A DNA stretch of 64,000 bases, taken from the NCBI RefSeq assembly GCF_023571765.1, contig NZ_JAMJXC010000002.1, positions 1 through 64,000 of the forward strand, given 5' to 3'. Positions within the stretch are counted from its first letter, which is position 1. Each line of letters opens with the position of its first letter. Origin of the DNA: Xanthobacter aminoxidans. GTDB lineage: Bacteria; Pseudomonadota; Alphaproteobacteria; Rhizobiales; Xanthobacteraceae. Position numbers and translations under genes: made by a program. Below are positions 1 to 64,000 of this stretch, one piece after another. The notes beneath the pieces are model-generated. The model was not told the origin of the DNA and did not search any database. It worked only from the letters and a program-made list of their open reading frames with translations.

Positions 1-323
<323 letters not shown>

Positions 324-340
324 AGGCGTTCCGACGGGCA

Positions 341-356
341 TGTTCAGAACCCGACA
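341..356. promoter_or_regulatory. NifA upstream activator sequence 1 (nifH)
   Basis: TGT-TCAGAACCCG-ACA fits the NifA site TGT-N10-ACA exactly. It lies about 60 bp upstream of the -24 element. Confidence 0.85.
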
Positions 357-391
357 CACCCGTTTTGGCGGCCGACATGCCAGTTTAGGGC

Positions 392-407
392 TGTTTGAAA
401 CAGGACA
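392..407. promoter_or_regulatory. NifA upstream activator sequence 2 (nifH)
   Basis: TGT-TTGAAACAGG-ACA fits TGT-N10-ACA exactly, about 51 bp (some five helical turns) from the first site. A related TGT-N9-ACA element at 430-444 has spacing one base short and is not counted. Confidence 0.82.
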
Positions 408-509
408 CTGCCGGCCCCGCCCATACCCCTGTCGAAAGCCGACAATCACCGTTCCGGGCCGCGTGTCGGATTTTCGACCCTGCACCGCGACAGGAGCACC
501 CCAACGCAA

Positions 510-534
510 AACGGGCCGGCAAAGCCGACCCGTT
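510..534 (-). terminator. Terminator after sufS
   Basis: On the minus strand an 11-bp stem with one mismatch (AACGGGTCGGC / GCCGGCCCGTT, loop TTT) is followed by TTTTG. It lies just downstream of the sufS stop and separates the suf transcript from the nifH promoter. Confidence 0.75.
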
Positions 535-576
535 GCAGTTCACAAAACAGAGACCCCGCACCCGTCGGCGCCGGCG

Positions 577-1842
577 TCAGCCGATCAGCTCCTGCGCCTT
601 GCTCAGGGCCGCGACGAAGCGGTCCACTTCCTCGCGGGTGTTGTAGAGGCCGAACGAGGCGCGGCAGGTGGCCGCGACGCCGAAACGCTCCAGCAGCGGC
701 ATGGCGCAATGGGTGCCCGCGCGCACCGCGATGCCGTCATTGTCGATGAGCGTCGCGAAGTCGTGGGCATGGGCGCCGGCGATCTCGAACGAGATGATGG
801 CGCCCTTCTCCTTGGCGGTGCCGATGATGCGGACGGAATTCAGCTCGCCCAGCCGCTCCTGCGCATAGCGGCACAGCTCGTTCTCGTGGGCACGGATACG
901 TGCCTTGCCGATGGACTGGATGTAGTCGAGCGCGGCACCGAGCCCCGCGGCCTGCACGATAGCCGGCGTGCCCGCCTCGAACCGGTGGGGCGGATCGCCA
1001 TAGGTGACAGAATCCTGCCGCACCACCCGGATCATCTCGCCGCCGCCGTTGAAAGGCGGCATGGCCTCGAGATGCTCATACTTGCCGTAGAGCGCGCCGA
1101 TGCCCGTGGGGCCATAGAGCTTGTGGCCGGTGATGATGTAGAAATCGCAGTCGATGTCCTGCACGTCCACATCGAGATGGACCGCGCCCTGGGAGCCGTC
1201 CACCAGCACGGGGATGCCGCGCGCATGGGCGATCTTCACCACCTCCTTCACCGGGACGGTGGTGCCCAGCACGTTGGACATCTGGGTGATGGCCACCAGC
1301 TTGGTACGGTCCGTGAGCAGCTTCTCGAACTCGTCGAGGAGGAAGTTGCCCTCGTCGTCCACCGGCGCCCACTTCAGCACCGCGCCCTGGTTCTCGCGCA
1401 GGAAGTGCCACGGCACGATGTTGGCGTGGTGCTCCATGATGGAGAGGACGATCTCGTCGCCCGCCTTGATGCGCGTCTTGCCGAAGGTGGCGGCGACGAG
1501 GTTGATCGCCTCCGTGGCGCTGCGGGTGAAGATGATCTCTTCCGGCCGCGCCGCATTGAGGAAGCGCTGCACCGCGTGGCGGCCGCCCTCATAGGCCTCG
1601 GTCGCCGCATTGGCGAGATAGTGCAGGCCGCGATGCACGTTGGCATATTCGGAGGTGTAGACCTGCTGGATGCGGTCGAGCACCGCCTTCGGCTTCTGGG
1701 CCGAGGCGCCGTTGTCGAGATAGACCAGCGGCTTGCCGTTGACCTTGAGGTCGAGGATCGGAAAATCCTCGCGCACGCGCATCACATCGTAGGAACCGTT
1801 CGAGACCGCGGGGTGAAGGGCGGTCGACTGGGGGACGGTCAT
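577..1842 (-). CDS. sufS: Cysteine desulfurase SufS
   Basis: A 421-aa class II (SufS-type) PLP cysteine desulfurase, which takes sulfur from L-cysteine to a persulfide for Fe-S assembly by SufBCD. The PLP lysine is seen in TGHKLYGP (K241) and the catalytic cysteine in RAGTHCAMP (C379), the short active-site loop typical of SufS rather than NifS. The ATG has GGGAG seven bases upstream. It is the last gene of sufB-C-D-S, four bases from sufD. No sufE or sufU is seen nearby, so the sulfur acceptor would be encoded elsewhere. Its place between nifA and nifH suggests it fills the role of NifS here. Confidence 0.95.
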   Translation of the reverse strand: MTVPQSTALHPAVSNGSYDVMRVREDFPILDLKVNGKPLVYLDNGASAQKPKAVLDRIQQVYTSEYANVHRGLHYLANAATEAYEGGRHAVQRFLNAARPEEIIFTRSATEAINLVAATFGKTRIKAGDEIVLSIMEHHANIVPWHFLRENQGAVLKWAPVDDEGNFLLDEFEKLLTDRTKLVAITQMSNVLGTTVPVKEVVKIAHARGIPVLVDGSQGAVHLDVDVQDIDCDFYIITGHKLYGPTGIGALYGKYEHLEAMPPFNGGGEMIRVVRQDSVTYGDPPHRFEAGTPAIVQAAGLGAALDYIQSIGKARIRAHENELCRYAQERLGELNSVRIIGTAKEKGAIISFEIAGAHAHDFATLIDNDGIAVRAGTHCAMPLLERFGVAATCRASFGLYNTREEVDRFVAALSKAQELIG

Positions 1843-1846
1843 TGGT

Positions 1847-3190
1847 TCACTCCCGACCCAACAACCAGGCGCGCGTCGCCTCGGCGAGGGCGGTGCGAAT
1901 GCCCTCCTCGCCGATGGCGTCGATCACCTCGCCGACGAAGGCCTGGATCAGGAGCGCCTCGGCCTCCTTGGCGGGGATGCCGCGGGCCATGAGGTAGAAC
2001 TTGATCTGCTGGTCGAGCGTGCCGGTGGTGCAGCCGTGGCCGCACTGCACGTCGTCGGCGAAGATCTCCAGCTCCGGCTTGTTGCAGGATTCCGCCGTCT
2101 CGGTCAGCAGCAGCGCGCGGCTGAGCATCCGGGCGTCGGTCTTCTGCGCCGCCTGGCGCACGGCAATCTTGCCCTGGAAGATGTCCTGCGAGGCGCCGTC
2201 CAGCACCGCGCGGAAGGACTCGCGGCTCTCGCCGGCCGGCGCCGCGTGATCGACGGAGAGCATGGTGTCGGCGTGCTGCTTGCCCGCGAGCAGGCTCACG
2301 CCGCCCATGTGGGCCTTCACGCTCTCACCCGCGAGATGCAGCAGAAGCTGGTTTCGCACCACGGCGCCGCCGGTGGTGAAGAAGGTGTTGGAGAAGCTGG
2401 CATCGGCCGCCACCTTCGCCAGCATGGTGGCGAGATGCACGGCGTCGCTGCCTTCGGTCGTCACCTTGACGCGCTCGAAGGTCGCGCCCGCGCCCACCAC
2501 CAGCTCCAGCGCGGTATTGACCTGATAGGCGATGCCCGCAGGCCCTTCGTGGCTCTCGACGAGGGAAAGGCGGGCGCCATCTTCCACCACCACCAGCGAG
2601 CGGGTGAAGGCGGCGACCGGGGTCTCGGCCGTGGTCACGAACACCAGTTCCACCGGCCGCGTGACAGCTGCGCCTGCGGCCACATGCACCACCACGCCGT
2701 CGCCCATGAGCGCCGTGTTGAGGGCGAGCACGGCATCCGAAGAGGCAACGGTGCGGCCGAGGTAGCTCGCCGGAAGGCCTGTCGGATCAGCCAGCGCATC
2801 CGCCATGGAGGCGATGGTGAGGCCGGGCTCCAGATCCGCAAGGTCGGACAGCTCCGGCACGAAGGTGCCGTTCACCACCACGAGGCGGCGGAAGCCGAGC
2901 GTCGAGAACAGGCTGCCGGCGGCCACTGCCTTCGCCTTGGCATCCGCATCCGGCAGCGGCGCGAGGGGCTTGGCGTCGCGCATCAGGGCGCGCAGGTCGG
3001 TGTATTTCCAGCTTTCCACCCGACGGTGCGGCAGGCCCGCATCGGCGAAGGTGTCGAAGGCCGCGGTGCGCTGGGCCGCCACGTCGGGGCCACCGGGCAG
3101 GCTGGCGCGGACGGCGGCGAAGGTCTCGGCCAGCGCCAGTTCGGCGCCGGTCTTCATGGGGCGGACGAGTGCCGGAGCTGGCGCGGCCAT
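1847..3190 (-). CDS. sufD: Fe-S assembly scaffold protein SufD
   Basis: A 447-aa SufD, partner of SufB in the SufBC2D scaffold complex. The C-terminal half has the right-handed beta-helix core typical of SufB/SufD, ending in the conserved CGHGCTTG-type segment (DVQCGHGCTTG). The N-terminal part is variable and alanine-rich. The SufC stop and the SufD start overlap (GTGATG): ATG at 3190 is the chosen start and a GTG one codon upstream is possible, so translation is coupled to sufC. Confidence 0.95.
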   Translation of the reverse strand: MAAPAPALVRPMKTGAELALAETFAAVRASLPGGPDVAAQRTAAFDTFADAGLPHRRVESWKYTDLRALMRDAKPLAPLPDADAKAKAVAAGSLFSTLGFRRLVVVNGTFVPELSDLADLEPGLTIASMADALADPTGLPASYLGRTVASSDAVLALNTALMGDGVVVHVAAGAAVTRPVELVFVTTAETPVAAFTRSLVVVEDGARLSLVESHEGPAGIAYQVNTALELVVGAGATFERVKVTTEGSDAVHLATMLAKVAADASFSNTFFTTGGAVVRNQLLLHLAGESVKAHMGGVSLLAGKQHADTMLSVDHAAPAGESRESFRAVLDGASQDIFQGKIAVRQAAQKTDARMLSRALLLTETAESCNKPELEIFADDVQCGHGCTTGTLDQQIKFYLMARGIPAKEAEALLIQAFVGEVIDAIGEEGIRTALAEATRAWLLGRE

Positions 3191-3951
3191 CACGCAGCCT
3201 CGCTCTGGTACTGGGCGTAGCCGGTGGCTTCGAGTTCCAGGGCCAGCTCCTTGCCGCCGGTGTGCACGATGCGGCCGGCGTTGAACACATGCACCACGTC
3301 CGGCACGATGTAATCGAGCAGGCGCTGGTAGTGGGTGATCACCAGCATGGAGCGCTCGGGCGAGCGCAGCGCATTGACGCCGTTGGAGACCACCTTGAGC
3401 GCGTCGATGTCGAGGCCGGAATCCGCCTCGTCCAGCACGCAGAAATAGGGCTCCAGCAGCATCATCTGGAGGGTTTCGTTGCGCTTCTTCTCACCGCCGG
3501 AGAAGCCCACATTCACCGGGCGCTTGAGCATGTCGGCGTCGATGCCGAGCGTCTTGCCCAGCTCGCGCACCTTGCGCACCAGCTCGGGTGAGGTCAGCTC
3601 CACCTCGCCGCGCTTCTTGCGCTGGCTGTTCACCGCTGTGTGCAGAAACGCCATGTTGGAGACGCCGGGGATTTCCAGCGGATACTGGAAGCAGAGGAAC
3701 AAGCCGTGCGCGGCGCGCTCGTCGGGCGACAGATCGAGCAGGTTCACGCCCCGGAAGATGACCTCGCCGCCGGTGATCTCGTAGCCCGGCTTGCCGGAGA
3801 GGACATAGGAGAGGGTGGACTTGCCGGCGCCGTTCGGCCCCATGATGGCGTGCACCTCACCGGGATTGATGGTGAGGTTCATCCCGTTGATGATCTTGCG
3901 CCCCCCAGCGATCTCGGCATGGAGGTCCTTGATTTCGAGAAGGGGAGCCAT
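3190..3951 (-). CDS. sufC: Fe-S assembly ATPase SufC
   Basis: A 253-aa ABC-type ATPase that drives conformational change of the SufBC2D scaffold. Visible motifs are Walker A GPNGAGKST near residues 38-46, the signature segment FSGGEKKRNE, Walker B FCVLDEADSGLD, and the switch histidine in VITHYQRLL. It is cytosolic and has no membrane segments. There is a 63-bp gap from sufB and direct overlap with sufD. Confidence 0.97.
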   Translation of the reverse strand: MAPLLEIKDLHAEIAGGRKIINGMNLTINPGEVHAIMGPNGAGKSTLSYVLSGKPGYEITGGEVIFRGVNLLDLSPDERAAHGLFLCFQYPLEIPGVSNMAFLHTAVNSQRKKRGEVELTSPELVRKVRELGKTLGIDADMLKRPVNVGFSGGEKKRNETLQMMLLEPYFCVLDEADSGLDIDALKVVSNGVNALRSPERSMLVITHYQRLLDYIVPDVVHVFNAGRIVHTGGKELALELEATGYAQYQSEAA

Positions 3952-4014
3952 GGTGAAGATCCTCTGGTTATTGTTGCCCGGCGACGCGACCTGAACGATG
4001 GGACGGAAGGCGCG

Positions 4015-5499
<1,485 letters not shown>

Positions 5500-5673
5500 C
5501 TGGTCCTCCGTTCAACTGTCAGGCTGCGGCGCCGGGCGCCGCGCGCAGGGGGTGAGGAGCGGAGCCCGGACGGCTCCGATCTCGTATTCGGTGGAGGGAA
5601 TGCCCGCCGGGACCAGCAGGGATGGGTCCGTGCGGAACCGATCGGGCCGGCATCCCCGCCGCAGCGCCGGGGA

Positions 5674-5868
5674 TCATGCCGGGACGCAGGTATTCTCCAC
5701 CGGGCAGACCACGGCGCACTGGGGCTTGTCGAAATGCCCCTCGCACTCCGTGCACTTCTTGGGGTCGATCACATACATGTCCCGCTTGAGGCTGATGGCA
5801 GCATTCGGGCACTCGAACTCACAGGCACCGCAGACGGTGCACTGGGACGCGACGATCTTGTAGGCCAT
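5674..5868 (-). CDS. 2[4Fe-4S] ferredoxin of the nif-associated FdxN type
   Basis: A 64-aa bacterial-type ferredoxin with two cluster motifs: [12 protein letters not shown] (CxxCxxCxxxCP) and CTEC with an eight-residue insertion before CAVVCP, the spacing typical of FdxN-like nitrogen-fixation ferredoxins. It probably serves as a low-potential electron carrier towards nitrogenase or its cofactor assembly. Directly upstream are a -24 element, an IHF consensus match and two NifA sites, so NifA control is likely. It appears to be the first gene of a ferredoxin-sufBCDS transcription unit. Confidence 0.93.
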
Positions 5869-5911
5869 GGGCTAGCTCCGCACTGTGCAGATTGGCAGGC
5901 GCAACCCCTCT

Positions 5912-5927
5912 TTCAAGCAACGTGCCA
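5912..5927 (-). promoter_or_regulatory. Probable sigma54 promoter of the ferredoxin-suf unit
   Basis: The minus strand reads TGGCACGTTGCTTGAA. The -24 half (TGGCAC) is perfect. The -12 half is TTGA rather than TTGC, so the match is partial. The position, 44 bp before the ferredoxin ATG and 57 bp from the nearest NifA site, supports it. Confidence 0.65.
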
Positions 5928-5932
5928 TCGGG

Positions 5933-5945
5933 CAATGCTTTGATT
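5933..5945 (-). promoter_or_regulatory. IHF site before ferredoxin promoter
   Basis: The minus strand AATCAAAGCATTG matches WATCAA-N4-TTR exactly. It sits between the -24 element and the tandem NifA sites, as at the nifH promoter. Confidence 0.72.
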
Positions 5946-5983
5946 TTTAATTGTTATTCTTCTGGGCCGGAGTCTCGGAGCGC

Positions 5984-5999
5984 TGTCGTTCACCCGACA
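5984..5999. promoter_or_regulatory. NifA upstream activator sequence 1 (ferredoxin-suf)
   Basis: TGT-CGTTCACCCG-ACA is an exact TGT-N10-ACA match upstream of the ferredoxin. Confidence 0.83.
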
Positions 6000-6002
6000 A
6001 GG

Positions 6003-6018
6003 TGTCGCAAGTGCGACA
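6003..6018. promoter_or_regulatory. NifA upstream activator sequence 2 (ferredoxin-suf)
   Basis: TGT-CGCAAGTGCG-ACA is an exact and nearly fully palindromic NifA site, only 3 bp from the first one. The tandem arrangement suggests cooperative binding. Confidence 0.85.
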
Positions 6019-6080
6019 GCGCGCGCGTCCTGTGTCCGGGGTGCCGGGCCTGATCGCCGGCCACGTCCAGCCGGCACGAA

Positions 6081-6111
6081 AAAGCCCTCCCCGCCGGGCG
6101 GAGAGGGCTTT
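6081..6111 (-). terminator. Rho-independent terminator of nifA
   Basis: A stem AAAGCCCTC / GAGGGCTTT with GC-rich interior. Read on the minus strand it is followed by a T run (CTTTTTCG). It lies about 45 bp after the nifA stop and upstream of the ferredoxin NifA sites, so it isolates the two units. Confidence 0.85.
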
Positions 6112-6156
6112 GTCGGTGCAGGTGCTGCCGGGGCCGAGACCCGCGGCTGGGGCCAA

Positions 6157-7935
6157 TCAGAAGCGCTTGATCTCGATGTCGTGCTTCTTGAGGGCGTAGC
6201 CGATCTGGCGGGGCGTGAGGCCGAGCAGGCGCGCGGCCTTGGCCTGAACCCAGCCGGCCCGTTCCATTGCATCCACCAGCCGTTCGCGCTCGGACAATTC
6301 CTCGTCCGCGTCGGCAGCACGCACCGGCATGGCCGGGGCGGACACCGGAACCGGCACGGTCAGCGGCGGCAGGCGCGGCACCGTGTTGGAATTGGCCGCC
6401 TCGCTGCTGATGGCGGAGAGCGGCGGCATCACCGGGAGGGGGATTTCCATGGGGCGGCGCGTCTGCGGCGCGTCTGCCGGGCTGCGCCACAGGAGCGCCG
6501 ACAGGCATTCGTTGTGACGACAGGCGAAGTCGTCGCCGACAATGTTGCCGCCCTGCGCCAGGGTGGCGGTCCGCTGCACGCAATTCTCCAGCTCGCGCAC
6601 ATTGCCGGGGAAGCCGCAGCCCATCAGCACGTCCATGGCGTCCTGATTGAAATGCAGGTCGCGGCCGTTCTCGCGGTTGAAGCGGTCGAGGAATTCGTTG
6701 GCCAGGAGCGGGATGTCGCCGCGCCGGTCGCGCAGGGAGGGCACGATCACCGGGATGACGCTGATGCGGTAATAGAGGTCGGCGCGGAACTCGTTCTTGG
6801 CCACCGCCTCCTCAAGGTTCCGGTTGGTGGCGGCGACGACGCGCACGTTCACCTTGAGGGTGTGGCTGCCGCCGACCCGCTCGAACTCCTGCTCCTGCAG
6901 CACGCGCAGCAGCTTGGCCTGGAAGGCGGGGGAAATCTCGCCGATCTCGTCGAGGAAGAGCGTGCCCTTGTCGGCAAGCTCGAAGCGGCCCTTGCGCGCG
7001 CCGACGGCTCCGGTGAAGGCCCCCTTCTCATGGCCGAACAGCTCGGATTCCAGAACGGATTCGGGCAGCGCGGCGCAGTTGAGCTTGATGAACGGCCCCT
7101 TGGCGCGGGGCGAGAGCTCGTGAATGGCTTTCGCGATCAGTTCCTTGCCGGTGCCCGATTCACCGCGCAGCAGCACGGGCGAATGGGACTTGGCGACGAT
7201 CATGATCTTGTCGAGCAACCCGCGGATCTCGCGGCTGTCGCCGATGATGCCGTCCACATAGACGCGCTTGCGCTCGCGGCCGACGGTGGACGGCTTCAGC
7301 TCCAACAATTCCTTCTGCAGGCGGCCGCTTTCCGCCATCAGCCGCTCGCGATCGCGCGAGACGACGCGATGGAGCTGGACCGTCTGGCCGATGAGGTTCG
7401 CCACCATGGTGAGGAAGCGCACATCCGAATCGAGCCGGAACACGGAGCGGCCGTCCCACACGCGGTCGATGGTCAGCGTGCCGATGACCCGGGACGCGAC
7501 GCGGATCGGCACGCCGATGAAGGACACGCGCGTGTCCTCGCTGGCGCCGAGCGCCTGCGCATCGGCCTCGCTGAAGGCGGGGTGGGAGGCGACGTTCTCG
7601 GCGATCAGCGGCACGGCGGTGGCGATCACCTGTCCGATGGCCTTCTCCGGCAGGCGCGCGCGGTAGCGCGCATCGGTGCCTTCGTTCCAGCCGCCGCCGA
7701 CGGTGATGTCGGGAATGCCGTCATCTTCCAGCAGCGAAATGACGCCATGACGCATCTGCATGAAGGACGAAAGAAGATTAACCACGCTCGACAGCGTGGT
7801 TTCGAGGCGATTCGGGGCCGTCAGAATCTTCGAGATCTCGTAGATCCCGGTCAGAGCCACGTCGCTCAGTGAAACGAGGGGCACATGATGTCGAGGCTGC
7901 TCGCGCTCGATTTGCAACGCTTCCTGCTGAACCAT
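6157..7935 (-). CDS. nifA: Nif-specific transcriptional activator NifA
   Basis: A sigma54 enhancer-binding protein of 592 aa from the chosen start. It has an N-terminal GAF domain, a central AAA+ domain with Walker A GESGTGKE (258-265) and the sigma54-contact loop GAFTGA (305-310), and a C-terminal Fis-type helix-turn-helix ending in [10 protein letters not shown]. Four cysteines spaced C-X11-C-X19-C-X4-C (C440, C452, C472, C477) span the end of the AAA+ domain and the linker; this is the metal/redox motif of oxygen-sensitive alphaproteobacterial NifA. The frame stays open to an ATG at 8016, but the extra codons are AT-rich and poorly biased, while the ATG at 7935 has GGAGAG six bases upstream, so the shorter form is preferred. 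Confidence 0.96.
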
Positions 7936-8071
7936 GGTGCTCTCTCCATCACCCCAGGCACCGTCCCCACCCATTTTTGTCTGATTAGCGACACTTTGAT
8001 TTAGTTTCATTCGCATGTCGTGCCCAAGGTGAGGGCAAGATTTGATGCTTGTTTGAGCACGGCCACGTCAA

Positions 8072-8100
8072 TTGTCGCGTTTGCTGCGACAACTTGGCCA
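8072..8100 (-). promoter_or_regulatory. Putative nifA promoter/operator: dyad plus sigma54-like element
   Basis: A perfect inverted repeat TTGTCGC-N7-GCGACAA (8072-8092) overlaps TGGCCAAGTTGTCGCA on the minus strand (8100 down to 8085), which resembles TGGC-N8-TTGC with GG and GC correctly spaced but weak flanks. The rest of 7936-8278 shows nothing else recognisable; no FNR/FixK box (TTGAT-N4-ATCAA) was found. The regulator is unknown. Confidence 0.4.
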
Positions 8101-8278
8101 TTTGCGGCGGCCATCGGGCGCCTGCTTGTCAGAGAAGGGACGAATTGGCCGTCTCGCCGGCAAAAAGATTTCGCGCTGCGAAATCACCGGCCCTCTACTT
8201 GCCGCAACTTTCCTCACAGTGCCTTTCGCAGTGCAGCGTAAAGGACAGGGGTCCGGCTTCCCTTCGATCACCCGGCGC

Positions 8279-10648
8279 TCAGCGCGCCTCGAACAAGGCG
8301 AGGCGGGCGGCGGCCGTGTCCGGACGCTCGGCCCGCAGGAGAGCGGTCATCTCGGGCGCGGCGAGCGGGCGGAAGAACAGGAAGCCCTGCGCCAGCTCGC
8401 ACCCGTTGTCGCGCAGGAACCGGGCCTGTCCCGCCGTCTCCAGCCCCTCGGCCACCACCCGCATCCCGAGCTTGCGGCCAAGCTCGATCACCGCGCAGAC
8501 GATGGCGGTGTCGAAGGCATCGCGTTCGATGTCCTTCACGAAGCTCTGGTCGATCTTGATGGTGTCGATGGGCAATTGCTTGAGGTGGATGAGGCCGGCG
8601 TAGCCGGTGCCGAAATCGTCGAGGGCCACCCGCACACCCGCGCGGTTCAGCTCGTCGAGGATCGGCGCCACATGGTCGGAGCTGCGCCCGAGGAAGACGG
8701 TCTCGGTGATCTCCACGTCGAAATGCGACGGCTCCACGCCCGCGGCGTGGAATTGGCGCAGCAGGGTGGGCGCGAGGCCGCGGTTGGTGAACTGGGCGGG
8801 CGCAAGGTTGATGGCGACGCGGCCGCAATCGTAGCCGAGCTCGATCCAGCTGCGCACATCGCTCGCCACCCGGCGCACCATGCGCTCGCCGATCAGCACC
8901 GCGAGCTCGGGATCGGAGAGCGCGGCCTCGAAGGCGGAGGGCGAGAGGATGCTGTGCGGCGAGCGCCGCCAGCGCACCAGCGCCTCCACCCCGGCGAGGC
9001 GGCCCGTGATGAGCGACACCTTGGGCTGGTAGTAGGGCACGATCTCGTCATCGGCGAGGGCGCCGATCATGGCCCGGTTCAGCGCCACGCGCTCCAGAAC
9101 CGCCTGTCGCATGGCCGGCGCGTAGACGACCACGCGGTTGCGGCCCTGCTGCTTGGCGGCATAGAGGGCGAGGTCGGCGTCCTTCATCAGCTCGCCATAG
9201 GTGCAATCGTGCTCGGGGCAGGCCGCGATGCCGACGCTCGCGCGCGTCGTGAAGTGCCGGCCCGCATGCAGCAGCGGCCGGCGCAGCTCGGAGAGGAGAC
9301 TCTGGGCGAGGCGACGACCGAGCCCCACCGGGTCCGGCCCCTCGATGGCGCAGACGAATTCGTCGCCGCCGAGCCGGGCGATCAGGGCCGGCTGGTCGAC
9401 GAGGGCGTCGAGCCGGTGCGCCGTCTCCATCAGCACGGCGTCGCCGGCATCGTGGCCCAGGGTGTCGTTGACGTCCTTGAGCCCGTCGAGATCCATCAGC
9501 AGCACGCAGATGCCCTGCCCCGGCTTGCGCCGGGCGAGCGCGGCCTCGAGCCCCTCGTGGAAGGCGGCCCGGTTGGGCAGGCCGGTGAGGGCGTCGTGGC
9601 TCGCCGCATAGCGCGCCTGCCGCTCGGCGGCGCGGCGGTCGGTGACGTCCACCAGGGCCGCGACGAGATTGGGCGAGGGGCCGGAGGGCGTCACCGCGGC
9701 CGCCAGCACCACCTGCCGTTCCTCGCCATCGGCGAGCGTCACCGTGGTTTCGAACTCGGTGGCGATGCCGTCGCGGCGCAGGCGGTCGCGAAGCGACTGG
9801 GCATCCTTGCCGCCGAGCGCCGCGTCCCACAGGCCGCCGGCATCGGGCAGGTCGAAGGTCCCGCCGTAGAAGCGCCGCGCGGCCTCGTTGGACTTGATGT
9901 ACCGCCCGTCCTCCAGCCGCGCCACCACCAGGGGAATGGGCACGGCCTCGAAGGTGTTCTCCAGGATGTCCTCGCTGGCGCGCAGCTTCTCGTTCGCCTC
10001 CCGCTCCGCCCGGACCACCGACCAGAAGCGCCGCTCCGTGCGGTTGGCACGGCCGGCGACGAGCGCCAGCATGGTGTTGAGCACGGCGACGGCAAGGGCG
10101 AGGCCCACCGCCATCTGCCAGCCTGTCGAACGGTCGAGATAGCCGAACAGCAACAGGGCGCTCGCCCCGAAGCCGCTGGAGACGAGCCAGCCGAACGGCA
10201 GGGGAACGGCCAGATAGAAGACCGTCGGCAGCAGCATCACCACGAACAGGGCGAGGTCGCTGTGCGAACTCACCAGCACCGCGATGGCCGCCGATATGCC
10301 CCAGAGCCAGACGAGGTAGATGGCGGTCATCCGTCCCGGCGTGGTCGCGACCTGAACCGCCACCAGGCAGAGCAGCGACAGCGCGACGACCACGAAGCGC
10401 GCACTCACCGCCACCACGAAATGCCCGGTCCCGGCGAATCGCCAGTCGCTCAGCAGGAACAAAGCGTTGAGAATCACAGAGGCGGCGAACAGGAAACGCC
10501 CGTGGCGCCGGGCCTCTTCCAGGCAGGCGGCACGGAACTGCTGCTCCGTGGCCGGATCGACGAACTCGCCGCCAAACGCGCTGAGACGAGCGTCCCCAAC
10601 GCCTCCAGCCCCGTCCAAGTTCCCGACCTGCCCCGTGATACCTCTCAT
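8279..10648 (-). CDS. Membrane GGDEF-EAL (diguanylate cyclase/phosphodiesterase) protein
   Basis: About 789 aa. The N-terminal third holds several hydrophobic segments, followed by a PAS-like sensor region, a GGDEF domain with an intact LARLGGDEF, and a C-terminal EAL domain. The EAL domain keeps EALVRW, the asparagine of NLAPAQF, DDFGTGYAG, IKIDQSFV, AEGLET and AQGF, so both c-di-GMP synthesis and breakdown look possible. The start is taken at the ATG at 10648, just before the membrane region; there is no strong Shine-Dalgarno and longer in-frame extension upstream is antisense to coaBC, so it is rejected. It is monocistronic and divergent from coaBC. The signal sensed is unknown. Confidence 0.9.
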   Translation of the reverse strand: MRGITGQVGNLDGAGGVGDARLSAFGGEFVDPATEQQFRAACLEEARRHGRFLFAASVILNALFLLSDWRFAGTGHFVVAVSARFVVVALSLLCLVAVQVATTPGRMTAIYLVWLWGISAAIAVLVSSHSDLALFVVMLLPTVFYLAVPLPFGWLVSSGFGASALLLFGYLDRSTGWQMAVGLALAVAVLNTMLALVAGRANRTERRFWSVVRAEREANEKLRASEDILENTFEAVPIPLVVARLEDGRYIKSNEAARRFYGGTFDLPDAGGLWDAALGGKDAQSLRDRLRRDGIATEFETTVTLADGEERQVVLAAAVTPSGPSPNLVAALVDVTDRRAAERQARYAASHDALTGLPNRAAFHEGLEAALARRKPGQGICVLLMDLDGLKDVNDTLGHDAGDAVLMETAHRLDALVDQPALIARLGGDEFVCAIEGPDPVGLGRRLAQSLLSELRRPLLHAGRHFTTRASVGIAACPEHDCTYGELMKDADLALYAAKQQGRNRVVVYAPAMRQAVLERVALNRAMIGALADDEIVPYYQPKVSLITGRLAGVEALVRWRRSPHSILSPSAFEAALSDPELAVLIGERMVRRVASDVRSWIELGYDCGRVAINLAPAQFTNRGLAPTLLRQFHAAGVEPSHFDVEITETVFLGRSSDHVAPILDELNRAGVRVALDDFGTGYAGLIHLKQLPIDTIKIDQSFVKDIERDAFDTAIVCAVIELGRKLGMRVVAEGLETAGQARFLRDNGCELAQGFLFFRPLAAPEMTALLRAERPDTAAARLALFEAR

Positions 10649-10958
10649 GTGACAGATTCTAATGGTCAATTCCGCCCTGCGCCAGCACGCGAGGCGCGCG
10701 GGCGGCGGGTAATCGTACCGCCGGTCACGATTTTCTTCGCGCGTTTCTTTACATTCCCACGGCTCGACAGGTCGGAGACGCCAGGAATGTAATTTCGAGT
10801 AGCGATACACCCCGCAACTACTCTGGGCTGTACGGATCAGAATTCGCACCTGGATGCCTCCGCGGGCTCCCGTTCGGGAGCAGGGCGCGTTGCATGGCGA
10901 CCATTGCGTGCTGTACTGCGGCAGGACGACGCCGGGAGCGACGCCAAGGGAGCCGCCG
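10649..10958. other. Intergenic region between GGDEF-EAL gene and coaBC
   Basis: This is the divergent promoter region. The only clear structure is a short perfect hairpin GCTCCCG-TT-CGGGAGC at 10866-10881 in the coaBC leader. No riboswitch or known operator is recognised. Confidence 0.5.
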
Positions 10959-12176
10959 ATGCTGAAGGACAAGCGCATCCTCCTCCTCATCGGGGGTGGC
11001 ATTGCCGCGTACAAGTGCCTCGAGCTGGCGCGCCGCCTGAAGGAGCGCGGCGCCACGGTCCGCGCCATCATGACCGAGGCGGCCGGGCGATTCGTGACGC
11101 CGCTGTCGGTGGGCGCGATCACCGGCGAGCGGGTGTTCACCGACCTGTTCGATCTCACGGCGGAGCACGACATCGGCCATATCCGGCTGTCGCGGGAGGC
11201 GGACCTCCTTGTTGTGGCGCCGGCCACCGCCGATCTTCTGGCCCGCATGGCGCACGGCCTCGGCGACGACCTTGCCACCACCTGCCTGCTCGCCACCGAC
11301 AAGCCGGTACTCGTCGCCCCTGCCATGAACCCGCGCATGTGGGCGCATCCCGCCACCCGCCGCAACGTCGCCCAACTCAAGGCGGACGGGGTTTCGGTGG
11401 TCGGTCCCAATTCGGGCGCCATGGCCGAACGTGGTGAGTTCGGCGAGGGCCGCATGGCGGAACCCATGGAGATCCTCGCCGCCATCGAGGCCCATTTCGA
11501 CGACGGCGCGTCGCGGCTGCTCGCGGGAAGACGCGTCCTCGTCACCTCCGGTCCGACCCACGAGCCCATCGACCCGGTGCGCTACATCGCCAATCGCTCC
11601 TCCGGCAAGCAGGGCCATGCCATCGCCGCCGCCGCGCGCGCCGCCGGCGCCGAGGTGGTGCTGGTCTCCGGCCCGGCCGAGGCAGCGGACCCTGCGGGCG
11701 TGCGCGTGATCCACGTGGAGAGCGCCCGCGACATGCTGGCCGCCGTGGAAGAGAACCTGCCGGTGGACGCCGCCGTCTTCGCCGCGGCGGTCGCCGACTG
11801 GCGGGTGGCGGACGCGTCGGAACAGAAGATCAAGAAGGACGGCGGCGGCGCCCCCACCCTGACGCTGGTGGAGAATCCCGACATCCTCGCCTCGGTCTCG
11901 CGCCACCACACCCTGCGCCCGCGCCTGGTGGTCGGCTTCGCGGCGGAGACCGAGCAGGTGGTGGCCCATGCGCGCGACAAGCGCCTGCGCAAAGGCTGCG
12001 ACTGGATCGTCGCCAATGACGTGTCCCCTGCCACCGGCATCATGGGGGGCGACAGCAACACCGTGCACCTCGTCACCGCCGCCGGCGTGGAGGACTGGCC
12101 CTCCGCCACCAAGGCCGAGGTCGCCCGCCACCTCGTCGCCCGCATCGCCGCCGAACTCTCGGGAACCCATCCGTGA
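10959..12176 (+). CDS. coaBC: Phosphopantothenoylcysteine decarboxylase / phosphopantothenate-cysteine ligase
   Basis: A 405-aa bifunctional coenzyme A biosynthesis enzyme. The N-terminal CoaC flavoprotein domain begins [13 protein letters not shown] and carries the catalytic-type [13 protein letters not shown] segment; the C-terminal CoaB ligase domain has [22 protein letters not shown] and the loop IVANDVS. Together they convert 4'-phosphopantothenate plus cysteine to 4'-phosphopantetheine. The ATG at 10959 has AAGGGAG seven bases upstream, while upstream in-frame codons lack one. It overlaps dut by four bases (GTGA), so the two are coupled. Confidence 0.96.
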
Positions 12177-12637
12177 CATCGCCTTCCGTGAAGATCCAGC
12201 GCCTGCCCCACGCCGCCGGCCTCCCCCTACCCGCCTATGCGACCCCCGGCGCCGCCGGCATGGACCTCGCCTGCGCCCTGCCGGCTGATGCGCCGCTCCT
12301 GCTGGCGCCCGGCGCGCGCGCCGCCATTCCCACCGGCTTCGCCATCGCCCTGCCGGACGGCTACGAGGCGCAGGTGCGGCCGCGCTCGGGCCTCGCTAAG
12401 AACCACGGCGTCACCGTGTTGAATGCGCCGGGCACCGTGGATTGCGACTACCGGGGGGAGATTGCCGTGCTGCTCGTCAACCACGGCCGCGAGACCCTGG
12501 AAATCAGCCGCGGCATGCGGATCGCGCAGCTTGTCGTGGCGCCTGTCGTTCAAATAATGCTGGAAGAAATCGGAGAATTGAGCGAAACTGCACGCGGTTC
12601 CGGTGGTTTTGGATCTACAGGCCTCGGTTCCTCGTGA
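12173..12637 (+). CDS. dut: dUTP diphosphatase
   Basis: A 154-aa trimeric dUTPase that hydrolyses dUTP to dUMP, keeping uracil out of DNA and feeding dTMP synthesis. All five family motifs are visible: [17 protein letters not shown], the [11 protein letters not shown] segment, RIAQLVV and the C-terminal [10 protein letters not shown]. The start is a GTG overlapping the coaBC stop as GTGA. The coaBC-dut order is widely conserved in proteobacteria. Confidence 0.97.
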
Positions 12638-12711
12638 TTTAGCCGTCGGTGGACGGCTGGGAGCAGTTTCATCTTTCGAGACGCCCGCCCTTAAAGGAAG
12701 CCGTCCCTCCG

Positions 12712-13152
12712 ATGCCGCGCCTTTCCGACAAGAGCCTCCTCGCCATCGCCGCCGTGGTGGATGTGGCCGTCCATGCCCGTGGCGCACCGGTTGCCGCCAA
12801 GGCGCTGGCCGCCCGCCACGGACTTCCCCCCCGCCGGCTGGAGCCGGTGCTGCAGGCCCTCGTCCATGCCGGTGTCCTCAAGGGCGTGCGCGGCCCGCGC
12901 GGCGGCTACGAGCTGGCGCGGGAACGCCGCCGGGTCTCCGTGGCCGAGATCGTCCGGGTGGTTGAAGGCGCCGAGGAGGAGAAGGAAATCATCCTGCCGC
13001 CGCTGGTGACGGAAGTGGTCCAGCCCGCCGTGGCGGCGGCCGAGGACACGTTCGACACCGCCCTCGACGGCGTGACCCTCGAAGACCTGTGCCGCGCCGC
13101 CGACGACAAGGGCCACGGCTCCGAGCACGAGAGGATCGACTTCGCCATCTGA
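12712..13152 (+). CDS. Rrf2-family transcriptional regulator
   Basis: 146 aa with an N-terminal winged helix-turn-helix of the Rrf2 family ([27 protein letters not shown], then [12 protein letters not shown]). It lacks the three clustered cysteines that hold an Fe-S cluster in IscR and NsrR; the single cysteine sits near the C-terminus. Such cysteine-poor members include CymR-type regulators of sulfur metabolism, and cysK lies 187 bp downstream on the same strand, so control of cysteine synthesis is a reasonable inference. A glutamate-rich helix lies around residue 85. Confidence 0.85.
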
Positions 13153-13339
13153 GGCCCGGCCGGACGCGCGGGAATCGACCCGGGTGCAGAAAAGGGGTCT
13201 AGTCCGCGAGCCAGAGTTCCCCCGAGGTAGAGCGTTCCCCACCCGCGAGGACAGGCCCCCGCCCTTTGTGCCGGACGCTGCGCGGCGCGCCGGGAGGCCC
13301 GCCCGGAGCAGACGAGACAAGACAAGAAGGAGATCGCCC

Positions 13340-14323
<984 letters not shown>

Positions 14324-14329
14324 GCCTTT

Positions 14330-14361
14330 GCCCGCGCCCCGGCACCGGCCGGGGCGCGGGC
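14330..14361. terminator. Terminator hairpin after cysK
   Basis: A perfect 14-bp stem GCCCGCGCCCCGGC / GCCGGGGCGCGGGC with a 4-base loop. It lies 7 bp after the cysK stop and is followed by a T-containing stretch. Confidence 0.75.
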
Positions 14362-14763
14362 GCACTCTGCTTTCTGCCCAAGCCGCTGGAGCCGCAGCAG
14401 CGCCGCATGGCGGGCCGGATCATAGCCGGCGCCACCGGCCCGCGCCGCCTTTCGCGCCGCGCGCAGCGCCCGTGCGATGCCCGCCGGCCCCTCGCAGAAC
14501 ACATCCAGCCCCCGCATCAGCCGCCCCACCTGCACATCGGCCGCCTCGGCCGCGAAGGCATGCGCCCGTCTGCCCTTCCCATCCGCACCGGCCATGCCGC
14601 TCCTCCCTGATATCGGGCGATGGTGGAACGACGCTGGGGACAGGAGGATAAATTCCTATTTCGCGAACACGGCAAAGACGCACCACAATTCAGCTATATG
14701 GCTGTTTCGTATGACATTTATTTCTCTGGACCACAAACACAGGTTGCATTCTCTATCCGCCTC

Positions 14764-14806
14764 CTCTTGCAAGAGCAGATGATTGATGTAGGAATTTTTA
14801 CCTACA
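14764..14806. promoter_or_regulatory. Two palindromes upstream of the DnaA-like gene
   Basis: CTCTTGCAAGAG (14764-14775) is a perfect 12-bp palindrome. TGTAGG-N8-CCTACA (14787-14806) is a second dyad ending 13 bp before the ATG of the next gene. They lie in an AT-rich island unlike its surroundings (about 14630-14815) and are candidate operators. Confidence 0.5.
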
Positions 14807-14819
14807 GTGAGCGTCCCCG

Positions 14820-15203
14820 ATGAGCCCCTTGCCCGCCGCCCCCTCGGTCGCCCGTCCGTCCGCCGGCCCCGTCCGCGCCTCGCGGCGGTGCCGCCCGCCC
14901 GGCCCGAAACCCTGCTGCCATCTGGCCGTCGCGGTGGCTGCGGCGGACGCCGGAATGACCGTGGAGGCGCTGCTCTCCCACAGCCGCTCCACGGCGCCGG
15001 TGGCGCTGGCGCGTCAGCTCGCCATGTATCTCGCCCATGTAGGGCTCGGCCTGCCCCAGGCGGCGGTGGCGGCGGCGTTCGGGCGGGATCGCTCCACCGT
15101 CGCCCATGCCTGCCGGCGCATTGAGGAATTGCGGGACGCCGCGGCGTTCGACCAGAAAGTGAGCCGGCTCGAAGCCTGCCTGCGCTGGGCGGCGGAGGCG
15201 TGA
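14820..15203 (+). CDS. DnaA domain IV-like helix-turn-helix protein
   Basis: 127 aa. The central segment ARQLAMYLAHVGLG followed by AAVAAAFGRDRSTVAHACRRIEE closely resembles DNA-binding domain IV of DnaA (the DRSTV.HA signature), but no AAA+ ATPase is present, so it is not an initiator by itself. The N-terminus is basic and proline-rich. It overlaps or abuts the next gene (DUF6456-like), a pairing I recall as common in alphaproteobacteria. It is likely a DNA-binding regulator of unknown targets. Confidence 0.75.
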   Translation: MSPLPAAPSVARPSAGPVRASRRCRPPGPKPCCHLAVAVAAADAGMTVEALLSHSRSTAPVALARQLAMYLAHVGLGLPQAAVAAAFGRDRSTVAHACRRIEELRDAAAFDQKVSRLEACLRWAAEA

Positions 15204-15205
15204 CC

Positions 15206-15784
15206 ATGGCGACGGGATCTGCAAGCGAAAGCGACGTGAAATCAGCACTTTCCGCCCGCCCCTCCGGGCGGGGACGACGCCGGGCAGCGGCGAAGCCGGC
15301 GGCGGACACGCCCGGCTTCAACCCGGCGGAAAGCCCGCTCGCATGGCTGGCGCGGCGGCAGGGCAAGGACGGCCGGACCCTGGTGGATGCGGCCCAGTTG
15401 CAGGCGGGAGAACGGCTCCGGGCCGATTTCACCCGCGCCAATCTCACCCCCCGAGTCACCAGCCGCTGGAGCGAAGTGTCGGGGGCCGGCACGCCGGAAG
15501 CCTTCACCGATATGGTGCTGGCGGCCAAGCTCCGGGTGTCCCGCGCGCTCACGGCGGTGGGGCCGGAGCTGTCCGGCGTATTGCTGGACGTCTGCTGCTT
15601 TCTCAAGGGGTTGGAGACGGTGGAGCGGGAACGCCGATGGCCGGCGCGTACCGCCAAGGTGGTCCTGTGCCTCGCCCTCGACCGCCTCGCCGCCCATTAC
15701 GGGATCTCCGCCTCCACCACCGGGCGCGACCGGGCGCCGACCCGCGCCTGGCAGGCCCCGGAGGCCGCCGCGGCCGAAAGCTAA
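15206..15784 (+). CDS. DUF6456-like protein
   Basis: 192 aa from the ATG at 15206, which has GGAGG seven bases upstream; a GTG at 15200 overlapping the previous stop (GTGA) is possible. The core (ESPLAWLARR, AGERLRADF, SRALTAVGPELSGVLLDVC, LCLALDRLAAHYG) fits what I recall of the DUF6456 family, usually located with a DnaA-like or helix-turn-helix partner. The RAD/LCLALDRLA helices resemble RNA polymerase-associated or phage antitermination-type folds only loosely. No function can be assigned. Confidence 0.7.
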   Translation: MATGSASESDVKSALSARPSGRGRRRAAAKPAADTPGFNPAESPLAWLARRQGKDGRTLVDAAQLQAGERLRADFTRANLTPRVTSRWSEVSGAGTPEAFTDMVLAAKLRVSRALTAVGPELSGVLLDVCCFLKGLETVERERRWPARTAKVVLCLALDRLAAHYGISASTTGRDRAPTRAWQAPEAAAAES

Positions 15785-15785
15785 G

Positions 15786-17210
15786 TCAGGACAAGGCCCT
15801 GGCCGTATCGCGGATGATCTGGAAGGCGGCGTCCACGTCGCCTTCCGTCGTCTCCATGGCCCCCGCCTGGAAACGGATGGCGAGGTGGCCGTCGATGCGG
15901 GTGGGGGTGAGATAGAGATCGCCGCCGTCATTGATGGCGGTGAGCATCGCCAGCATGTGGGCGTCGAGGTCGCGCCCGTCGCCGGGGTCGTGGCGGAAGG
16001 TGAAGAGGGAGAGCACCGGCGTGCTCGCCAGCGAGAAGCCCGGCTCCTGCGCGAGCCGAACTGCGAGCGCCTGCGACCAGCGCACATGGTTGCGCATCAT
16101 CTCCCTGAGACCGTTAAGTCCATGGGCGCGCAAGACAAACCACAGCTTCAGCGCGCGGAAACGGCGGCCGAGCTGGACCGTCCATTCGCTGTAATTGGTG
16201 ATGTCGTCGTGGCCGTGGGTCTTCAGATATTCCGGCTGGATGGAGAGCGTGCGCAGGTGGTCGTCCACGCTCCTGAGGTAATGGGCGGAGCAATCGAACT
16301 GCACCCCCAGCCATTTGTGCGGATTGAGCACGATGCTGTCCGCCGCTTCCACCCCCGCCCACAGATCCCGGAACTCCGGGCAGATCATCGCAGTCCCGGC
16401 CCAGGCGGCATCCACATGGACGAACAGGCCATGCCGGTGCGCGATTCGGATGAGTTCAGGTGCCGAATCCATCGCGCCAGTGCCGGTTCCACCGATGCAC
16501 AGTACGAGTCCAGCCGGCCAGTGTCCGGCAGCGCGGTCGGCGACGATGGCGGCTTCCAGCGCGGCCGGGTCCATCCCCCGCAGCGGACCTTTCGTTGGTA
16601 TCCGGATGAGGTTGTCATGGCCGATGCCCGACACCCACGCCGCCCGGTCGATGGAGGTATGAACTTCCGCCGAGGCATAGACCCGCAGTCGCTCCCGCCC
16701 CGACAGTCCGGTGGCGTTGCCGGTGAAGCCCAGCGCCCGCTCCCGCATGGTGAGGAAGGCGCACAGCGTCGCGGAGGAGGCGGAATCCTGGATCACGCCG
16801 GTGAAATCCGCCGGCAGGCCCACCGCCTGCCGCAGCCAGTCCAGCGCCACGCCTTCCAGCTCGGTTGCGGCCGGCGAGGTCTGCCACAGCAGGCATTGCG
16901 CGCCCATGGCGGAGGACAGCATCTCCGCGATCACGCTGGCGGGGCTGGCGTTCGCAGGGAAGTAGGCGAAGAAGCGCGGGTGCTGCCAATGGGTCATGCC
17001 CGGCACGATGATGCGGCGGAAATCGGCGAACAGCGCATCCATGGGCTCCGCGTCTTCCGGCGGGCTTTCCGGAAGCTGGGCCGCGATCTCGCCGGGCCTG
17101 GTGCGGGCGCGGACGGGCTGGTCCCGCAGCGTCTCGCGATAGTCCGCCGCGAAGGTCGCCGCCTCGTGCGCCCAATGGCGGAAGGTGTCCCCGTCCATCT
17201 CCCCGACCAT
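15786..17210 (-). CDS. Group II PLP-dependent amino acid decarboxylase (aromatic-type)
   Basis: 474 aa from the ATG at 17210 (AGGACGGG upstream; a GTG at 17261 is an alternative). It belongs to the group II decarboxylase family of DOPA/tyrosine/tryptophan decarboxylases: HPRFFAYFPAN near the N-terminus, the QDSASSATL loop, HVDAAWAGTA with the PLP aspartate, and the PLP lysine in NPHKWLGVQFD. It should convert an aromatic amino acid to the amine, or to an aldehyde if of the acetaldehyde-synthase type; the substrate is not determinable. It is convergent with the DUF6456-like gene with a one-base gap. Confidence 0.88.
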   Translation of the reverse strand: MVGEMDGDTFRHWAHEAATFAADYRETLRDQPVRARTRPGEIAAQLPESPPEDAEPMDALFADFRRIIVPGMTHWQHPRFFAYFPANASPASVIAEMLSSAMGAQCLLWQTSPAATELEGVALDWLRQAVGLPADFTGVIQDSASSATLCAFLTMRERALGFTGNATGLSGRERLRVYASAEVHTSIDRAAWVSGIGHDNLIRIPTKGPLRGMDPAALEAAIVADRAAGHWPAGLVLCIGGTGTGAMDSAPELIRIAHRHGLFVHVDAAWAGTAMICPEFRDLWAGVEAADSIVLNPHKWLGVQFDCSAHYLRSVDDHLRTLSIQPEYLKTHGHDDITNYSEWTVQLGRRFRALKLWFVLRAHGLNGLREMMRNHVRWSQALAVRLAQEPGFSLASTPVLSLFTFRHDPGDGRDLDAHMLAMLTAINDGGDLYLTPTRIDGHLAIRFQAGAMETTEGDVDAAFQIIRDTARALS

Positions 17211-17583
17211 GTCCCGTCCCGTCCTCGTCACGCGCAGAGGGCCGGACATAGCCGACTTCACCGGCGCGGCAAACGCGCGGGTCCGCCGCAGCCGGCTTGA
17301 GCGGGGCAGGTGTCCTCCCGCCCACCCTGCTGCCCACCCTCCCGCCCGACCCTCCCGCCTTCGTGTCCGCCGCGGCCCCTTCTCCGTGCTAGTGTCTCAA
17401 GGGAAAGGGCTTTCCCCGGAGGCTCCGGCGCACTAAGACGGCGCGAAAGCTCCGGACGCAGGCGGCTGCCGCCCGCCGACGCGGAGCCCAGAAGACCGCA
17501 AGAGACGACCTGACCACAAGACGCGCCCAAGAGACGCAAGACGCGACGCGAAGGCGCGACGCAAGAACGAGGCCCGCGAGGAT
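17211..17583. other. Leader region before ilvD
   Basis: 373 bp without a supported gene. The part at 17465-17580 is purine-rich on the plus strand with repeated AGACGC/GACGCG units. No attenuator peptide with Ile/Leu/Val codons or T-box was found. Confidence 0.45.
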
Positions 17584-19437
17584 ATGCCCCAGTACCGCTC
17601 CCGCACGTCCACCCACGGCCGCAACATGGCCGGCGCCCGCGGCCTGTGGCGCGCCACCGGCATGAAGGACGGCGATTTCGGCAAGCCGATCATCGCGGTG
17701 GTGAACTCCTTCACCCAGTTCGTGCCCGGCCACGTCCATCTGAAGGACCTCGGCCAGCTGGTGGCCCGCGAGATCGAGAAGGCCGGCGGCGTCGCCAAGG
17801 AATTCAACACCATCGCGGTGGATGACGGCATCGCCATGGGCCATGACGGCATGCTCTATTCGCTGCCGTCGCGCGAGATCATCGCCGACAGCGTGGAGTA
17901 CATGGTCAACGCGCACTGCGCCGACGCCATGGTCTGCATTTCCAACTGCGACAAGATCACCCCCGGCATGCTGATGGCCGCCATGCGCCTCAACATCCCG
18001 GCCGTGTTCGTCTCCGGCGGCCCCATGGAGGCCGGCAAGGTGCTGCTCTCCACCGGCGAGCGGAAGGTGGACCTCATCGACGCCATGATCTCGGCCGCCG
18101 ACGACAAGGTGTCGGACGCCGACGTGACGGTGATGGAGCGCTCCGCCTGCCCCACCTGCGGCTCCTGCTCCGGCATGTTCACTGCCAATTCCATGAACTG
18201 CCTCACCGAGGCGCTGGGCCTCGCGCTGCCGGGCAACGGCTCGGTGCTCGCCACCCATGCCGATCGCGAGCGGCTGTTCGTGGAGGCCGGCCACCTCATC
18301 GTCGATCTCGCCCGCCGCTATTACGAGCAGGACGACGCCAGCGTGCTGCCGCGCGCCATCGCCTCGTTCAAGGCGTTCGAGAACGCCATGACGCTGGACA
18401 TCTCCATGGGCGGCTCCACCAACACGGTGCTGCACCTGCTCGCCGCCGCCAACGAGGGCGAAGTGCCCTTCACCATGGCCGACATCGATCGCCTCTCCCG
18501 GCGCGTCCCGGTGCTCTGCAAGGTCGCGCCTGCCGTCGCCAACATCCACATGGAGGACGTGCACCGCGCCGGCGGCATCATGGCCATCCTCGGCGAGCTG
18601 GATCGCGGCGGCCTGATCCACACCAATCTGCCCACCGTGCACGCGCCGACCATGGCCGACGCGCTGGACCGCTGGGACGTCAAGCGCACCAAGAGCGAGA
18701 GCGTCGGCACCTTTTTCCGCGCCGCGCCCGGCGGGGTGCCCACCCAGGTGGCGTTCAGCCAGTCCCGCCGCTGGGACGACCTCGACCTCGACCGCGAGGC
18801 GGGCGTCATCCGCGATGTCGAGCACGCTTATTCCAAGGATGGCGGCCTCGCCGTGCTCTACGGCAACATCGCGCTGGACGGCTGCATCGTGAAGACGGCG
18901 GGCGTGGACGCCTCCATCCTGAAGTTCACCGGCAAGGCCCGCATCTTCGAGAGCCAGGACGCGGCGGTGGAGGCCATCCTCTCCACCGGGCGCATCCAGC
19001 CCGGCGACGTGGTGCTGATCCGCTATGAGGGGCCGCGCGGCGGGCCGGGCATGCAGGAAATGCTCTATCCGACCTCCTATCTGAAGTCGAAGGGCCTCGG
19101 GAAGGCGTGCGCGCTGGTCACGGACGGGCGCTTCTCGGGCGGCTCCTCGGGCCTCTCCATCGGCCATTGCTCGCCGGAAGCGGCGGAAGGCGGCAATATC
19201 GGCCTCGTGGAAGAGGGCGACACCATCGAGATCGATATCCCGAACCGCGTCATCCGCGTGGCGGTGTCCGACGAGGTGCTGGCCGAGCGCCGCGCCAAGA
19301 TGGAAGCCAAGGGCGCCGCCGCCTGGAAGCCGGAGAACCGCAAGCGCGTCGTCTCCCAGGCCCTCCAGGCCTATGCGGCCCTGACCACCTCCGCCGCCCG
19401 CGGCGCGGTGCGCGACGTGAACAACATCCGCCGCTGA
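17584..19437 (+). CDS. ilvD: Dihydroxy-acid dehydratase
   Basis: A 617-aa Fe-S dehydratase of isoleucine/valine (and pantothenate) biosynthesis, converting 2,3-dihydroxy acids to 2-oxo acids. The cluster cysteines are seen in [13 protein letters not shown] and [17 protein letters not shown]. The length matches the long (about 615-aa) class. The C-terminus has [14 protein letters not shown]. The start ATG has GAGG only two bases away, so the ribosome site is unusual, but no other start fits the conserved N-terminus [18 protein letters not shown]. Confidence 0.97.
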
Positions 19438-19445
19438 ACGCAAAC

Positions 19446-19469
19446 GGCGGCGGGCCTCCTCCCGCCGCC
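19446..19469. terminator. Bidirectional terminator hairpin after ilvD
   Basis: A 9-bp perfect stem GGCGGCGGG / CCCGCCGCC with a 6-base loop, between the convergent ilvD and GGDEF genes. There is no T run. Confidence 0.6.
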
Positions 19470-19485
19470 ACCGCCGCCGGGCCGG

Positions 19486-20490
19486 TCAGCCCAAGGTGCT
19501 GCGGCGATAGAGATCGCGGCCGCCGTCCTTTGCCGCGTAGAGCGCGGCATCCGCCGCCGCGAACAGGTCGGCAAGATTCTCGCCCCGCGCGGTGGCCCCG
19601 CCGATGCTCGCCGTCACCCGGCCGCCGGAGGGATGGGGAATGTTCTCCGCCCTCAGCGCCGCCAGCAGCGCGGCCCCCACCGCATCGCAGCCGGCCTCGT
19701 CGGTATCGGGCAGGATCACCGCGAATTCCTCGCCGCCATAGCGCGCCACCGTGTCCTGCGCCCGGGCCGGCTGCCGCGCCAGCATGCCGCCGATGGCGGC
19801 CAGCACCGCATCCCCCGCCTGGTGGCCCCACAGATCGTTCACCACCTTGAAGTGGTCGACGTCGATCACCAGCAGCGACAGCGGGCCGGCGAGGCGCTGG
19901 GCGCGGCGCACCGCGCGCTCCAGCGCCGCGTCGAAGCTGCGCCGGTTGGGCAGGCCGGTGAGGTCATCCACCTGCGATTTGCGCGCAAGATCGAGATTGA
20001 GGCGCAGCAGCTCCACCTCGTCGGCCGCCACCGCCGCGAGGTCCAGCAGCGGGCCGAAGTCGAACGCCTCCTGGTCCCGCGCCTCCCGCCCCATCACGCA
20101 CAGCGAGCCGATGACCAGCTCGGGCGCCACCATGAGCGGCGCGCCGGCATAGAAGCGCAGCGGCAGGTGCGCCACGGCGGGATGGCCGGCGAGGCGCGGA
20201 TCGCTCGTCATGTCGCCGATCACCAGCGGCGCGCCGCTTTCCACCATCACGTTGCAGAGGCTGTCGCGGCGGGGGACGCTCGCCGGCACGAGATCCGACG
20301 TGCGCGATTTCTGCCACTGGTGGGTCGCGTCGATGAGGCTGAGGAAGGCGACGTCCGCCCCGTAGAGCCGGCGCGCCAGCCGGGTCAGGCGGTCGAATCG
20401 CTCGTCCGGCGGGCTATCCATGAGGCCGCATGTCGCAAGGACGGCGAGGCGGTCGGCCTCGTTGGCGGGGGCGGCGGGGGGTGTCCACAC
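19486..20490 (-). CDS. GAF-GGDEF diguanylate cyclase
   Basis: 334 aa from a GTG at 20490 (GAGG nine bases upstream); the frame is open to 20697, but the extra N-terminus is proline/arginine-rich and looks noncoding. An N-terminal GAF domain (LATCGLMDSPPDERFDRLTRLA, later VIGDMTSDPRLAGHP) precedes a GGDEF domain with intact DDLTGLPNRRSF and RYGGEEFAVILP, so it should make c-di-GMP. There are no membrane segments, so it is cytosolic. An RxxD inhibitory site is not obvious. The ligand is unknown. Confidence 0.85.
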   Translation of the reverse strand: MWTPPAAPANEADRLAVLATCGLMDSPPDERFDRLTRLARRLYGADVAFLSLIDATHQWQKSRTSDLVPASVPRRDSLCNVMVESGAPLVIGDMTSDPRLAGHPAVAHLPLRFYAGAPLMVAPELVIGSLCVMGREARDQEAFDFGPLLDLAAVAADEVELLRLNLDLARKSQVDDLTGLPNRRSFDAALERAVRRAQRLAGPLSLLVIDVDHFKVVNDLWGHQAGDAVLAAIGGMLARQPARAQDTVARYGGEEFAVILPDTDEAGCDAVGAALLAALRAENIPHPSGGRVTASIGGATARGENLADLFAAADAALYAAKDGGRDLYRRSTLG

Positions 20491-20869
20491 GGGCTGGACC
20501 TCGATCGATGACGCTGGTGCGGGCGGACCGGTCGGCGGCGAAGGTGGGGATAACTCGTGCCGAGGCTCGCAGGTGCCCCCCGCCGGCGCAACGGGCGGGC
20601 GGGAGGCGCACAGGCGTCCGCACAACCTGGAAGCGTGCCGCCCTTTCAGGACTGGAGACGGCCGGCGCGGGACGGATGATTCGCGGAGGGGAGGCATGCG
20701 AATCGGACGATGATTCGCGGGCGCGGCGATGGCGCCTTACGCAGACACATCGAATCGCGCGCAACGCACCTGATCGCGGGGACGACCCTGCAGGACCGAT
20801 GGAGGGGATGTCACGGGAGGGAGAAAAACCCGGAAAAGCCTGCTTGGTGCTTCAGGCCGGGTAGAAATT
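20491..20869. other. Intergenic region upstream of GGDEF gene
   Basis: About 330 bp carry no supported gene; the tRNA terminator lies at its right end. No known operator was recognised. Confidence 0.4.
20824..20862 (-). terminator. Terminator of tRNA-Ala
   Basis: On the minus strand CCCGGCCTG ... CAGGCTTTTCCGGG forms a stem with an internal bulge, followed directly by TTTTT. It lies 8 bp after the tRNA 3' end. Confidence 0.75.
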
Positions 20870-20945
<76 letters not shown>

Positions 20946-21101
20946 ACCGGGCCGCGGGCTGCGCACTTTCCGCTCGAACACCAAGGTCGAAAAACCTCGG
21001 CAGGAGAGCCAGTTAGCGCGCCGGGAAGTCCCGCGGCGGGGTGCCCGGCGACTCATGTCCGCCGAGCGAGAGCGGCCTTAAAGCACAGGCCGCGTCGGGT
21101 A

Positions 21102-21497
21102 TCAAGCCTCTTCGTCGTCTTCGAGGCCCTCACCGATCAGATCGGAGACGTCGTCCCCATCATCTTCGTCTTCTTCGAGGAACGTGTCGTCGTCACCGGC
21201 CTCGATGTCGTCGTCCACGTCCACATCGTCACCGACCACCACCTTGGTGGGGGCCGCAGCTTCCTCGTCGGCTTCCTCGAGGCTGATGACCTCGGCCTCG
21301 GCCTCCTCGCCGTCCGCCTCTTCGGCGACGGCTGCACGCGGCTCGGCGCGGCTGGCGCCGCGGGCTGCGGGTTCAAAATATGACCTCGGATAGGATTCCC
21401 CCGTGAACGGAGACACGATGGGGTCCTTGTTGAGGTCGTAAAACTTGCGCCCCGTGACAGGACAGATGCGCTTGGTGCCGAGTTCGGGCTTCGCCAC
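21102..21497 (-). CDS. TIGR02300 (FYDLN acid) family protein
   Basis: 131 aa. The N-terminus has the family signature KRICPVTGRKFYDLNKDPIVSPFTG with a CPVTG motif and FYDLN; the C-terminal two-thirds is a very acidic, low-complexity tail rich in Asp and Glu. The family is restricted to alphaproteobacteria and usually sits divergently beside aroA-cmk, as here. The function is unknown; the acidic tail suggests a protein or nucleic-acid mimic role (speculation). Confidence 0.93.
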   Translation of the reverse strand: MAKPELGTKRICPVTGRKFYDLNKDPIVSPFTGESYPRSYFEPAARGASRAEPRAAVAEEADGEEAEAEVISLEEADEEAAAPTKVVVGDDVDVDDDIEAGDDDTFLEEDEDDGDDVSDLIGEGLEDDEEA

Positions 21498-21594
21498 GGC
21501 AAAGTTCCTCGGGAGCTGTATAAGGAGCGTGCTCCATTGGCGTTTCGCCCGCGCCCTGTCAAGCGCAGATCGTCATGGCGTCGCAACAGCGTGA

Positions 21595-23073
<1,479 letters not shown>

Positions 23074-23083
23074 CGGGGCAGCC

Positions 23084-23704
23084 ATGGTCATCGCCATCGA
23101 CGGGCCGGCCGCGTCCGGCAAGGGCACGCTGGCCCGGCGGCTCGCCGCGCATTACGGCCTGCCGCATCTGGACACCGGCCTGCTCTACCGGGCGGTCGGG
23201 GCGCGCTGCCTCGCCGCCGGTCGCCTCGGCGATGAGGCGGCTTCGGTTAAAGCCGCGCAGAGCCTCGACGTCTCAGTGCTGGACCCGGACGCGCTGCGCA
23301 CGGCGGAGCTGGGCGAGGCGGCATCCGTCGTGGCCGCCCGGCCGGGCGTGCGCGCGGCGCTCCTCGATCTCCAGCGCCGCTTCGCCGGCCAAACGGGCGG
23401 CGCGGTGCTGGACGGGCGCGACATCGGCACCGTCATCTGCCCGGACGCACCCGCCAAGCTGTTCGTCACCGCGCGGCCGGAGGTGAGGGCCGACCGGCGC
23501 TTCCGCGAGCTGGTCGGGCGGGGGGAGACGATCTCCTATGACGCGGTGCTGGCGGACATCCTGAAGCGCGACGAGCGCGATTCCGGCCGCTCCAGCGCGC
23601 CCCTCCTCAAGGCGGACGACGCCGTGCTGCTCGACACCTCCGACCTCGGCATCGAGGCCGCCTTCGCGGCGGCGCTCGCCATCGTCGAGGCGCGCCGGGG
23701 CTAG
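23084..23704 (+). CDS. cmk: Cytidylate kinase
   Basis: A 206-aa kinase converting (d)CMP to (d)CDP. It has the N-terminal P-loop [30 protein letters not shown], the [14 protein letters not shown] substrate segment and the lid [13 protein letters not shown]. It follows aroA at 10 bp. The usual next gene, rpsA, is not present; instead a convergent gene overlaps its stop codon. Confidence 0.96.
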
Positions 23705-24681
23705 GCGACCGGAACCTGCGGGCGGATGCGGAGGGCGAACGCCTCCAGGTCCGCCATGCGCTTGTCAAAAGCGGGCGCCAGCGGCTTCAGGACCAGCGCA
23801 CGCGGCGCCAGCCCGCGCTCCAGCGCCGCCACCTGTTCCACCACGTCCGCCTCGGTGCCGATCAGCGAATCCGCGATCATCCGGTCGAGATCGAACCATG
23901 GCGCCCAGTCCGGGCGCACCTTTTCCGTGGTCGCCTTCATGCGCTCGACAAACGGGGCGAGGAAAGCACGCGCCTCCTCCTGCGCCTGCGCCCGGCTGTC
24001 GGCGAGGTGGAGGAAGCGCAGCAGGGTGAGGCACCGTCCCGCATCGGGGGCGGCAGCACGATACTGCCGGATGCTCTCCATGATACCGGCGAGGGGAAAG
24101 GGCGGCGCCGCCATGATGCCGTAGCCGCGCCGGGCGGCGAGGGCCACCGTCTCGGCCGTCGCCGAGGCGATGTGGATGGGCACGGGCGCCTGAAGCGGAC
24201 GCGGCACCAGCTCAAGGCCATTGACCTTGAAGAAGGCCCCGTCGCGGGTCACGGCGCCGCCATCCAGCAGCGCGGCGACGAGATCGAGCGCCTCGAGCAT
24301 CCGGCCGCGGCTCTCCGCCCCGGCCACGCCGAAATGCGCCTCGTGCAGGGGAAACGGCCCGCCGCGGGCGACCCCGAGTTCGAGCCGGCCACCGGACAGG
24401 ATGTCCACGGTGGCCGCGTCCTCGGCCACGCCCACGGGATGGTGCAGCGGCAGCAGCACCGCCGCGGCGCCGAGCCGGATGCGCGTGGTGCGGCCGGCGA
24501 GATAAGCGAGGATGGCGAGGCAGGAGGGGCTCGCCGCCTGCGGATTGAAATGATGCTCGGCGATCCACGCTTCCTCGAAGCCGAGAGCCTCCACCCGCTC
24601 AACCAGCGCCGTCTGCTCGGCATAGGCGGAGGCATAGTCCTGGCGCGGGTTTTCATAGGTGCAGAAGAGGCCCAGTCGCAT
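23701..24681 (-). CDS. LLM-class flavin-dependent oxidoreductase
   Basis: 326 aa, luciferase-like monooxygenase fold (F420/FMN type). The N-terminus [14 protein letters not shown], the AWIAEHHF segment, and [30 protein letters not shown] are typical of the bacterial luciferase-like family. The ATG at 24681 begins the conserved strand; the 18 codons upstream are excluded. The stop overlaps the cmk stop on the other strand by 3-4 bp. The substrate is unknown. Confidence 0.88.
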
Positions 24682-24868
24682 GGCAATCCCCGGAGCGGAA
24701 TGAGCGGGCGCCGACCTGCGGCCGGCACCCCGCATGAAATGACGCTATATTAATTGGAATATAGCTTTGGCGCCATGCTCCGGCCCCGCCGACCCGCGCT
24801 GCGACGTTTCGCCCTTTTCTCCCCGGCGGCGGCGCCCTATTCAGGACGCCGAAACTCCGGAGCGCCCC

Positions 24869-25558
24869 ATGGCCAGCTACGTCTTCCAGCCCCAGCCCCA
24901 TCCGCATCTGCCCATCGTCGGCAGCGACGCGGTCTTCCCGGTGCATCGCATCTATTGCGTCGGCCGCAACTTCGCCGACCACGCCGTGGAGATGGGCCAC
25001 GACCCCAACAAGGAGCCGCCCTTCTTCTTCCAGAAGAATCCGGACACGCTGGTGCGCTCGGGCTCGACCATCTCCTATCCCAAGCTCACCAAGGACCTGC
25101 ACCACGAGGTGGAGCTGGTGGTGGCGCTGAAGGAAGGCGGCGAGGACATCCCGGTGGAGCGGGCGCTCGACCATGTGTTCGGCTACGGCGTCGGCCTCGA
25201 TCTGACGCGGCGCGACCTGCAGGGCGAGGCGAAGAAGCTCGGCCGCCCGTGGGAAACCGGCAAGGCCTTCGAGGAATCCGCCCCCTGCTCGGCCATCCTT
25301 CCGGTGGCCACCGCCGGGCACCCCGGCGCCGGCCGCATCTTCCTGAAGATCAACGACCGGATGAAGCAGGAAGGCAACCTCAACCAGATGATCTGGAAGG
25401 TGCCGGAGATGATCGCGACCCTCTCCACCCTGTTCCGCCTCGCCCCCGGCGACCTCATCTTCGCCGGCACCCCGGCGGGCGTCGGCCCCGTGCACAAGGG
25501 TGACGTGCTGGAAGGTGGCGTCGAGGGCGTCGGCGAGATCCGCCTGACGGTGGACTGA
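24869..25558 (+). CDS. Fumarylacetoacetate hydrolase-family protein
   Basis: 229 aa, matching the short FAH-domain enzymes (fumarylpyruvate or acylpyruvate hydrolases). It has the start of the domain at IYCVGRNFADHAVEMG, metal ligands in HHEVELVVAL and GYGVGLDLTRRD, and the FAGTPAGVGPVHKGD closing motif. The ATG at 24869 has GGAG eight bases upstream. It is divergent from the LLM gene. It probably cleaves C-C bonds of acylpyruvates in aromatic breakdown. Confidence 0.9.
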   Translation: MASYVFQPQPHPHLPIVGSDAVFPVHRIYCVGRNFADHAVEMGHDPNKEPPFFFQKNPDTLVRSGSTISYPKLTKDLHHEVELVVALKEGGEDIPVERALDHVFGYGVGLDLTRRDLQGEAKKLGRPWETGKAFEESAPCSAILPVATAGHPGAGRIFLKINDRMKQEGNLNQMIWKVPEMIATLSTLFRLAPGDLIFAGTPAGVGPVHKGDVLEGGVEGVGEIRLTVD

Positions 25559-25576
25559 TCGGCAAGGTCGGTGAAC

Positions 25577-25601
25577 AGGCCCGTGAATGCATCACGGGCC
25601 T
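25577..25601. terminator. Bidirectional terminator
   Basis: A perfect 10-bp stem AGGCCCGTGA / TCACGGGCCT with a 5-base loop between the convergent FAH and ketosynthase genes. There is no T run. Confidence 0.7.
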
Positions 25602-25643
25602 CGGCCGGCCGGCGCGGCGCCTGAGCGACCCGCCCGGTCGGCT

Positions 25644-26849
25644 TCAGGCAGCCCTGATCGCGAGCACCGCGTTCAGGCCGCCGAAGGCGAAGGCATTCAC
25701 CAGAGCGATTTCCGCCGAGGCCACCCGTGGGGCGTTGGGCACGCAATCCACGTCGCACTCGGGATCGGGCTCGCGGAAATTCAGCGTGGGCGGCAGGAAG
25801 CCGTTGCGCATGCCCAGCAGCGCCGCCGTCACGCCCAGCGCCCCCGAGGCGCCGAAGCAGTGGCCGGTCATGGATTTCAGCGACGACACCGGCACCTTGG
25901 CCAGCCGGTCGCCCAGCACCGTGCGCAGCGAGGTCGTCTCGGTCTTGTCGTTCAGCACCGTTCCGGTGCCGTGGGCCGCGACATAATCCACCGCGCCGGC
26001 ATCCAGCCCCGCGTCGTCCAGCGCCGTGGCAATGGCGCGGGCGGTGCTCGAGGCATCGGGCGCCGTGAGGTCCGCGCCATCGGCGGTCATGCCGAAGCCG
26101 AGCACCTCACCGAGGATGGTGGCGCCACGGGCGCGCGCCCGCTCCATCTCCTCCAGCACCAGCACGGCCGCGCCTTCACCCAGCACCAGCCCGCTGCGAT
26201 CCTTGGAGAAGGGGCGGCAGGTGTCCGCCGCCAGCACACGCAGCGCTTCCCAGCTTTTCACCATGCCCAGAGTCAGCGGGGCCTCGCAGCCGCCGGTCAC
26301 GGCCATGTCCAGCATCCCGCCGCGGATCATCTGGAAGGCGAGGCCAATGGCGTGGGAGGCGGAGGAGCAGGCCGAGGCGGTGCTGAAGCTCGGCCCGGTG
26401 ATGTGGTAGGCCATGGAAATCTGGCTGGCCGCGGACGAGGGCATGACGCGCGGCACCGTGAAGGGCAGCGGGCGCGTGCCGTCGCGCAGGATGCGCACAT
26501 AGCCCTCTTCCAGCGTCTGGCAGCCCACCGCCGCGCCGAAGATAACGCCGGCCTTCTGCGGCGATACGCCCTCGGTGGCGCCGGCCGCCTCGGTCATCGC
26601 TTCCGCCGCCGCCAGCAAGGCGAACTGGCCGGACCGGTCGACCGTGGAAATCTGCCGCGGATTGAAGTGCGCTTCAGCGGAATAGCCGGGCACCTCCCCG
26701 ACCACCCGCGTCTTCACCTGATCCTGCGGCACCAGCGTGAGCGGCCCGATACCGCCGCGCCCCTCCTGCAAGGCCGCGAGATGGGCGGGAATGCCGAGGC
26801 CGAGGGCGGAAACGGCACCGATGCCGGTAATGGCGACCCTGCGGCTCAT
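25644..26849 (-). CDS. Beta-ketoacyl-ACP synthase II-like (KAS) enzyme
   Basis: A 401-aa condensing enzyme of the FabF/NodE type. The catalytic triad is visible: Cys in TASACSSASHAIG, His in AAHGTGTVLND and His in MTGHCFGASGALG. It overlaps the acyl carrier protein gene by four bases (ATGA), so the two form a dedicated ACP-KAS pair rather than the housekeeping fabF. Upstream on the same strand lie an FAD hydroxylase and lodAB-like genes. It may make a specialised acyl chain; the product is unknown. Confidence 0.92.
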   Translation of the reverse strand: MSRRVAITGIGAVSALGLGIPAHLAALQEGRGGIGPLTLVPQDQVKTRVVGEVPGYSAEAHFNPRQISTVDRSGQFALLAAAEAMTEAAGATEGVSPQKAGVIFGAAVGCQTLEEGYVRILRDGTRPLPFTVPRVMPSSAASQISMAYHITGPSFSTASACSSASHAIGLAFQMIRGGMLDMAVTGGCEAPLTLGMVKSWEALRVLAADTCRPFSKDRSGLVLGEGAAVLVLEEMERARARGATILGEVLGFGMTADGADLTAPDASSTARAIATALDDAGLDAGAVDYVAAHGTGTVLNDKTETTSLRTVLGDRLAKVPVSSLKSMTGHCFGASGALGVTAALLGMRNGFLPPTLNFREPDPECDVDCVPNAPRVASAEIALVNAFAFGGLNAVLAIRAA

Positions 26850-27133
26850 CGGGCCGGCTGCGCTGTGGAAACCTTGCCGCTCCGCGCGTCGATGAGCTGC
26901 TCGACGGCTTCGAGCAAGGCGAAGACCTTCACGTCATTGCTTTCCAGCACGCCTTGGGACGGCACCTCGATACCAAAGCGTTCCTCGATCTTGAAGATCA
27001 GCTCCACCATATCGAGCGACCCGATCCCGAGGTCCGCGACGCTGGTTTCGGCGTCGATGATGGTCGGATCGATGGATGCCTCTTCCGCGATGACCGCGAG
27101 GATTTCGGCCCTGCGTCCGCTGAATTCCGCCAC
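26846..27133 (-). CDS. Acyl carrier protein
   Basis: 95 aa from a GTG at 27133 (GGAGAAG six bases upstream). The phosphopantetheine serine lies in LGIGSLDMVELIFKIEERFG, with Gly-Ser-Leu in place of the common Asp-Ser-Leu. The helices and acidic surface are typical ACP, and the C-terminus is slightly extended. It is coupled to the KAS gene (ATGA overlap). A specialised ACP, comparable in arrangement to nodF-nodE pairs, though no other nod genes are seen. Confidence 0.9.
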   Translation of the reverse strand: MAEFSGRRAEILAVIAEEASIDPTIIDAETSVADLGIGSLDMVELIFKIEERFGIEVPSQGVLESNDVKVFALLEAVEQLIDARSGKVSTAQPAR

Positions 27134-27431
27134 GCAACTTCTCCGTACCCGGTCCACGGCGGCGGTGCCGCCGTCACCCCCTCCGGGAGGGGCTAAAATG
27201 CACAGCAGCACCGGGGCTGTCCACCTGCCGCCGCGTCGGGGGCCGGAACCCGCACGCCCGCTGGCCGCCGAAGGGATGCACAGGGCATGGCCCGAGCCGC
27301 GCCGGCGCGTGTCCGATGCCGTCGTCTCCGGCTTCCGCGTGGCGGTGGCGCGCGATGCGGTGCCGGCCAAGCGGTCGCAGCGCCTGTCGATGCAGGGGAA
27401 CGTGGCCGGCGGAATCTGGGCGGAACCGCGA

Positions 27432-29003
27432 TTACCGCCGCAGGCCCAGCTTCAGCCCATAGGCGGTGAGCGCCGTCTCGTGGCCCGAATCGGCCCTCAG
27501 GCCCACATGGCCATCCGGCCGCACCACCAGCAGGGTGATGCCGGAGATGCCGAGCCGCGCCGCATCATCTGCCGAGAAGCTGGCGACCCCCGGCCCGCCG
27601 CCCGTCACCGCCGCCGCGAAGCTGGCGCCGTAGAGGGGGGCGGCGCAGCGCTCGGCCAGCGCATGGTAGAGGCCGGCGAGCGTTTCGCCGCTGGCGCGCT
27701 CGCCGCCCAGCAGCAGGAGCGTGTGGCCCGTGCGGTTGACGAGATCGTCCAGCATCAGCGCCGCGCCGTCCGCCATGCCCACCGCGATGCGGTCGGGCAG
27801 GCGCTGGCCGGGGGCCAGTCCCGGACCCGCGTCCCCCACCACGATGGGCGAGGCGGCATAGTCCACGTCCAGCTCGGCCTCGGCCACCGCCTCGTGGTGG
27901 CGGGTCTGCGGATCGGCGAGCACCTCGCGGATGATGGCATTGCGCGCCTGCCGGTCGGCGGCGTCCTTCAGCATCTGGGCGCTGTCCGCCTCGTCGCCGG
28001 AGGCGGTGATGCGCTGGGCCACCGGCCATCGCTCGGCCTCGTAGCTGTCGAGCAGGGTGTCGGCGCAATGGCCCTGCGCCACCAGAGCCAGCTTCCAGGC
28101 GAGGTTGAAGGCGTCCTGGATGCCGCTGTTCATGCCATGCCCCTGGATGGGGCTGCAGGTGTGGGCGGCATCGCCGGCCAGCAGCAGGCGGCCGGACCGG
28201 TAGTGCTGCGCCACCCGCGTGTAGCACTGGAAGCGGACGGGATTGGCGACATCCACGAAGCGCGAGGCCGGCAGGTAGCGCGCGAGGGTGGCCGACGCGT
28301 CCGCCACGAGATCGCTGTCCGGCCCGCTCGGCCGCACATAGGCGCGCCAGCGCTCGCCCGGCAAGGCGGTGAGGATGAGCGGGATCTCGTCCAGAAAGGC
28401 GTAGTTCGCCTCGAAGGCGTGGGGGAAGTCGGTGAGGGTGGCGTCGAACACCGCCCACGGCTCCTCGATGGGGTGGCCGTCCTGCCCGATGCCGGCGAGG
28501 GTGCGCACGGCGCTGCGGTGGCCGTCGCAGCCCACCACCCAGCGGGCGCGGATCACCTTGGTTTCGCCGCCGCTCTCCAGCATGGCGACGACGCCATCGC
28601 CGTGCGCCTCCAGGTCCACGAGCTTGGTGCCGCGCGTCACCCCGCCGCCGAGGCGGACGAGGTAATCGGTGAGGATCTGCTCCGTCACCTCCTCGGAGAT
28701 GCCGAGATTGAAGCCGTAGCGGCTGCCGGCGAGGCCGAGATCGATCTCGCCCAGCACCGCCCCGTCCGCATGGATGCGGGCGACGCGCTGCTTCACCCCG
28801 GCATCGAGCAGGGCGTCGGCGAGGCCGAGGTGGTCGAACACTTCGATGGAGCGCGGATGCACCACGGTGGCGCGGTCCCAGGCCAGCGGCGCGTCGTGGG
28901 CGTCGATGATGAGGCTGTCCACGCCCCGCCGCTTCAGCTCGGCACCGAGCAGCAGCCCGGTAGGGCCGGCCCCCACCACCAGGACGGTCACGTCAGGAAC
29001 CAC
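27432..29003 (-). CDS. FAD-dependent aromatic-type monooxygenase
   Basis: 523 aa from a GTG at 29003 (GGGGAG seven bases upstream). Class A flavoprotein hydroxylase: FAD motif VVGAGPTGLLLGAEL at the N-terminus, the VVGCDGHRSAVR (DG) motif, and the LLAGDAAHTCSPIQGHGMNSGIQDA (GD) motif. It has the C-terminal thioredoxin-like domain typical of the phenol hydroxylase/MhpA group. It needs NAD(P)H and O2 and hydroxylates phenolic rings or polyketide-like substrates. It lies 68 bp after the LodB-like gene on the same strand and about 300 bp before the ACP gene; the intervening 27134-27431 shows no gene. Confidence 0.9.
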   Translation of the reverse strand: MVPDVTVLVVGAGPTGLLLGAELKRRGVDSLIIDAHDAPLAWDRATVVHPRSIEVFDHLGLADALLDAGVKQRVARIHADGAVLGEIDLGLAGSRYGFNLGISEEVTEQILTDYLVRLGGGVTRGTKLVDLEAHGDGVVAMLESGGETKVIRARWVVGCDGHRSAVRTLAGIGQDGHPIEEPWAVFDATLTDFPHAFEANYAFLDEIPLILTALPGERWRAYVRPSGPDSDLVADASATLARYLPASRFVDVANPVRFQCYTRVAQHYRSGRLLLAGDAAHTCSPIQGHGMNSGIQDAFNLAWKLALVAQGHCADTLLDSYEAERWPVAQRITASGDEADSAQMLKDAADRQARNAIIREVLADPQTRHHEAVAEAELDVDYAASPIVVGDAGPGLAPGQRLPDRIAVGMADGAALMLDDLVNRTGHTLLLLGGERASGETLAGLYHALAERCAAPLYGASFAAAVTGGGPGVASFSADDAARLGISGITLLVVRPDGHVGLRADSGHETALTAYGLKLGLRR

Positions 29004-29071
29004 AGCGTTCTCCCCTTTTTCGGCAATGGAGCACGGCCAAGCTGAAACGCAAAGGGGGGCGGGTCTGGGGC

Positions 29072-30145
29072 TCAGGCCGGCGGGAGCTGGCGGCGCCGGG
29101 ACCAGAAGGGGGCGTCGCGCCAGCGGGTTTCCATCAGGGCGTAATGGCGGCCGAGGTCGGCGGTCTCGCCTTGCAGCGTGCGGTAGTCCTCGTCCCAGCC
29201 GGCGAAGGCCGAGCCATCCCCGGCCAGTTCATCCGCCACCAGCCCGCCGGCCCGCGCGCCCATGAGTATGGCGGCGGAAATGCCCTGCGAGGACAAGGGA
29301 TCGAAGGTCATGGCCGCATCCCCCGCCGCGCACCAGCGCGGGCCGTGGAGGATGCGCAAGGCTGCGGTTTCCGCCGGGTAGGTCCGGGGCACGGCCGCGC
29401 CGCCCCCCGCCGCGAGGCGCCGCATGTGAAGCGTTTCCGACAGCCGCCGCGCCCAGCCGGCGACGCCATCGCCCAGAAGGTCGGCATCGGTGAGGAAGGC
29501 GAGGACGCGCCGTCCGCCCGGAAGGGGTGTCGTGTACCACCAGCCGTCCGCCACCGCCTCCACGCTCGTGCCGCGATAGGGGTCGGCATCATCAAGCGTC
29601 GCCACCAGCGCCACCTGACGGTCGAAGGCCTCCCGCCCCGAGCCCATGTGCCGCGCGACGACGGCGGCCCGCCCGGTGGCGTCCAGCGCGAAGCGCGCGG
29701 CGAGGCGCCGGCCGTCCCGGAGCGTGATGTCCCAGCCATCGGAAACGGCGGCGATGGTCTCCAACCGCCCCGCCACCAGTGTCGCGCCGGCCGCCTCGGC
29801 ACGCGCGCGCGCATCGGCGTCGAAGCGGGCACGGTCGAGCAGCCAGCCGCCACCGAGGGGATTGGCGAGAAAGTCGGTCTCGATGAGGTCGTCACTGCCC
29901 CAGCAGGAGCGGGTGCCGTAAGCGACAAGGTGGCGGTCCTCGTCGAGCAGACCCGGCCCGAAGGCGGCGTCCACCAGCCCCGCCATGCCCGGCGGCAGGC
30001 TCTCCCCCGGCCACACTTGGGAGCGCGCATCGTGGAGCAGCACCACCCGCAGCCCCCGGCCCGCCGCGGCGATGGCGGCGGCGGAACCGGCCGGGCCGGC
30101 GCCCGCCACGAGGAGATCGCAGCTCATCCCGGGCAGGGGTGTCAT
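29072..30145 (-). CDS. LodB/GoxB-like FAD flavoprotein (CTQ maturation)
   Basis: A 357-aa FAD-binding protein of the geranylgeranyl-reductase/tryptophan-halogenase-like superfamily: GAGPAGSAAAIAAAGRGLRV at the N-terminus, WPGESLPPG, and GDAAMTFDPLSSQGISAAILMG. Its start overlaps the stop of the LodA-like gene (ATGA), the same coupling as known lodA-lodB and goxA-goxB pairs, where the B protein is needed to form the cysteine tryptophylquinone cofactor. No halogenase lysine motif was sought in detail; the context decides the call. Confidence 0.85.
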   Translation of the reverse strand: MTPLPGMSCDLLVAGAGPAGSAAAIAAAGRGLRVVLLHDARSQVWPGESLPPGMAGLVDAAFGPGLLDEDRHLVAYGTRSCWGSDDLIETDFLANPLGGGWLLDRARFDADARARAEAAGATLVAGRLETIAAVSDGWDITLRDGRRLAARFALDATGRAAVVARHMGSGREAFDRQVALVATLDDADPYRGTSVEAVADGWWYTTPLPGGRRVLAFLTDADLLGDGVAGWARRLSETLHMRRLAAGGGAAVPRTYPAETAALRILHGPRWCAAGDAAMTFDPLSSQGISAAILMGARAGGLVADELAGDGSAFAGWDEDYRTLQGETADLGRHYALMETRWRDAPFWSRRRQLPPA

Positions 30146-32796
30146 CCGATGAAGACGAGGCCGCCCGGATTGGGCAGGCCGTCGGCAAAGTCGGAGACGA
30201 TGCCCACCTCGCCCTTCAGCTCCACCTTCTTGATGAGCCGCCCCCGCGTCTGCGAGGTGAAGAGATCGCCCTTGAGATTGAACGCCAGCCCGAACGGCAT
30301 GGTCAGCTCCGCCCCGCGCAGGATGAGCGGGATGGGTGCGCCGAGGGGGTCGAAGCGCTTCACGCCATTGTCCAGCTGGTCCGCCACATAGAGGCGGTAG
30401 GAGGTGTCGTAGGCCATCTGGCGGGGATTGCGGAAGCCGGTGAGCCAGTTGAGGTTGATGATCTCGCCGGTGGTCGCATTGATGCGCGCCACCGATGTGC
30501 CGCCCCAGCTCACCAGCAATGCGCCATCCGGCGCGATGATGATGCCGATGGGCGAGACGAGCCCCGCCTCCGGCGGCACCAGCACGCGGCTTTTCCCGTC
30601 CGGCGTGATGAGGGAGACGAAGCCCTTCTCCACCCAGTTGGCCACATAGAGATTGCCCTGCCGGTCGGCGGCGATGCCCATGGGCTGGGAGAAGCCCTCC
30701 GCGAACAGGGAGACCTCGCCCTTGGGCGTCACCCGCCGCACGTAGCCGGCATTCATGCAGGAGACGTAGAGGTTGCCGTCGAGGTTGCGCGTCATGCCCT
30801 CCGGCCGCTCCAGCGGGGCGGACAGGGCCATCACCGTCACACCGCCCTCGGCATCCACGAGGCGCAGGCTGTTGTCGTCGGAATTGGCCACGACGAGGGG
30901 AAAGGTCGCCGCCTGCGGATAAAGCGTGTTGGCGCCGTAGCTCACATCCGGCTCGCGGGCGAAGCCCACCAGCGTCTCCACCTTCATGCGCGCCGGGAAG
31001 GCGCCGTCGCGCGGGCCGGGACGGTCGGCGACGACACCGAGGCGGAACCAGTCCTGCGCCATGGCGGCGAGCACCGGCGGGCGGGTCGGCGCGCTGATGA
31101 AGCGCTCCCAGTCGCGGCGGCGGGCGAAGGCGACGCGCCTCTCATCGATGGCGCGGGCGGTGTCCATCACCACCTTGTAGTCCGCCTCCGACAACACCGT
31201 ATTGGGCACCCGCGCCGGCCAGAAGGCGGGCAGCACGGGGGAGATGGAGGATTGGTAGCCCGAGCGGCAGCTCGCCCAATCCGCCTGCCACGGCAGGCCG
31301 AGCCACTGGGTGATGCCGCCGGGGCCGAGACGGGAGAGCGGACCGGATTTCGACAGTGCCTCCGGCGAGGTCATGTCCGGGCCGTAGTCGGTGAGGTCCA
31401 CCGAGCGCGCGGTGGAGGCAAGGCGCATGTCCGCCGTCCAGATCCACGGCACGCGGGCGATCCACGGGAATTCCTGCCCCGGATGGAACGGCCCGCCCAC
31501 GCACGCCTCCAGCGCCGCCCGGTCCAGCGCCGCCGGCTGGCCGCCGAGGGCGATCCCCTCCAGCCGTCCTGCGCGGGCCGGGCGTCCGGGGGTGAAGCGG
31601 CCGGCGGCCCAGTTGCGCAGATGAGCGTATTGCAGCGGCGTCAGCGTCATCCACTGGCGCGGCTCGATGACATCGGGCGGCAGCACCAGATGGTCGCCAT
31701 AGAGCTGCGGCTCCAGATCCGGCCGCACGTCTGGCGCGGCGGGGTCGCGGAACAAAGCGAGGATCTCCGCGCGGAAAGCCGCATTGGCCGGCGATGCATC
31801 CGCGAGGCGGGCGCGGATGGCGGGGCGGGCGAAATCCTTCGCCGATCCGTAGCCGAACTTGGCGAGGAAGCCGGCGTTCACCCATTGCAGATCGGACAGG
31901 CGGGCGAAGATGGGCCAGACGTGCTCCTCGAACACGGTGGCGGGCGCCTTGCGCTTGCCGGCGGCGACCAAAGTCGCCTCTACCACGTCGTGCAGCGTCA
32001 CGAGGCTGGTCGCGATGGCCGGCGCGTAATTGGGGCCGACGCTGATGAGCCACGCCGGATCGGCGCGGAATTCCCTGCCGCCCATGCGCACCACTGCGTC
32101 CACCGGGCCGTCGCCGGTGTCGTCGGCCCAGCCGTCATTGTCGGCATAGCCGCTCATGGGCGGGGCATCGGGGGCGGGATGGCAGCGGCCGGAGGCGGGC
32201 ATCACCACGAGGCGGCCGTCGGCATCGGTCATCACCTCGCCGAGATTGACCGACTGGCCCTGAAAGGCGCCGCCATCGAGCCGCTGGGGCTTGGCCCCCG
32301 GCCCGGTCACGGTGCGCGGCCCGGGAACGATGGCGAGGCTGGCGCGGTCCGCCACCTTGGCGTTGCGGCGGCCGGCGGCGGGCGCGCCGGGCAGGTCGAA
32401 GGGAATGTCGATGCCGTACCAGAGCGCCTTGGTATTGGCGACGGTGAGCGTCCAGGACACCTCCGCCTCGCGCGCCGTCACCTCGCCCAGCACGCGGCCC
32501 TGCGCGTCATAGGCGAAGAGCCGGAAGCGCGCGGCCTGCTTGGCCATGGCGCCGGCCTCGTCCTTGAAGGGACCAACGGGCACGCCGCCGGGCACCTCGG
32601 GACCGAAATAAAAGGCATCCTTGCTGTTGCCGACCCGGGCCACGCCGATGGCGGGATGGATGGCGATGCGCGCCACCCGCTTCGGATCGATCCCGCCCGG
32701 TGCGGCCGACGCCTGCGTGGCGCCCGTCACTCCAGCCGAAAGCCCCGCCGAGAGCCCCGCAACGAATGCGCGACGCGACAGCACCCCGTCCCCCAT
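30142..32796 (-). CDS. LodA-like CTQ-dependent oxidase fused to a beta-propeller
   Basis: 884 aa. The N-terminus has a twin-arginine signal (SRRAFVAG, residues 7-14, then a hydrophobic stretch and ASA), so export by Tat is likely. Residues about 35-580 match the LodA/GoxA family: IHPAIGVARVGNS near the start, the cofactor cysteine in EACVGGPFHPG (C432) and the partner tryptophan in LPWQADW (W503), which form cysteine tryptophylquinone. Residues about 600-884 are NHL/SMP-30-type repeats (for example GIAADRQGNLYVANW, YRLYVADQLDNGVKRFDP), a beta-propeller not part of LodA itself. LodA-type enzymes oxidise amino acids with O2, releasing H2O2. The substrate is unknown. Confidence 0.88.
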   Translation of the reverse strand: MGDGVLSRRAFVAGLSAGLSAGVTGATQASAAPGGIDPKRVARIAIHPAIGVARVGNSKDAFYFGPEVPGGVPVGPFKDEAGAMAKQAARFRLFAYDAQGRVLGEVTAREAEVSWTLTVANTKALWYGIDIPFDLPGAPAAGRRNAKVADRASLAIVPGPRTVTGPGAKPQRLDGGAFQGQSVNLGEVMTDADGRLVVMPASGRCHPAPDAPPMSGYADNDGWADDTGDGPVDAVVRMGGREFRADPAWLISVGPNYAPAIATSLVTLHDVVEATLVAAGKRKAPATVFEEHVWPIFARLSDLQWVNAGFLAKFGYGSAKDFARPAIRARLADASPANAAFRAEILALFRDPAAPDVRPDLEPQLYGDHLVLPPDVIEPRQWMTLTPLQYAHLRNWAAGRFTPGRPARAGRLEGIALGGQPAALDRAALEACVGGPFHPGQEFPWIARVPWIWTADMRLASTARSVDLTDYGPDMTSPEALSKSGPLSRLGPGGITQWLGLPWQADWASCRSGYQSSISPVLPAFWPARVPNTVLSEADYKVVMDTARAIDERRVAFARRRDWERFISAPTRPPVLAAMAQDWFRLGVVADRPGPRDGAFPARMKVETLVGFAREPDVSYGANTLYPQAATFPLVVANSDDNSLRLVDAEGGVTVMALSAPLERPEGMTRNLDGNLYVSCMNAGYVRRVTPKGEVSLFAEGFSQPMGIAADRQGNLYVANWVEKGFVSLITPDGKSRVLVPPEAGLVSPIGIIIAPDGALLVSWGGTSVARINATTGEIINLNWLTGFRNPRQMAYDTSYRLYVADQLDNGVKRFDPLGAPIPLILRGAELTMPFGLAFNLKGDLFTSQTRGRLIKKVELKGEVGIVSDFADGLPNPGGLVFIG

Positions 32797-32872
32797 GGCC
32801 CCCTCCCGCTTGCGAGCGGCGCGAGACTATGCGGGCCGGGGCGGCGGCGTCCAGAGCTTGGCGGTAGTCGGA

Positions 32873-33478
32873 TCAGCCGAAAGCGGTGCCCACATAGAAG
32901 GCGACCCGCGTGAAGGCGGCTTCCGCCCCCTTGGCGGCGCGCGCCTCCTCCCCGGCCGAGAGCGGCACAGCATCCAGCGCAGCGACGAAGGTCTTCCAGT
33001 GGAGGCCCCGCCCCTCGGGCGCGGCGGCCAGATGCCGGGCGCCGAAGCGCTCGTCGAGGCCGAGGGCGGCGGCGGCCTTCAGCAGGAAGGCAGCGCCGAG
33101 GTTCGATCCCTCAGCCACATAGAGCCAGCCGAGCGCCTCCGGCAGAGGCGCATCCGGGCCGAGCGCGGGGGCAGCGCCCGGCGCGGGCACGGGAAGGCCG
33201 AGATCGGCGAGATCGGCGGCGATGTCGGCGAGCCGGCGGCGGCCGGGCAGATCGGGCAACAGCGCGCCGAGGGCCGGGCTGTCATAGAGCGCGGCGATGT
33301 CGCGATGAAACAGGTACTGCACCGTGAGGAAGCGGCCATAGCGCTCCCGGCTCTCGAACGGCCGCCCGGCCATGATGGCGCTGTCCAGCCGCTCATGGGC
33401 GGCATGGGTGAGGGCCTTCAGCGCCAAGGCACGGCTTTCGGCGCGGGCGGGGGAGCGGTCGAGTTCGGCGGTGGTCAT
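32873..33478 (-). CDS. Biliverdin-producing heme oxygenase (BphO-like)
   Basis: 201 aa from the ATG at 33478 (GAGG six bases upstream; a longer reading to 33511 is less likely). The proximal histidine is in THAAHERLD, and the distal-helix motif GWLYVAEGSNLGAAFLL is characteristic of bacterial heme oxygenases. It degrades heme to biliverdin, CO and iron, either for iron acquisition or to supply a phytochrome chromophore. No phytochrome is adjacent, which favours an iron role. A weak ICE-like dyad lies just upstream. Confidence 0.87.
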   Translation of the reverse strand: MTTAELDRSPARAESRALALKALTHAAHERLDSAIMAGRPFESRERYGRFLTVQYLFHRDIAALYDSPALGALLPDLPGRRRLADIAADLADLGLPVPAPGAAPALGPDAPLPEALGWLYVAEGSNLGAAFLLKAAAALGLDERFGARHLAAAPEGRGLHWKTFVAALDAVPLSAGEEARAAKGAEAAFTRVAFYVGTAFG

Positions 33479-33875
33479 GGCAGCCTCAATATTTGAACTA
33501 TTCTCGATCAAAACAGATGATCTTGCGCGTCACAGGGGTTCCTAACCTGTCTAGGTGGATATGCCGCATCCTGCAAGACGCTGCGGAAGCCTCTCCATCA
33601 AAGCGGGAAAGTCATCGCTGCACATGCGGCGCCACGAAATCGGTAGATGCCGCATCATCACATCAAACGGCGGGCGGTGCCAGCTTTGCCATTCGGTGAC
33701 ACCAGCTTCCGAAACGGGAGCTTTGCTGGAAAAATTCCAATTACCATTCGGAACGTTCGCGGCGGGGTGGCGATAGAAGCAGAGGGGCCGGCTGCGGCCC
33801 GGTCGAGTTCGCCGCAGCGTTGATGTAGGCTCGTCGCGGAGGCCGGCGCGCCGTCCGGCCCGAGGAGGAACGTCC
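33479..33875. other. Intergenic region between heme oxygenase and sodC
   Basis: About 400 bp with lower GC than its surroundings in 33490-33780. Short open frames on both strands here show no recognisable product. It contains the dyad TTTGAACTATTCTCGA (33492-33507), whose minus strand resembles the Irr/iron control element TTTAGAA-N3-TTCTAAA in its GAA-N3-TTC core only. Confidence 0.45.
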
Positions 33876-34469
33876 ATGCGTCCGTTCACCAAGTCTGCCC
33901 ACTCCGTTCGGGCAACGCGCTCCCTTCCCCTTCTCGCCGCGCTCCTCACCGGCCCGCTGCTCATCGCGCCGGCCCTGGCTCAAGCCCCGGCGGCTGCGCC
34001 CGCGGTCGTGCCCGCCGCGAAGGTGGTGAAGGCCGACATCATCAACAACGAAGGCAAGACCATCGGCTCCGCCACCGCCACCGGCACGGAGCGCGCCACC
34101 ATCGTGCGCCTCGCGCTCTCCGCCGGCGCGCTGCCGCCCGGCTGGCACGGCATCCACTTCCATCAGGTCGCCAACTGCACCGACACCGCCAAGTTCCTGG
34201 ATTCCAAGGGCCACGTGAACCATCACGACAAGGCCCACGGCCTGCTCAATCCCAACGGCCCGGACCAGGGCGACCTGCCCAACATCTATGCCAATGCCGA
34301 CGGCTCGGTGAACGCCGAGGTGTCCAGCACCACCGGCCTCACCGACAAGGATGGCCTCGGCCAGCCGGGCGGCTTCGCGCTGGTGATCCACGCCAGCCCC
34401 GACGACTTCATCACCCAGCCCATCGGCGGCGCCGGCGCCCGCATCGCCTGCGCGGCGTTCAAGCCCTGA
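33876..34469 (+). CDS. sodC: Periplasmic Cu/Zn superoxide dismutase
   Basis: 197 aa with a signal peptide (basic start, hydrophobic LLAALLTGPLLIAPALA, cleavage near AQA). Metal ligands are visible in GIHFHQVANC (Cu), VNHHDKAHGLLNP and QGDLPNIYANADG (bridging/Zn), and VIHASPDDF (Cu). The paired cysteines in VANC and RIACA form the structural disulfide. It converts superoxide to H2O2 in the periplasm. The ATG has GAGGAGGAA upstream. It is followed by a palindromic repeat element. Confidence 0.95.
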   Translation: MRPFTKSAHSVRATRSLPLLAALLTGPLLIAPALAQAPAAAPAVVPAAKVVKADIINNEGKTIGSATATGTERATIVRLALSAGALPPGWHGIHFHQVANCTDTAKFLDSKGHVNHHDKAHGLLNPNGPDQGDLPNIYANADGSVNAEVSSTTGLTDKDGLGQPGGFALVIHASPDDFITQPIGGAGARIACAAFKP

Positions 34470-34510
34470 GGGCTCTGAATGAGGTTCGTCGGACGGATCG
34501 ACTGAGACCG

Positions 34511-34622
34511 CCGTCATGCCCGGGCTTGTCCCGGGCATCCCACGCCGGGCCGATCGCAGAATGGCCGGAGGGGGTGCCCGGCCTCACCACGTGGATGGCC
34601 GGGACAAGCCCGGCCATGACGG
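34511..34622. repeat. Palindromic intergenic repeat element (type 1)
   Basis: A long imperfect inverted repeat: arm 34511-34540 (begins CCGTCATGCCCGGGCTTGTC) pairs with arm 34593-34622 (ends CCGGCCATGACGG). This CCGTCATGCCCGGGC-type element is a family widespread in intergenic regions of alphaproteobacteria. It could act as a terminator for sodC. Confidence 0.85.
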
Positions 34623-34769
34623 CTCGTGAGAACCCCATCGGGCCCATATTAACATCATATGAATGTGCAACTAAAGAACACACCCCCATTTTTCGATAAT
34701 TGATTGAACCCCTCGATTTTGTGGTGATACTCCGCGCCCGAATTGCCCCATCGCGCGGAGTCCCGTTTC
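34623..34769. other. AT-rich promoter region of binding-protein gene
   Basis: A locally AT-rich stretch (around 34645-34735) between the repeat element and the binding-protein gene. It probably carries its promoter; no convincing -35/-10 pair could be fixed. Confidence 0.4.
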
Positions 34770-35978
34770 ATGCGCCTGTCCCTGCCTCTGGCCGCCCTCG
34801 CGGCGACCCTCCTCTCGCTCCCCGCCCTTGCGGCGGACCCCACGCCCCTGCGCATCGGCGTGCTGAACGACCAGTCCGGCATTTATGCCGACATGGCCGG
34901 CCCCGGCTCGGTCATTGCGGCGAAGATGGCGGTGGAGGATTTCGGCGGCAGCGTGCTGGGCCGGCCCATCGAGATCATCGCCGGCGACCACCAGAACAAG
35001 CCGGACGTGGGCTCCGCCATCGTCACCCGCTGGATCGACGAGGACGGGGTGGACGTGATCGCCGACATCCCCACCTCCTCCGTGCTGCTGGCGGTGCAGG
35101 AGATCGGCCGCACCAAGAACAGACTGGTGCTGGCCTCAACCGGCGGCTCGTCCGACTTCACCGGCAAGGCCTGCGCGCCCACCGGCATCCACTGGACCTA
35201 CGACACCTATGCGCTGGCCGCCGGCACCGGGGCCTCGCTGGCCAAGGACGGGCCGTGGTTCTTCGTCACCGCCGACTATGCCTTCGGCACGGCGCTGGAG
35301 CGCGACACGGCGAAGGCGGTGGAAAAGGGCGGCGGCAAGGTGGTGGGCAGCGTGAAGCACCCGCAGGGCACGTCGGACTTCTCCTCCTTCCTGCTGCAGG
35401 GGCAGGGCTCGGGCGCCAAACTGATCGCCTTCGCCAATGCCGGCAGCGACACGGTGAACGCCATCAAGCAGGCCAACGAGTTCGGCATTCCCCAGTCGGG
35501 CATCAAGCTAGCCGGGCTCTACCTGCACATCACCGACATCCACGCCATCGGCCTTCAGACGGCGCAGGGGCTCATCCTCACCCAGGGCTTCTACTGGGAC
35601 CTGAACGACGAGACCCGCGCCTGGTCCAGGCGCTTCTACGAGAAGCACAAGGCCATGCCGACCATGGGCCAGGCCGGCACCTATTCGGCCATCCTGCATT
35701 ACCTGAAGGCGGTGAAGGCCGCCGGCACCACCGACACCGCCACCGTGGCGGCGCAGATGAAGGCGACGCCGGTGGATGACTTCTTCTCCCACGGCGGGCG
35801 CATCCGCGAGGACGGCCGCATGGTGCACGACCTCTATCTCTTGCAGGTGAAGACGCCGGCCGAGCAGAAGTATCCGTGGGACTATCTCAAGCTCATCCGC
35901 ACCATTCCCGGCGACGAGGCGTTCCGCCCGCTGGTCGAAGGCGGCTGCCCGCTGGTGCGCCAGCAGGCGGCGAAGTAG
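34770..35978 (+). CDS. Branched-chain amino acid-type ABC transporter substrate-binding protein
   Basis: 402 aa, periplasmic. Signal peptide MRLSLPLAALAATLLSLPALAA from the ATG at 34770 (GGAG nine bases upstream). LivJ/HAAT family: IGVLNDQSGIYADMAGPGS at the start of the mature protein, ADIPTSSVLLAVQEI, and FVTADYAFGTALERD. Members bind amino acids, amides, urea or aromatic acids. No permease or ATPase genes (livHMGF) accompany it, so it is an orphan or works with a distant transporter. Confidence 0.88.
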   Translation: MRLSLPLAALAATLLSLPALAADPTPLRIGVLNDQSGIYADMAGPGSVIAAKMAVEDFGGSVLGRPIEIIAGDHQNKPDVGSAIVTRWIDEDGVDVIADIPTSSVLLAVQEIGRTKNRLVLASTGGSSDFTGKACAPTGIHWTYDTYALAAGTGASLAKDGPWFFVTADYAFGTALERDTAKAVEKGGGKVVGSVKHPQGTSDFSSFLLQGQGSGAKLIAFANAGSDTVNAIKQANEFGIPQSGIKLAGLYLHITDIHAIGLQTAQGLILTQGFYWDLNDETRAWSRRFYEKHKAMPTMGQAGTYSAILHYLKAVKAAGTTDTATVAAQMKATPVDDFFSHGGRIREDGRMVHDLYLLQVKTPAEQKYPWDYLKLIRTIPGDEAFRPLVEGGCPLVRQQAAK

Positions 35979-36003
35979 ACCGCGCGACGCGCTTCCCCGC
36001 CGC

Positions 36004-36948
36004 CTATCCGCGCCGGGGGAGCGGCCCCCCGCTCGCGAGATACACCCCGATGGTGGCGGCAAAGATGCCCAGCCAGTCCGTGCCGGACGGGTACTCGCCG
36101 AGGATGGGGATGGCCATGAGCGCGGCCATCACCGGCACGCAGGCGCCGAAGGCCGCGCCCGCGGAGGCGCCCAAGAGCGCGACGGAGCGGGCGAACAGGA
36201 ACAGCGAGATCACGGTGGCGAAGACGCCCTGATAGACCGCCTGGAAGACGACATCGCGCAGCGGCGCATCGAACGCCGTGAAGCCGTGCAGCATGCCGTA
36301 GAGGGGCAGATAGAGCAGCGCCGAGCCCACCGAGACCACCGCCACCGCATGGAGCGCGCCGAGCCCGCTCTTGCGCAGCGCCACCGCATAGCAGGCCCAC
36401 ATGAAGGCGCCGGCCATGCACAGGAGGTGGCCGATGCCCGAGCCCAGCCCGGTGGCCACCGCCCCCACCCCGGCGATCAGCGCCACGCTCGCCAGAATCA
36501 GCGCATAGCCCACCTTCCGCTGCACGCTGAACCGCTCGCGCAGGGCCACGGCCGAGATCAGCGCCACGAACAGGGGCATGACGCCGGGAATGAGCACCCC
36601 CGCCTCCCCCGCCGGCGTGGTGCGCAGGCCGAAGCCCGCCACCACCGCATAGGGCGCGCCGGCCCCCGCGATCATCACCAGAAGCTGCCAAGGCTTCGCC
36701 TTGTCGAGTCCCAGCCCGTGCCGCAGCAGCACCGGCAGCAGCACGAGGCCGGCGGTGGCGTAGCGCAGCATGGTCACGTCGTAGACGCCGAGGGACGAGG
36801 TGACGCCGAGCCGGGTGATGGACATCCACCCCGCCCAGATGGTGACGCTCGCCAGCCCGAACAGCGCCCCCGCCACATAGCGCGCTGTGGGGATGGTTGC
36901 GACCGCCTGCGGGCCCGTCGTCTGTGAAGAAGCCGTGTGCGTACTCAT
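36004..36948 (-). CDS. EamA/DMT-family transporter
   Basis: A 314-aa inner-membrane protein with about ten hydrophobic segments in two EamA repeats (each near 140 residues; the ends of the repeats show ISAVALRERFS and ALMAIPILGEYPSGTDWLG). It is probably a metabolite or amino acid exporter; the substrate is not deducible. It is convergent with the binding-protein gene, 25 bp apart. Confidence 0.88.
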   Translation of the reverse strand: MSTHTASSQTTGPQAVATIPTARYVAGALFGLASVTIWAGWMSITRLGVTSSLGVYDVTMLRYATAGLVLLPVLLRHGLGLDKAKPWQLLVMIAGAGAPYAVVAGFGLRTTPAGEAGVLIPGVMPLFVALISAVALRERFSVQRKVGYALILASVALIAGVGAVATGLGSGIGHLLCMAGAFMWACYAVALRKSGLGALHAVAVVSVGSALLYLPLYGMLHGFTAFDAPLRDVVFQAVYQGVFATVISLFLFARSVALLGASAGAAFGACVPVMAALMAIPILGEYPSGTDWLGIFAATIGVYLASGGPLPRRG

Positions 36949-37084
36949 GCTCGCCGCGTGCCTGCCTGACCGGATTCGGGCCCAAGCTACCCCGCGCGAT
37001 CCATTCAGCCTAATGAGAGTTTGAGCTGCAACCCATGAGGTCCCCTGATGAATGGAGGCCCGCTGATGGATCGGCGCCGAGGCC

Positions 37085-38686
37085 TCACGCCGGGGACGGC
37101 GCAGCCACGCGCCAGCCGTTCACCGCCGCAAGCTCCGCCTCCGGCTCTTCCGACACCACCGCGCGCCGGCCCATGAAGACGCTGCCGGCCTCGCCGTCGA
37201 GGGAGAGCCAGTCCCCCTCCGCCAGCGTCTCGGCCCCGAGCCGGGCGCGGCGGGCGGCGGGATCGATGACCAACGCGGCGCAGCCGACCACGCAGGCCCG
37301 GCCGAGCTGGCGCGCCACCACGGCGGCATGGGCGGTGCGCCCGCCGACGCTGGTGAGGATGCCGGCGGCGAGCGCCAGCGCGGCGATGTCGTCGGTGGCC
37401 ACATCCGGGCGCAGCAGGATCACGGGGTCGCCCGCCCCGGCAAGGCGGCGGGCGCCCTCTTCGTCGAACGCCACCCGGCCGCTCACCGTGCCGGGCGAGG
37501 CGGCGACGCCGTGCGCCATCGGCTCCGCAGCGCCGGAAAAACGGGTGGCGGCGACGGCGGAGAGGTCCACGCCCTCCAGCAGCGCCAGCCCCTCGGCCGG
37601 GGTAATGGCGCCTTCCGCCACCATGTCCACCGCGATCTTCAGCGCGGCGCGCGGCGTGCGCTTGGCGGCGCGGGTCTGGAGGAAATAGAGGCGGCCTTCC
37701 TCGAAGGTGAATTCCACGTCCTGCACATCGCGATAATGCCGCTCCAGCGCCGCGACGCCCTCGGCCAGCGCCGACGCGACATCCGGGAGCACCGCGCCGA
37801 GGCGGTCGAGCCCCACCGGCTGGCGGCGGCCGGAGACCACATCCTCCCCCTGCGCATCGAACAGCAGGTCGGCATAGAGGCCGGGCGCCCCGCTCGCCGG
37901 ATTGCGCGAGAAGGCGACGCCCGAGCCGGAGCGCACGCCGGCATTGCCAAACACCATGGCCTGCACCGTCACCGCCGTGCCGACCAGATGCTCCAGATGG
38001 TTCAGCCGGCGATATTCGACGGCTTTCGGGGCGGCCCAGGAGCGGAACACCGCCTCCACCGCCTCGGCGAGCTGGTCGCGGGGATCTTCGGGCACGATCG
38101 CGCCGTAGCTGTCGCGGGCAAGGTCCAGATAGCGCGCGGCGAGGCGCTCCAGCGCCTCCGGGTCCAGCCCCTGCTCGCTACCGGCCTGCTCGGCGGCGAT
38201 GAGGTCGCGCTGCACCTGCTCGAACGGCGCGCGGGGCAGGCCGGCCACCACCTCGCACCAGCCCTCAATGAAGCGGCGATGGCAGTCGAAGGCGAGGCGC
38301 GGGTTGCCGTGAAGGCGCATGAGGCCGCGCGCGGTCTCCGCGGTCATGCCCACGTCCAGCACCGTCTCCAGCATCCCCGGCATGGACTTTTCCGCGCCGG
38401 AGCGCACCGAGACGAGGAGCGGGCGGCGGCGGTCGCCGAAGCGCCGGCCGGTGGCCGCCTCAACGAAGCTCAGGCCCTCCTCCAGCAGGCGCCGCACCTC
38501 GCCCGCACGCCGTTCACCGCAGAGCGCGGTGGAGAGCACGAAGGCGGGCGGCACATCGAGCCCCAGCGCATTCATGCGCCAGAGCTGGGCGGCCTTGGAG
38601 CCGAAGTCGTGCGGGGTGAGGGGCGCTTTGGTGCCGCCGGGGCCAATGAAGGCGATGGGGTGCGCGTGCGGGGTTTCGTGCTTCAC
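37085..38686 (-). CDS. Short pyruvate phosphate dikinase-like protein (ATP-grasp plus phosphohistidine domain only)
   Basis: 533 aa from a GTG at 38686. Residues about 25-370 match the ATP-grasp N-terminal part of PPDK (FGSKAAQLWRMNALG, SVRSGAEKSMPGMLETVLDVG, SGSGVAFSRNPASG, QDVEFTFEEGRLYFLQTR). Residues about 390-475 are the swivelling phosphohistidine domain with the active histidine in GGRTAHAAVVARQLG (H453). The C-terminal PEP/pyruvate TIM barrel of the usual roughly 880-aa PPDK is absent, and the protein ends shortly after. It can probably phosphorylate its histidine from ATP but must hand it to another acceptor. It overlaps the upstream unknown gene by four bases (GTGA). Confidence 0.85.
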   Translation of the reverse strand: MKHETPHAHPIAFIGPGGTKAPLTPHDFGSKAAQLWRMNALGLDVPPAFVLSTALCGERRAGEVRRLLEEGLSFVEAATGRRFGDRRRPLLVSVRSGAEKSMPGMLETVLDVGMTAETARGLMRLHGNPRLAFDCHRRFIEGWCEVVAGLPRAPFEQVQRDLIAAEQAGSEQGLDPEALERLAARYLDLARDSYGAIVPEDPRDQLAEAVEAVFRSWAAPKAVEYRRLNHLEHLVGTAVTVQAMVFGNAGVRSGSGVAFSRNPASGAPGLYADLLFDAQGEDVVSGRRQPVGLDRLGAVLPDVASALAEGVAALERHYRDVQDVEFTFEEGRLYFLQTRAAKRTPRAALKIAVDMVAEGAITPAEGLALLEGVDLSAVAATRFSGAAEPMAHGVAASPGTVSGRVAFDEEGARRLAGAGDPVILLRPDVATDDIAALALAAGILTSVGGRTAHAAVVARQLGRACVVGCAALVIDPAARRARLGAETLAEGDWLSLDGEAGSVFMGRRAVVSEEPEAELAAVNGWRVAAPSPA

Positions 38687-40626
38687 GGGGCCATCTCCTC
38701 CAGCACCGAGGCGCGCAGCGCGAGGGCGGCGCGGGCCAGTTCGTCGGTGGCGCCCTCGATGGCGCGGGCGAGTTCCAGGGTCGCGACCAGCGCCCCGGCA
38801 TCGGCGGGATCGCTTCCTCCCGGCGTCAGGGCCGCTTCCTGCACCCGGCGATGGGCGGCGTCCGCCCGGCGCTCGCCCTCGGTCACGGCGTCGATGGCTT
38901 CCAGCGTGTCGGTCACGTCCTCCCGCCGGCCGGCCGAGCCTTCGCTGGCGGCGGCCACTGCCCGCACGAGGTCGGAGCAGCAGACCACCGCGCCGGCGGC
39001 GAGATCGCGCAAGGGCGGCACGGCGTCCCCGGGCTTCAGCCGCGCGGCGCTGGCGAGGAAGGCGGCCTCCTCGAACGCATCCACCGCCTGCTCGGCGGCA
39101 TCCGCCACGGGCAGGAAGCGCCCACCCTGCCCGAAGGGGCCGCTCGCCCGCTCGCGGGCGCCGATGATCTGCCGGTCGGCTTTCTCCTCCAGGCGCTTGG
39201 CGTGGCGGCGGAGCGCATCGCGGGCCACATCGGAGAGGCCCGAGGGCGCATCGAGCACGCCGGCCACCTCGCCGGCGAGCATGCGGGCGATGCCGAGCTG
39301 GCGCAGCACCACGGCCAGCATCTCCTCCTCCACCGAGCCGAAGCTGCGCGCGAGTTCGGCGCGCACCTCGTCGCGGATGAGCCGGGCGGAACGGCCGGCG
39401 GCCAGCCCCTCGCTGGCGAGGCGCAGCACCTCGGCGAGGAAGCGCGCCGCGCCCTCGCGCCCCAGCACCCGGTCGAGCCGCGCGCCATAGGGCACCCGCC
39501 CCTCGGCGCTGCGGCGCACGGCGTCGAACACCAGTTCCGGCCCGCCCATCTCCAGAAAGCCGCGATGGCCGATGGCCCCGCGCGCGGCGGTGCGCAGCAG
39601 GGCGATGGCGGTCGCCTTGTCCACGAAGGTCTGGAGCGCCTTGCGCGCCTTGTTCCAGTCGATGAGGAAGACGATGTTGCGGCCCACCGCCGCCAGAAAG
39701 CCGTCCAGCGCCTCCGCGTCGGTCGCGGCGAAGCGGCCGGTGACGAGGTGGAAGGCCGCCCCGCCCGCGATGCCCGCCGCCGTGCGCTCGGCCAGCGGCG
39801 TCCACTCGGCCCCCGCATCCGAGAACAAAGAGATGAAGAATTTCGCGCGGGAGCGGTGCACGTCCGTGTAGGTGACGGTGGCCGTGAGCCCTTCCACGGC
39901 GATGATGATGACATGGGCATCGGTGGTGCCGATGTCGTTCTGGATCACGAGGCGCGCGCCGCTGCGGCTCGCCGTGGTGTCGAGGCCGGGATGGCCGAAG
40001 ATCAGCCCCCGCGTCTCGCCGAGCCCCGCCATGAAGGCGGCGATGCGCGGCTTGTCCCCTTCCGCGATGCCGAGGGTGCGCGCGCCCGCCACCGTCTCGA
40101 CGGAGAGGGAAGCGGAGAGGCGGTTCAGCGCCTTGTGCAGGTCCATGACGAGGAGATGCGCGCTGTCCGCCCGGCCGCGTCGGGCGCTGGTGAGGCGCAC
40201 CAGATCAGCCTCGGAGAGGATGTCGTCCGTGCCCCCGCCGAACGCCGTGCGCAGGGCGGCGAGACGCGCGGCGAAGGTTTCCGCGCCCGCCTCGCCCGCC
40301 GCCGCCAGCGGATCGGCCATGGCGGCGATGTCGTCGAGGATCGCCTGCGTCAGCCGGCCGGCGCCGCTGACCTGATAGCCGCCGCCGTCGAGCAGCCGGG
40401 CGCTGGCGATGGCCGCGTCGAGCCCGTCGCCGGTGAGGCCGGCGGCGCGGGCCTCGGCGTCCAGCGGGCGAAGAGGCGTGGCGGGCGCACGGGCACGGGC
40501 GGCGGCGTCCTGCAGGGCGGTCATGCGCAGCTTGGCGCGATCATTGGCGGCGAGCGCGCGCTCCAGCCGGGCGGGGAGCAGCAACCCGCCCTCGCCGAGC
40601 GCCTCGACGATCAGGGTCTTCTCCAT
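38683..40626 (-). CDS. Unknown protein coupled to the dikinase-like protein
   Basis: 647 aa from the ATG at 40626, which follows a long purine-rich Shine-Dalgarno (GGGAGGCGGAGGC). I do not recognise the family. There are no membrane segments or signal peptide. The best-ordered part is residues about 190-300, with GDKPRIAAFMAGLGETRGL, LVIQNDIGTTDAHVIIIAVE, TVTYTDVHRSRAKFF; then INWNK-like FLIDWNKARKALQTF. The C-terminal third is helical and alanine-rich and loosely resembles PhoU/DUF47-type helical bundles (LEEKADRQIIGARERA). Its stop overlaps the start of the dikinase-like gene, so the two probably act together. Confidence 0.75.
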   Translation of the reverse strand: MEKTLIVEALGEGGLLLPARLERALAANDRAKLRMTALQDAAARARAPATPLRPLDAEARAAGLTGDGLDAAIASARLLDGGGYQVSGAGRLTQAILDDIAAMADPLAAAGEAGAETFAARLAALRTAFGGGTDDILSEADLVRLTSARRGRADSAHLLVMDLHKALNRLSASLSVETVAGARTLGIAEGDKPRIAAFMAGLGETRGLIFGHPGLDTTASRSGARLVIQNDIGTTDAHVIIIAVEGLTATVTYTDVHRSRAKFFISLFSDAGAEWTPLAERTAAGIAGGAAFHLVTGRFAATDAEALDGFLAAVGRNIVFLIDWNKARKALQTFVDKATAIALLRTAARGAIGHRGFLEMGGPELVFDAVRRSAEGRVPYGARLDRVLGREGAARFLAEVLRLASEGLAAGRSARLIRDEVRAELARSFGSVEEEMLAVVLRQLGIARMLAGEVAGVLDAPSGLSDVARDALRRHAKRLEEKADRQIIGARERASGPFGQGGRFLPVADAAEQAVDAFEEAAFLASAARLKPGDAVPPLRDLAAGAVVCCSDLVRAVAAASEGSAGRREDVTDTLEAIDAVTEGERRADAAHRRVQEAALTPGGSDPADAGALVATLELARAIEGATDELARAALALRASVLEEMAP

Positions 40627-40765
40627 GCCTCCGCCTCCCTCGCAACGCACAGCCCGCCCGTGCGCCGGCCACGAGGGCCAGCGCCGGGTGTCGAAAGGCT
40701 GTGTGGGACTTTCGGCGGGGGTCAGATACGACGGTTGTCTGACAGTGGGACGACGATGGCCCGGC

Positions 40766-41401
40766 TCAGGTCCGGTAGCCCTCCTCGGCCAGCACCTGCC
40801 GCACCACGGGGCGGGCGCGCAGGCGCTGGTAATGGGCCTTCACCTTGGGCGGCAGGGGGATGCCGATACGGTCGGCCCAGAACTCGTTGTAGAACAGCGC
40901 CGCATCGGCGATGGAGAAGCGATCCCCCACGGCGAAGCCCTCGGCCGGCAGGCGGCGCTCCACCACATCGAACCCCTGTGTCACGATCTCCCGGCCGTGG
41001 GATGTCACGTCGTCTTTCAGACGTCCTGTGTCTTCCGGCGCGACATAGCGCTCGGCCACGAACACGCGGGTGAAGCCCTCGCCGTGCAGCTGGCCGATGG
41101 CGAAATTCATCAGCTCTTCGGCCTGAGCGGCCAGCGCCGGGTCCTCCGGCAAAAGCTTGCCGCGCGGATAGGTGCGGGCGAGCCAGAGGGCGATGGACCT
41201 GAAGTCGCACAAGGGTTCGCCGCCATCCGGCACCAGCGTCGGGATGGTGCCACGCGGGTTGATCTTGAGATAGTCGGGACGCAAATGGTCGCCGGCGGGG
41301 ATGTTGATGATCCACGCCTCGAACGGCAGTTCCAGCGTCTCGAGCAGGATGTGGATGCCCGTGGAGCAGGACCCGGGCGTCATGTAGAATTTCATGGCCA
41401 T
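40766..41401 (-). CDS. Glutathione S-transferase family protein
   Basis: 211 aa. The thioredoxin-like N-terminal domain begins MKFYMTPGSCSTGIHILLE with the catalytic-type serine/cysteine of beta-class GSTs, and has the cis-proline strand GTIPTLVPDGG then CDFRSIALWLA. The all-helical C-terminal domain has FSIADAALFY (N-cap motif). The start is uncertain between two close ATGs (41401 and 41395); neither has a strong Shine-Dalgarno. It probably conjugates or reduces electrophiles with glutathione. Confidence 0.87.
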   Translation of the reverse strand: MAMKFYMTPGSCSTGIHILLETLELPFEAWIINIPAGDHLRPDYLKINPRGTIPTLVPDGGEPLCDFRSIALWLARTYPRGKLLPEDPALAAQAEELMNFAIGQLHGEGFTRVFVAERYVAPEDTGRLKDDVTSHGREIVTQGFDVVERRLPAEGFAVGDRFSIADAALFYNEFWADRIGIPLPPKVKAHYQRLRARPVVRQVLAEEGYRT

Positions 41402-41528
41402 GGCGGAGGCCAAGCAAGAAGCGTGACAGGGCGGGAGCGTCGTTTTCGCCCGTTTTGTTTTGCTGCCCCCTTTCGAGGCCGTCATCGCCCGCGGTGGGAG
41501 GGGCGCGCCGGAGCGCAGATCCCGCCCC

Positions 41529-43067
41529 CTACTTCTCCACGAAAGCCTCCTCGCCCGCTTCGCCCGTCTCCGGCGCCGGCTGGCGGAGCAGCGCGAGAAT
41601 GACGAGCGCAGAAACCGCCGTGACAGCGATGAGCACGAGGCTCAGATGCTGAAAGGCGACGGCATAGCTCTCGCGGAGCTGCGACGCCGTCAGACCCGGC
41701 AGAAGCTCGGATGCGCCGCGAACATCGCCCATCGCCAGCCGCTGCGCGGCCGCGCCTGCGCTCCCATCGCCCGCCGAGACCAAGGCGGCCAGCCGGGCTT
41801 TGACGAGACCCGCCAGAATGGCGTTGACGATGGCCAATGCGATGCCCTCTCCCGCCACCCGTGTGGTGCTGAAGATGCCGGTCGCCATGCCGGCGCGCTC
41901 CCGGGGGACCACGCTGACGGAAAGCCCATCCATAAGCCCCCAGGGGAAGCCGGTTCCAATGCCGATGAGCAGCATGGGGAGCATTACGGCCATGCCCTTG
42001 GCGGCGGGATCGATGCGGCCGAGCCAGAACAGTCCGAGCGCGGCCAGCAGCAGACCCGCGCCGGACAGGACGCCCGCCGACACCCATCGCACGAGATAGG
42101 AGGCCACCAGCGGCACGATCAGCATCGGTACGGACAGGGCGATGAGCAGCACGCCCGCATCGAACGCGGAATGTCCGCCAACGCCGATGAAGCGCAGGGG
42201 CAGCAGAACCAGAAGGACCACGTAGCAATAGCAGGTGGCGATGGGCAGAACCTGCACGCCGACAAAGCGGGGATATCGAAAAAGGGAGAGATCCAGCATC
42301 GGCCGCGCCGCTCTCGTCTCCACACGAATGAACGCGGCGAGCATGACCGCCGCCCCGAGCAGCGCTGCGAGGACGATCGGGTGGCCCCAGCCCATCTCCG
42401 GCGCTTCGATGACGCCATAGGTGAACAGCGTCAGTGTTGCCGTGAAGGTCACTGCCCCCGGCCAGTCGAGGCCAAGGGCGTCGGGGTCCCGGCTTTCCCG
42501 CATCGTCCGGGCCGTCAGAAGCACGGAGAGCGCGCCGATCAGCGTCCCCGAGAGGAAGATGGCCCGCCAGCCGGACATCCCGATGAGAAAGCCCGCCAGA
42601 AGCGGTCCGAAGGCCAGCCCGACACCGAATGTCGTACCGAGAAAGCTGAACGCCCGCGTCCGCGCGTGCCCCTCGAACTCCTGCGCCAGCGCCGCCGTTC
42701 CGCCGGCGAGCGCGGCGGCTGCGGCAAAGCCCTGTCCGCCGCGAAGCAGGTCGAGGATGAGGATGGACGGCGCCAGGCTCAAACCGAGGGAGAGCACCGC
42801 GAAGGCGATGATGCCGGTCATGAACAGGCGCCGGCGGCCGAACTGGTCGGCGAGGGCGCCCGCCGCCATGAGGGAGCTGCCGAACGTCAGCATGAAGGCG
42901 TTGGTGATCCAGTTGAGCGCCGTCGGGCTCCCGCCGAGGTCGCCGCCGATGGCCGGGGTGGCCACCGCCCCGCCGGAAAAGCTGAGGGGCAGAACGAGCG
43001 CAGCAAGGCAGACCGCCATCAGGATCGATGTCTTGCCCGTGGCGGGGGCAGCGAACGTGGCGGACAT
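41529..43067 (-). CDS. DHA2-type MFS multidrug/proton antiporter
   Basis: 512 aa from the ATG at 43067. It has about 14 hydrophobic segments, the DHA2 layout. The family motif A loop is seen as GALADQFGRRRLFMTG and motif C-like GTTFGVGLAFGPLLAGF in segment 5. An inner-membrane drug or metabolite exporter driven by the proton gradient. It is divergent from a LysR gene with a 138-bp intergenic region that holds a perfect dyad, so local LysR control is likely. Confidence 0.9.
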   Translation of the reverse strand: MSATFAAPATGKTSILMAVCLAALVLPLSFSGGAVATPAIGGDLGGSPTALNWITNAFMLTFGSSLMAAGALADQFGRRRLFMTGIIAFAVLSLGLSLAPSILILDLLRGGQGFAAAAALAGGTAALAQEFEGHARTRAFSFLGTTFGVGLAFGPLLAGFLIGMSGWRAIFLSGTLIGALSVLLTARTMRESRDPDALGLDWPGAVTFTATLTLFTYGVIEAPEMGWGHPIVLAALLGAAVMLAAFIRVETRAARPMLDLSLFRYPRFVGVQVLPIATCYCYVVLLVLLPLRFIGVGGHSAFDAGVLLIALSVPMLIVPLVASYLVRWVSAGVLSGAGLLLAALGLFWLGRIDPAAKGMAVMLPMLLIGIGTGFPWGLMDGLSVSVVPRERAGMATGIFSTTRVAGEGIALAIVNAILAGLVKARLAALVSAGDGSAGAAAQRLAMGDVRGASELLPGLTASQLRESYAVAFQHLSLVLIAVTAVSALVILALLRQPAPETGEAGEEAFVEK

Positions 43068-43131
43068 GCGGGGCTTTCCGTCTCTGCTTGGACGCGGGCG
43101 ATGCGGACGCATCAAGCCGCCGGGCCGGAAC

Positions 43132-43154
43132 TATCGCGGAGTGAAAGCGCGATA
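43132..43154. promoter_or_regulatory. Palindromic operator between MFS exporter and LysR gene
   Basis: TATCGCG-N9-CGCGATA is a perfect 7-bp inverted repeat midway between two divergent starts. It is a plausible LysR-type recognition site. Confidence 0.6.
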
Positions 43155-43205
43155 AATGACTCTGATGTCCATTGATTACGGAGAAAAATTCCCCAATATG
43201 CCGGC

Positions 43206-44117
43206 ATGGAAAGTTTGAGCGGCATCGCGGCGTTCGTGCAGGCGGCGGAGCATCAGAGCTTCGTGGCGGCGGCCCGTGCGCTCGGCATATCCGCTTCCGC
43301 CGTCGGCAAGAGCATCGCCAAGCTGGAAGACAGCGTTGGCGCGCGGCTGTTCCATCGCACCACACGGCGCATTTCGCTCACCGAGGAAGGCGCGGCCTTC
43401 CACGAGCGCTGCCGGCGCATTCTGGACGATCTGCGCGACGCCGAGGCGATGCTGTCGGCTGCGACGCGCGCGCCCCGCGGTCGGCTCCGTGTCGGCGTGC
43501 CGACCATCGGCTACCGCTTCCTCCTGCCGGTCATCCCGGAATTCCGGCGGCGCTATCCCGACATCGAGCTGGACATCGACTTCAATGATCGCCTCGTCGA
43601 TGTGGTCGAGGAGGGACTGGATGCGGTGATCCGCAGCGGTCCGCTGACCGATTCCAGCCTGATGTCGCGCCGGCTCGGCCCGTTCCGCTTCGTGCTGTGC
43701 GCCTCTCCCGCCTATCTCAAGCGGACCGGCATCCCGCACGCTCCCCCGGATCTGGAACGGCACGATTGCCTTCGCTTCCGCTTCCCGACCTCGGGCAAGC
43801 TGCAGACATGGCCCCTCAGGGACGCGGATGGGGTCGATCCCTTCCGTCGTCCGTCGCCCCTGACCTGCAACAACATGGAGGCCCTGCGCGGGGCGGCGAT
43901 TGCGGGTCTGGGGATCGCCTACATGCCGGAATTTCTGGCGCGGGATGCGGTGGCGGACGGCCTGCTGCACACCGTTCTCGGCGAGCATCTCGCCGATCCT
44001 GGGCAATTCAGCATTCTGTGGCCGTCCAACCGTCTGGTGTCGCCGCGCTTGCGCGTCTTCATCGATTACATGGCGGAGCGCCTGTTCAGGGACGTGGAAC
44101 CGCAGACGCCGCGATAG
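43206..44117 (+). CDS. LysR-family transcriptional regulator
   Basis: 303 aa. The N-terminal winged helix-turn-helix (GIAAFVQAAEHQSFVAAARALGIS, then SVGARLFHRTTRRISLTEEG) is followed by a periplasmic-binding-like effector domain from about residue 90 (GRLRVGVPTIGYRFLLPVIPEF). It belongs to the CrgA-like subgroup by the FHRTTR motif. It is divergent from the DHA2 exporter and is its probable regulator. Confidence 0.92.
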   Translation: MESLSGIAAFVQAAEHQSFVAAARALGISASAVGKSIAKLEDSVGARLFHRTTRRISLTEEGAAFHERCRRILDDLRDAEAMLSAATRAPRGRLRVGVPTIGYRFLLPVIPEFRRRYPDIELDIDFNDRLVDVVEEGLDAVIRSGPLTDSSLMSRRLGPFRFVLCASPAYLKRTGIPHAPPDLERHDCLRFRFPTSGKLQTWPLRDADGVDPFRRPSPLTCNNMEALRGAAIAGLGIAYMPEFLARDAVADGLLHTVLGEHLADPGQFSILWPSNRLVSPRLRVFIDYMAERLFRDVEPQTPR

Positions 44118-44155
44118 GCCCTCGCGCGCTTCGGCTCATCCCCCCGGGGCGCCGC

Positions 44156-44929
44156 CTACTTCTCCACGAACGCCTTCTCGATCACATAATGCCCCGGCTC
44201 GGACATGCTGCCCTCGACGAAGCCCTGCCCATCGAGCAGGCCACGGATGTCGGCGATCATGGCGGGGCTGCCGCACAGCATCACCCGGTCGTGCTCTTTA
44301 TCGAGGGGCGGCAGGCCGATGTCAGTGAAGAATTTGCCTGATGTCATGAGGTCGGTGAGGCGGCCCTGGTTGCGGAACGGCTCGCGGGTCACGGTGGGAT
44401 AATAGATGAGCCGCGCCCGCACCTCCTCGCCGAGGAAGGGATCGTTGGGCAGTTCCTTCGTCAGGTAGTCGGAATAGGCCAGCTCCGCCACCGTGCGGCA
44501 GCCGTGGGCCAGCACCACCTTGTCGAAGCGCGCATAGGTGTCCGGGTCGCGGATGATGCTGAGGAAGGGCGCGAGGCCCGTGCCGGTGCCGAGCAGATAG
44601 AGCGTGCGGCCGGGCAGGAGATTGTCATGGATGAGGGTGCCCGTGGGCTTCTTCCCGACGAGAATGCGGTCGCCCACCTTCAGGTGCTGGAGGCGCGAGG
44701 TGAGCGGGCCGTTCTGGACCTTGATGGAGAAGAATTCCAGCTCCTCGTCATAGTTGGGCGAGACGATGGAATAGGCGCGCACCAGCGGCCGGCCATCCAC
44801 CTCCAGCCCGATCATGGTGAACTGGCCATTGATGAAGCGCAGCGCCGGGCTGCGGGTGGTGCGGAAGCTGAACAGGGTGTCGGTCCAGTGATGGACGCTG
44901 AGCACGTCCTGCGTCTCGAAATTGCTCAT
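44156..44929 (-). CDS. fpr: Ferredoxin-NADP reductase
   Basis: A 257-aa FAD enzyme of the bacterial Fpr class, moving electrons between NADP(H) and ferredoxin or flavodoxin. The FAD site is seen in RAYSIVSPNYDEELEFFSIKV and the NADP site in LLGTGTGLAPFLSIIRD; the C-terminal aromatic tail reads YVIEKAFVEK. The ATG at 44929 starts the conserved N-terminus. It is divergent from the CoA-transferase gene, with one of the shared palindromes (45035-45050) in the 192-bp gap. Confidence 0.94.
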   Translation of the reverse strand: MSNFETQDVLSVHHWTDTLFSFRTTRSPALRFINGQFTMIGLEVDGRPLVRAYSIVSPNYDEELEFFSIKVQNGPLTSRLQHLKVGDRILVGKKPTGTLIHDNLLPGRTLYLLGTGTGLAPFLSIIRDPDTYARFDKVVLAHGCRTVAELAYSDYLTKELPNDPFLGEEVRARLIYYPTVTREPFRNQGRLTDLMTSGKFFTDIGLPPLDKEHDRVMLCGSPAMIADIRGLLDGQGFVEGSMSEPGHYVIEKAFVEK

Positions 44930-45034
44930 GGTCGATCCGGTGGCGTTGGGCCGCGCGTCCGCCCTGGAGGCGCGCACAAGGGCGCGCCCGCGCGGCACGG
45001 GGCGAATTGACGATGGACGGATCGAGACATATAA

Positions 45035-45050
45035 CTAACTAGTGAGTTAA
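45035..45050. promoter_or_regulatory. STAAC-N6-GTTAM palindrome, site 1
   Basis: CTAAC-TAGTGA-GTTAA, 71 bp before the CoA-transferase start and about 105 bp before fpr. It is one of four matching sites in the window, proposed as the operator of the TetR regulator at 46723-47451. Confidence 0.7.
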
Positions 45051-45121
45051 GCAAGACGGAGCCCCGCGCCTGAAGGCCCGGCGGCCCCGCGGCATGGGCG
45101 GAATGGCAGGGGAGGATCGGC

Positions 45122-46726
45122 ATGGCGATGCGCGTTCTGAGCGCGGAGGAAGCCGCGCGGCTGGTGGAGAGTGGCGACACCATCCTCATCGGCGGCTCGG
45201 GCGGCGGCCATGCGGTGCCGGACACCCTCATCGCCGCCGTAGCCGATCGCTTCCTCAAAGAGGGCGCGCCGCGCGGCCTCACCACCGTGCATCCCGTGGG
45301 CCTCGGCGACCGCAAGACCCGCGGCGTCGGCCACCTCGCCCATGACGACCTCTTGAAGCGCGTCGTCTGCGGCACGCTGGTGGATTCCCCGCCGGTGGAG
45401 AAGATGGCGCTGGAGGACCGCGTCGAGGCCTACACCCTGCCCCAGGGCGCCCTCTCCCAGCTCACCCGCGAGATGGCCTCCGGCCGTCCCGGCCTTGTGA
45501 CCCATGTGGGCCTCAACACCTTCATCGACCCCCGCCTCGGCGGCGGCCGGCAGAGCCCTTCGGCCACGGAAGATCTCGTGGAGGTGGTGGAACTCGCCGG
45601 CCGGGAATGGCTCTTCTACAAGCCGTTCGTGCCCAACATCGCCTTCCTGCGTGGCACCACCGCGGACGAGGACGGCAACATCTCCATGGAGCAGGAGGCC
45701 ATCTTCGGCGAGATGATCTCCATGGCGCAGGCGACCAAGCGCGCCGGCGGCACCGTGATCGTACAGGTGAAGCGCATCGCCCGGCGCGGCACCCTGAACC
45801 CGAAGATGGTGAAGATCCCCGGCATCCTGGTGGATGTGGTGGTGGTCGATCCCGACCAGATGCAGACCTATGTCTCGGACTACAACCCCGCCTATGCGGG
45901 CGAGCTGAAGATCCCCCTCTCCGCCATCGCGCCCTTGCCGTTCGATCCGCGGAAGGTCATCGCCCGGCGCGCGGCGCTGGAGCTGTATGAAGGCGCGGTG
46001 TGCAACCTCGGCTCCGGCATCTCCACCGGCATCGCCACCGTGGCGGCGGAGGAAGGGTGCCTCGATGCCATTACGCTGACCAACGAGCAGGGCCTCATCG
46101 GCGGCGCGCCGGCGAGCGGCAACGAGGTGGGCGCCAGCCGCAACTTCCACGCCATGATCGACCAGCCCTACCAGTTCGATTTCTACGACGGCGGCGGGCT
46201 CGACATCGCCTTCCTCTCCTTCGCGGAAGTGGACGCGCAGGGCTCGGTGAACGTCTCGCGCTTCTCCGACCGCATCATCGGCCCCGGCGGCTTCATCAAC
46301 ATCTCGCAGAACGCCAAGAAGGTGGTCTTCTCCGGCACCTTCACCTCCGGCGGGCTCGACATGGCCTGGCCGGACGGCAAGACGGTGATCCGCAAGGAGG
46401 GACGCGACCGCAAGTTCGTCGATCGCCTCCAGCAGCTCACCTATAGCGGTGCCTATGCCGCCGGCATCGGGCAGGAGGCGCTTTACGTCACCGAGCGGGC
46501 CGTGTTCCGGCGTGGCGCCTCCGGCCGGCTGGAGCTGATCGAGATCGCCCCCGGCATCGACATGGAGCGCGACGTGCTCGCGCACATGGATTTCCGCCCG
46601 GACATCGCCGGGGATTTGCGACCCATGGATGCCGCGCTGTTCCTTCCGCAATCGATCGGACTTGAACAGCGGCTCGCCGTGTCGCAACGTTCGCCGCGCG
46701 GGCCCGGCGCAAGACTCAGCGCTTGA
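45122..46726 (+). CDS. Acyl-CoA:acetate/3-ketoacid CoA-transferase (YdiF-like)
   Basis: A 534-aa family I CoA-transferase with alpha and beta halves in one chain. The N-terminal half has TILIGGSGGGHAVPD; the catalytic glutamate lies in LTNEQGLIGG in the C-terminal half, followed by the oxyanion-hole type region GGAPASGNEVGASRN. It moves CoA between acetyl/succinyl-CoA and a carboxylic acid, probably activating a pathway intermediate. The ATG has GGGAGG. The TetR gene starts at or just past its stop, so the two form an operon under site 1. Confidence 0.92.
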   Translation: MAMRVLSAEEAARLVESGDTILIGGSGGGHAVPDTLIAAVADRFLKEGAPRGLTTVHPVGLGDRKTRGVGHLAHDDLLKRVVCGTLVDSPPVEKMALEDRVEAYTLPQGALSQLTREMASGRPGLVTHVGLNTFIDPRLGGGRQSPSATEDLVEVVELAGREWLFYKPFVPNIAFLRGTTADEDGNISMEQEAIFGEMISMAQATKRAGGTVIVQVKRIARRGTLNPKMVKIPGILVDVVVVDPDQMQTYVSDYNPAYAGELKIPLSAIAPLPFDPRKVIARRAALELYEGAVCNLGSGISTGIATVAAEEGCLDAITLTNEQGLIGGAPASGNEVGASRNFHAMIDQPYQFDFYDGGGLDIAFLSFAEVDAQGSVNVSRFSDRIIGPGGFINISQNAKKVVFSGTFTSGGLDMAWPDGKTVIRKEGRDRKFVDRLQQLTYSGAYAAGIGQEALYVTERAVFRRGASGRLELIEIAPGIDMERDVLAHMDFRPDIAGDLRPMDAALFLPQSIGLEQRLAVSQRSPRGPGARLSA

Positions 46727-47451
46727 GCGGGCCCGTTCCTGTCACGCCGCCTGTTCCGGAACCTGCGATGCCCGCATCCCCTCCCGCCCGCAAGGCGGCC
46801 CGCGCTTCCACCGCCGCCCCGCAGCGCGAGGCGGCGACGCGGGATGCGGACAAGACGCGGCTGAACATTCTCGAAGCCGCCGAGGCGGAATTCGCCGCCA
46901 AGGGCCTCGCCGGGGCGCGCGTGGACGTGGTGGCCGAGGAGGCCGGCGCCAACAAGCGCATGATCTATTATTATTTCGGCAGCAAGGAAGACCTGTATCT
47001 GGCGGTGCTGGAGCGCGTCTACACCGACATGCGCGTCGCCGAGGCCGAGCTGGCGCTGGAGGCCATGGCCCCGCTCGCGGCCATCACCTGCCTCACCGAA
47101 TTCAAGTTCGACTATCCCGCCCAGCACCCCCATCTGATCCCGCTGCTCAACAGCGAGAACATGCTGGGGGGCGAATATCTGCGCCGCTCCCTGCGCCTGC
47201 GCGAGATGCAGATTTCCCTCATCGCCCGGCTGGAAGCCATCCTGGCACGCGGCGCGGCCGACGGCACGCTGCGGCCCGGCATCGACCCGCTGCACCTCTA
47301 TCTCACCATCTCGGCCATCAGCTATTTCTACTTCTCCAACAACCCCACCCTCTCCACCGCCTTCGGCCGCGACCTCGCGACAGCCGACGAGCGCGCCACG
47401 CGGCGCCGGCATGTGGTGGATGTGGTGACGCGGTATATCGAGAGGGTGTGA
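46723..47451 (+). CDS. TetR-family transcriptional regulator
   Basis: 242 aa if started at the TTG overlapping the CoA-transferase stop (TTGA), or 227 aa from the ATG at 46768. The helix-turn-helix is clear: KTRLNILEAAEAEFAAKG, then VVAEEAGANKRMIYYYFGSKEDLY. The C-terminal ligand domain is helical with an aromatic run SAISYFYFSNN. As the only TetR gene in the window and placed within the cluster, it is the likely binder of the four STAAC-N6-GTTAM sites (inference). The ligand may be a CoA thioester or ring compound of the pathway. Confidence 0.92.
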   Translation: MSGPVPVTPPVPEPAMPASPPARKAARASTAAPQREAATRDADKTRLNILEAAEAEFAAKGLAGARVDVVAEEAGANKRMIYYYFGSKEDLYLAVLERVYTDMRVAEAELALEAMAPLAAITCLTEFKFDYPAQHPHLIPLLNSENMLGGEYLRRSLRLREMQISLIARLEAILARGAADGTLRPGIDPLHLYLTISAISYFYFSNNPTLSTAFGRDLATADERATRRRHVVDVVTRYIERV

Positions 47452-47534
47452 GCCGCGCGGGCGGCGAGCGTGTCTGGTCCCCGGACAGCCCCACCGAAGG
47501 TGGAGTGCTGATCCGGCTCGCGAGGGTGGCAAAC

Positions 47535-47644
47535 GCCGTCGCCCTCCGACTTGATCGGAGGGCCCATCCCTCCGCCGGAGCATGTGGCCGAAGAACGTGG
47601 CAAACGGCGCCATGGGTCCTCCGATCAAGTCGGAGGACGACGGC
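47535..47644. repeat. Palindromic intergenic repeat element (type 2)
   Basis: An inverted repeat: arm 47535-47567 (contains CCCTCCGACTTGATCGGAGG) pairs with arm 47612-47644 (contains CCTCCGATCAAGTCGGAGGA). Each arm is itself palindromic. The element lies in the 368-bp gap between tetR and the old-yellow-enzyme gene; the gap holds no supported gene. Confidence 0.8.
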
Positions 47645-47735
47645 TACGGATACCTCGCTCAAGCAACGGCATAGCCGAAGCGCCGATCCTCTCCCGCGGC
47701 GCCCCATCCGCATTGACAGCCCCGCCCCACCCATA

Positions 47736-47751
47736 TTAACTAACCAGTTAC
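47736..47751. promoter_or_regulatory. STAAC-N6-GTTAM palindrome, site 2
   Basis: Minus strand GTAAC-TGGTTA-GTTAA, 69 bp before the old-yellow-enzyme ATG. The spacing to the gene nearly equals that of site 1 (71 bp). Confidence 0.7.
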
Positions 47752-47819
47752 ATAAGCAACAACACTCGCCGCAAGGCCCGCACCAGAAACGCCTGGACCG
47801 CGCCCCAAGGAGGCCCTCC

Positions 47820-49295
47820 ATGAAGTATGGGGATTTCCCGAAGATCACCTCGTTCAACGGCGTCGCCGGCTTCCGCGCGCATCTCGCCGAGCTGGGCGTG
47901 GACATGCCCTGCGACGACATCGTGGCCCACGGCCCCGACCAGCCGTTGGCCGCGCCGCTGACCGTGGACGGGATGACCATCGGTAACCGTTTCGCCATCC
48001 ACCCCATGGAGGGCTGGGACGGCACGCGGGAGGGCGCGCCCACGGAGAACACCATCCGCCGCTGGCGGCGGTTCGGCGAGAGCGGGGCGAAGCTCATCTA
48101 TGGCGGCGAGGCGGTGGCGGTGCGCCATGACGGCCGCGCCAACCCGCTCCAGCTGGTGATGACCGAGGCGACCCAATCCGCCATGGCCGGCCTGCGCGAG
48201 ACGGTGATCGCGGCGCACCGGGAGGCCACCGGCAACGACGACGATCTCGTCATCGGCCTCCAGCTCACCCACTCGGGGCGCTTCTGCAAGCCGAACGACA
48301 ATCGCAAGTTCGAGCAGATGATCCTCTACCGCCACCCGGTGCTCGACCGGAAGTTCGGCATCCCGGAAGAGTATCCGGTGATGTCGGACGACGACATCTG
48401 GCGGCTGATCGACGATTACATCACCGCCGCCAGGCGCGCGCAGGCGTGCGGCTTCGATTTCGTGGATCTGAAGCACTGCCACGGCTATCTCGGCCACGAA
48501 TTCCTTTCCGCCCGCTCCCGCCCCGGCGCCTTCGGCGGACCCTTGGAGAACCGCACCCGCTTCCTGCGGGAACTCGCGAGCGGCATCCGCGCCGCCTGCC
48601 CGGGGCTGAAATTCGGCGTGCGCCTCTCGGCCATCGACCTCATCGCCTACCGGCCGGACCCTGCGGCGAGCGTGCCCGGCATCCTCGGCCCCGGCGTGCC
48701 GGAGAACGCGGCCGGCGCCCTGCCCTATGTCTACGGCTTCGGCACCGACGCGGGCGACCCCACGGCCTATGACCTCAACGAGACCTTCGAGGTGTTCGAG
48801 GTGCTCCGCGCGCTCGACATCCACCTCGTCAACGTCACCCTTGGCAGCCCCTATTACAACCCGCACCTCACCCGCCCCGCGAGCTATCCGCCGTCCGATG
48901 GCTACCAGCCGCCGGAAGATCCGCTCTTGGGCGTGATGCGCCATCTGGAGGTGGTGCGGGCGCTGAAGGAACGCTTCCCGGATTTCACCCTCATCGGCTC
49001 CGGCTACACCTACCTGCAGGAATTCCTGCCCAACGTGGCGCAGGCGGAGGTGCGGCAGGGCTGGACGGATGTCGTCGGTCTCGGCCGCATGGTGCTCTCT
49101 TATCCCGACCTGCCGCTGGACGTGCTGCACGGGCGCCCCTTCCAGAAGAAGAAGGTGTGCCGCACCTTCTCCGACTGCACGTCCGCGCCGCGCAACGGCA
49201 TCGTCTCCGGCTGCTATCCGCTGGATGCGTTCTACAAGAAGTCCGAAGAATTCAAGCAGCTCGCGGCAGTGAAGAAGGCGGCGAAGACCGATTAA
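47820..49295 (+). CDS. Old yellow enzyme-family NADH:flavin oxidoreductase
   Basis: 491 aa, FMN-binding TIM barrel of the OYE family. It has NRFAIHPMEGWDGT at strand 1, LQLTHSGRF with the substrate-binding region, FDFVDLKHCHGYLGHEFLSARSR, and the C-terminal VVGLGRMVLSYPDLP FMN phosphate site. It lacks the second FAD/NAD half of 2,4-dienoyl-CoA reductase, but ends with CRTFSDCTSAPRNG, a cysteine-containing tail reminiscent of the cluster region of that group. It probably reduces an activated C=C of a cyclic or CoA-linked intermediate. The ATG has AAGGAGG six bases upstream. It starts the operon with the next two genes. Confidence 0.88.
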   Translation: MKYGDFPKITSFNGVAGFRAHLAELGVDMPCDDIVAHGPDQPLAAPLTVDGMTIGNRFAIHPMEGWDGTREGAPTENTIRRWRRFGESGAKLIYGGEAVAVRHDGRANPLQLVMTEATQSAMAGLRETVIAAHREATGNDDDLVIGLQLTHSGRFCKPNDNRKFEQMILYRHPVLDRKFGIPEEYPVMSDDDIWRLIDDYITAARRAQACGFDFVDLKHCHGYLGHEFLSARSRPGAFGGPLENRTRFLRELASGIRAACPGLKFGVRLSAIDLIAYRPDPAASVPGILGPGVPENAAGALPYVYGFGTDAGDPTAYDLNETFEVFEVLRALDIHLVNVTLGSPYYNPHLTRPASYPPSDGYQPPEDPLLGVMRHLEVVRALKERFPDFTLIGSGYTYLQEFLPNVAQAEVRQGWTDVVGLGRMVLSYPDLPLDVLHGRPFQKKKVCRTFSDCTSAPRNGIVSGCYPLDAFYKKSEEFKQLAAVKKAAKTD

Positions 49296-49355
49296 AGCGC
49301 TCAAGCCCGCGCGGCGCCTGAGCGAAGACCGCTTAAAAACCCTCGGGAGGACACC

Positions 49356-50264
49356 ATGGCGGAGATCGCACCGGGGGCGCGGATCGCCTTCCTCGGCACC
49401 GGCATCATGGGCGGCCACATGGCGCGGCGGCTCGCGCAGGCCGGCTTCCGTGTCGCCGCCTGGAACCGCAGCCGGGCGAAGGCGGAGCCGCTTCTCGCAT
49501 ATGGCGCCACCCTCGCCGACACGCCGGAAGAGGCGCTGGCGGGCGCGGAGGCGGCGGTGGTGATGCTCTCCACCGGCGCGGTGATCGACGAGGTGCTGTT
49601 CTCCGGCGCGGCGCTCGATGCGCTCAAGCCCGGCGCGGCGCTGGTGGTGATGAGTTCCATCCCCGTCGAGACCTGCCGGACGCAGGCCGCCCAAGCCGCC
49701 GCGCGGGGCATCTCTTACGTGGATGCGCCCGTCTCCGGCGGCGAGGTGGGGGCGCGGGAGGGCACCCTCGCCATCCTCGCGGGCGGGGATGCGGCCACCA
49801 TCGCCGACCTCGCCCCCCTCTTCGCGCCCATGGGCCGGGCGACGCGCATCGGGCCGGTGGGGACGGGGCAGCTCGCCAAGCTCGCCAACCAGATCATCGT
49901 CGGCGCGGCCATGGCCGGCGTCGCTGAGGCGTTCGCCTTCGCCGCCAGGGGCGGGGCGGACCTTAAAAACCTGCGCACGGCGCTGACGGGCGGCTTCGGC
50001 GATTCCAAGGTGCTGAACCTCCACGGCGCGCGCATGGCGGCGCGGGATTTCGTGCCCGGCTCCCCGGCGCAATATCAGCTGAAGGACCTGAAGACGGCGC
50101 AGGCGCTGGCGGGGGAGATGGGGCTGAGCCTCACTTTGCTCGACACGCTCACCGGCCTGTTCACAGACATGATGGCCCATGGCGGCACGGACCGCGATGT
50201 CTCCGCCATCTTCGAGGAGGTGGAGCGCCGCTCCGCCCGCGCACACACGGGAGAGGGAGCATGA
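49356..50264 (+). CDS. 3-hydroxyisobutyrate dehydrogenase-like NAD(P)-dependent oxidoreductase
   Basis: 302 aa of the beta-hydroxyacid dehydrogenase family. Rossmann motif FLGTGIMGGHMARRL, substrate motif DAPVSGGEVGAREGTL, and catalytic lysine in GQLAKLANQIIVG. It oxidises a 3-hydroxyacid or reduces a semialdehyde. The ATG has GGGAGGACACC. It overlaps the next gene by four bases (ATGA), in operon with the old-yellow-enzyme gene. Confidence 0.92.
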   Translation: MAEIAPGARIAFLGTGIMGGHMARRLAQAGFRVAAWNRSRAKAEPLLAYGATLADTPEEALAGAEAAVVMLSTGAVIDEVLFSGAALDALKPGAALVVMSSIPVETCRTQAAQAAARGISYVDAPVSGGEVGAREGTLAILAGGDAATIADLAPLFAPMGRATRIGPVGTGQLAKLANQIIVGAAMAGVAEAFAFAARGGADLKNLRTALTGGFGDSKVLNLHGARMAARDFVPGSPAQYQLKDLKTAQALAGEMGLSLTLLDTLTGLFTDMMAHGGTDRDVSAIFEEVERRSARAHTGEGA

Positions 50265-51031
50265 GCGACACAGACGGCGCCATCCGCGTGGTTCGCGAGG
50301 GGGCAGTGGCGCGCCTCGTCATCGACCGGCCGCGCAAGCACAATGCCATCACCCCCGCCATGGCCCGCGACCTCGCGGCGGCCTGCGCGGCGCTGGATAC
50401 GGACGATCAAGTGCGCGTGGTGCTGCTCACCGGCGGCGGGGAGAAGGCGTTTTCCGCCGGCTCGGACATGAATGCCCTCGGCGAGATCACCGACCTCTGG
50501 GCCTTCCGCAACCGCATCGAATATGCCGCCGTGGTGCGCGACATGAGGAAGCCCGTCATCGCGCTGCTGCGGGGCTGGGTGCTGGGCGGGGGGCTGGAGA
50601 TCGCGCTGGGGGCGGACATCCGCATCGCCGGCACGTCCGCGAAATTCGGCGCGCCGGAGGTGACGCGCGGCTGGGTGGGCGGCGGCGGCGCCTCCCAGAT
50701 GCTGCCGCGCCTCGTGGGCTATGGGCAGGCCATGCGCCTGCTGCTCTCCGGCGACACCATCGATGCGGCGCGCGCCCTCGCCATCGGCCTCGTGGAGGAG
50801 GTGGTGGAAGACGACGCCCTCGACGCTTATGCCACGGCGCTGGCCCAGCGCATCGCCACCTTCAGCCCCCTCGCCACCCAGGCCGTGAAAGCCGCCACCC
50901 GCGCCGCCCTCTCCATGCCGCTGGACGCCGGCATCCGCCACGAGAACGAACTGCACGTGATCTGCATGAGCGATCAGGGACGGCAGGAGGGGGTCAAGGC
51001 GTTTCAGGAGGGGCGGGAGGGGCGGTTTTGA
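50261..51031 (+). CDS. Enoyl-CoA hydratase/isomerase-family protein
   Basis: 256 aa, crotonase fold. The oxyanion-hole segments are AFSAGSDMNALGE and GWVLGGGLEIALGADIRIA; the active-site region FGAPEVTRGWVGGGGA has Glu at the place of one catalytic glutamate. The C-terminus has IRHENELHVIC. It hydrates enoyl-CoA or cleaves a ring CoA thioester. It is the last gene of the plus-strand group and its 3' end borders the compositionally different segment. Confidence 0.9.
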   Translation: MSDTDGAIRVVREGAVARLVIDRPRKHNAITPAMARDLAAACAALDTDDQVRVVLLTGGGEKAFSAGSDMNALGEITDLWAFRNRIEYAAVVRDMRKPVIALLRGWVLGGGLEIALGADIRIAGTSAKFGAPEVTRGWVGGGGASQMLPRLVGYGQAMRLLLSGDTIDAARALAIGLVEEVVEDDALDAYATALAQRIATFSPLATQAVKAATRAALSMPLDAGIRHENELHVICMSDQGRQEGVKAFQEGREGRF

Positions 51032-51197
51032 GGGGGGTGTCCAATTCCCTGCCTTATCGCCGGAGATGAGCACCTTTGCACCGAGTGCCTAACACGGGAT
51101 TCATTTGCCTTTCCTCCCAACTCCAAATCGGAATTTAAGGTCCCGAGTGCCGGCTGTCGCCTAGACAAGAATGGACTGAAGTTGTGCTAACCTGAAG

Positions 51198-51221
51198 CTA
51201 CACGTTAAAACGTTCACGTAG
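51198..51221. promoter_or_regulatory. Dyad before the unknown island gene
   Basis: CTACACGTTAAAACGTTCACGTAG has matching CTAC/GTAG ends and an inner ACGT-TAAA-ACGT repeat, 12 bp before the ATG at 51234. A possible operator; the match is imperfect. Confidence 0.35.
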
Positions 51222-51233
51222 CTAGGCGCCCGA

Positions 51234-52655
51234 ATGCTCGTCGTCGTTCAGATTCCGATTGTTGACCTTCGAGGTTTCACTGCAGAATCCAACCGGCTAC
51301 CGGTGCCGGGCTGGCCAGCACCGGAGCCCGACAAAGATTTTTTAAGGGCTTTTGGCGCCATCAGGCGGCGCCCTTCGGGTGGACTAAATGGGTGGTTGGG
51401 CGAAGCCGCAGTCTGTGAGGCCGGCCGCGGATTGCGATTTGCGGGATCCTTACAGCGCTCGCTCGTGACTAAGAGTGGCGATTGGAAGCTGCGAGTCGCA
51501 TATCGTCGGTTCTTTTCCGACGGCGTCGCAACGGGAAAATTCGAAATCGGCTTTGATGTCCGCCCTGTCCGAAGCACGGGCAATCTACTTCGAGTAGACG
51601 AGGTTGTGGCCGGTCTATTGAAACTGCCGCTCAGCTCAGAAGGAACCATCGCACGAAGTCTAGGAGCCGCGGGCGGCCCTCTGGCTCAGGCCTATGCCAG
51701 AGCCACTACCTCTCACGTGGCAAACCCCGATGCTGCTTCGAGATTCGTGTTGGCTGGGCGGCCAGCCGTTGTGATTGAACACAATGGTCGAACTTTGTGC
51801 GTACCTAACGTAGCCAGAGTGATGGAAGCCGAGGGACCAGATGCGCCGACTGCGATATTTTGGCACCAGCGTCTATTTGCAGCCGATGTCCCTGTATGGT
51901 TTTTGCCTCGACCGAGGGGTGCTCGTCTCGGACCGACTCGAGAAATTAGACTTTATCTCTGCCGCTTTCATGCAGAGACCGAAGCCATCGCCAAGACGTT
52001 CCGAGCCGTCTCAATGGGCGCAATTGCTCCTTCGCCGCGATCCCCTCAGTCGGACCGCCTGCAACGATTTCTTCTAAATGCATTTCGCCATCATCGGCAG
52101 GTCGGAAAGAGGCTCGACTCGAAAACCGGCCTACCATTTTATGAGGCGGCGCTCTGGCATCGAGATCATGCACTACCTGGTTATTATGATAGCTTATTGA
52201 CAGCAATTTCCGCTGTCAATCCTCGCTCATCTGTACAAACTGCTATCGAGGATTATATTTCCGAGCGACGATCTCAAGACGATCGAGCGACGGTATTTGT
52301 GCTAGGAGACTATGTAATGACGCAGAACCACATAACCAATTCAGGCACGATCGGCGTCATAGGCGAGGTATCCCACTCGTCCGTCACAGCCTCTCAAACA
52401 ACCCTTGGCGGAGCATCAAATGAGGCCATAGTTCAACTTGAGGCGCTTGCCAAAATTCTCAAGGAACAGGCATCAAACCCGGATGAAGAGGTAGCCGCCG
52501 AGGCCGTCAAAAAGGCCGCTGAAAAGCTTTCGAGCGGAGATGAATCTGCCGCCTTGGCTTGGCTGAAGCGATCAGGCGCGTGGGCCTTGAAAGTCGCAGA
52601 ATCGATCAGCGCCAAACTTGCTGCAGAACTCATTATCCGCGCATCAACAACCTGA
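51234..52655 (+). CDS. Unknown protein in a lower-GC segment
   Basis: 473 aa, not recognised. Codon use is clearly less GC-biased than in the neighbours, pointing to recent transfer. Residues 1-330 show no known motif (VVQIPIVDLRGF at the start; LRVAYRRFFSDGVATGKFEIGFDVRP). Around residues 360-385 comes a short glycine/serine beta region (NHITNSGTIGVIGEVSHSSV), then a helical tail ending ALAWLKRSGAWALKVAESI and an amphipathic C-terminus. Tails of this kind follow effector-associated regions in some bacterial conflict-type proteins, but this is only a resemblance. No partner gene is present. Confidence 0.75.
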   Translation: MLVVVQIPIVDLRGFTAESNRLPVPGWPAPEPDKDFLRAFGAIRRRPSGGLNGWLGEAAVCEAGRGLRFAGSLQRSLVTKSGDWKLRVAYRRFFSDGVATGKFEIGFDVRPVRSTGNLLRVDEVVAGLLKLPLSSEGTIARSLGAAGGPLAQAYARATTSHVANPDAASRFVLAGRPAVVIEHNGRTLCVPNVARVMEAEGPDAPTAIFWHQRLFAADVPVWFLPRPRGARLGPTREIRLYLCRFHAETEAIAKTFRAVSMGAIAPSPRSPQSDRLQRFLLNAFRHHRQVGKRLDSKTGLPFYEAALWHRDHALPGYYDSLLTAISAVNPRSSVQTAIEDYISERRSQDDRATVFVLGDYVMTQNHITNSGTIGVIGEVSHSSVTASQTTLGGASNEAIVQLEALAKILKEQASNPDEEVAAEAVKKAAEKLSSGDESAALAWLKRSGAWALKVAESISAKLAAELIIRASTT

Positions 52656-53016
52656 GTGGCCATCTCCATCCCTCTAGGGGATGGAGACTTGCCAAGCTTG
52701 CTTTGCCGCGCGGCCTTTAGCCAAGCGGCAAGCTTCGCGTAGTGGCCTAAATCGCCACCAACTGCGCTGCCCGATCGAACACGGCGTTCGAACGGGAACT
52801 GCTTTCAGGCTGCGCTCGCAGATCCGATGTCCCAAGCGCCATCTTAGCTTAGCGCGCTTACAAGATAATTTCAACGACGTACTTGAAAGGCTCTCTGTAG
52901 CTTTATGAATGAAAAGCTCACCATCCCTATCTACGTGTGCTTCCCATCGGACAATCTGCCCTACCAGGCTGTGTTTGAATAATCGCTCTCTACAACCCGT
53001 GAACAACGGGTTCGCC
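52656..53016. other. Noncoding part of lower-GC segment
   Basis: 361 bp with no supported gene; short open frames on both strands lack ribosome sites or recognisable products. It begins with a 10-bp perfect hairpin TCTCCATCCC / GGGATGGAGA (52663-52687) just after the unknown gene, a likely terminator. Confidence 0.5.
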
Positions 53017-53814
53017 TCAAAGGCGCGATTTGGATCGAATTGCCACCCTTCCCACCACCCCAAAGTCCGCCTCCACCCGGCCCACCCCTTCCAGCCGCAC
53101 CGGCGTCGTCGCCGTGCCGGTCGTCACGATCTGTCCGGCCAGCAGCGGCGCGCTCAGGGGCTGGGCGTTGGCGAGGTGCTGGACGGCCTTGAGGGGGTCG
53201 CCGAGGATGCGGGCGCCGCTGCCGGTCTCGATCTCGATGCCATCGATGCGGAGCGTGACGGGGCCGGCGCGGTCGAGGGCGCGCCAGTCGGTCACGGGCG
53301 TGCCGGGGATGAAGGCGCCGTTGCCCATGCTGTCGGCAAGGCGCAGGGCGCCGGGGGCCTCCGGCGGCACGCGGCCATCGGCGATCTCGAAGGCGGGGAT
53401 GAGCGCGGCCACCGCTTCCGCGATCTCCTCCAGCGTGTAGGGCGTCTCGCGCGGGGGCAGGTCTCGCCCCAGCAGGAAGGCGAATTCGCATTCCAGCAGC
53501 GGCGCGATGAAGCGGGAAAGCGGCACCTCAGCGGTCGACGGAAACACCCAGCCGGAGAGCAGCGGGCCGGCCACGGGCCGCGTGCCGCCATAGGCCGCGC
53601 GGTCCTCTTCCTTCAGCGCCGTCACCTTCCAGCCAAGTATTTTTTGCCAGCCAAGGATGGCTTCCCCGGAGAGGCGGACGATCTCGGCCTGCACCTGATA
53701 GGCCTCCTCCGGCGTCGCGGGCAGGCGGGCGTCGGCCGGCAGGTCCGCGAGCCGCGCCTCCTGCCGCGCGGCGTGGAGCAGGCCGGCGAGGCGGGCGGCG
53801 TCTTCCGGGTTCAC
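53017..53814 (-). CDS. 2-keto-4-pentenoate hydratase-like protein
   Basis: 265 aa, FAH-superfamily hydratase/decarboxylase (MhpD/TesE type). It shows EEAYQVQAEIVRL, GWKVTALKEEDRAAYG, ECEFAFLLGRDLPP with acidic metal ligands, and the C-terminal VEADFGVVGRVAI strand. The last residues (RSKSRL) come from the base-composition-shifted DNA that starts there, so the natural C-terminus may have been replaced. It overlaps the shikimate-dehydrogenase-like gene by four bases (ATGA). It adds water to 2-oxo-pentenoates in ring-cleavage pathways. Confidence 0.88.
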   Translation of the reverse strand: MNPEDAARLAGLLHAARQEARLADLPADARLPATPEEAYQVQAEIVRLSGEAILGWQKILGWKVTALKEEDRAAYGGTRPVAGPLLSGWVFPSTAEVPLSRFIAPLLECEFAFLLGRDLPPRETPYTLEEIAEAVAALIPAFEIADGRVPPEAPGALRLADSMGNGAFIPGTPVTDWRALDRAGPVTLRIDGIEIETGSGARILGDPLKAVQHLANAQPLSAPLLAGQIVTTGTATTPVRLEGVGRVEADFGVVGRVAIRSKSRL

Positions 53815-54614
53815 GGCTTCGCCTGCGGTGTGATGCCGAAATAGGCCATCATCAGATCGCGCTGGCCATCCAGCATGTGCCTGCCCTGGTGGATGGCGCA
53901 GCCGCGCGCGGCTGCGGCGTGAAGGAGGGCCGTCGTCTCCGGCTTCATCAGCACCTCGGCGACGAGGGTGGAAGGGTCCGCCTTCTCCACATCGAAGGAG
54001 AAGGGATCATCCGGCTCAAGGCCCAGCGGCGTTGCATTCACCGCCAGATCATGGCCGGAGGGGTCGCGCGTGCCGAACGCCGTCTCGATGTGCGGGTAGG
54101 CCGCCTTCACCCGCGCGAGCAGCGCCTGGCCGATGTCCGGCGTGCGATCGAAAATCGTGAGCCGCGCCATGCCCGCCCCCGCCAGCGCGAAGGCAATGGC
54201 ACTCGCCGCCCCGCCGGCGCCGGCGATGTAGACGGATCTGCCCTGCGGCCCCCAGCCCGCCTTGGCGAGGCCGGCGACGAAGCCGTGGCCGTCCAGCATG
54301 GTGCCGGTGAAGCTGCCATCCGCCTCCCGCCGCACGGTGTTCACCGCGCCCACCTTATCCCCGTCCCCCACCAGCCGGTCTACAATGGCCGCCACCCGCG
54401 CCTTGTGCGGCGCCGTGACGATGAAGCCATCCAGATTGGCGATGGCCTTCAGGCCGGCCATCGCGGTTTCAAGTTCGTCCGGGCGGATGTGGATGGGCAC
54501 GCAGACGGCATCGATGCCGTGCTCGGCGAACCAGGCATTGAACACGAGCGGCGTGCGCACATGGCCGACGGGATCGCCGATGATGGCATAGAGGCGGGCG
54601 GTGCCGGCGACCAT
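53811..54614 (-). CDS. Shikimate/quinate dehydrogenase-family protein
   Basis: 267 aa of the AroE family. The substrate domain begins LYAIIGDPVGHVRTPLVFNAWF, with the catalytic lysine/aspartate region VTAPHKARVAAI, GAVNTVRREADG; the nucleotide motif is GAGGAASAIAFALAG; and NATPLGLEPDD follows. Context in a catabolic operon suggests a role in breakdown of a quinate/shikimate-like hydroxy ring acid rather than biosynthesis. The ATG has GAGGAG. A shared palindrome lies 15 bp upstream. Confidence 0.88.
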   Translation of the reverse strand: MVAGTARLYAIIGDPVGHVRTPLVFNAWFAEHGIDAVCVPIHIRPDELETAMAGLKAIANLDGFIVTAPHKARVAAIVDRLVGDGDKVGAVNTVRREADGSFTGTMLDGHGFVAGLAKAGWGPQGRSVYIAGAGGAASAIAFALAGAGMARLTIFDRTPDIGQALLARVKAAYPHIETAFGTRDPSGHDLAVNATPLGLEPDDPFSFDVEKADPSTLVAEVLMKPETTALLHAAAARGCAIHQGRHMLDGQRDLMMAYFGITPQAKP

Positions 54615-54628
54615 GGGGGCTCCTCGTG

Positions 54629-54644
54629 GTAACTATCTGGTTAG
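54629..54644. promoter_or_regulatory. STAAC-N6-GTTAM palindrome, site 3
   Basis: Minus strand CTAAC-CAGATA-GTTAC, 15 bp upstream of the shikimate-dehydrogenase-like ATG, where it would overlap the promoter or transcription start. Confidence 0.7.
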
Positions 54645-54768
54645 GTGGTTTTTTGCGTGCGGGTTGGGCCGGGCTGGCGACGGCTCGGCCCCCGCGCGCG
54701 GCGGGGACCCTGGCATCATTCGACTGACTCGCTCCCGAACGGCACCGATACCCCTGGTGAAAGGGGGC

Positions 54769-54793
54769 CTGACAGCACCGATATCGCTGTCAG
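54769..54793 (-). terminator. Hairpin at the end of the binding-protein gene
   Basis: Stem CTGACAG / CTGTCAG with an 11-base interior, overlapping the stop codon of the NMT1-type gene. There is no T run. It may partly terminate or stabilise the message. Confidence 0.4.
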
Positions 54794-55782
54794 TTCGGCA
54801 GGAAGTCGTTGGTGTAGAACTTTGCACCCTGGGCGGGGTCGAGGTCCACGCCCGAGTATTTCGTGAGTATTTCCAGCGTGCCGGAAATATCCTTGGGGTC
54901 CGTCCACAGCGGCGGCTTCTGCTCGGTGAGCGCGGTGTGGAGCAGCGGCAGGGTGACAGTCCAGCTCGCAAGAAGCGTCTCGCGTTTACCGGCTTTTGGG
55001 TTCACCTTCAGCATGGCGTCTACCGCCGCCTGCGGGTTAGCCTTGGCCTCGGCGATGGATTTCTGCAGCGCGCGCAGGAAACGCTTGGCGAGGTCGGGAT
55101 TCTTCTCCAGAAGATCCGGCCGCACGATGACCGAGCCGTTCACCGTGTTGACGCCGAAATCGGCGAAAAGCATGGCGTAGACAGGCTTTCCGGTGGCTTC
55201 CTCGATCAGCGGCTTCTGGTCGTTGATGTTGCCGAGGAGGAAGTCCGCCTGGCCGGAAATCACCGCGTTGCGCTTGGTGGCGGCATCACCGGTGATGACC
55301 TTCACCTGGCTGTCCTGGATGCCGTTGACCTTCAGAAGTGCCGGCCACAGCTGGGAAAAACTGTCACCCGGTGTATAGACGACAGTCTTTCCGATCATGT
55401 CCTTGGGGGTGCGGATGTTCTTGTCCGCGAAACCCTGCACGGCCATGGGGCTTTTCTGCAGCATGATGCCGACGGCCTTGATGGGCGCGCCTTTGACTGC
55501 CGCCTTCACCATGGTGCCGAAGTCCGCATAGCCGAACGTCGCGGAGCCTGCCGCCACCGCCTGCACGGTCGCGCCGGAGCCACGGCCCTCCTCCACGGAA
55601 AGCTCAATGCCCTCGGCGGGGAAGTATCCCTTCTCGATGCCGAGGTAGAAGGGCGCATGCTCGCCGTAATTGTACCAGTTCAGCAGCAGCGTCACCTTGT
55701 CCGCCGCCGCGGCCGAAAGGGTGGTGCACAACAGCACCGCCGCCCCACCCAGCCACGCGCCAAATTTCGCCTTGAGCGCCAT
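54790..55782 (-). CDS. NMT1/THI5-type ABC transporter substrate-binding protein
   Basis: 330 aa from the ATG at 55782 (GGGAGGATAAG upstream). Signal peptide with LGGAAVLLCTTLSAAAA. The mature protein begins KVTLLLNWYNYGEHAPFYLGIEKGYF, the signature of the nitrate/taurine/thiamine-precursor binding family; PGDSFSQLWPAL is part of the ligand cleft. No permease or ATPase is adjacent. Preceded by a shared palindrome, so it likely supplies the substrate of the TetR-controlled pathway. Confidence 0.9.
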   Translation of the reverse strand: MALKAKFGAWLGGAAVLLCTTLSAAAADKVTLLLNWYNYGEHAPFYLGIEKGYFPAEGIELSVEEGRGSGATVQAVAAGSATFGYADFGTMVKAAVKGAPIKAVGIMLQKSPMAVQGFADKNIRTPKDMIGKTVVYTPGDSFSQLWPALLKVNGIQDSQVKVITGDAATKRNAVISGQADFLLGNINDQKPLIEEATGKPVYAMLFADFGVNTVNGSVIVRPDLLEKNPDLAKRFLRALQKSIAEAKANPQAAVDAMLKVNPKAGKRETLLASWTVTLPLLHTALTEQKPPLWTDPKDISGTLEILTKYSGVDLDPAQGAKFYTNDFLPN

Positions 55783-55908
55783 CTTATCCTCCCGCTCCAC
55801 CCAGCCCGTATGATGTGCGGGCCTTGTCGATTCGCTTCCGCCCCAACGCGTTGGCGCGCATCAGGGCGGGGGCAGATCTCATCAGCGGGGCAACCCGCCG
55901 CGAGTTAT

Positions 55909-55924
55909 CTAACCATATAGTTAC
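55909..55924. promoter_or_regulatory. STAAC-N6-GTTAM palindrome, site 4
   Basis: CTAAC-CATATA-GTTAC, 127 bp upstream of the NMT1-type binding-protein ATG; the outer ten bases are identical to those of site 3. Confidence 0.7.
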
Positions 55925-56000
55925 GTCCGCTCCGCGACGTGTCAAATGGAGGCGCTCGAAACCGGGACCGAGTGGCAGCCGCCAGCGGCCCAGCCCTCGC

Positions 56001-56690
56001 TCACTCCTCTTCCTGACCCCGACGGCGGCGGACCTTGAAATCGACCTTCAGCTCGGCGCGGCTGTAATGATTGTTGCCCTCCACCAGCTGGGTCAGCATG
56101 GCGAGGAAGGCGGAGCGATATTCCGGATCGAGCGGCTCCAGCAGGCGCTGCTGGGCGCGAACCATGGCGCCGTACATCTCGCCCACCAACGCCCGTCCCT
56201 GCTCGGTGAGGAAGGCATTCATGGCGCGCCGGTCCGTCTCTGAACGCTCACGACGCACGAGGCCGCGCTCGGAAAGCCGCTCCAGCACATCCGCGACATT
56301 GGTGCGGTCGATACCCACCTCGACGCCGATCGTGCGCTGGTCGCTGCCGGAATGCTGAAGCAACGTGGTCATGAGGCCGTACTGCACAGGCGTGATGTTG
56401 AAGGCCTTGCACTCCTCCAGGAAGATCGCGGAGTGGATCTGATGCAGCCGGCGGACGAGATAGCCCGGACGTTCCCAAAGCGGCATGGTCGGGGAGGAAG
56501 CATCGCGCAGGGGAGGCATCTCCTGCACCTTTGCATCCATCCCGACCGAGGAGACGGCCTGCTTCGGCGCATCTGCCAGCCGCTGCTCCGGGGACGGCTT
56601 GGTCTCCTGGATCTTCCGCTCCAAACTCCGCCGACGCGCCGCGTCTCGACCGGGGGCGGACTTTGCGTCCAGGGCGCCGGAAGCCGTCAT
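56001..56690 (-). CDS. MarR-family transcriptional regulator
   Basis: 229 aa from the ATG at 56690 (AAGGGGAAGGAC upstream). A long polar N-terminal extension of about 60 residues precedes the winged helix-turn-helix (LEECKAFNITPVQYGLMTTLLQ, VEVGIDRTNVADVLERLSERGLVRRERSETDRR). The frame is open to 56927 but shows no good start there. It is divergent from the second NMT1-type binding-protein gene, with a perfect palindrome between them, so it likely controls that gene and itself. Confidence 0.88.
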   Translation of the reverse strand: MTASGALDAKSAPGRDAARRRSLERKIQETKPSPEQRLADAPKQAVSSVGMDAKVQEMPPLRDASSPTMPLWERPGYLVRRLHQIHSAIFLEECKAFNITPVQYGLMTTLLQHSGSDQRTIGVEVGIDRTNVADVLERLSERGLVRRERSETDRRAMNAFLTEQGRALVGEMYGAMVRAQQRLLEPLDPEYRSAFLAMLTQLVEGNNHYSRAELKVDFKVRRRRGQEEE

Positions 56691-56868
56691 GTCCTTCCCC
56701 TTCAAGGCCTCACCTTCCATCTTCCTCGATCCGCGGCGCGAGACTGCATTGCGCTGCATGACGCCCTGGCCGGAAGAGATGGGAGCACAACCACCGGCGC
56801 GCCGGCAAGCGCCAGCACCTTTTGTCGACTCCCGCTCGGGAAGAGGCTTCCTACCAAGGGCACGTTTC

Positions 56869-56889
56869 GTGCAGTGTACCACACTGCAC
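56869..56889. promoter_or_regulatory. Perfect palindrome, probable MarR operator
   Basis: GTGCAGTGT-ACC-ACACTGCAC has 9-bp perfect arms and a 3-base centre. It lies 69 bp before the binding-protein ATG and 179 bp from marR. Confidence 0.72.
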
Positions 56890-56958
56890 CACGCTCGATA
56901 CGGGCTTTTCCCGTGAGGCAGGAACACAGAAAAACAGCATCAAAAAAGGATCAACCCA

Positions 56959-57975
56959 ATGTTTGGACTGTCTGCCCCGACCCTCCTTGCATCAATTATA
57001 GGCTGTATGCTGACTGTATTACCGGCGCATGCAGCGGATGTGATCCGTGTCCGGCTGGACTGGACGCCTTGGGGCAACCATGCCCCCTTCCACCTTGCCG
57101 CGAAGAAGGGCCTGTTCGCCGCCAATGGGCTCGACGTGGAGCTGGTGGATGGCAACGGCTCCGTGTCCACCGTGCAGATCGTCGGTAATGGCGAGTACGA
57201 CGTGGGCCATGCCTCGCTCGCGCCCATGGCCATTGCACGCGCCAAGGGATTGCCGGTGAAGGCCATTGCCGGCTTCGTGCGTCAGAACGACATCGGCCTG
57301 CTCGTTCCGAAAGACAGCGGCATCAACGGTCCGGCCGACCTGAAGGGCAAGAAGCTCGCCTTCACCGCGGGCTCGCTGGAGGCACCCTTCATCGATCGCT
57401 TCCTGGCGGCGGGCGGCCTGAAGCGCTCGGACGTCGAGCTGATTGCGGTGGACGCATCCGCAAAGGGCGGCACCTACATGGCCGGGCGCTCGGACGGGGT
57501 CTTCTCCACCGTGCCGTTCATCCTACCGGTGGTGAACGCCCAGCGCCCATCCAACACAATCAACTTCACGACCTACGGTCTGACCTTCCCCAGCTTCGGC
57601 CTGTTCGCAACGGAGAAGAGCATCGCGGCCAAGACCGACGCGCTGCGCCGCTTCTCCAGCATCGTTGCCGGCATGTGGACCTACATCATGAACGGGCACG
57701 AGGACGAGGCCGTCGCGGCGATCATGGAAGCGCGACCGAACGCCAAGCTCAATCCGGCCATCCTGCGCCAGCAGATCGACGTGCTGAAGGGCTTCGTCTC
57801 CACCCCGGCCACCCAGGACAAGCCCATGGGCATCATGGCCGAGGCCGATTGGACGAAGGCGTTGGACGTGCTGGCGGAAGGCGGGCTGGTGCCTGCAGGT
57901 CAGGCTGCTCCGAGCTATTTCACCAACGACCTGATCGATACTTCCCTGTCCAGCCGTATCGCATCCGGGAAATAG
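56959..57975 (+). CDS. Second NMT1/THI5-type ABC substrate-binding protein
   Basis: 338 aa. The signal peptide ends LPAHAAD. The mature start VIRVRLDWTPWGNHAPFHLAAKKGLF parallels the other NMT1-type protein (54790-55782) but the two are diverged, so they are likely different ligand specificities. The ATG has AAGGA eight bases upstream. No transporter partners lie in the window. It is closed by a GC-rich hairpin. Its place next to the dioxygenase genes and MarR suggests it takes up the aromatic substrate of that pathway. Confidence 0.88.
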   Translation: MFGLSAPTLLASIIGCMLTVLPAHAADVIRVRLDWTPWGNHAPFHLAAKKGLFAANGLDVELVDGNGSVSTVQIVGNGEYDVGHASLAPMAIARAKGLPVKAIAGFVRQNDIGLLVPKDSGINGPADLKGKKLAFTAGSLEAPFIDRFLAAGGLKRSDVELIAVDASAKGGTYMAGRSDGVFSTVPFILPVVNAQRPSNTINFTTYGLTFPSFGLFATEKSIAAKTDALRRFSSIVAGMWTYIMNGHEDEAVAAIMEARPNAKLNPAILRQQIDVLKGFVSTPATQDKPMGIMAEADWTKALDVLAEGGLVPAGQAAPSYFTNDLIDTSLSSRIASGK

Positions 57976-57984
57976 GACGCATCT

Positions 57985-58010
57985 CCCGCGGCCGGTCGCC
58001 CGGCTGCGGG
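57985..58010. terminator. Bidirectional terminator hairpin
   Basis: Stem CCCGCGGCCGG / CCGGCTGCGGG with one mismatch, between the convergent binding-protein and amidase genes. Confidence 0.6.
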
Positions 58011-58015
58011 AAACC

Positions 58016-59437
58016 TCAGATGGAAAGCCCCGCTGCAGGACAGGCGGGCGGGGGCATCTCGGCCGCAAGGCCCGCAGCGGCCGAAAGCAGCGCCATGTCG
58101 GCGTTCCACCGTCCCACCAGTTGCACGGCGAGCGGACCGCCATTTTCCGCAAGCCCGATCGGAACGGCGAGCGCGGGGTGGCCGGAAAGGTCGAACAGGG
58201 ACAGGGCCGAAGTCCATTCCGCCCGCAGCGGACCGACCGCCTCGCCGTCGATCACCAGCGGCTCGGAGAGGTCGAAGTCCGCAGCGACCAGCGGTGCGGA
58301 GAGGCAGGGGGTGAGGATGAAGTCGTACTGCGCGAACTTCGCCTGAACGCCCCGGAACAACTGGGCGCGGGCCACCTGCGCCCGCATCAGGTCGAGCGCA
58401 CTGAAGCCCCGCGCGGCCTCGATTCCAGCCCGCAGCGCCGGCGACAGCCGCGCGAAATCCTCTGCGGAGGTCGAGGCGAAACGCAGCGCCCAGTTGGTCT
58501 GCTGCAGGGTGCTCCAGATCGGATCGGGCGCGACGAGGGCGTAGTCCTCCTCGACCACCACTGCGCCGAGCCGCTCCAGTGCGCGCGCAGCCGCCCGGGT
58601 CGCCGCCTCGACCTCGCGTGAGACGCGGGCGTTGCCCGTGCGCATCCACAGGAGCACGCGGGCACCCTCCAGACCTGCCGCAGCCGGCGCGAGCGAGGGT
58701 GCCCGCAGGCTCCAGGGGTCGGCTGGTAACGGGCCGGCGATCACGGGCAGCGTCGCCGCGATATCTGCCACGCTGCGGGCGATCAGCCCGAGATGGATGA
58801 AGCTGCCGAAGGCATCGGGCACCCGCTCGTGCGGCACGAGGCCGAGGGTGGGCTTGAAGCCATAGGTCCCCGTCGCGGCGGCAGGCAGGCGGCTAGAACA
58901 GCCGGCGTCGGTGGCGAGCGACACCGGTGTCACTCCCAGCGCGACGCTCGCTCCGGCACCGGAGGAGGACCCGCCGCAGGTGAGGTCCGGCGCGAAGGGA
59001 TTGAGCGTCAGGCCCGTAGGGGGCGACGACCCGAGCGGCGAATGGGCGAATTCCGTCGTCGTCGTCTTGCCGATGATGATGGCGCCCGCCGCCCTGAGCC
59101 GCGCCACGGCAGCGATATCCGAAGCCGCTGGCTGAGCCTCGGCGAACAGAAGCGACCCCCAGCGTGTCGGCAGGCCGGCACAGTCCAGGATGTCCTTGAC
59201 CGTGACGGGCACACCGGTGAGCGGCCCCGGCGTCTTTCCGGCGGCGATGCCGGCGTCAATGTCTGCCGCCGCAGGGCGGGCCCCCGCGCCATCGAGGGTG
59301 GCGAAGCAGTTGAAGCCGGCCTGTGCCGCCTCCGCACGTGCCAGCGCCCCTTCAACCGTTTCCATCACCCGCTGCGTACCGGCAGAATGGGCGGCAGCAA
59401 GGCGCGCGACCGCGCTCTCTCCCATGTGACGTTCCAT
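58016..59437 (-). CDS. Amidase-signature family hydrolase
   Basis: 473 aa from the ATG at 59437, two bases past the stop of the upstream beta-subunit gene (a longer form to 59455 is possible). Catalytic lysine in VTVKDILD, cis-serine in CGGSSSGAGASVALG, and the nucleophile region LATDAGCSSRLPAA. The usual GGSIR of that last motif is GCSSR, an unusual change next to the nucleophilic serine, which is kept. It probably hydrolyses an amide to ammonia and an acid, before or after the dioxygenase step. Confidence 0.9.
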   Translation of the reverse strand: MERHMGESAVARLAAAHSAGTQRVMETVEGALARAEAAQAGFNCFATLDGAGARPAAADIDAGIAAGKTPGPLTGVPVTVKDILDCAGLPTRWGSLLFAEAQPAASDIAAVARLRAAGAIIIGKTTTTEFAHSPLGSSPPTGLTLNPFAPDLTCGGSSSGAGASVALGVTPVSLATDAGCSSRLPAAATGTYGFKPTLGLVPHERVPDAFGSFIHLGLIARSVADIAATLPVIAGPLPADPWSLRAPSLAPAAAGLEGARVLLWMRTGNARVSREVEAATRAAARALERLGAVVVEEDYALVAPDPIWSTLQQTNWALRFASTSAEDFARLSPALRAGIEAARGFSALDLMRAQVARAQLFRGVQAKFAQYDFILTPCLSAPLVAADFDLSEPLVIDGEAVGPLRAEWTSALSLFDLSGHPALAVPIGLAENGGPLAVQLVGRWNADMALLSAAAGLAAEMPPPACPAAGLSI

Positions 59438-59439
59438 GC

Positions 59440-59961
59440 TCACACCGGGATGCACAAGGCGTTGTCGATGAGCAGGCTGTCATAGATGCAGATGCGCGAG
59501 GCGAGCTTGAGTCCCCCCTCCTCCCGCACGAAGCGGTCGATATAGCGACCCACCTGATGGATGGTGGCGTCCGGCCGGTCGAACAGCACCTGGAACACCA
59601 CATAGTTCGCGGTTGCGTCGATGCTGCCATCCACCGCCTCGGCGACCTTCAGATTGCCCACCATGTGCCGCAGATAGCGCGGCGCGAACATGGCGGTCTT
59701 CTCCAGCGCGAAGGCGCGGTCGCGAATCATGCCGCGGTTCTCGCAATAGATGAGGCCTACGGGGAGCTTCCGGTCGTAGTTCTCGCGGGAGATGATGTTG
59801 TAGAAGCCGTTGACGGTGAACATCTCGGCCCAGTCCGCGAGGCGCTGCTCGTCGAGGGCGGAGGCATAGGCCTCGTTGAAGGCCTCCACCTCTGCCTTCA
59901 GCAGCAGCGCATCGATGAGATCGTCACGGGAAGGCGCGTTGGCGCTTGAAGGATTCAGCAT
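59440..59961 (-). CDS. Aromatic ring-hydroxylating dioxygenase beta subunit
   Basis: 173 aa, cone-shaped SnoaL/NTF2-like fold of dioxygenase small subunits: EAFNEAYASALDEQRLADWAEMF, YNIISRENYDRKLPVGLIYCENRGM and the C-terminal IYDSLLIDNALCIPV strand. It resembles the anthranilate/benzoate type subunit. It provides structure to the alpha3beta3 enzyme. It lies 12 bp downstream of the fused alpha-subunit gene. Confidence 0.9.
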   Translation of the reverse strand: MLNPSSANAPSRDDLIDALLLKAEVEAFNEAYASALDEQRLADWAEMFTVNGFYNIISRENYDRKLPVGLIYCENRGMIRDRAFALEKTAMFAPRYLRHMVGNLKVAEAVDGSIDATANYVVFQVLFDRPDATIHQVGRYIDRFVREEGGLKLASRICIYDSLLIDNALCIPV

Positions 59962-59973
59962 GTTCGCGCCTCC

Positions 59974-62850
59974 TCAGGCGATGCCCATGGCGTCGCGCCA
60001 GTGGCGGTACATGGCACGGATGGCCGCTTCCGAAATGAGCGTATCGGCGGTACCCGCCTCGGTGCCGGGATCGAGCTTCACCAGATGCTCGCCACCCGGC
60101 ACGCCCAGCATGCCGTCCTGCACGAACTTGATGGCCTCGTTGTCCTCCAGCCCCAGGAAGCCGGCCGGCCCCATGAGGTTGCCCTGGCGCAGGCGATGGC
60201 GGGTCATCTCCTCGTCGTCACCCTCGAAGCCGAACATGGTCCATTTCATGATGAATTCGTTCGGACCGGTCGGCACGATGTGACGGATGCCTAGCGTGTT
60301 CATCTCCCGCTGCACGATGAGGTTCGGCCAGATGGTCGCCATGGTGACGGACCAGGGGCTGTCGAACTCGTCGATGAAGTCCATGAAGCGCGGCTCCTCA
60401 AGGGTCATGCCCTCCTTGTAGGCGCGCATTTCCTTCTTCTTGTCGGCGTCGATGTGGGTGGTGTCCGATTTGGCGGAAGCCATCACCCCGTGCCGGCCCG
60501 AAGGGTCCGCCAACATCAGCGACTTGTTGCCCGCGACCAGCAGGCCGAACGTGACCAGGAAGGTGTGCAGCAGGGTTGCGTGATAGGGGTCCTTGAGGTT
60601 CTCGTGATAGAGCTTCCAGTTGCCCGGCAGGCTATGGCGATAATGGCCGAGCAGCTTGGGCTTGCGGCCGTCAAAGGTGGCCTCGAACTCCCGCAGCACC
60701 TCAGGTCCGAGATACTCGGGGAAGCTCTCCATGCCGTCGGCATAGGAGGCGAAGACGACGCCGCGATGCGTGGTGACGTTGAGTTGCTTCAGGCCATGGT
60801 CGGCCGGCTTGAAGTCCTTCGGCATGCCGCCCTTGCCGTCCACCCCACGGCGGAAGGGCACGCCCACGAGGTTGCCCTTCAAATCGTAGGACCACTGGTG
60901 ATAGGGGCAGACGAACTCCTTGGCATTGCCCGACAAATCCCGGCAGAACTCGGCCGCGCGATGGGCGCAGCGGTTCTCGAAGACGTGGATCGTGCCGTCT
61001 TCCGCGCGGGCCACCACCACGGGGGTCGGGCCGACATTGGAGCGGATGAAGTCGCCGGGATTCTCGATCTCGCATTCCAGCGCGACGAAATTCCAGGTGC
61101 GGCCGTGGAAGATGCGCTCAACCTCGCGCTGGTACACGGTTTCGTCGGTGTAGACCCAGTCGGGGATGATGGACAGGCCTTCCTGCGGCCACACATATTT
61201 CTTGGCGAACTGGACGTCGGGGCTCGCGCTCATGTCGTCCTCCTCGGGATCGATTGGCGTGGGATTGGTTTCTTGGGGTGCAAGAAGACGCGCGCCGTGG
61301 GCGGCAAGGTCGAAGGGGGTGTCGGATACCAGTTCCGCGCGGGCGGCGCGGATGGCGGCGGCATCGGAGAAGGCGATCACGGCCGTGACGCGGCCGTCGG
61401 CGAGGGTGCGGTAGACGGCGCCGGCCGCACCATCGGTGCCAGTCAAGGCCACTTCATTTCCAGTTCCGGGCACGCCCAGCATCTGGATGTTGAGGCCGAA
61501 CTGGTCGGTCCAGAACCACGGCGCCTTCTCAGTGCGCGCGGCGGTGTCGCCGGCGATGCTGCGGCCGGCGGCGGCGCCTTGCTCCTCGGCATTCCGCCAG
61601 CTCTCCAGCCGGCCGCGCCGGCCGTCGAGGGGCACATGGTGGAGCGCGCAATCGCCCGCCGCCCAGATGCCGTCGACGCTGGTGCGCCCGAACGCATCCA
61701 CCACGATCCCGCCCGCGACCTCGCAGCCGGCAAGGGCCGCAAGCGCGGTCTCCGGCACGAGGCCCACACCCACCAGCACGGTGTCGGCAAAGATCTCGCC
61801 AGTTGTCGTCGCGAGCGCCAGAGCCCCGTCCCGCGCAGTGATGGCTTCCACCGCAACATCGCGTCGGACCTCGACGCCATGGGCTTCGGCAAGCCGACGG
61901 AAGGCCGCGCCGAGGGCGGGCGGCAGGAGGCGCGACATCAGCTCGCCCTCGCGCTCCAGCAGCACGACCTTGAGGCCGCGCGCCCGGGCGGCAGAGGCGA
62001 GTTCCAATCCGATGAAGCCGCCGCCCACCACCGCGACCGTGCGCGCGGACGCCAGGGACGCCGCGATGGCCTCCGCATCCTCAAGGGTGCGCAGGTGGTG
62101 AACACCCGGCAGATCATCGCCGGGAATACCGAGGCGCCGGGCCGTTCCGCCAGTGGCGATGAGTAGGGCGCCATAGGGAATTTGCGCGTTATCCGAGAGG
62201 GTTGCGACCCGCGCCTCCGCATCGACAGCTGTGACGCGTACGCCCGGATGGAAGGTCACGCCCAGCGCCGCCACGTCGGCGGGCGGCAGGCGACAGGCGG
62301 ACGCGCGATCGAAGGCGTCGCCAAGCGCTTCCTTGGAGAGCGGAGGCCGCTCATAGGGCAGATGCGGCTCGGCGCCGACGAGGTGGATGGGAGCCGAAAA
62401 ACCGGCCGCCCGTGCTGCGCGGATGGCGGCGGCGGCGGCCTGTCCGGCCCCGGCGATGACCAGGGGCAGGGAGCTTCCGCCCGTGTTTTCAGCTACTTGA
62501 ACCTCTTCCAGCGGTCCGGCATCAGAAGGGCTCTCGCTGGCGCTATCGAGGTCCACGAACACCGCGCCGCCCTCCACCTTGGCGGCATAGGTGGCGAGGT
62601 CCTGGGTGAGAGGGGCGCACAGGGCGCGGCCGGTGCGGATGTCGAAGACGCCCTGGTGGAGGGGGCATTCGATGGTGCCGTCCTCCACATAGCCGTCCTT
62701 CAGGAAGGCCAGCGCGTGGGTGCAGATACCATGGGTGGCGTGAACCTCATTTCCCATACGAAACAAGGCGATAGGGACACCATCCACCTCGACGCCGGTG
62801 ACGCCGCCGTCGCGCAGCGCGTCGAGTTCCGCCACCTTTCTGAAACCCAT
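59974..62850 (-). CDS. Fused Rieske ferredoxin - ferredoxin reductase - dioxygenase alpha subunit
   Basis: 958 aa in one frame. Residues 1-105: Rieske ferredoxin (C43-x-H45, C62-x2-H65). Residues about 128-530: FAD/NADH ferredoxin reductase (VIAGAGQAAAAAIRAARA, RPPLSKEAL, VVGGGFIGLELASA, GIWAAGDCA). Residues 540-958: catalytic alpha subunit with its Rieske centre (C628, H630, C648, H651) and mononuclear iron ligands in DPYHATLLH (H757, H762). It would carry electrons from NADH to the active site within one chain. The ATG at 62850 has GGGAGGACG. An internal ATG at 61233 has a perfect GAGGAGG five to six bases upstream, so a separate 419-aa alpha subunit may also be made. It is followed by the beta subunit and amidase. 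Confidence 0.9.
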   Translation of the reverse strand: MGFRKVAELDALRDGGVTGVEVDGVPIALFRMGNEVHATHGICTHALAFLKDGYVEDGTIECPLHQGVFDIRTGRALCAPLTQDLATYAAKVEGGAVFVDLDSASESPSDAGPLEEVQVAENTGGSSLPLVIAGAGQAAAAAIRAARAAGFSAPIHLVGAEPHLPYERPPLSKEALGDAFDRASACRLPPADVAALGVTFHPGVRVTAVDAEARVATLSDNAQIPYGALLIATGGTARRLGIPGDDLPGVHHLRTLEDAEAIAASLASARTVAVVGGGFIGLELASAARARGLKVVLLEREGELMSRLLPPALGAAFRRLAEAHGVEVRRDVAVEAITARDGALALATTTGEIFADTVLVGVGLVPETALAALAGCEVAGGIVVDAFGRTSVDGIWAAGDCALHHVPLDGRRGRLESWRNAEEQGAAAGRSIAGDTAARTEKAPWFWTDQFGLNIQMLGVPGTGNEVALTGTDGAAGAVYRTLADGRVTAVIAFSDAAAIRAARAELVSDTPFDLAAHGARLLAPQETNPTPIDPEEDDMSASPDVQFAKKYVWPQEGLSIIPDWVYTDETVYQREVERIFHGRTWNFVALECEIENPGDFIRSNVGPTPVVVARAEDGTIHVFENRCAHRAAEFCRDLSGNAKEFVCPYHQWSYDLKGNLVGVPFRRGVDGKGGMPKDFKPADHGLKQLNVTTHRGVVFASYADGMESFPEYLGPEVLREFEATFDGRKPKLLGHYRHSLPGNWKLYHENLKDPYHATLLHTFLVTFGLLVAGNKSLMLADPSGRHGVMASAKSDTTHIDADKKKEMRAYKEGMTLEEPRFMDFIDEFDSPWSVTMATIWPNLIVQREMNTLGIRHIVPTGPNEFIMKWTMFGFEGDDEEMTRHRLRQGNLMGPAGFLGLEDNEAIKFVQDGMLGVPGGEHLVKLDPGTEAGTADTLISEAAIRAMYRHWRDAMGIA

Positions 62851-62883
62851 CGCGTCCTCCCACCGTTTCCGGCGATTTTAATC

Positions 62884-62910
62884 AGTATACTTTGCATTTT
62901 CGGGCGACAA
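62884..62910 (-). promoter_or_regulatory. Putative promoter and AGTATACT operator of the dioxygenase operon
   Basis: The minus strand has TTGTCG (62905-62910) and TATACT (62884-62889) 15 bp apart, a short but possible sigma70 spacing. The -10 lies in the palindrome AGTATACT, whose GTATAC core is typical of FadR-type GntR regulators. It ends 34 bp before the ATG. Confidence 0.45.
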
Positions 62911-62936
62911 GACACCCGGCATTCGCACATTCCACA

Positions 62937-64000
62937 TCAGTTCAGGTGGCGTTCCACCCAGGTTTTCACCCGTTCACACCACGTTGCCAGTACCACTTTG
63001 AAAATGCCGGTTGCCGAGAGTCCCGTCGCAGCGGTCGGCGCCTCCCCCTTCAGGGCGGCGGCGAGATTGGCCGCAAACACCCCCGTCAGGTGTGAGACGA
63101 GATTTTGCACGAGCGCCCCCCGTGAAAACTGGGCGAGGGGGCCGGAGATGCGGTAGCGCAGCGCGAGGTCGATGGCGCTGCCCGTGCCGGCCGGCTTCAG
63201 GGCGAAGGTGATCTCGCCATGGGCTCTTGAGCCGGAGCCACCGTCCCGGCCGGAGCCGTTGACGAGGCCGGTCCGGGCGGCGTCGTCGAAGGTCACGGTG
63301 GCGTCGCCGCCGAAGGCCGCCTTGATGGGGCCGAAGGTGACGACCATGCGGCCCTCCAGCCGCTCCCCGTCGAAGGCCGTGACCTCGGCACCGGGCAGGC
63401 AGCGGGCGATGAGGTGGATGTCCTTCAGCGCCGGCCAGACGACCTCCGGCGCGGCATCCACCGTGAGGCTCTGGCGGATCTCGCTGCCGCCCGCGCCCAC
63501 CACCGCCGGCGCCGACGCGGCCTTCACAGCGGAAGCCGCAGCAGCCACCGGCGCGGGCGCGGCAGCAGCCGCGATGCCGGCCGCCTCCGCCTGTGCGCAC
63601 GGCGCCTTTCCGGCCGAGACGGCGCAGACGGCGTTCACGATGCCCACATAGCCGGTGCAGCGGCAGAGGTTGCCGCTCAGTTCCTCACGCACCGTGCGCT
63701 CGGAACTCTCCCCCAGGCGGCTCACGATGTCGCGGGAGGAGATGAGCATGCCCGGCGTGCAGAAGCCGCACTGGAGCGCATGATGGACGGAGAAGGCCTC
63801 GCGCAGCTCGCCCATCAGCGCATCGCCATCGAAGCCCTCGATGGTGCGGATGTCCGCCCCGTCGCAGGCGGCGGCGGAGGCGATGCAGGAGCGCTGCGGC
63901 TTGCCGTCGATGAGCACGGTGCAGGCGCCGCACACCCCCTGCTCGCAGCCGAGATGCGTGCCGGTGAGGTTCAGTTCCTCGCGCAGGAAATCGGCGAGAT
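62937..64000 (-). CDS. [2Fe-2S] small subunit of molybdenum hydroxylase type fused to CoxG domain (partial)
   Basis: Cut by the window end; at least 354 codons are present. The first part carries two [2Fe-2S] motifs: the plant-type loop EQGVCGACTVLIDG with its cysteines, and CGFCTPG with a later LCRCTGY, as in CoxS/xanthine dehydrogenase small subunits. An alanine-rich linker leads to a C-terminal CoxG-like SRPBCC domain (VDAAPEVVWPALKDIHLIARCLPGAE) and a hydrophobic/amphipathic tail for membrane contact. It passes electrons from a molybdenum hydroxylase acting on a heterocycle, aldehyde or CO; the large subunits must lie outside the window. Confidence 0.88.
   Translation of the reverse strand, partial: LADFLREELNLTGTHLGCEQGVCGACTVLIDGKPQRSCIASAAACDGADIRTIEGFDGDALMGELREAFSVHHALQCGFCTPGMLISSRDIVSRLGESSERTVREELSGNLCRCTGYVGIVNAVCAVSAGKAPCAQAEAAGIAAAAAPAPVAAAASAVKAASAPAVVGAGGSEIRQSLTVDAAPEVVWPALKDIHLIARCLPGAEVTAFDGERLEGRMVVTFGPIKAAFGGDATVTFDDAARTGLVNGSGRDGGSGSRAHGEITFALKPAGTGSAIDLALRYRISGPLAQFSRGALVQNLVSHLTGVFAANLAAALKGEAPTAATGLSATGIFKVVLATWCERVKTWVERHLN

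Follow-up and report, generated by a model that had tools for sequence, protein, structure and literature searches.

Comparison of a gene of Xanthobacter aminoxidans with its relatives indicates that it probably encodes a naturally self-sufficient, one-polypeptide Rieske oxygenase, and that a conserved internal start within it would also yield the free alpha subunit, giving a mixed alpha3beta3 assembly. The components are of known kinds; what is new is the one-chain architecture with its conserved internal start. The first-pass annotation of the window (by which we mean the whole 64,000-nucleotide stretch of DNA analysed) had reported that ferredoxin, reductase and alpha subunit are continuous in one reading frame, and so they are, through 958 codons of the minus strand and by their Pfam domains. 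The features of the locus are as follows.

59974–62850, minus strand: the fusion, 958 aa, comprising a Rieske ferredoxin, a GR-type FAD/NADH reductase and a Rieske oxygenase alpha subunit (single frame, Pfam)
62554–62835, minus strand: Rieske ferredoxin domain, aa 6–99, with ligands C43, H45, C62 and H65 (PF00355/PF13806)
61306–62463, minus strand: FAD/NADH ferredoxin reductase domain, aa 130–515, of the BphA4/HcaD type (PF07992, PF14759; NF042949 HcaD and AndAa below cut-off; structure matches)
61234–61305, minus strand: reductase–alpha linker, aa 516–539 (526–550 predicted disordered, pLDDT <50)
61239–61245, minus strand: GAGGAGG Shine–Dalgarno site within the coding frame, 5 nt 5' of the internal ATG (sequence; duplex −11.3 kcal/mol)
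59974–61233, minus strand: alpha subunit, 419 aa if started at the internal ATG at 61233 (open frame; PF00355, PF00848)
59440–59961, minus strand: beta subunit, 173 aa, with its own GAGGAGG site (PF00866; NF041685 AndAd below cut-off; start site)
58016–59455, minus strand: amidase (PF01425), next downstream (several other fusion loci also have an amidase relative nearby)
62937–64000 and past the window end, minus strand: molybdenum-hydroxylase iron–sulfur subunit joined to a CoxG domain, upstream (Fer2, Fer2_2, COXG)

Within the 958-aa protein Pfam places Rieske matches (two stretches, the best at 6–88), Pyr_redox_2 at 130–425, Reductase_C at 445–515 and Ring_hydroxyl_A at 738–956, and the reductase domain matches the structures of BphA4 and of the toluene dioxygenase reductase. 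The four ferredoxin ligands are present in the window protein and invariant in 50/50 fusions, as are, in all 50 aligned fusions, the alpha residues C628, H630, C648, H651, D754, H757, H762 and D903 (fusion numbering), of which we take the first four to serve the Rieske centre, H757, H762 and D903 to be the iron ligands and D754 to be the bridging residue. The alpha domain thus carries the CxH...CxxH motif, the 2-His-1-carboxylate iron site and the bridging Asp of a Rieske oxygenase alpha subunit, and the beta-subunit gene (PF00866) that adjoins it is the expected gene partner of an alpha3beta3 enzyme, known here at the level of genes. Both further parts of a three-component system, a Rieske ferredoxin and a glutathione-reductase-type FAD reductase, are present, and NADH reductase, electron carrier and oxygenase stand together in one open frame. 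The AlphaFold model of the fusion consists mostly of folded domains with two low-confidence linkers (mean pLDDT 78.7, pTM 0.52) and does not define the placement of the domains relative to one another; the linkers at 108–125 (ferredoxin–reductase) and 526–550 (reductase–alpha) are predicted to be disordered, and pLDDT also falls below 50 in parts of the ferredoxin and alpha domains themselves.

Relatives were collected in several steps. A scan of species genomes gave, among the best 80 of 176 candidates, 38 full fusions, 6 ferredoxin–alpha fusions and 36 alpha subunits in their own frame; one of its six peptides spans the junction (IDPEEDDM) and could favour very close relatives, and further searches used the whole protein. 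There were 137 loci, of which 128 passed our filter (alpha identity of 45% or more over >300 residues), the other 9 being further matches in the window's own genome. Removal of 19 duplicates (identical last 900 nt) left 50 full fusions, the window's included, with 6 ferredoxin–alpha and 53 alpha-only genes; since a gene was classed as a full fusion only if its frame runs open through the junction, that openness is no separate test. Full fusions are found in alpha- and gammaproteobacteria, Xanthobacter, Bradyrhizobium, Rhodopseudomonas, Azospirillum, Roseomonas, Oceanibaculum and Alloalcanivorax among them, and the closest relative among the best 80 of the 176 candidates is that of Xanthobacter sp. 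YC-JY1 (94%), on a complete chromosome. The gene is sporadic, since full-length matches occur in 16/391 sampled genomes of the family, 3/397 of the order, 6/385 of the class and 3/398 of the phylum (overlapping samples, each with the own genome in it). In 29 relatives, mostly betaproteobacteria, ferredoxin, reductase and alpha are separate frames in the same order, which fits the earlier remark that the three components are usually separate proteins.

At the reductase–alpha junction the sequence reads GAGGAGG-ACGAC-ATG, and the perfect GAGGAGG with an ATG at 61233 that had been pointed out there is indeed present. The site pairs with the anti-Shine–Dalgarno tail of the 16S rRNA at −11.3 kcal/mol, an energy similar to that at the start of the whole fusion (−10.2) and at that of beta (−11.2). 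As another source of free alpha we considered a second alpha gene in the window's genome, and rejected it: the remaining alpha-region matches there are at most 33% identical.

We scored as a junction start any in-frame ATG or GTG with an anti-Shine–Dalgarno duplex of −6 or lower. Such a start is found in 47, 48 or 49 of the 50 fusions, the count varying with the linker boundary chosen, and this comparison strongly supports the earlier proposal that the gene could make the fusion, a free alpha subunit, or both. Nearly every linker thus has a start codon behind a ribosome site, ATG in 43/50 and otherwise GTG. Mean identity across the fusions is 80% for the alpha domains and 51% for the reductases and drops to about 15% for the reductase–alpha linker, which is 20–59 residues long (aligned 516–550), and the start is kept at varying distances from the conserved WP. 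Permuting the codons of the linkers gives 9.7/50 expected against 49/50 observed (P 6e-44), and synonymous resampling 21.4/50 against 49/50 (P 8e-25); for the 21 linkers less than 50% alike the start is present in 20/21, against 4.2 by permutation (P 4e-16) and 9.0 by resampling (P 5e-9), where all P-values take the genes as independent and the 21-linker set reduces, rather than removes, shared descent. Since resampling by itself yields about 21/50, the linker residues supply part of the signal. At the nucleotide level, start codon and ribosome site are nevertheless conserved beyond coding constraint, as would be expected of a gene with two products.

Several controls bear on the same point. 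The ferredoxin–reductase linker of the same genes reaches the threshold in 12/50 (13 by another boundary) against 8.5 permuted and 17.6 resampled, and therefore shows no excess. The 50 fused genes contain 1011 other in-frame ATGs, of which 9.4% attain −6 and 1.8% attain −8; this puts the internal site at 61233 above chance. Of 1351 interior 30-codon windows, 17% contain an ATG or GTG that meets the threshold. Set against these in-frame ATGs, codon permutation, synonymous resampling and the second junction, an explanation through chance purine-rich codons was discarded. Ordinary starts reach the threshold in 30/50 beta genes and 33/52 separate alpha genes, the internal sites being no weaker than these, and ferredoxin–alpha fusions without a reductase reach it in 1/6, against 48/50 full fusions (Fisher P 3e-5). 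The RNA near the internal start is less structured (mean z +1.5 against the rest of the gene and +0.8 against synonymous versions, 84% above zero); the values at the ferredoxin–reductase linker are −0.2 and +0.24 (66% above zero). Little evidential weight attaches to the site–start spacing of 5–9 nt, as the scoring window restricts the spacing and ties go towards 7. Moreover, Shine–Dalgarno sequences are depleted within bacterial coding regions, according to the title of PMC5100845, which would make the retention of the junction site more notable.

The internal start is not essential everywhere, given three exceptions among the 50: in L122 no junction site was found, the sole site of its sister L037 belongs to an ATG 39 codons ahead of the WP and makes a doubtful count, and L028 is borderline (duplex −5.8). 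Outside the 50, a Paracoccus seriniphilus plasmid (L139) carries an open fusion with a junction site of −5.9, which narrowly misses the threshold; in the PLSDB table, incomplete by its own description, the Paracoccus seriniphilus alpha CDS begins at the internal ATG and there is no entry over the upstream part.

Considering how the junction came about, a recent merger through loss of a stop codon, as the first-pass annotation supposed, does not agree with what we find. It is ruled out by the 49 further distinct open fusions and by the trees; the fusion must be old, given the approximately 15% linker identity, the alpha- and gammaproteobacterial spread and the reductase domains, which in all 50 fusions form one clade (97/94) in a tree with 29 separate reductases and 3 outgroup proteins. 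The alpha domains of all 50 fall inside a 63-row clade (SH-aLRT 99, by a quick method) that leaves the other 46 alpha-only rows outside and has the 6 ferredoxin–alpha rows and 7 alpha-only rows nested within it. No reductase match was found in the flanking DNA examined for these 7, some flanks being short, and we accordingly read them as later losses. On the alpha tree, several of whose inner forks are weak, the fused label has to change 6 times (4 or more of these changes being forced), and by this tree alone independent joinings may have occurred. Since the reductases form a single clade and the separate genes stand in the same order in the 29 relatives, it is most likely that neighbouring operon genes were joined once, long ago. 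With a fusion of that age, the junction site is something kept and not a fresh scar.

This bears on a view that we regard as improbable, namely that the site is a vestige of the once separate alpha gene, now functionless, and that only the 958-aa protein matters. An obvious origin for such a vestige exists, since a start codon stands at the matching position in the separate-gene relatives, 33/52 of them with a site at threshold; yet it would have had to survive in 47–49 of 50 linkers that vary in length and now share about 15% identity, sometimes as a GTG and at changing distances from the WP, while the other merged junction, between ferredoxin and reductase, has no excess of starts and the ferredoxin–alpha fusions without a reductase have so strong a start in just one of six. 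Less probable again is that the purine-rich site makes translating ribosomes pause between two domains, to aid folding, and initiates nothing. The strongest site does lie in the linker between large domains (median best duplex −9.3 in the 35-codon junction stretch, −6.6 in 30-codon stretches of the reductase interior), but pausing has no need of a start codon, and an in-frame ATG or GTG is kept alongside the site; moreover, the ferredoxin–reductase boundary shows little of the kind (median −7.0). The least probable of these three, in our judgement, is that the whole fusion is cut in its linkers and that the parts act separately: the predicted disorder of both linkers would suit proteolysis, which nevertheless leaves the nucleotide-level conservation of ribosome site and start codon unexplained. 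Finally, there is next to no chance that a sequencing or assembly error has hidden a stop or frameshift at the junction, a possibility raised at the outset, because the junction is likewise open in a further 49 distinct genes, taken from other assemblies, among them the complete chromosome of Xanthobacter sp. YC-JY1, and an error in the window is thereby excluded.

We therefore return to the reading with two products from one gene. In the mechanism that we propose, NADH would reduce the FAD of the middle reductase domain, the tethered N-terminal Rieske ferredoxin would pass the electrons on to the C-terminal alpha domain, which would receive them at its Rieske centre and use its mononuclear iron to oxidize an aromatic or pyridine carboxylate, with the separate beta subunit completing the alpha3beta3 complex. 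The Shine–Dalgarno site and start codon in the linker would let ribosomes also start at alpha, such that one mRNA may give both the 958-aa fusion and a free alpha subunit of about 419 aa. Trimers of mixed composition would then hold fewer reductase modules than active sites, and in this way oxygenase may again outnumber reductase, as it can when the genes are separate. Initiation at the junction, the mixed assembly and its stoichiometry, electron flow along the tether and activity itself are what we would expect of this gene; elongating ribosomes may hinder internal initiation, which is a point against the proposal.

Among known systems, anthranilate 1,2-dioxygenase AndAcAdAbAa has the top-scoring NCBIfam models for alpha (AndAc, 401 bits), beta (AndAd, 141) and ferredoxin (AndAb, 109–115), and AndAa (about 270 bits) is second best for the reductase, behind HcaD. 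All four scores fall under the equivalog cut-offs (750 for AndAc, 230 for AndAd, 150 for AndAb and 650 for AndAa), and AndA was thus rejected as the identity of the enzyme; the And components are, besides, separate proteins, whereas the window gene has three in one chain with an internal start. AndAc is tabulated with a [2Fe–2S] ferredoxin and a GR-type FAD reductase (table in PMC2358900). The nearest solved structure to the alpha domain is that of salicylate 5-hydroxylase NagGH (7c8z; 414 bits, 45% identity, TM 0.89 by target length), a separate oxygenase component, unlike the window fusion; NagG is assigned to type III in the same source (PMC2358900). Self-sufficient P450s such as CYP116B, as usually outlined, also tether redox partners to an oxygenase in one chain; their catalytic domain is unrelated, and the separate beta subunit and conserved internal start belong to the window system. 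In the styrene monooxygenase StyA1/StyA2B the free oxygenase is a separate protein from its own gene, unlike the free oxygenase of the window system, which would be translated from a second start within the fusion gene. That monooxygenase, from Variovorax paradoxus EPS, is described as a fused oxygenase–reductase beside a free oxygenase (PMC6017014).

As to the substrate, the fusion is surrounded by genes for the amidase, a MarR regulator, an NMT1-type binding protein, a three-subunit molybdenum hydroxylase, whose FAD and Mo subunits follow the iron–sulfur subunit beyond the window end (L138), and a TRAP transporter. The molybdenum hydroxylase and MarR genes would suit a PicB-type context, and it is by gene context, not by PicB sequence, that the enzyme may be compared with the 6-hydroxypicolinate monooxygenase PicB, for which picB1–B4 are described as separate genes, in contrast to the fused gene here. 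Near a number of relatives, genes for molybdenum hydroxylase, amidohydrolase, 2,5-dihydroxypyridine dioxygenase, isochorismatase and maleate isomerase recur. These match the picolinate pic cluster, in so far as its published outline lists picB1B2B3B4 with picA1A2A3, PicC annotated as an amidohydrolase, a gene set leading from 2,5-dihydroxypyridine to fumarate and the MarR regulator PicR (PMC10142695). Genes of these kinds flank many separate-gene relatives and some fusions: among loci of at least 8.5 kb, an amidohydrolase that we took as PicC-like is present in 19/33 separate-gene loci and 10/38 fusion loci. In the window's genome the best PicC-like match is 41% identical and lies on another contig, and queries with 2,5-dihydroxypyridine dioxygenase and maleate isomerase, run without a positive control, gave no match there. 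A gentisate route, hinted at by a maleylacetoacetate-isomerase-type protein (above cut-off, approximately 8 kb upstream), was also set aside, the gentisate dioxygenase matches in the window's genome being below cut-off and on other contigs. Our best guess is that the substrate would be a hydroxypicolinate- or salicylate-like acid.

According to the relevant passages of a 2025 review, a self-sufficient Rieske oxygenase has yet to be identified (PMC12445004), and our searches of openly licensed PMC papers turned up neither a natural self-sufficient Rieske oxygenase nor a report of an internal start in one. We suggest, with rather less assurance than we attach to the two-product reading but still inclining to it, that these genes form the first class of self-sufficient Rieske oxygenases to be recognized in nature, with a stoichiometry control of its own, in which the conserved start would supply free alpha and so tune the tethered NADH reductase–ferredoxin arms to sub-stoichiometric numbers. 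Fifty natural examples in one lineage would offer ready starting enzymes, and would reveal the domain order and the linkers that evolution has tolerated. Further, the conserved internal start points to one reason why fusions in a one-to-one ratio may perform badly, in that the natural genes may use free alpha to dilute the reductase arm.

Partial versions of the ferredoxin–reductase–alpha fusion occur among its relatives. In six soil and other metagenome relatives (L057-L060, L064, L069) the ferredoxin is fused to the alpha subunit without the reductase domain, and in five of these six an internal start of threshold strength (duplex <= -6) is missing. On the Ensifer sp. PDNC004 plasmid (NZ_CP070352.1, 1705906-1707204) one stretch of the alignment, at 41%, is confined to residues 34-485 of the query and is perhaps a ferredoxin–reductase fusion without alpha.

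Among the genes upstream of the fusion in the X. aminoxidans genome, here followed past the window end in L138, are these two.

Window 62937-64000 and L138:2937-4058, minus strand: molybdenum-hydroxylase iron-sulfur subunit with CoxG/SRPBCC domain, one frame
L138:11122-11820, minus strand: maleylacetoacetate-isomerase-type protein, 258.8 bits (cut-off 171)

The former, a single frame of 373 codons, is itself a joint gene, a second fusion adjoining that of the Rieske oxygenase. The latter lies ~8 kb upstream of the fusion; in Bradyrhizobium (L014), a gene of this type adjoins the fusion as well.

Two single relatives are notable for the linker or the alpha subunit. The reductase–alpha linker of Roseomonas acroporae (L025:312-3377) carries a repeat with Cys, CLPESCQPESCQPESCQTE, and in a separate-gene alpha of Cupriavidus necator SHC 2-3 (L053, ~7605) the codon for the conserved Trp of the WP motif reads TGA.

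The fusion of L037 (CP051228.1), titled Mesoflavibacter (Bacteroidota), clusters with alphaproteobacterial fusions, and the label may be wrong. In the Paracoccus seriniphilus plasmid locus (L139:12001-14736) the frame is open across ferredoxin and reductase into alpha; the PLSDB table enters the alpha part only, from the internal ATG, and fusions of this kind may be under-annotated.
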